Translations under genes and position numbers: made by a program | In this document: in pieces, positions 1 to 21,127 of the stretch | Numbering within the stretch: the first letter of the stretch is position 1 | How the letters are laid out: each line of letters begins with the position of its first letter | IMG/VR virus record: IMGVR_UViG_3300046804_004454 | Coordinates: 1 to 21,127 of that record | Reading direction: 5' to 3' (one strand) | DNA from: a virus | DNA length: 21,127 nucleotides | The notes under the pieces: generated by a model | Told to the model about the DNA's origin: nothing | Database searches by the model: none | The model's input: only the letters and a program-made list of their open reading frames with translations

Positions 1-1
1 A

Positions 2-61
2 CGACTTATTGACAATAAATCTTTTGAACAAGAAGATCAGCTATCAGATATAAGTATCTAA
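2..61 (+). CDS. 3' end of an unidentified upstream gene (partial)
   Basis: An open frame enters from the left edge, encodes 19 residues (ending in the polar sequence QEDQLSDISI) and stops with TAA one base before the ATG of the next gene. The same TAA-T-ATG junction occurs between the two NHL-protein genes at 16041-16047, which supports a real gene end. The fragment is too short to assign a function. It could still be a chance open frame. Confidence 0.5.
   Translation, partial: RLIDNKSFEQEDQLSDISI
49..56 (+). promoter_or_regulatory. Weak late-promoter-like octamer TATAAGTA
   Basis: TATAAGTA matches 7 of 8 bases of the T4 late consensus TATAAATA and ends 6 bases before the ATG at 63. Its spacing is one base longer than the 5-base spacing seen at the clearest sites in this window. 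It is tentative because the region is AT-rich. Confidence 0.3.
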
Positions 62-62
62 T

Positions 63-1343
63 ATGGCTGAGTGTCCATCAAAAGCATTAAATTATAATGC
101 AAACTGCGATACAGAAAAAGAACTAGTATACCCTATAGCTACTTCTTTACTTGTTGAGTGCACACCCACGCCATCAGTTTCCTCAAAAGACTATATCTCA
201 AGGCCTTACCAGAAAGAGCGAATACTAGACCCTCTACTTAACGGAGACTATGTATTTACTGAGCTTATCACGCCCACTCCTACTCCATCGGTAACTCCTT
301 CATTTACTCCTACTCATACACCTACACCGACCCCTACCCCGACCCCACCATTGGTACCGTCTCCAACCCCTACTGTTACTCCTACTCTCACACCTAATCC
401 CACTCCTTCTATAACACCCGAGCCCCCAATAACATTTAATCTGCAGTTAGATATAAAAGTAATGACAAGAGCAAAATTTGCTTTTAATATGCTAACAAGT
501 GAATTTGCATTATTTCACGAGACAGAGGGGCCCTTCCCGGTAGAGCCTAAAGCTTTTACTTATATAGTAAGATCTGGTATAAATTCTGTGATAAACTTAT
601 TTTTAGAGTGGAATACAGCGTGGCAACAGCCACGTATAAAAGGTACTCCGCCTGCTTCTACTAGAAGCGTACAATTCAAGAACGGTGTTCTTACATATGA
701 AGGCAATAATACATGGAAGTTCGACGGGCTAAATAAAAACTATCGCAGACCAAATTTTAATGATTATAGATATCTTATAGCCATAAGAAATTTTGCAAGA
801 ACTGCTCGGCCGTTTGCAGCTGCTGTAGTAGCAGCTGCCCCTGTTTTACCGCCACTCATATTTGGGGCTTCCTCTATAGCTGGAGCTGCAGCTGTAGCCA
901 CCGGGCTAAATGCTGCTGGGGCATATGTAGCTGGTTATCTTGCTTCTATACCAGGGGCGACCGTCATAGGCAGTATTCTATCGTCAGCTGCCGGTGTCAT
1001 TACTCAAATAGCAACTTTTCTAGGCCCTATTGGGTGGGTGATAGGTGCTGTATTCCTTATACTCTCATTTTTTATAAATAAACCTCCACCACCAAGAAAA
1101 ATACCTCAATGGTCCTCTGTAACAGAGTTACCTATGCCTGTAGCTGCAACACATAGAAACGTCAACTTACAAGCTGGTACTATTCCTGCCTGGTCTCCAA
1201 AAGGAGGAATTCGTATCGAGCAATATCCTACTGCTCAAAACGGATATATGGTTATAGTAGATTTAGATACCATAGAGGCTACGCCGACTACTCCCTCCGC
1301 CACAGATCAGGGATTTCAATTTACTCTAGAGTTCGTGCAGTAA
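63..1343 (+). CDS. Thr-Pro-linker protein with a long hydrophobic segment, function unknown
   Basis: The protein has 426 residues and belongs to no family I recognise. It has a polar N-terminus with three cysteines (C4, C15, C33) and a low-complexity Thr-Pro linker at residues 69-122. A soluble-looking domain covers about 125-245. An Ala/Gly-rich hydrophobic stretch covers about 247-339, long enough for several membrane-spanning or amphipathic helices. A run of four prolines (341-344) and a C-terminal domain follow. There is no N-terminal signal peptide. Extended TP linkers are typical of surface-exposed modular proteins, so a virion-surface or membrane-interacting role is possible, but that is inference. 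The gene is on the structural-gene strand, follows another ORF by one base, and abuts the convergent gene at 1344 with no gap. Confidence 0.85.
   Translation: MAECPSKALNYNANCDTEKELVYPIATSLLVECTPTPSVSSKDYISRPYQKERILDPLLNGDYVFTELITPTPTPSVTPSFTPTHTPTPTPTPTPPLVPSPTPTVTPTLTPNPTPSITPEPPITFNLQLDIKVMTRAKFAFNMLTSEFALFHETEGPFPVEPKAFTYIVRSGINSVINLFLEWNTAWQQPRIKGTPPASTRSVQFKNGVLTYEGNNTWKFDGLNKNYRRPNFNDYRYLIAIRNFARTARPFAAAVVAAAPVLPPLIFGASSIAGAAAVATGLNAAGAYVAGYLASIPGATVIGSILSSAAGVITQIATFLGPIGWVIGAVFLILSFFINKPPPPRKIPQWSSVTELPMPVAATHRNVNLQAGTIPAWSPKGGIRIEQYPTAQNGYMVIVDLDTIEATPTTPSATDQGFQFTLEFVQ
267..428 (+). repeat. Degenerate Thr-Pro coding repeat (6-base period)
   Basis: The DNA is a run of cct/act-type codons giving alternating Thr-Pro dipeptides, interrupted by occasional Ser, Val, Leu, Phe or Asn. 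It encodes residues 69-122 of the gene at 63. The period of about 6 bases and the third-position variation show an old, protein-selected repeat, not a recent simple-sequence expansion. Confidence 0.85.
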
Positions 1344-1661
1344 TTACAAGCGACAAACAAAAGCTTTTAACAGGCTGACTACCTGTCTTGAGGATAGTAT
1401 GTTGATTACTCTCTTCTCCATATATAAGACTTTTGTTTCTGGCCAGTCTGGATATAGATAGTGTATACACTCGTGTATTAAAGTAGGTATAAATTCTTTT
1501 CTATAGTCTATCTTAATACCATCCTCCCATTCGCACCAACCCATAACACCTCGAAGTTTAGCGAGTTTAAAAAAGGATCCAGATTTCTTTTTAATTAAAG
1601 CTAAAACTCTTCTATATATGCGCTGTAACTCTGCTCTGTCGACTTTGCTCTTGCGCTTCAT
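1344..1661 (-). CDS. Minimal HExxH metallopeptidase-like protein
   Basis: The protein has 105 residues, with a very basic N-terminal helix. Residues 63-67 read HECIH, a canonical HExxH zinc-binding and catalytic motif. Acidic residues E75 and E82 follow, either of which could be the third ligand. The pattern 'TLIHECIHYLYP..PE' resembles small phage-encoded SprT- or ImmA-like zincin cores (family knowledge), but the protein is far shorter than most active peptidases. A conserved structural or regulatory protein is the alternative. Start choice: the ATG at 1661 follows AATAAATA by exactly 5 bases. Its stop TAA abuts the stop of the convergent gene ending at 1343, the two forming TAATTA. It is divergent from the gene at 1706. 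Confidence 0.82.
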   Translation of the reverse strand: MKRKSKVDRAELQRIYRRVLALIKKKSGSFFKLAKLRGVMGWCEWEDGIKIDYRKEFIPTLIHECIHYLYPDWPETKVLYMEKRVINILSSRQVVSLLKAFVCRL

Positions 1662-1666
1662 GTGTA

Positions 1667-1674
1667 TATTTATT
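1667..1674 (-). promoter_or_regulatory. Late-promoter-like octamer AATAAATA
   Basis: On the minus strand AATAAATA lies exactly 5 bases before the ATG at 1661. It matches 7 of 8 bases of TATAAATA and fits the NATAAATA late motif described for cyanophages. It forms a divergent pair with the site at 1693-1700, which has the same spacing to its own start. Confidence 0.55.
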
Positions 1675-1692
1675 GGACTTAATATTTAAATC

Positions 1693-1700
1693 TATAAATA
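1693..1700 (+). promoter_or_regulatory. T4-type late promoter TATAAATA
   Basis: This is a perfect TATAAATA, 5 bases (TATGT) before the ATG at 1706. T4 late promoters place this box at about -13 to -6, so the predicted transcript would start at or next to the A of the ATG. No Shine-Dalgarno sequence is present. Confidence 0.68.
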
Positions 1701-1705
1701 TATGT

Positions 1706-2092
1706 ATGAGCAAATCTATTATAACGCCATTTCTCGCACTCCAGAATCAATTAAAAATATGGCATTGGTTAACTAGTAGCTATGCCCAGCATAAAGCTTT
1801 CGGTGATACATACGATTTATTAGATGACTCTATTGATGAGTTTATTGAAGTTTTTGTAGGTAGATATAGTAGAGATAAACTCGTAGCAGTTTCTAATTTA
1901 GAGGTTACAGTACAGATGTATCTAGGTACTGATATTGGAAATGCTATAAATGAAATAGATACATTTATAGATGACTTTCTCTATAATACAGTAAATGCTA
2001 TTATTAATACTACTGACACTGATCTACTTAATATTAGAGATACAATTGCAGGGCAACTAAACCGTCTCAAGTACCTGTTGACTCTTAGCTGA
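1706..2092 (+). CDS. DUF5856-like small helical protein
   Basis: The protein has 128 residues from the ATG at 1706. A TTG 33 bases upstream is in frame, but the perfect late-promoter box lies between the two, so the ATG is preferred. The segment 'LKIWHWLTSSYAQHKAFGDTY' (paraphrased here as helix W-H-W...HKAFG) and the following Asp/Glu-rich stretch with DEFIEVFVG match my recollection of the DUF5856 family of phages and large DNA viruses. That family is predicted helical and ferritin-like, and its function is unknown. Histidines and acidic residues would suit metal binding (inference). The 3' end overlaps the convergent gene at 2057 by 36 bases. Confidence 0.85.
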   Translation: MSKSIITPFLALQNQLKIWHWLTSSYAQHKAFGDTYDLLDDSIDEFIEVFVGRYSRDKLVAVSNLEVTVQMYLGTDIGNAINEIDTFIDDFLYNTVNAIINTTDTDLLNIRDTIAGQLNRLKYLLTLS

Positions 2093-2368
2093 GAGTTTTG
2101 CCCACTTTGTATACCGTGCAATAATCTCTGCAGACGGAGACGGGATTAAATCAGATACATTAAACCTTGCTCTAATTTCAGCGGTAGAAAGACCTTCCCG
2201 TAGAAGCTTTCTACCTTCTGCTGATACGTAATTAGAGATCAAGCTCTCTACACTACCATACTTTGTAGCCCGAACATCAAATGTTCTAGGTGCCACTCTT
2301 ACTGTCTTTCCTGTTAGAGTGCAAGTAAGTTTATTTTTATTAATTGTTGACATAGATATATTATTCAT
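2057..2368 (-). CDS. Small conserved-looking phage protein, function unknown
   Basis: The protein has 103 residues from the ATG at 2368, or 98 from the in-frame ATG at 2353, which begins MSTINKNK and looks like a natural N-terminus. The first start overlaps the upstream stop by 8 bases. The second leaves a 7-base gap and has only a poor late-type box. Visible features are an N-terminal 'TCTLTGKTV' stretch with one cysteine, then a helical region with KYGSVESLISNYVS and LLREGLSTAEIRARF. The latter looks like a short helix-turn-helix or helical-bundle element, but I assign no function. It is the last gene of the minus-strand operon that starts at 4103, and its 3' end overlaps the DUF5856-like gene by 36 bases. 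Confidence 0.78.
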   Translation of the reverse strand: MNNISMSTINKNKLTCTLTGKTVRVAPRTFDVRATKYGSVESLISNYVSAEGRKLLREGLSTAEIRARFNVSDLIPSPSAEIIARYTKWAKLSAKSQQVLETV

Positions 2369-2558
2369 TTACTGTTGCATCGAGAGGCATTCCAAATTCA
2401 GTAGCTATTTCAAGAGTATCTTTAGGAAATGTATACATACCAGTTTTATTTGTAAGATACACCAGCATATTTGATAGATACGGTGTTAAGCTATAAGCTA
2501 CAGCTTCGTACATCCATCTCACTATATAATAAGCAATTCTATATACACTATTAATCAT
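2361..2558 (-). CDS. Small protein with hydrophobic N-terminal helix, function unknown
   Basis: The protein has 65 residues. The first half is rich in Tyr, Val, Ile and Leu (IAYYIVRWMYEAVAYSL) and could form an amphipathic or membrane-associated helix. The second half is polar and acidic. The ATG overlaps the clamp-loader stop in an ATGA arrangement, which indicates translational coupling to that gene and argues that this short frame is real. No family is recognised. Confidence 0.68.
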   Translation of the reverse strand: MINSVYRIAYYIVRWMYEAVAYSLTPYLSNMLVYLTNKTGMYTFPKDTLEIATEFGMPLDATVNE

Positions 2559-3484
2559 GATTCATAGAATATGTTCTCTAAGTTAAGAATGCAACTAAAA
2601 AAGTTAATCTCATGATCTGCGACGAAATTATCTCTATACAGATGTTCACTAATCTGTAATAAACATAGCTTTTTACAGGTTTCTTTTATCGGAGAGGCAT
2701 ACATAGCGTCAAATAAAGATTTAAGTAATCTCTGATAGTCTCCACCAAATGTACTCTCTGATTCAATAATAGTTCTTCTTAAGTCAAATATATTTTTCTT
2801 ATTAGTAAGAGAGTTAATAATTATAGAGATAGTCTCGTTATTATCTACCCCTGGTAATACTAGCTGGCCAGTAACACTTGCTTTTTGTAGATCATTGATA
2901 GCCCGGCGAAAGTCTGGGTATCTATCTCTAATAAACTTAACAATAGCTGTCTTATCTTCTCCTAGTGATAGCTTTTCACTCTTGCATATGTACAGTAATC
3001 TTTCTGCAAAGATATCTACACTACACTCGAGATCAAATACCTGACACCGGGATTCAAGAGGCTCAATAATTCTATGCTTATAATTAGCAGTAAGGATAAA
3101 TCGCGTAGTGTCAACATACTCCTCCATTACGTTACGTAAGATTCGTTGACTATCTCCTGTAAGAGAGTCAGCCTCATCTAAGATAACGACCTTTATGCCA
3201 CCATCGATAGATCTGGTCTGTGCAAATGTGATTACTTTATTGCGAATACTATCTACACCATTTTCGTCAGATGCATTGATGTAAAGATATTGACACTTCA
3301 AGATATCATTTACTATAATCTTTGCTAGGGTAGTTTTTCCTTGACCAGGTGGTGAACAAAAAAGTAAGTGAGGAATGTTATCGCTAATATTTTTAAAGTA
3401 GTCTCTGTTTTCATTTGACAGAATTAACTCATCTAGATTTCTGGGTCTATACTTTTCAACCCACAATTTACTAAAGTAACTCAT
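2555..3484 (-). CDS. Sliding-clamp loader ATPase (gp44 / RFC small-subunit type)
   Basis: This 309-residue AAA+ ATPase loads the phage sliding clamp onto primer-template DNA for replication and, in T4-like phages, for late transcription. Motifs in order: the RFC-box N-terminus W-x-EKYRP (8-14), Walker A SPPGQGKTT (44-52), Walker B VVILDEAD (99-106), sensor-1 LTAN (131-134) and the arginine-finger motif SRC (145-147). A C-terminal helical collar domain follows. T4 gp44 has 319 residues, so the gene is full length. The ATG overlaps the dUTPase stop and the stop overlaps the next ATG, both as 4-base ATGA junctions. The small subunit (gp62) and the clamp (gp45) are not in this window. Confidence 0.95.
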   Translation of the reverse strand: MSYFSKLWVEKYRPRNLDELILSNENRDYFKNISDNIPHLLFCSPPGQGKTTLAKIIVNDILKCQYLYINASDENGVDSIRNKVITFAQTRSIDGGIKVVILDEADSLTGDSQRILRNVMEEYVDTTRFILTANYKHRIIEPLESRCQVFDLECSVDIFAERLLYICKSEKLSLGEDKTAIVKFIRDRYPDFRRAINDLQKASVTGQLVLPGVDNNETISIIINSLTNKKNIFDLRRTIIESESTFGGDYQRLLKSLFDAMYASPIKETCKKLCLLQISEHLYRDNFVADHEINFFSCILNLENIFYES

Positions 3485-3924
3485 CGCCCAGAACTTCCAA
3501 AGCCGTTTTCCCCGCGTGCAGACTCACTTGCAGAATCAACAAAAGATGTATCTGGAACAATAAGTGGATATACAACTAGCTGTGCAATACGGTCGCCTTT
3601 CTTAACAGAGTAGTCTTTATCACTATTATTTACAAGTCTGATACCCATATCTCCACGGTATTGATTATCAATAATTCCAGGAAAAGCATGAATGCTATGC
3701 TTGAACTGTAATCCAGACCTAGACTCGATTCTTACCCAGAACCCTGGAGAGACATACCCTAATTTAAGGCCTACTGGTGCCATAGCTGCACCACGAGCAG
3801 GGATAGTTACATCTTCTACAGCAGTCATATCAAGACCTGTATCTCCGGTAAGAGGGTCTTTAATATTCTGAGAAGGCAATACTGCATCGGGATGAGTCTT
3901 AACAAACTCTAGTTTAATATTCAT
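3481..3924 (-). CDS. dut: dUTP diphosphatase (trimeric dUTPase)
   Basis: This 147-residue enzyme hydrolyses dUTP to dUMP and pyrophosphate, keeping uracil out of phage DNA and feeding thymidylate synthesis. All five trimeric-dUTPase motifs are visible. Motif I is DTGLDMTA (28-35) and motif II is RIESRSGL. Motif III is GIIDNQYRGDMG with the catalytic Asp and the uracil-gating Tyr. Motif IV is KKGDRIAQLVV and motif V is the C-terminal RGENGFGSSGR, the flexible Phe-containing lid. Length is normal for the family. The start lies 2 bases after the stop of the 58-aa gene, and its own stop overlaps the clamp-loader ATG. The context is DNA-precursor supply alongside replication genes. Confidence 0.97.
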   Translation of the reverse strand: MNIKLEFVKTHPDAVLPSQNIKDPLTGDTGLDMTAVEDVTIPARGAAMAPVGLKLGYVSPGFWVRIESRSGLQFKHSIHAFPGIIDNQYRGDMGIRLVNNSDKDYSVKKGDRIAQLVVYPLIVPDTSFVDSASESARGENGFGSSGR

Positions 3925-3926
3925 AA

Positions 3927-4103
3927 TTAGCCGTTAATAAGAGATTGTCCTGGGTATTTGATATCTTGAACCTCGTGTACAGATCTGTTAACCAGGCTAT
4001 TTGTTTGTACGGCTTGTTGTTTTGCAAGCCACACTAGTAGTTCTTGTACCTTGTCGTTTGGGATATGATACTCCCCGACGTTGGAAACTATAATCTTTGT
4101 CAT
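3927..4103 (-). CDS. 58-residue first gene of the dut operon, function unknown
   Basis: This short gene reads from an ATG at 4103 to TAA at 3927-3929, and dut begins 2 bases later. The product starts MTKIIVSNVGEYHIPNDK, then has a likely amphipathic helix (VQELLVWLAKQQAVQ) and a polar C-terminus ending QSLING. It has balanced composition and fills an otherwise empty 180-base gap between dut and the divergent gene at 4144. The tight spacing suggests cotranscription. No homologous family is recognised. An AT-rich TATTATAT stretch lies just upstream, but no convincing late box. Confidence 0.72.
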   Translation of the reverse strand: MTKIIVSNVGEYHIPNDKVQELLVWLAKQQAVQTNSLVNRSVHEVQDIKYPGQSLING

Positions 4104-4143
4104 AAGTAATATAATACTACGACCTTTTTTGAGAAATTCTACT

Positions 4144-4605
4144 ATGAGCTACGAAGAAAATGAAAATATAGATGAGATTGTACAAAAGCTAAAAGCTACT
4201 AACCCTGAGCAAAATGAGCTATCTGTACCTAATGTAGATGATGAGTCTGTTAATAGATACGTTTTTGAAAAGTCTACTGAATTGGTAGAGAGTAGCTTAC
4301 AAGCTATACAAACAATAAGAGATACCATTATACAGGGAGTTAGCCCAGATGAGATCAACGCTCTCTCTTCTCTTATAAATGCAACAAATAAAGCGTTAGA
4401 TACCCTTAATAAAATTAACTTGCAAAATAAGAGAGATAAAACTAGTGAGCGTCTTAAGAATCTAGAACTAGCTGCTCGCAAAGAAATGTTTGCAAAGCGT
4501 ATACCTAACACTACTAATGTACTAATAGCTACAAGAGAAGAGATTATGAAGCAAATCTACTCAAATGGCAATAATGCCTTGCCGTCTAGGACTGATACAC
4601 CTTAA
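4144..4605 (+). CDS. Helical acidic protein, possible small terminase subunit
   Basis: The protein has 153 residues from the ATG at 4144. A TTG at 4081 would extend it, but that extension runs antisense through the divergent 58-aa gene and gives an unlikely hydrophobic leader. The product has an acidic disordered N-terminus (EENENIDEIV), then long predicted helices with the pattern SLQAIQTIRDTI...SPDEINALSSLI...ALDTLNKINLQNKRDK. The central helical hairpin plus charged C-terminal helix, and the length, resemble gp16-type small terminase subunits (T4 gp16 has 164 aa) that recognise DNA for packaging. That resemblance is weak and no large terminase is nearby, so it is only a candidate. Its 3' end overlaps the convergent 504-aa gene by 20 bases. 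Confidence 0.78.
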   Translation: MSYEENENIDEIVQKLKATNPEQNELSVPNVDDESVNRYVFEKSTELVESSLQAIQTIRDTIIQGVSPDEINALSSLINATNKALDTLNKINLQNKRDKTSERLKNLELAARKEMFAKRIPNTTNVLIATREEIMKQIYSNGNNALPSRTDTP

Positions 4606-6100
4606 CAAAAGGCCCGCTCTCTTTAGAGCTTGAAGCTGCATATGTAATCAGCTCGGTCATAATCTTATTCTTTACATCACTGTTTAAAGTGTTTAAGATG
4701 CTTAGAAATTTAAGCCCAAAATATTTACTGAAAGTATAATCTTCGCTGACATTAGATTTAGCTTGCTGGTTATCGGTAGATGGATTGATAGCTTGAATTA
4801 AGGCATCAGCATCTCTAATTTCAGGAGTAACTGGACCTCCAAGCTTGACAAACATATCAAATATGTCTCTAAGCATTATAGTGCTTTGCTCTGGATCTGC
4901 AGCTTTTACTCTGACCTCTTCTACAGAAGGTAACTCTTCAAGATTATTTCTCTTTAGTACTTTATTTATAATACCATGTGATATACGACCGCCTGCAGCG
5001 AATTCTCCTTTTATTTCAGCTTGAAAATTTTGCCACGCTACAAATGATCTAAATTGTAGACTACAATCTTCTTCTGGTTCATCTACATTGTGTCTATATA
5101 AACAGTTAATGTAAACGTCTTTTGATAGAATACCCTTTCTGCCTTCTCCTACCTCGTGAGATAGGTATGTTACAATAGGTCTAGTTTCATTAAGATTATA
5201 TTCTCGAGAATGTACGGCATTCTTAGTTCTCTTAAGTGAGATACCAATAACATGCTTTTGATTATATAGCTCTATAAGAATATTATTTAGAGTAATAATA
5301 TCAGGAGTACCTTTAACTTTATCTAGTACTTCTTGTTCTGAGACAGAAGCGCTAACTGCCCATATATCAGATGGATTCCATTTGTTGGAGTTACCAAAGG
5401 GGTCTACGGAAACGATATTAAGAGAGTTAAACTTATTATATATAGCTTGTACAAAGGCAGAGTTGCGATGAAATACAAAATTACCTCCATCAGCTATTTT
5501 AGTTTTAATAAACTCTGCAACTCTCTCATAGTGATCTAACCAACCCTTGTCTTGTTGATCTATCATCTTGTCAACATCTTCGTCAGTTTCGTAAAATTTA
5601 GTTACTGATTTTTCTTTTGCTAGACGGCGTACAATCGGTAGAGAAGCAGCACTAGCTTCTTGATATACAGCAGCCCATAAACATACAGAAGCTTCGTTTA
5701 TTTTTGTATTCTCTGAGCCGCCTCCAGACCCCTTACCCTTAAACTCTCCTGTCTTGAGCAAATCGTTAAGAGAGTACTTGTCCCCAGGGCTAGTTGCGTC
5801 TGATAGCTCTATACTATCATAGATCTTCTTTGCAGCAATATATTCAGGGCTCTTTTTATTAGGGTTACCTACAGATAAATCTTCTATAGATTGTGCTATA
5901 TCTGCATTATAATCAAATATAACATCTTTCTCTACACCGTCTTTTTTGACTTTGAAGAACTGACCGTTTTTATATCTATCGAGAAATATCTTTTTCCTAT
6001 CAGGTCTTTTGTCTGTTTTCTTTTTTGAAAACTCTGCATAAGACATGAAAGCACTCTCACCTATAAGGGAGATAGTATAGTAACTTCTAAAATCAATCAT
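4586..6100 (-). CDS. Large phage protein with a possible PD-(D/E)xK-like nuclease core
   Basis: The protein has 504 residues. It has a basic N-terminus (KKKTDKRPDRKK), a Gly-rich loop (KGKGSGGGSE, 121-130) before a helical E-A-S-x-C-L segment, then WNPSDIW (241-247) and IGISLKR (286-292). The spacing of D245 and K290 on presumed strands, with upstream E135, recalls restriction-endonuclease-fold cores (D...ExK variants). Here the Glu of ExK would be Ser, so activity is inference. I recall similar unannotated proteins in other marine T4-like phages. Start choice is uncertain. The ATG at 6100 follows GATAAGTA by 5 bases, while the ATG at 6046 (MSYAEFSKKK) follows AGGTGA, a plausible ribosome binding site, and gives a more natural N-terminus. 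It lies 12 bases downstream of nrdB. Confidence 0.82.
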   Translation of the reverse strand: MIDFRSYYTISLIGESAFMSYAEFSKKKTDKRPDRKKIFLDRYKNGQFFKVKKDGVEKDVIFDYNADIAQSIEDLSVGNPNKKSPEYIAAKKIYDSIELSDATSPGDKYSLNDLLKTGEFKGKGSGGGSENTKINEASVCLWAAVYQEASAASLPIVRRLAKEKSVTKFYETDEDVDKMIDQQDKGWLDHYERVAEFIKTKIADGGNFVFHRNSAFVQAIYNKFNSLNIVSVDPFGNSNKWNPSDIWAVSASVSEQEVLDKVKGTPDIITLNNILIELYNQKHVIGISLKRTKNAVHSREYNLNETRPIVTYLSHEVGEGRKGILSKDVYINCLYRHNVDEPEEDCSLQFRSFVAWQNFQAEIKGEFAAGGRISHGIINKVLKRNNLEELPSVEEVRVKAADPEQSTIMLRDIFDMFVKLGGPVTPEIRDADALIQAINPSTDNQQAKSNVSEDYTFSKYFGLKFLSILNTLNSDVKNKIMTELITYAASSSKESGPFVKVYQS

Positions 6101-6105
6101 GATAA

Positions 6106-6113
6106 TACTTATC
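6106..6113 (-). promoter_or_regulatory. Weak late-promoter-like octamer GATAAGTA
   Basis: GATAAGTA matches 6 of 8 bases of TATAAATA and lies exactly 5 bases before the ATG at 6100. It is squeezed into the 12-base gap after nrdB. The spacing agrees with the strong sites, but the sequence match is poor. Confidence 0.28.
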
Positions 6114-7174
6114 TATAGCTCTATAGACTCAAAATCTTTAAGGTCTACTGATGTATCTCTTGCTCCGATTTTGTAGTTTGTTATATTTGCTTCTTGTGGC
6201 GGTACCTGTACTTTACCTGAATTCATAAATGAATCGTACCACGAACCTAACGGGTTCTTTTTAGTGTCAAATATCTTCTTGTATCCTAGTGAAGCTAAGC
6301 GATTATTAGCTAACCATTCGACATAAGACTTAAGAATATCAGCATTAAGACCTAACAAACCACCGCTAGAAAATAGATAATCAGCCCATTTCTTTTCAAT
6401 CTCTACTGCTAAGCCGTAAGCATCATATATTTTCTGCTCATTACCTTTGACAATATGTTGAAACCCTTCGTCTTCGTTTTCTCTTAAATAAGTTAAGACG
6501 TTCTGACTAACAGCAACATGAAGATTTTCATCTCGTGCAATAAGTTTAATGATCTTTGCATTACCTTCCATCTTACCTCTAGCACCGAAGAAAAAGCTAC
6601 ATACGAAAGAGGTATAAAAAGCAAGACCTTCTGTAATTTGTGTAGATATAAGTGCATCAAAAATCTGAGTTTTTATATCGCTAGCCTCACCAAATAGCTT
6701 GTCGTAGTCTTTCTTAGCAGCGTTAGCTCTATTCTGAATCTCTTTGTCTTCAAGAATAGAGTTCCAAAATTTAGATTCGTCTGGGTAGACGTTCTTAAGA
6801 ATATGAGAATAAGATCTTGAATGAATATTGGATTCAAAGAAAGCCCAAACATTCATAGCTGCTTCTAGTTCAGGATTGGAAACATATTCGGCCATCTTAA
6901 ATATAGAGCGAGACAGCATGCTATCTGTCATAGTCTGCCACTTAAGATTGGTATCAAAAACAAATCTCTCTGCATCTGTTAAGCTATGATAGTCATTACG
7001 ATCTTTAAGCAGAGGCACTTCATTTGGTCTCCAAAAAAAGCCTTCCATATCCTCTGCTAGTTGATACAACTTAGGATATTTAAGCCTATCATAGCGTTGC
7101 AAAGACATCGGCTCTCCTAGAAAGAGAGGTTGAAAGCGAGTGTCTATATTGGAAAGATTCAATACAGTATTCAT
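6113..7174 (-). CDS. nrdB: Ribonucleotide reductase class Ia, small (radical) subunit
   Basis: This 353-residue subunit carries the di-iron tyrosyl radical that starts reduction of ribonucleotides by NrdA. Ligands and radical map onto E. coli R2 with nearly the same numbering: D84, H118, Y122 (in IHSRSY), then E182, E216 and H219 in ARDENLH. The C-terminal tail ends DFESIEL, the R1-docking type. One oddity stands out. The first-helix ligand Glu is at 114, giving E-x3-H (ESNIH), where E. coli has E115-x2-H118. The preceding loop is one residue shorter, so the Glu seems shifted by a one-residue insertion. nrdB sits 38 bases beyond the end of the DUF5872-like gene, which separates it from nrdA. 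Confidence 0.97.
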   Translation of the reverse strand: MNTVLNLSNIDTRFQPLFLGEPMSLQRYDRLKYPKLYQLAEDMEGFFWRPNEVPLLKDRNDYHSLTDAERFVFDTNLKWQTMTDSMLSRSIFKMAEYVSNPELEAAMNVWAFFESNIHSRSYSHILKNVYPDESKFWNSILEDKEIQNRANAAKKDYDKLFGEASDIKTQIFDALISTQITEGLAFYTSFVCSFFFGARGKMEGNAKIIKLIARDENLHVAVSQNVLTYLRENEDEGFQHIVKGNEQKIYDAYGLAVEIEKKWADYLFSSGGLLGLNADILKSYVEWLANNRLASLGYKKIFDTKKNPLGSWYDSFMNSGKVQVPPQEANITNYKIGARDTSVDLKDFESIEL

Positions 7175-7192
7175 AGCAGCTTATTATATATA

Positions 7193-7200
7193 GATTTATA
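7193..7200 (-). promoter_or_regulatory. Late-like octamer TATAAATC upstream of nrdB
   Basis: TATAAATC matches 7 of 8 bases and lies 18 bases before the nrdB ATG, in a very AT-rich gap that also contains TATATAAT on the same strand. It could be a late box with a short leader, or the AT-rich -10 region of an early or middle promoter. The gap carries no Shine-Dalgarno sequence. Confidence 0.3.
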
Positions 7201-7212
7201 TAGTATGCAAAG

Positions 7213-7491
7213 TTACTTTTTTCTACATCTTGCTAGCGCAGCGCCTGCATACATAGAAGGCCATGCTTTCTTTTTCTTAAATCTACTCTTGACACTATAA
7301 TAACATGAATCTTTTTTAGTTTTCTCACTCAAAAGAGAATCTACAAGATTATTGAATAGAGATTCTGTATGTGTAAATTCTTTAATCTTCTTTTTAGATA
7401 ATGTTTTTTTAATCTTTGCTGCAGCGCCAGTAGGGTGCTTACCTAGCGCAGCCTTAAATAAATTAGCTTGTTTTTCAGATTTGGAAGGCAT
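7213..7491 (-). CDS. Small basic DUF5872-like protein between nrdA and nrdB
   Basis: The protein has 92 residues and is very rich in Lys. The N-terminus (MPSKSEKQANLFKAALG) resembles small phage proteins that begin PAKSKAQ. The C-terminus (CYYSVKSRFKKKKAWPSMYA, then GAALARCRKK) matches the WPSAYASG-LxKCRK pattern I associate with DUF5872. Two cysteines (C69 and C89, counting from this start) frame that motif. Charge suggests nucleic-acid binding or a structural role in DNA (inference). Start choice: the ATG at 7491 follows a perfect TATAAATA by 5 bases. A longer reading from 7512 would put the promoter inside the gene and overlap the nrdA 3' end. Confidence 0.85.
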   Translation of the reverse strand: MPSKSEKQANLFKAALGKHPTGAAAKIKKTLSKKKIKEFTHTESLFNNLVDSLLSEKTKKDSCYYSVKSRFKKKKAWPSMYAGAALARCRKK

Positions 7492-7496
7492 AACAA

Positions 7497-7504
7497 TATT
7501 TATA
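7497..7504 (-). promoter_or_regulatory. T4-type late promoter TATAAATA overlapping the nrdA stop codon
   Basis: This is a perfect TATAAATA on the minus strand, 5 bases (TTGTT) before the ATG at 7491. The TAA at positions 3-5 of the box (7502-7500) is the nrdA stop codon. Placing a late promoter here would let the basic protein be made late, independently of the RNR genes. Confidence 0.68.
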
Positions 7505-9761
7505 ATGTACATGCACCGCCAGCACAGTTGCTCTTGTTGCTAGCTGCAGATTGTTTATCTCCATCATCAGTATTGCTATAGTATATGTTTTTCACTCCCA
7601 TAGAGTATGCATATAATAGATCTTTGATTACTACTTTATCTGGTAATTTCTTGTCGGGGTAGTGCTCGTAGTTATAATACAAGTTACCTGAGATAGCTTG
7701 ATCTATCCACTTTTGGATAGCTGCCATTATGTTAATAAAGCCAGTGTTATTAGGCATCTCATAGGCAAGAGTATATTTGTTCTTGCATGTAGCGTAGTTA
7801 GGCACAAGCACTGGTATAGTACTAGCCTTTGAGGGCTTGTATGTCATCAACGATCTTACAGGCTCAATTCCATTAGTAGTGTTTTGAATTACAGAAGAAG
7901 ACTCTACAGGCATTTGTGCTGTTAATGTAGAGTTTCTTAAACCATACTTTAAAATGCGCTCTCTTAAGGCTTCCCAGTCCATAGAAGGCTTTCTAGTAAT
8001 CACCTGATCTACCTTTTTCTTGTAGTAAGTATCAATAGGCAGAATGCCTTTGCTGTACTTTGTTAGATGAAACTTGTTGCACGGTCCTTTTTCTTCTGCT
8101 AGCTTACACGATGCTGATAAGAGATGATACTGTATCTTCTCAAATATCTCATCTACAAAGTCAGGGGCTTCTGTATCTGTATATTTTATGCCATTCTTTG
8201 CAAGATATGCTGCTAAGTTAGTGACACCAATACCTAATGCGCGTCTATTAGTAATAAAGTTAGCAGCTGCGGGAGAGAACCAAGTCTGATAATCTATTAA
8301 CTCATCTAACATTCTTACAATAATGTCACATGTAGTTGCTAGTTCTGCTTCACCTTTTACCTCTAATAAATTTAAAGCAGATAATATGCATATGCCAATC
8401 TCTCCTTCTGAGTCATCGATGTGAGTAATAGGGGTAGTAGGAAATGTAATCTCTGTACATAGATTTGTCATCGTTACTCTATCAGTAAATGCTCCGTGCT
8501 CGTTGCAATGATCTATATTCATTACATATATACGTCCCGTCTCTGTTCTCTCCTTGACAAACAAGGACATAAGATCTGTAGCTTTAATTTTACGTATATG
8601 TTTAATTTTCTTGTTGTTCTCAGCTGCTTTATATAAGTCCTCAAACTCAGGCATGCCAAAAGAATTTACGAGCTCAGGCACTTCGTGAGGAGAAAACAAA
8701 GAGATATTCTCATCTCTCATAAATCTCTCGTAAAAAAGTTTTGAGAACTGAATTACATAATCTAAATGTCGTACACGATTATCTTCTGTACCGCCGTTAT
8801 TTTTGAGTACTATAACATCTTCAATCTCATAGTGCCAGAATGGAAAGTTAACAGTTGCTCCTCCACCTCTAATACCGTTTTGCTGAAGAGACTTTACCGT
8901 CGTCTCAAAGACTTTGAGGAACGGAATAACGCCCGTGTGTAAGACAGCCCCGTTGTTAATTTCTGAATCAATAGCACGAATCCTTCCAAAATTAAGGCCA
9001 ATGCCATAACGCTCAGCAGTGGCATAGCCAGCAGCAGTAACAGAAGAAAATATACTAAGTTTGCTGTCGTCAACATCAATAAGGCAACAGGATGCGTACT
9101 GCTTGAGTTTCCCGCGGATTCCAGCCATTTGAGGGGTGGGTAAGTTGATCTTAAACTTTGAATATTCGTCATACGTTCTCTTAACATATTGTAGTCTTGT
9201 TTCTTTTGGATATTTACAGAAAGATGTCATAGCTATAAGCATGTACACAAACTGCGGCGTCTCATATATCTCTTTAGTCTTCCTGTTTTGAATCAGATAC
9301 TTGTCACACAGCTGTTTAATACCTGCATATGTGAAGTCGTAATCTCTATTGTGGTTGATCTTTTCATCTAATTTATCAATTTCTTCCTCTGTATAGTGAA
9401 GAAGGATATCTTTATCATATAGACCTCTATTGATATTTTCTTTAATAAGGTCAATTAGCTTGGGCGGATTTTTACCTCCCCATACGTCTTTGCGTAGTTG
9501 ATAGTTGAGCAGTCTAGAAGCTACCCATTGATAATTAGGGGCATCTTCACTGAATAAATTAGCAGCTGTTTCTACCAACACCTTATGTATGTCGGTTGTT
9601 TTAATGCCGTCAGAAATATTAAGCTGAGCATACATCTCAATATCTGATAGATTTACTCCTGTTATGCCATCTATAGCCCAAGATATTACTTTATTGATTT
9701 TTTCTACTTCAAACGGTACTCGTGTACCATCTCGTTTCTGTACAAAAATTGTTTTTTCCAT
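7500..9761 (-). CDS. nrdA: Ribonucleotide reductase class Ia, large (catalytic) subunit
   Basis: This 753-residue subunit reduces ribonucleoside diphosphates to deoxyribonucleotides together with NrdB. An N-terminal ATP-cone is present (KRDGTRVPFEVEKINKVI). Catalytic residues are in place: C225 (ASCCLI), N433-x-C435-x-E437 (NLCTE), C458 (GICILSALNL), radical-transfer tyrosines Y727 and Y728 (NIYYSNTDDGD), and the C-terminal redox pair C746 and C751 (CAGGAC). Numbering runs within about ten residues of E. coli and T4 NrdA, with no intein or intron-like insertion. An extra Cys, C226, sits beside C225. The ATG at 9761 lacks a Shine-Dalgarno sequence. Confidence 0.98.
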   Translation of the reverse strand: MEKTIFVQKRDGTRVPFEVEKINKVISWAIDGITGVNLSDIEMYAQLNISDGIKTTDIHKVLVETAANLFSEDAPNYQWVASRLLNYQLRKDVWGGKNPPKLIDLIKENINRGLYDKDILLHYTEEEIDKLDEKINHNRDYDFTYAGIKQLCDKYLIQNRKTKEIYETPQFVYMLIAMTSFCKYPKETRLQYVKRTYDEYSKFKINLPTPQMAGIRGKLKQYASCCLIDVDDSKLSIFSSVTAAGYATAERYGIGLNFGRIRAIDSEINNGAVLHTGVIPFLKVFETTVKSLQQNGIRGGGATVNFPFWHYEIEDVIVLKNNGGTEDNRVRHLDYVIQFSKLFYERFMRDENISLFSPHEVPELVNSFGMPEFEDLYKAAENNKKIKHIRKIKATDLMSLFVKERTETGRIYVMNIDHCNEHGAFTDRVTMTNLCTEITFPTTPITHIDDSEGEIGICILSALNLLEVKGEAELATTCDIIVRMLDELIDYQTWFSPAAANFITNRRALGIGVTNLAAYLAKNGIKYTDTEAPDFVDEIFEKIQYHLLSASCKLAEEKGPCNKFHLTKYSKGILPIDTYYKKKVDQVITRKPSMDWEALRERILKYGLRNSTLTAQMPVESSSVIQNTTNGIEPVRSLMTYKPSKASTIPVLVPNYATCKNKYTLAYEMPNNTGFINIMAAIQKWIDQAISGNLYYNYEHYPDKKLPDKVVIKDLLYAYSMGVKNIYYSNTDDGDKQSAASNKSNCAGGACTL

Positions 9762-9789
9762 AGTTATAAAGACAAAGATAGCGTGTAAG

Positions 9790-9808
9790 GAGATTATTTT
9801 ATAATCTC
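9790..9808. other. Perfect 8-bp stem-loop in the nrdA leader
   Basis: GAGATTAT-TTT-ATAATCTC is an exact inverted repeat with a 3-base loop, between the stop of the 178-aa gene and the nrdA start. No U-tract follows on the minus strand (the next bases are CTTACACGC), so it is not a classic intrinsic terminator. It could be an mRNA stability or processing element, an attenuator, or a protein-binding palindrome. Confidence 0.5.
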
Positions 9809-9823
9809 ATTCGTATAATTCAA
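9796..9823 (-). promoter_or_regulatory. Possible sigma70-type promoter for nrdA
   Basis: On the minus strand, TTGAAT (9823-9818) and TAAAAT (9801-9796) are separated by 16 bases, close to the host housekeeping consensus. The -10 overlaps the stem-loop at 9790-9808. It would give a leader of about 28 bases before nrdA. This is suggestive only, since AT-rich DNA yields such matches readily. Confidence 0.25.
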
Positions 9824-9835
9824 CCTCAGATATGT

Positions 9836-10372
9836 TTAGTATTTTTGAGGTTTGCGGCCGCCTGGCTGATTTGGCCAGCTGTTGGAGCTTGGTAGCTTGG
9901 TGTTATTAGAGGGCAGGCTGCTGTCGCTAGGATATGTACCTAGATCTGCAGGTTTCTCTGCGTGTAGTTTTTCTACTCTGTTACTCTTTTTGATTCCACC
10001 GGTTGGCGGTAAATTAATACCATAATCGACAAGCTCTAGTACTTCACTTGGAAGGGTCATTATATTGTAAGCTAATCCTGGGGCATGTTCTTCAAATACG
10101 TCAATATAATACCCGTCTGGAGCTGAACGGTGAGGTATACCAGAAACGTCTGGTCTAATTGATTTAATGCTTGAAACACGAAGGTCTTTATTATTATCAA
10201 TTAGAGATTTTACCATATCTTTAAATGTCTGTCCTCGAGATGCAAGATATGGGTGGGAAAGTGCTGTGCTCTTAATTCTAACGATATCCCCTAAAAGATA
10301 ACCGCCTAGTTGATATCTCCCGAGAGAGTATTCTAAGAGCGTTTCAAACTTACTATTTTCAAGCTTCTTCAT
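9836..10372 (-). CDS. Conserved-looking phage protein, function unknown
   Basis: The protein has 178 residues. The N-terminal part (FETLLEYSLGRYQLGGYLLG, then DIVRIK) looks like a helix leading into a small beta-rich 'G-D-V-R-L-K' module. The middle has S-I-K-S-I-R-P and a Gly-Tyr-Tyr-Ile-Asp strand. The last 45 residues are a Pro/Ser/Asn-rich, probably disordered tail. I recall similar uncharacterised proteins in marine myoviruses but know no function. The ATG is preceded by GATAAATA with a 9-base gap, divergent from the gp25 gene promoter, so it is probably expressed late, when virion genes are. Confidence 0.82.
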   Translation of the reverse strand: MKKLENSKFETLLEYSLGRYQLGGYLLGDIVRIKSTALSHPYLASRGQTFKDMVKSLIDNNKDLRVSSIKSIRPDVSGIPHRSAPDGYYIDVFEEHAPGLAYNIMTLPSEVLELVDYGINLPPTGGIKKSNRVEKLHAEKPADLGTYPSDSSLPSNNTKLPSSNSWPNQPGGRKPQKY

Positions 10373-10381
10373 AATTTGAAT

Positions 10382-10389
10382 TATTTATC
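10382..10389 (-). promoter_or_regulatory. Late-promoter-like octamer GATAAATA
   Basis: On the minus strand GATAAATA lies 9 bases before the ATG at 10372. It fits NATAAATA (7 of 8 bases against TATAAATA). It is the left half of a divergent pair with 10409-10416, and both boxes lie 9 bases from their start codons. Confidence 0.58.
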
Positions 10390-10408
10390 TGCACAAACAA
10401 GGATTACC

Positions 10409-10416
10409 CATAAATA
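10409..10416 (+). promoter_or_regulatory. Late-promoter-like octamer CATAAATA for the baseplate operon
   Basis: CATAAATA lies 9 bases (TTTGTTAAG) before the ATG of the gp25-like gene and fits NATAAATA. It is the obvious candidate to drive the whole 10426-19850 virion block, in which later genes follow each other by 1-8 bases. Confidence 0.6.
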
Positions 10417-10425
10417 TTTGTTAAG

Positions 10426-10887
10426 ATGTCTATAAAACTAAAACAGCTCAAGCCTGCTCAAGCAAAAGAGTACATATACTCTGATCTACATCTTGATATA
10501 GAGGAAGTAGCCATACAAAGGAATGGTATAGGTAATGTGTATGGTACTGATATAAGAGCAGATTATAATATGCTTGCTATTAAAAATAATATACGAAGCA
10601 TATTTAACACAAGGCGAGGGCAAAGATTACTTTACCCGACGTTTGGTGTTTTCTTAGAAGAGTATTTGTTTGAACCAATTTCTGAAAATACGGCAATCAG
10701 AATAGCAGAAGCTATATATAACGGTATAACTAATTTTGAGGATAGAGTAACTGTAAAGAATGTAAACGTTTATCCTATTTATGAAGATAACGCATATACT
10801 GTTACAGTTACCTTGTACGTACCTATACTCGATATAAATACTCAGACTGATGCAACACTTAATAAAGACGGATTCTTCATACTATAG
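10426..10887 (+). CDS. Baseplate wedge protein, gp25/gpW-like
   Basis: This 153-residue component of the contractile-tail baseplate wedge is part of the sheath initiator (T4 gp25, P2 gpW). The family signature is clear: a helix (IKNNIRSIFNT), then RRGQRLLYPTFGVFLEEYLFEP (given here as the GQR-x-x-x-P-x-FG-x-x-L-x-x-x-LFEP pattern), followed by the helix-and-strand segment EDRVTVKNVNV and beta strands to the C-terminus. T4 gp25 has 132 residues. It is the first gene of the virion block, directly followed by the gp6/J-like gene, the standard W-J order of contractile tails. No Shine-Dalgarno sequence precedes the ATG. Confidence 0.93.
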   Translation: MSIKLKQLKPAQAKEYIYSDLHLDIEEVAIQRNGIGNVYGTDIRADYNMLAIKNNIRSIFNTRRGQRLLYPTFGVFLEEYLFEPISENTAIRIAEAIYNGITNFEDRVTVKNVNVYPIYEDNAYTVTVTLYVPILDINTQTDATLNKDGFFIL

Positions 10888-10889
10888 TT

Positions 10890-12653
10890 ATGGCTACCCA
10901 AAACCTTGAAATAAATAAAAACTCTTATGTAGCTTTTGATGCAACAAGCTTACGCGATTTGATAGTAAACCGACTATCAAAAGACAATGTTTTTACAGAG
11001 CAAATATCTGTAGGTTCTAATATTAGTACTGTAATAGAGATTATTTCATACTCTTTCAGTACACTAATGTATTATCTTAATAAGACATCTACAGAGAGTA
11101 TGTTTAGTGAAGCTCAGCTATATGAAAACATGAATCGTATAGTTAAGACAATTGGTTACAAGCCTGCAGGTTATAGGACTGCTGTAACTGATATGACTTT
11201 ATCTGCTCAAAACTTAACAGCCGGTATATATACTATACCAAAGTACAGCCAGCTATCTCTAGGAGATGTAGTGTATTCTTTTGAAAAAAACTTAACTTTC
11301 GAAAAGACATACGATACAGATATAGAAGAGGCGCCGGGTGCAAAACTGCAACAATTATACCAGGGCAGATATACGGAGTTTCCTACATATACAGCTATAG
11401 GTTCATCTAACGAGATTATAACACTGTCAGTTACAGATACTCTCTATGTAGATCACAATACAATAGATGTCTATGTAAAGAGATATGATGAAGGGAATTG
11501 GGTAGAGTGGAAAAGGGTAGATAATATATCTAGCTCTCTTCCTGATGATGCATCATATGAATTACGTTTTAATGAGAATAAACTATATGAGATAATTTTT
11601 GGAGATGATATTAATGGCAGCGCTCTTAAAGAGGGAGATCAAGTTGCAATATACTATCTCATATCAGCTGGTGCTGCAGGAGAGATACCTGCAAGCTACT
11701 TAAATACCTCAAATCTTATACCATATAATTCTCCTACATACAGTCAAATTGTATTGAGTAATATACAGGGAGAAGTTCTTAATAAAGAAGCAAGCTTAAA
11801 GCAGGTCATATTTAACAATATAAATCCTTCTACTGCTTTTTCTTCTTATGAAACAGTCGATGAGATCAGGTCTAGGGCCCCTGGGGTTTACAAGTCTCAA
11901 GGGCGCTTGGTTACTACACAAGATTACATATCTTTTATTTCTTCTAAATTTAGTAATATAGTTAGAGATGTAAGAGTAAAGAATAATCTAGAATACCTAG
12001 ATGAGTATATCAAATATCTATATGATATAGGGTTGAGTAATCCGTATATAGAGTCAAGAGTTTTGCATAATCAAGTGTTGTATGCTAACTCTAATACATC
12101 TAATAATATATATTTGTTCTGCTTACCAAAGAGTAAGAGCCGTACATATTTGATGCCATTTCAAAAATCAAATATTACTGATGCTTTAGAAGACATTAAA
12201 TGTACTACTACTAACATAGTGCATGCTGATCCGGTGTATATATCTGCAGATATAGCTGTAGCTACGTCTACTCAATCTGTGTCTTTGCTAGATATTGATA
12301 ATACACAAATTATAATAGAGAGAGATTCAAATAATCTTAGAAGTGAAGAATCTCTTAAGCAAGATGTTGTTAATAAAATAATAGATTATTTTGCAGATTT
12401 AGAGAATCAGCTTGAACCTTATGTAGACATACTGTCTCTGAATAGCGGTATATTGTCTATCATAGGGGTGAGAAGAATATATTGCAAAAATACTACAAGT
12501 AATATTACTGTAGAAGGACTATCGGTGATACTCTGGAATAATGTATACCAGACGGACTTTAGTATTACGTCTCATAATGTAAGGCTACAGTTCTTCAAGT
12601 CTGTATACCTAAATATAGCACAAAACTTAAAAGCAAGAGTTATAGTAAAATAA
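10890..12653 (+). CDS. Baseplate wedge protein, gp6/gpJ-like
   Basis: This 587-residue protein would form the ring-building backbone of the baseplate wedge together with gp7 (T4 gp6 has 660 aa, P2 gpJ about 300). Baseplate_J-type motifs are visible: FGDDINGSALKEGDQVAIYY (237-256) followed by S-x-G-x-AGEIP, and the conserved helix start APGVYKSQGRLVTTQDYISFI (around 330-350), which carries the family's 'A-P-x-x-x-x-x-x-R-x-V-T-x-x-D-Y' pattern. The N-terminal 100 residues have the usual helical gp6 start. The gene begins 2 bases after the gp25-like stop and ends 3 bases before the first NHL protein, so the genes are clearly cotranscribed. Confidence 0.93.
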   Translation: MATQNLEINKNSYVAFDATSLRDLIVNRLSKDNVFTEQISVGSNISTVIEIISYSFSTLMYYLNKTSTESMFSEAQLYENMNRIVKTIGYKPAGYRTAVTDMTLSAQNLTAGIYTIPKYSQLSLGDVVYSFEKNLTFEKTYDTDIEEAPGAKLQQLYQGRYTEFPTYTAIGSSNEIITLSVTDTLYVDHNTIDVYVKRYDEGNWVEWKRVDNISSSLPDDASYELRFNENKLYEIIFGDDINGSALKEGDQVAIYYLISAGAAGEIPASYLNTSNLIPYNSPTYSQIVLSNIQGEVLNKEASLKQVIFNNINPSTAFSSYETVDEIRSRAPGVYKSQGRLVTTQDYISFISSKFSNIVRDVRVKNNLEYLDEYIKYLYDIGLSNPYIESRVLHNQVLYANSNTSNNIYLFCLPKSKSRTYLMPFQKSNITDALEDIKCTTTNIVHADPVYISADIAVATSTQSVSLLDIDNTQIIIERDSNNLRSEESLKQDVVNKIIDYFADLENQLEPYVDILSLNSGILSIIGVRRIYCKNTTSNITVEGLSVILWNNVYQTDFSITSHNVRLQFFKSVYLNIAQNLKARVIVK

Positions 12654-12656
12654 TAT

Positions 12657-15600
12657 ATGTACTATATATACGATACAACGACTTTTAAGCCCATAGCAAG
12701 CCCGCAGAAAGGATATACTACTGCTACACCTATCTTATTTGATATACCTGTAGAGGTAGATATATTCCCTACTCTTAACATTGCGGGTGTAGACTATTAC
12801 TTTGGAGACGGTACTCGGGAGTATACTGCAGCTCCTCGATTATCTACAGAGCATACTTATGTAACGCCAGGTAACTATAGCGTGTCTGCTGTAGTTTATA
12901 CTGTGTCAGATATATCAACCACACCAGCTGTTCTTGCAGTTGATACCGTTGTAATTAAGAATTTTGTAGATGAAGCTGTTACGTTTGGTTATATTCCTTC
13001 TCCTACAATACCTGGATTCTATACAGAGTATCCTTACAAGGTATACTGTACTACGACCAGACTAGACACACCGCCAGTTATAGATCTATATGCTCAGTTC
13101 ACTAGATCTCTTCCGCCTCAAGAGCCTAGAAATAAATGGTCTTTTGTGAGACCAGAGTGGAAGTTTACTGATGTAGATAAAAATCTTATTAATAGTGTAA
13201 CGCCAGTATATAACGAAATTAAAATAGATCCAGATGGAAATATAAGCGATACAGGGGTTGTGGTGGGTTTATCTGGTGCGGCAGAATTTTATTTCGTAGA
13301 AGACTTGCCGAGTGCAGATCTTTATAAGAGTAATCAACCTACTCCATTTATATGGGCTACACTTAACACTGAGACAGTAGGTACAAGCAAAGACTCTGAC
13401 ATTAAGAATAATCAATTATATAGCTACAGCACCAGCAAGGCACGGGCTTTTGCTCCTCATATATCTTACTGGGTACCTCCTACACATCTCAGCATAAGTG
13501 AGAACGGTGCTAGAGAATTTTCAAACCCTAGATGGGTAGGGGCCCCGTTACCTTTCTTTGTATCAGTAGAGATCTCTTCTACTACCATACAAATAGAAAA
13601 ACATAAACCTGAGTCAAGTTTTGTAAAGTATGTACCTTATGATTTTGCACTTACAGCTACACCTGTTTTGGTGCAGGTTAATGCAGTAGATGCTACAACG
13701 CTAACTCCTTATATGCCTGTAGAGTTCAGCATATCAAATACTGATATAGGGGTTTATAGTATGAAGCAATACGACAGTGACGGTACCAGCTCGGCAGGTT
13801 TCTTAACTGGGTCAGCTGTACCATATGTAGAGCAAGACATACGTATATCTGCAGTAGCTACCTTTGATCTAGATAGTTTGTATGTTGCAGGCGAACAACC
13901 TAGTTACTCTCCGTATCTATGGTTGCCTAATCCTGCAGCTGCTTGCGTTAGTATGGTGTATTATACAGGTACATTGAATGCTTCAGTAGCAGCTGCTATA
14001 GGCTCTGGTATAGATACATACTCTACATATAACGTCAATATACCAACCATCAACAATATTAATCTAGATGCGACAGAAGGCTATACTGGTATATATACAG
14101 TAGCAGTGAGCCCTGGTCTTCAACCAGACTATACATATTATACATGGGTGGCAGACGCAGATTCAGATTACCTCTATAAAATAAATGCTAAGGGAGATAT
14201 AGTGCAATATCTGAGTCTGTCTACTCTGGCAGGCAAAAGCAAAGTTACCCCGGCCGGACTATGTATAGATTCAGAAAAGAATGTATGGGTAGCTCTATAT
14301 GATACAAGAAAGATATACAAGATCGATCCATACGGTACACCTCTGCTCAACACAGAGCCCCCTGTGAGTGTTTTCCCTGTCACCGACCCTGGAGCACCGG
14401 GTATATTTGATTCAACAGCTACTGGTGCAAGTAAATATGTAGATGTTCCCCTGATGGAGGCGACCTGTATTGATTCAGATGCAAATAATAATGTATGGGT
14501 GACATACTCTAATACATTAAGCAGCTTTTTAGTTAAGTTTGATACTAATGGTAATTATTTAACACACGTAAATACAGGAGGTACTACACCGCAAGATATT
14601 ATAGTTAAAAGAGACAATACCCTATGGGTAGCAGAGACGAGCGAGTTTCACAGTGGGGTAGGGAAGATAGTACATTATAGCTCTACAGGCGCAGTATTAG
14701 ATATAGTAGACAATATTGAGGGGTTGGGGTATATAGCTATGGATAAGGATGACGATATATGGTTTACCTACGACTTTAATAAAGTAGGTAAAATAGATGT
14801 ATCTGTATCTACTAGCGCATATACAAATGTAATAAATGTTAGCTCTTTCAATCCCTCTATCTCTGCATCTCCTATATCTTCCATAGATGCATCTATACAA
14901 TTTACAGCTTTAGAGGGTATAGGTTGTAATGATAATAATCTTATATTTGTAGTACATTCTATAGATAATAGGGTATATGTGTATGATGCTGCGGGTAGTT
15001 TAGTAGACAGTATATATATAGTACCTCATCTACAGAGAGGTATATATAACGACTCTAATAGACTTAAGGTAGACAGTGATGAGTGGATTAAATCTATACA
15101 AGTTTTAGGAGACTGGACTGGCTCTAGATGGGCTAAAAAATACTCTAATAGATATACAGGCACTATTACATTAAGTGGTCTATCTAAACCTCTTAATGTA
15201 AGAAATTTAAACCCTAACGAGTTTAGAAAAAGGAATCAAGACTTTAATATGTCTGAGTATTTAAAAAATTTAGTTAATATGGATTTCTTTAAAGATAATA
15301 ACTCTTATCTATTTGACACCGTATTACCTTCTATATACGGTGACTCTTCAAAAATAGATGATTCAGGTACTATATTTTATGAGAAGATAGCAAATTTTCT
15401 AGACAATACATCAGACATCGATACATGTGATATCGATATGCTACACAAACTGGCTACTATGCTTAGTGTAGAAATTAGTAACAGCAACACAGTAGACATG
15501 CCCTATCAGATGAAGCAAGTAATGAATTTGCTTAGTATATCTCAAAAGAAACTGTGGGGAATGAAGTGTAAGTGCAATATGAACTTTACTTCCAACTCTA

Positions 15601-16043
15601 CCTGTACTGGTGATAATATATGTAAGATTTGTGGCAAATGTAAATTAAACAATAAAGGAGATGTGATAGATATCTATAACTACACAGTCGCTGTAGGAGT
15701 GCCGTTTGTAGTCAAGGAGATAGGATTAGATTCATACTACTTACACTACCCTGTACCTATTAAAGTGACGGGGGTAGGAGGCTCTACTTCTACCTTAATG
15801 GTATATAATGCCTCTATGTTGAGTAGTGTAGGGTTTAGATCTCCTATAGAAGACAATTATAATTTCTATACATATATAAGTGCAACAAATGATAATCACA
15901 TACAAAATACTATAGACTGGGAGAACCCATACACTACAGTTAACTACAACTTGATTTCATCAGCAAATAGCTGGCAAGGGCAAGAAGAAGCTATAGATAC
16001 TATGCTAAATTATTATCTATACAAAGGACTAGAAATAATATAA
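12657..16043 (+). CDS. Giant PKD plus NHL beta-propeller protein with gp7/gpI-like C-terminal region
   Basis: The protein has 1128 residues. Residues about 30-100 form a PKD-type fold (YYFGDGT, later HTYVTPGNYSVSAVV). About 490-790 is an NHL/SMP-30-like propeller with repeated blades (NVWVALYDTRKIYKID, NNVWVTYSN, DIWFTYDFNKVGKID). About 850-970 is helical with NPNEFRKRNQDFN and a 'LDNTSDIDTCDIDMLHKLATML' stretch reminiscent of P2 gpI/tail-protein-I. A six-cysteine cluster follows (C971, 973, 983, 989, 992, 995), possibly a zinc or disulfide knot. Position after gp25 and gp6, and length near T4 gp7 (1032 aa), suggest a gp7-equivalent wedge protein carrying extra receptor- or glycan-binding modules. 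That is inference from synteny. Confidence 0.9.
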   Translation: MYYIYDTTTFKPIASPQKGYTTATPILFDIPVEVDIFPTLNIAGVDYYFGDGTREYTAAPRLSTEHTYVTPGNYSVSAVVYTVSDISTTPAVLAVDTVVIKNFVDEAVTFGYIPSPTIPGFYTEYPYKVYCTTTRLDTPPVIDLYAQFTRSLPPQEPRNKWSFVRPEWKFTDVDKNLINSVTPVYNEIKIDPDGNISDTGVVVGLSGAAEFYFVEDLPSADLYKSNQPTPFIWATLNTETVGTSKDSDIKNNQLYSYSTSKARAFAPHISYWVPPTHLSISENGAREFSNPRWVGAPLPFFVSVEISSTTIQIEKHKPESSFVKYVPYDFALTATPVLVQVNAVDATTLTPYMPVEFSISNTDIGVYSMKQYDSDGTSSAGFLTGSAVPYVEQDIRISAVATFDLDSLYVAGEQPSYSPYLWLPNPAAACVSMVYYTGTLNASVAAAIGSGIDTYSTYNVNIPTINNINLDATEGYTGIYTVAVSPGLQPDYTYYTWVADADSDYLYKINAKGDIVQYLSLSTLAGKSKVTPAGLCIDSEKNVWVALYDTRKIYKIDPYGTPLLNTEPPVSVFPVTDPGAPGIFDSTATGASKYVDVPLMEATCIDSDANNNVWVTYSNTLSSFLVKFDTNGNYLTHVNTGGTTPQDIIVKRDNTLWVAETSEFHSGVGKIVHYSSTGAVLDIVDNIEGLGYIAMDKDDDIWFTYDFNKVGKIDVSVSTSAYTNVINVSSFNPSISASPISSIDASIQFTALEGIGCNDNNLIFVVHSIDNRVYVYDAAGSLVDSIYIVPHLQRGIYNDSNRLKVDSDEWIKSIQVLGDWTGSRWAKKYSNRYTGTITLSGLSKPLNVRNLNPNEFRKRNQDFNMSEYLKNLVNMDFFKDNNSYLFDTVLPSIYGDSSKIDDSGTIFYEKIANFLDNTSDIDTCDIDMLHKLATMLSVEISNSNTVDMPYQMKQVMNLLSISQKKLWGMKCKCNMNFTSNSTCTGDNICKICGKCKLNNKGDVIDIYNYTVAVGVPFVVKEIGLDSYYLHYPVPIKVTGVGGSTSTLMVYNASMLSSVGFRSPIEDNYNFYTYISATNDNHIQNTIDWENPYTTVNYNLISSANSWQGQEEAIDTMLNYYLYKGLEII

Positions 16044-16044
16044 T

Positions 16045-19014
16045 ATGTCTAAAATAAGTATCAAAGCATATAGAAGTAAAAGTATACCGCCCGTATATTT
16101 TGTGAACACCGCTGTACTGGTAGGTGAAGTAGTATATGTTTATGTAGATCCACTGTATGCTGCGTCTCAAAAAAAGAAAATAGAAAACTATACTATAGAT
16201 TTAGGAGAGGGAGGGATCGGTACCTCTGCAAGTACTCGTGTAGAAATACTAACAAAGTCTTCAGGTTACTATAGCTGTAAACTTATTGTGAGTTACACAA
16301 CGGGAGAGATATCTGTACATGAACTTACACAAAAGATCAGAGTCTTACAGACACGGCCGGTGTACGAGTATGATAGATATAGAGTATTAAACAACTCATA
16401 TATAAAGCTACCATACTCTTTTGAAGATGTATCTGTAAAGCCAAACGAGTTTGGTGTTGCAGATGTTGTTAATGCATCTTTTAGAAAAATATATGAATGC
16501 ACTCAGTTTGTGAAAGCTCAAACTCGGGCGCTTTCCAATACCACCCCAACTGAATATATAGGGTGGCTTGGTTGTCACAGCAGTTACAAGCATAGGGGTA
16601 TTATATGGCATACCGCTAATACTACTCCAGACGTTAGTGCAGAAGCTTCTAAGTCTATAGTCTCTCCTACCTTACCTGAGTTTAATAACATTATAGATAT
16701 AGATGTAGTTGATGATGAATTATATGTATTATCAAGAGGAGATGACTATAGAAGTATCAACTTAATGGTAGATACATTTAATTTTAGCTTTGATCCTATT
16801 AAATTTGAGACTGTAAAGACATCTCTCGGTAACATTAAAGGAGCATCAAGCATAAGTGTATATAAAGCAGATAGCAAAAAAAGAGTTATATATATTGCTG
16901 ATGGCGTCGGTAACAAGGTGTACAGATTAGTCACAGTTTTAGATAGAGCTTCTCCTACTATAACAATCGAGGAATCTGCTGGCGGGTATGGTCTGAGAGG
17001 AGAGCCTACTAGATTCTTTTCTGTTAGTGAAGCATATTATACACAAGATAAGGTATATTGCGTAGACTACAACAATAATTGTATTAAAGTTTTAAATAAA
17101 AATTTAGGTTGGAAAAGTACCATATACCTTGAAGAGTTTGAATCAAATAAAATTGCCAGTGCAACTGTATGTTTAGTAAGTCAAGGTAGCGTAGAAGAGT
17201 CGCTTATTTTCGTACTTACTGAAACTAGAAGAATATATATACTTAATGAATCAGGAGAAATCTATAATGATAGAGTACCTTATTATGATCTATTAGATAT
17301 ACCTGACACACAAACACCAAAGCAAATTGTAAGAGACAACAACAACAGCTTCCTATATGTTATGTGTAATAACTATGTATATAAATATAGTGTACTAGGG
17401 CTGTTTATAGGGGCAATGGAGAACATACCATATACAGAAGAGCTGGTAGGTATGGCGGTAGATATACATAGTAATGTATATATTGCCAGTAAAGATAAGG
17501 TACATAAAGTCTTAGATATAGTAGAGAGTCACGATATATCTCACAGAGAATATGATAATATGTATTATTCTCTTCAGGATGTATTTGTTCAAGAAGAAGA
17601 ACTTTATCAGGATTGGGTAGTTAATAGATCTTTACATAGATTAGCAACCAATGTTGATCTATTACACCGTAGTATACATTCTCGGTTTGGTGTGAGTAAA
17701 GTGAACACAAAGTATGGTATGCAAACTAGATTTGCTACTATACCGGTATCCCGTATAGATGTAGCAAATTGCGATCTTGTATCAAAAATAGGAGTAGGAG
17801 TAAATGAGATGTCTCTGTCTCAAATATATAATAGAGATCTAACATACATATACTCATGCTTAGAGTCTATCATAGAAAAGGTTCAGACCTATTTAACGAG
17901 TTCAACAGATAATGGAGGAGAGTGTAAGGATGTATTTTGCTGGTCGTGGAAGAGTACTAAATGTCAGGATATAGTTTCTCCTTTCATGAGAATATGTGAT
18001 GTTAATCCTATAACATTTAAGGAGTTGACAGCTACTGATAGTAGTCAATACACAGCTGGAGAAAAGGAATGGTATAAAGCGTACAGCAGCTGCTGTACGG
18101 GTAACCGTCCCTCAGAACCTACCATCTTGACTAATTTGTTTAGCGGTGATAAAGCTAAAAATAATATAGTTAACGGTAGCTTAATAAATAGTACATACAG
18201 AACCCCTACAGGCTTAAGTGTCGGGGTAGATGGCTCTATATATGTATGTGACTTTGCTGGTAACATCATTAGACGAATAGACAACGCTACCGTATCTATA
18301 TACACAGGCAAAGCTACTGTTTCAGGGTTTGCTAACGGCAGTAGAGGGGATGCCTTATACGATGGCCCTAAGTCTTCATGGGTAAACAACAATAGTGATG
18401 TATATATAGCAGACTACAACAATCATAAAATAAGATTAGTTAGCAACACAGGTAACGTAACTACATTTGCTGATGTATATACCCCGTCGGCTGTAGTGGC
18501 TACAGATACAAATGTATATGTATGCAGTTATAGTGAGAGCTTATTATATAAATTTGATATATCAGGTACTTTAGTTAGCACATATGCAGCTTTAAGACCT
18601 CAGGGCGCAACTATAGATATATTTGGAGATGTATTAGTCACTAGCGCAGATAACCTAATATATAAACTAAACTCATCTACTGATACAATTAGTGTATACG
18701 CAGGAGATGGGGTAGCGGGAGATAAAAACGGTAATCGTACTATCGCAAGATTTAATAATCCTCAAGGTATAACTGTAGATCTGCTTAATACAGTGTATAT
18801 AGCAGACACTGATAATCACACTATAAGGAGTATATCGAGTACTGGGATGGTTGCTCGAGTAGCGGGTAGCGGTAGACCAGGTTATAGAGAAGGATATGAA
18901 GATGTGTCCTCGTTTAATCATCCTACATCTGTACTTTATAGCCCTCTGCACCAAAGCTTGTTTATAGCAGATACAGGCAATAATATTATTAGAATTGCTA
19001 CAATACTTAAATAA
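16045..19014 (+). CDS. Second giant NHL beta-propeller baseplate-associated protein
   Basis: The protein has 989 residues. An N-terminal beta-sandwich-like region (1-105) is followed by a first propeller (about 205-495; VIYIADGVGNKVYRL, DKVYCVDYNNNCIKVL). A helical connector follows (about 500-620; VFVQEEELYQDWVVNRSLHR). A Cys-rich segment holds C627, 632, 640, 651, 683 and 684. A second propeller (about 715-989) has textbook NHL blades (SIYVCDFAGNIIRRID, DVYIADYNNHKIRLVS, TVYIADTDNHTIRSIS, SLFIADTGNNIIRIAT). NHL propellers bind proteins, glycans or RNA in other systems. Here, one base after the previous NHL gene in the baseplate operon, a structural or adsorption role is the likeliest reading (inference). 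No enzymatic residues are recognised. Confidence 0.9.
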   Translation: MSKISIKAYRSKSIPPVYFVNTAVLVGEVVYVYVDPLYAASQKKKIENYTIDLGEGGIGTSASTRVEILTKSSGYYSCKLIVSYTTGEISVHELTQKIRVLQTRPVYEYDRYRVLNNSYIKLPYSFEDVSVKPNEFGVADVVNASFRKIYECTQFVKAQTRALSNTTPTEYIGWLGCHSSYKHRGIIWHTANTTPDVSAEASKSIVSPTLPEFNNIIDIDVVDDELYVLSRGDDYRSINLMVDTFNFSFDPIKFETVKTSLGNIKGASSISVYKADSKKRVIYIADGVGNKVYRLVTVLDRASPTITIEESAGGYGLRGEPTRFFSVSEAYYTQDKVYCVDYNNNCIKVLNKNLGWKSTIYLEEFESNKIASATVCLVSQGSVEESLIFVLTETRRIYILNESGEIYNDRVPYYDLLDIPDTQTPKQIVRDNNNSFLYVMCNNYVYKYSVLGLFIGAMENIPYTEELVGMAVDIHSNVYIASKDKVHKVLDIVESHDISHREYDNMYYSLQDVFVQEEELYQDWVVNRSLHRLATNVDLLHRSIHSRFGVSKVNTKYGMQTRFATIPVSRIDVANCDLVSKIGVGVNEMSLSQIYNRDLTYIYSCLESIIEKVQTYLTSSTDNGGECKDVFCWSWKSTKCQDIVSPFMRICDVNPITFKELTATDSSQYTAGEKEWYKAYSSCCTGNRPSEPTILTNLFSGDKAKNNIVNGSLINSTYRTPTGLSVGVDGSIYVCDFAGNIIRRIDNATVSIYTGKATVSGFANGSRGDALYDGPKSSWVNNNSDVYIADYNNHKIRLVSNTGNVTTFADVYTPSAVVATDTNVYVCSYSESLLYKFDISGTLVSTYAALRPQGATIDIFGDVLVTSADNLIYKLNSSTDTISVYAGDGVAGDKNGNRTIARFNNPQGITVDLLNTVYIADTDNHTIRSISSTGMVARVAGSGRPGYREGYEDVSSFNHPTSVLYSPLHQSLFIADTGNNIIRIATILK

Positions 19015-19022
19015 GTTATTAT

Positions 19023-19850
19023 ATGTACAGCAATTTTAAGCAATACTTTCTCAAAGAAGAAATAATTCAGACTGAGCTATTTGCAGACATTCTTCGTAGC
19101 TATGATCCTGCTCTGTATAATAACTACATAGATAAGCTCAATTCTGTACGTGGCACTATCAGCAAGGGTATACGTAATGATAACAATCTATGGGCGAAGG
19201 AGAAGTATAGAAATAGAATTAAAGCAGAAACAGGTACAAATATTAAATTTAAGATAAAGATAGTTTATATCGACTTAGATCTCATGAAGTTACTAGATTT
19301 ATTTCAAACATCTGCTGTAGGGTTGTTCAGAGACCATTTAGATGTTATAATACCACCTACACCTGGAGTAATTACAGTGGTCCTTAACTCTTCTGCTGTA
19401 GAGAGTGATGAGGACTTTATGAGACTTGATCCTAAAGGCGGTGGAGCATTCATGTTAGGTCACAAGATTGGACATGCAGCTGATTCTGTGTACGCAAGTC
19501 AAGCAAGAGGAGGTATAGGTCTTCATGCAAAAGAAAAGATAGCTAAAATTGAACATGACATAAGAGAGTTAATGTATAGATCTCCTCTGACGCCTGAAAT
19601 TGGTGGGTTACCCTTAAGTCACATAAGCAATCTTAAATCTGTTCAATCAGGTAGAATGACAAGTCTAACTGAGTTTGTGTACGATCTAGTAGGTCAATAT
19701 GTTAGGTTTGGAAGAGTCACTTTTAGACCTCTCGCTCCAAGGCTAGAGCAATACGCAGAACAGTTAGTGCAGTTTTCTGCTTATATTACTAAGCAAATAG
19801 AAGATATACTAAGCATATATGTAGGTCACAATATATATGATATTATATAA
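19023..19850 (+). CDS. Virion-block protein with an HxxxH motif, function unknown
   Basis: The protein has 275 residues. The N-terminus (MYSNFKQYFLKEE) resembles the short F-x-x-Y-L-x-E leader common on phage structural proteins. The middle has a beta region (KFKIKIVYIDLDLM, GVITVVLNSS), then FMLGHKIGHAADS with H147 and H151. This mimics the HExxH or HDxxH helix of zinc proteins, but the catalytic Glu is Lys148. Two further long helical stretches follow. It may be a degenerate or unusual metal-binding protein. The TAA stop lies inside the TATAAATA box of the next gene. It begins 8 bases after the second NHL gene, so it is probably cotranscribed with the baseplate genes. Confidence 0.87.
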   Translation: MYSNFKQYFLKEEIIQTELFADILRSYDPALYNNYIDKLNSVRGTISKGIRNDNNLWAKEKYRNRIKAETGTNIKFKIKIVYIDLDLMKLLDLFQTSAVGLFRDHLDVIIPPTPGVITVVLNSSAVESDEDFMRLDPKGGGAFMLGHKIGHAADSVYASQARGGIGLHAKEKIAKIEHDIRELMYRSPLTPEIGGLPLSHISNLKSVQSGRMTSLTEFVYDLVGQYVRFGRVTFRPLAPRLEQYAEQLVQFSAYITKQIEDILSIYVGHNIYDII

Positions 19851-19853
19851 ATA
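19846..19853 (+). promoter_or_regulatory. T4-type late promoter TATAAATA overlapping a stop codon
   Basis: This is a perfect TATAAATA, 5 bases (TAAGT) before the ATG at 19859. The TAA stop of the preceding gene (19848-19850) occupies positions 3-5 of the box, the same arrangement as at the nrdA end. The predicted start site is at or beside the ATG. Confidence 0.68.
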
Positions 19854-19858
19854 TAAGT

Positions 19859-20311
19859 ATGAGATCAGAACCTAAAACTTTAGAAGAAGTATATGAGCAG
19901 ATGCTGCAAGAAGGCAAGCACAGTATTACCAGATACATAGGATCTGCTGCAGCAGCTGCTAGTATGGCTCTAGGCTCAGATGATATACCTAAACCTAGAC
20001 CTGGAAAGTCTATGATTATACCGCCTGAGTATCTAGTATCTGATATACCTAAGCCTAGACCAGGAAAGTCTACCATTATACCTATATCTCCTCTCGATAG
20101 CTGGTTAACTGAGCTAAAGAAGAATAACATAAAAATAAAAGACATAGATTTAGTTATAGATGTAATTACTGGTCTTCCTGAAGTTAAAAAGGACCTATAT
20201 AATAAGACTGTTAGTAAAGATGAAGATACTGCAAAGAAGCAGATAATTACAGATATTTCATCAAAAATATCTATGCAAACTAGAAATCAATTACTTAATA
20301 CATTAAAATAA
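19859..20311 (+). CDS. Small protein with a duplicated DIPKPRPGK motif, function unknown
   Basis: The protein has 150 residues. The N-terminal helix (TLEEVYEQMLQEGKHSI) is of the kind found at the start of many T4-like virion and prohead proteins. Next come an Ala-rich segment (AAAAASMALG) and two copies of DIPKPRPGKSxIIP exactly 20 residues apart. The C-terminus is a helical domain (DSWLTELKKNN, VIDVITGLPEVKKDLY). The Pro/Lys repeats look like a linear binding motif or a spacer. No family is recognised. The gene has its own perfect late-promoter box and follows the virion block. Confidence 0.82.
   Translation: MRSEPKTLEEVYEQMLQEGKHSITRYIGSAAAAASMALGSDDIPKPRPGKSMIIPPEYLVSDIPKPRPGKSTIIPISPLDSWLTELKKNNIKIKDIDLVIDVITGLPEVKKDLYNKTVSKDEDTAKKQIITDISSKISMQTRNQLLNTLK
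19982..20082 (+). repeat. Tandem 60-base duplication inside a gene
   Basis: Two 41-base copies (19982-20022 and 20042-20082) differ at only 4 positions and are offset by exactly 60 bases. They encode DIPKPRPGKSMIIP and DIPKPRPGKSTIIP. Near-identity at both DNA and protein level points to a recent or conserved internal duplication. Confidence 0.85.
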
Positions 20312-20316
20312 TATAC

Positions 20317-20345
20317 TTGAACTCACTTAAGGGTTCTACTATATT
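20317..20345 (+). promoter_or_regulatory. Possible sigma70-type promoter TTGAAC-17-TATATT
   Basis: TTGAAC (20317-20322) and TATATT (20340-20345) are separated by the optimal 17 bases, in the only sizeable gap after the virion block. The predicted start would fall near the ATG at 20352. It overlaps the hairpin at 20319-20336, so the two readings compete. Confidence 0.33.
20319..20336 (+). terminator. Possible weak terminator hairpin after the virion block
   Basis: GAACTC-ACTTAA-GGGTTC can form a 6-bp stem (one T-G pair) with a 6-base loop, followed by TACTATATTTT. It lies 7 bases after the stop at 20311. The stem is short and the T-run interrupted, so termination would be inefficient. The same bases could instead be part of a promoter spacer. 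Confidence 0.3.
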
Positions 20346-20351
20346 TTATGT

Positions 20352-20732
20352 ATGAAATTTAGAGTTTTAGATGTAGAAAAGAAACAGTATGTAGATCCTA
20401 CGAACTTATCATACTATCTAATTTTTGAGAGTAATAATTATATTGCCGAGCAATGGACAGGATTAAAGGATAGGAACGGTACAGATATCTATGAGGGAGA
20501 TGTTGTTAACTTCTACGCTGATGATCTAGAGAAATATAAAGATAAGCTCTCTCTATATAGATGGGCATTCTTAATCTGCTCAGAGTGCGGGTGCTTAGGC
20601 TATAAGGGTATCTCTCCTGATATGCAAGCTGAGAGTGATCTTGAGTTTAAACCTCTATTTGACGTAGAGGAAGGATGTCCGAAAGACTCTAGCAATTGGA
20701 TTATTATTAAGAAACCTGAGAGATATGAATAA
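20352..20732 (+). CDS. YopX-like phage protein
   Basis: The protein has 126 residues. The segment QWTGLKDRNGTDIYEGDVV (about 34-53) is the hallmark of the YopX family, small beta-rich proteins common in phages and prophages whose function is unknown. The family is normally about 110-150 residues, so this is full length. A later CSECGC cluster (C76, C79 and C81) could bind metal and is worth noting. Start choice: ATG at 20352 gives MKFRVLD, typical of the family. A nearby ATG at 20348 is out of frame. The 3' end overlaps the next gene by 8 bases. Confidence 0.87.
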   Translation: MKFRVLDVEKKQYVDPTNLSYYLIFESNNYIAEQWTGLKDRNGTDIYEGDVVNFYADDLEKYKDKLSLYRWAFLICSECGCLGYKGISPDMQAESDLEFKPLFDVEEGCPKDSSNWIIIKKPERYE

Positions 20733-20937
20733 CATGTACGACAATATTGATATTGCTTCGTTGCTGGAAAATAACAGAGACTGGATAGGTGAGAGAGCAG
20801 AAAAGATGCTAAAGACCGCTACTGCTAAACTCGACAGCGGTATAATAACAGAATTAGAGTATGACACACTAGTTCGCCAAATCAGAGTATGGGTAGATAA
20901 CTGCAGCTGTACCTTAAGTAAGATTAAGAGTTCTTAG
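20725..20937 (+). CDS. Small helical protein, function unknown
   Basis: The protein has 70 residues from the ATG at 20725, overlapping the YopX-like stop by 8 bases. A second in-frame ATG at 20734 is equally possible. It is mostly helical and charged (RDWIGERAEKMLKTATAKL, ELEYDTLVRQIRVW) with two close cysteines (C60 and C62). No family is recognised. The overlap with the upstream gene suggests coupled translation. The 3' end overlaps the convergent partial gene by 14 bases. Confidence 0.68.
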   Translation: MNNMYDNIDIASLLENNRDWIGERAEKMLKTATAKLDSGIITELEYDTLVRQIRVWVDNCSCTLSKIKSS

Positions 20938-21127
20938 TCTTTATACGATCTTTATATCCCAGCACCTTATTAATATAGGTAAAGTTATTATTATTATTTT
21001 TTATAACTTGCTCTATAAATAGACCGTCAGCTTCATATTTGGTGACATCCCAGTGACAGTCTTTTATAATACTTTTATGTATACATACACTTGAAGTATC
21101 AATACTTCCTACCTTTGGGTTGTTTCC
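20924..21127 (-). CDS. C-terminal part of a possible GT2-type glycosyltransferase (partial)
   Basis: An uninterrupted minus-strand frame runs from the right edge to TAA at 20924-20926, 67 residues. The sequence includes VGSIDTSSVCIHKSI, then W-D-V-T-K-Y-E-A-D-G-L-F-I, then YINKVLGYKDRI. The order 'IDTSS...HKS...W...DG-F...Y-I-N-x-x-L-x-Y' recalls the C-terminal acceptor-binding end of family-2 glycosyltransferases, which modify phage DNA or virion glycans or act on the host surface. The resemblance is from memory and the N-terminal nucleotide-sugar domain is outside the window, so only the presence of a gene is reasonably firm. Confidence 0.65.
   Translation of the reverse strand, partial: GNNPKVGSIDTSSVCIHKSIIKDCHWDVTKYEADGLFIEQVIKNNNNNFTYINKVLGYKDRIKTKNS

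Follow-up and report, generated by a model that had tools for sequence, protein, structure and literature searches.

The gene directly downstream of the baseplate wedge gene gp6 in a T4-like myophage encoded a 1128-aa protein (P0001; positions 12657..16043, plus strand) made up of a PKD-like domain, a second beta-rich block, a predicted beta-propeller and a C-terminal domain. We consider P0001 to be probably a wedge component in the position of gp7 of T4 and gpI of P2, with the C-terminal domain as its anchor, the PKD-like domain, beta block and propeller as an arm for docking, and the propeller in a structural role.

The window, the whole stretch of DNA analysed here, was a 21,127-base IMG/VR virus record. 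The frame and coordinates of P0001 checked out, with an ATG start codon at 12657 and the stop at 16043. The gene was preceded on the same strand by homologues of gp25 (sheath initiator/baseplate wedge; 10426..10887; PF04965, 5.4e-13; phrog_261, 2.1e-23) and of the baseplate wedge protein gp6 (P0002; 10890..12653; phrog_219, 3.5e-35), and 3 bp separated the end of gp6 from the start of P0001. In T4, Aeromonas avDM6 and S-SSM7 this place after gp6 is occupied by gp7, and in P2 gpI follows gpJ. Both the position after gp25 and gp6 and the gp7-like size named in the original prediction, which was made from the letters of the window, were thus borne out (T4 gp7 has 1032 aa). A tblastn search with the window gp6 matched 532 phage records, cyanophages being in the majority. 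Based on the matches of gp6 to cyanophages and other T4-like phages and on a ribonucleotide reductase gene, the window was placed among T4-like myophages. Directly upstream of gp25, a minus-strand gene (9836-10372, approximately 180 aa) matched no family; its position was kept in nearly all relatives, and its counterpart measured 275-500 aa in the propeller-less clade described below. An ORF at 63-1343 had a hydrophobic stretch and an extended Thr-Pro-rich linker (TPTPTP), to which its match to phrog_15511 (4.5e-9) was restricted.

As a single-sequence query, P0001 matched neither viral contigs nor any of 50,697 phage records, and gp6 was therefore used as bait. Of the loci selected with gp6, 66 had a readable next gene of at least 120 aa, and in every case BLAST linked its product to P0001 in a single connected set. 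The C-terminal domain, used as a second bait, matched 516 environmental virus stretches, while a scan of the genome collection for this domain gave no match. In both bait sets together, a family member was located downstream of gp6 at 134 loci; at 132 of these the gene began -11 to +13 bp from gp6, so that the adjacency held across the family. These loci were divided into 113 with a propeller, 12 without, 6 truncated and 3 with the N-terminal block (N) alone readable. The 107 distinct proteins with a C-terminal domain (C) included 90 with the arrangement N-propeller-C and 11 with N-C; in the latter, the N block ended at most 14 residues from the C block, a clean modular boundary. Since all propeller-less members grouped together with support in the gp6 tree, as a single clade, the propeller state changed rarely, and judging by this tree the propeller is passed on vertically. 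The basal fork of the tree was without support, and the propeller-less state may be a loss or an ancestral absence. Two loci (L041, 2995-5426; L033, 3939-8094) carried the N and C blocks in two adjacent genes, possibly due to an assembly frameshift. The best Foldseek match of P0001 in a viral library (BFVD) was A0A6J7XER1, a 'PKD domain containing protein' of an uncultured Caudovirales phage (E 2.3e-66, 21% identity over most of the length), which carries no functional annotation and by its modelled structure is very probably a family member already deposited. Judging from the sequences collected, the P0001 family belongs to a large group of T4-like phages that are as yet uncultured.

The PKD-like Ig domain comprised residues ~20-100 (12714..12956, plus strand; PF18911, 4.6e-5; PF00801, 1.1e-3). 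The PF18911 match spanned residues 38-88 and scored below the family cut-off in P0001 itself and exceeded it in relatives including L022, L066 and L075. A PKD domain was detected in 29 of 36 homologues (best 8.6e-19), and profile and motif agreed in P0001, which had the FGDG motif of PKD domains at residue 49. The second beta-rich block (residues 101-445; 12957..13991, plus strand) was recognized from strands in the AF2 model, which extended up to residue ~460 (pLDDT of the whole model 71.6), and from the N block of the family profile; it was kept also in the clade without a propeller.

The C-terminal domain (residues 832-1128; 15150..16040, plus strand), the putative gpI/gp7-type wedge anchor, was helical in its first half and beta-rich thereafter. 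A gpI-like helical region had been proposed for residues ~850-970, and helices were indeed predicted within 865-967. A separate AF2 model of the domain reached a pLDDT of 81, and a Foldseek search of the PDB with this one model gave a best E of 0.46 and no gp7 or gpI among the best 50 matches listed. Membership in the gp7/gpI group is consequently not proven, and the structural match anticipated in the original prediction was not obtained. Weak profile similarity to gpI was located in the same region. The gpI register was centred on SDIDTCDIDMLHKLA at residue 919, and hhalign paired the family profile with P2 gpI as N..DxDTC..L..LA....P..IKR...G. The score of this alignment was 21.0, as opposed to a maximum of 17.2 among 150 column-shuffled controls. 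The accepted homologues gpI and gp7 scored slightly higher against each other (24.4, P 0.012). Matches to Tail_P2_I were recurrent but sub-threshold (best E 0.011 in one record; 0.054-0.076 against Pfam). Over 16 long contigs of relatives, the sole Tail_P2_I match was in the P0001 homologue of L027 (a 1670-aa frame), and an independent gpI profile matched this homologue at 1443-1489 and the window P0001 at 910-944.

Profiles of T4 gp7 and cyanophage gp7 had no significant match to the C-terminal domain in a comparison in which T4 against cyanophage gp7, the positive control, gave 96%. Full-length hhalign of P0001 with T4 gp7 was also uninformative. A separate gp7 gene elsewhere in the genome would have spoken against P0001 as the wedge protein. 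The gp7 families phrog_26741 and phrog_17744 were detected in all four controls (T4, S-SSM7, ACP17 and avDM6), and the helical part of gp7 had no match in the 16 related contigs (62-248 kb, possibly incomplete). One weak gp7-family match (E 0.0016) in the L026 contig lay outside the helical part of the profile. No separate gp7 or gpI gene was thus detected in the 16 long relatives, the window itself being a 21-kb fragment. Taking together the synteny, the lack of a separate gp7 match in the long relatives and the similarity to P2 gpI, which was weak but recurred in a consistent place, we read the C-terminal domain as probably of the gpI/gp7 type.

After the LWG motif, six Cys (971, 973, 983, 989, 992 and 995) occurred in P0001. 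They had been described as a six-Cys knot. The number and place of the residues were correct, but their pattern is CxC...CxxC with two extra Cys (15567..15641, plus strand), and in an alignment of 93 rows the loop was nearly all-or-none, with 4-6 Cys in 23 rows (query included), about a quarter of the homologues, and 0 Cys in 62. The segment is therefore likely better read as a facultative zinc-knuckle-like loop.

Downstream of P0001, the window encoded P0003 (989 aa; 16045..19014, plus strand), with an Ig-like domain, a propeller at ~200-490, a helical part at 490-690 and an NHL propeller at ~700-987 (PF01436, 3.9e-10; PF25021, 9.6e-13). Profile similarity between P0003 and P0001 was found for the Ig block (P 1.1e-4) and the propeller (P 2.5e-4). 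The C-terminal NHL propeller (700-987) was mostly absent from P0003 homologues. In most relatives, the first 686 residues of P0003 corresponded to the C-terminal part of a giant protein, d2 (1530-2180 aa), whose N-terminus matched a 331-aa fibre-adaptor-like protein of the propeller-less clade. In the window (16043-16045) and in its nearest relative L193 (8873-8893), P0003 directly followed P0001 and the N-terminal part of d2 was missing; a loss of d2 from the window by misassembly was set aside as L193 was arranged identically. PHROGs gave no gp8 assignment for the 331-aa protein, and gp8 (phrog_438) had weak partial matches in 2 of the 16 long relatives. In the propeller-less sister clade, collagen-like tail-fibre genes came next.

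A somewhat unlikely reading is that P0001 has no relation to gpI/gp7 and is a protein of the baseplate periphery or of fibre attachment, in a clade that has no gp7 or has an unrecognized one elsewhere, for example in d2. The lack of a gp7/gpI fold match in the PDB and the weakness of the profile similarity are in line with it, as is the conserved N-terminal domain of d2, which matched no recognized kind. This d2 domain was, however, without similarity to gp7, and no gp7 was found in the 16 contigs with working controls. The gpI-register score also exceeded all 150 shuffles, and adjacency to gp6 was strict, which speaks against this reading.

The propeller was predicted at residues 479-787 (14091..15017, plus strand; profile block 454-826). 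In the AF2 model, it consisted of 24 strands in six four-stranded blades (479-520, 532-566, 602-639, 644-688, 693-724 and 752-787). Pfam matches over 525-722 were to PF08450 SGL (4.3e-9) and PF24684 Vgb_lyase (4.4e-8, below the curated cut-off), and PF01436 reached an E of 0.22 only. The family profile matched designed 'Pizza' propellers in the PDB at 2.9e-23. Foldseek matches of the P0001 model in the PDB were NHL propellers (TRIM, Lin41) and virginiamycin B lyase propellers (E 1e-14 to 1e-9). On the basis of this model, residues 479-787 are a predicted six-bladed NHL/Vgb-type propeller; Pfam, AF2 and Foldseek agreed with the earlier placing of a PKD-like domain and an NHL propeller in the N-terminal two thirds. 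The propeller block was closed by a near-invariant GDWTGxxW motif (residues 818-825; 15108..15131, plus strand), with conservation over 79 rows of 0.99 for G818, 1.0 for D819, 1.0 for G822 and 0.97 for W825. Conserved positions within the propeller were blade residues (P532, D538, N542, W544, D608, N612, W614, D696 and W702), and the invariants among the 79 propellers were mostly G/P/D/W/N blade positions. No conserved His/Glu set, catalytic set or cluster of non-structural invariants was seen among these 79 propellers. Median identity to the window protein was 24% for the PKD domain, 25% for the second beta block (N2), 27% for the propeller and 30% for the C-terminal domain. As its identity matched that of the neighbouring blocks, the propeller is not a hypervariable tip.

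Ligand binding is common among propellers, and cell-surface proteins frequently contain PKD and NHL modules. The propeller might accordingly be a receptor- or glycan-binding module with which the baseplate senses the cell and helps to trigger contraction, as the original prediction had suggested, and the two further propellers in the adjoining P0003 fit such a function. We consider it unlikely. The propeller was no more variable than the structural blocks (27% against a median of 24-30%), was inherited vertically, was cleanly absent from one clade and had no cluster of non-structural invariants, and collagen-like fibre genes were encoded downstream in the sister clade. It is decidedly doubtful that P0001 is a core gp7-type protein with a ligand-binding propeller, through which the wedge would sense the host directly and pass the signal on for the sheath to contract, no separate fibre being needed. 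That the propeller is an enzyme (a lactonase or Vgb-type lyase) acting on the host surface or exopolysaccharide is highly improbable; SGL and Vgb_lyase were the top Pfam families, but the latter match was below its curated cut-off and the 79 propellers conserved blade positions rather than a catalytic set.

Vertical inheritance, conservation like that of the neighbouring blocks and the lack of catalytic-looking invariants favour structural docking over a hypervariable receptor-binding tip. In the arrangement that we propose for P0001 as a wedge component, the C-terminal domain (832-1128) would assemble with the gp6 pair at the core of the wedge, and the PKD domain, second beta block and propeller would form a rigid arm pointing outward. 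This arm may be the docking site for the fibres and for the proteins encoded next in the operon (P0003, or d2 in most relatives). The propeller would then be a stable structural and docking module between arm and anchor, neither an enzyme nor a fast-evolving receptor-binding tip. The core role of the C-terminal domain and the outward docking role of the arm are what we infer by analogy with known wedges. With 516 stretches carrying the wedge-position protein and the usual gp7 annotations failing on it, such baseplates are hard to annotate at present. A module at a fixed junction and a natural propeller-less clade offer the same core with and without the propeller, which makes the purpose of wedge arms testable.

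The P2 protein gpI (PF09684, Tail_P2_I) resembles P0001 in the place of its gene after the gp6 homologue and shares the register N..DTC..L..LA....KR...G with the C-terminal domain; unlike P0001, it has 176 aa and neither PKD domain nor propeller, and the similarity is sub-threshold. In the simple phage XM1, the gp7 orthologue has only 242 aa and consists of a core-bundle helix-turn-helix and of flexible segments that attach to the tail spike (PMC10457771). The gp7 'baseplate wedge initiators' of cyanophages also follow gp6 and are large (S-SSM7, 3007 aa; SynMITS9220M01, ~4070 aa), but their gpI-like part is N-terminal. No PKD domain or NHL propeller was found in S-SSM7 gp7. This protein (L084, 13867-22890) had a YHYH domain at 1249-1341, and one P0001-family protein likewise contained a YHYH domain. 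Large gp7-position wedge proteins with extra domains are thus already known from T4 and cyanophages, and the original view of a type not known as described holds for the composition alone: in a literature search covering few subscription papers, we found no description of the combination of PKD and NHL modules, its wide spread in uncultured phages or the presence and absence of a propeller at a fixed junction. T4 gp7 (PDB 5IV5, 5HX2) is like P0001 in following gp6. It had no PKD or NHL match, and its domains V and VI (PF21427, PF21456) were not found in P0001. The original statement that the T4 wedge contains no NHL propellers was upheld at the family level. T4 gp7 nevertheless has an Fn3-like N-terminus, a gpI-like helical part near its C-terminus (Gp7_helical, 643-689) and an invariant Asp-box (SNDKGQTW), whose sequence may point to a different type of propeller; the same literature search revealed no paper naming a T4 gp7 propeller. 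Given this N-terminus and Asp-box, a large arm preceding the gpI-like part already has a precedent in T4. Within the T4 wedge, gp7 is a monomer of several domains, the outer ones of which touch gp10, gp8 and gp9, and domain A of gp7 moves outward when the baseplate opens (PMC3004832).
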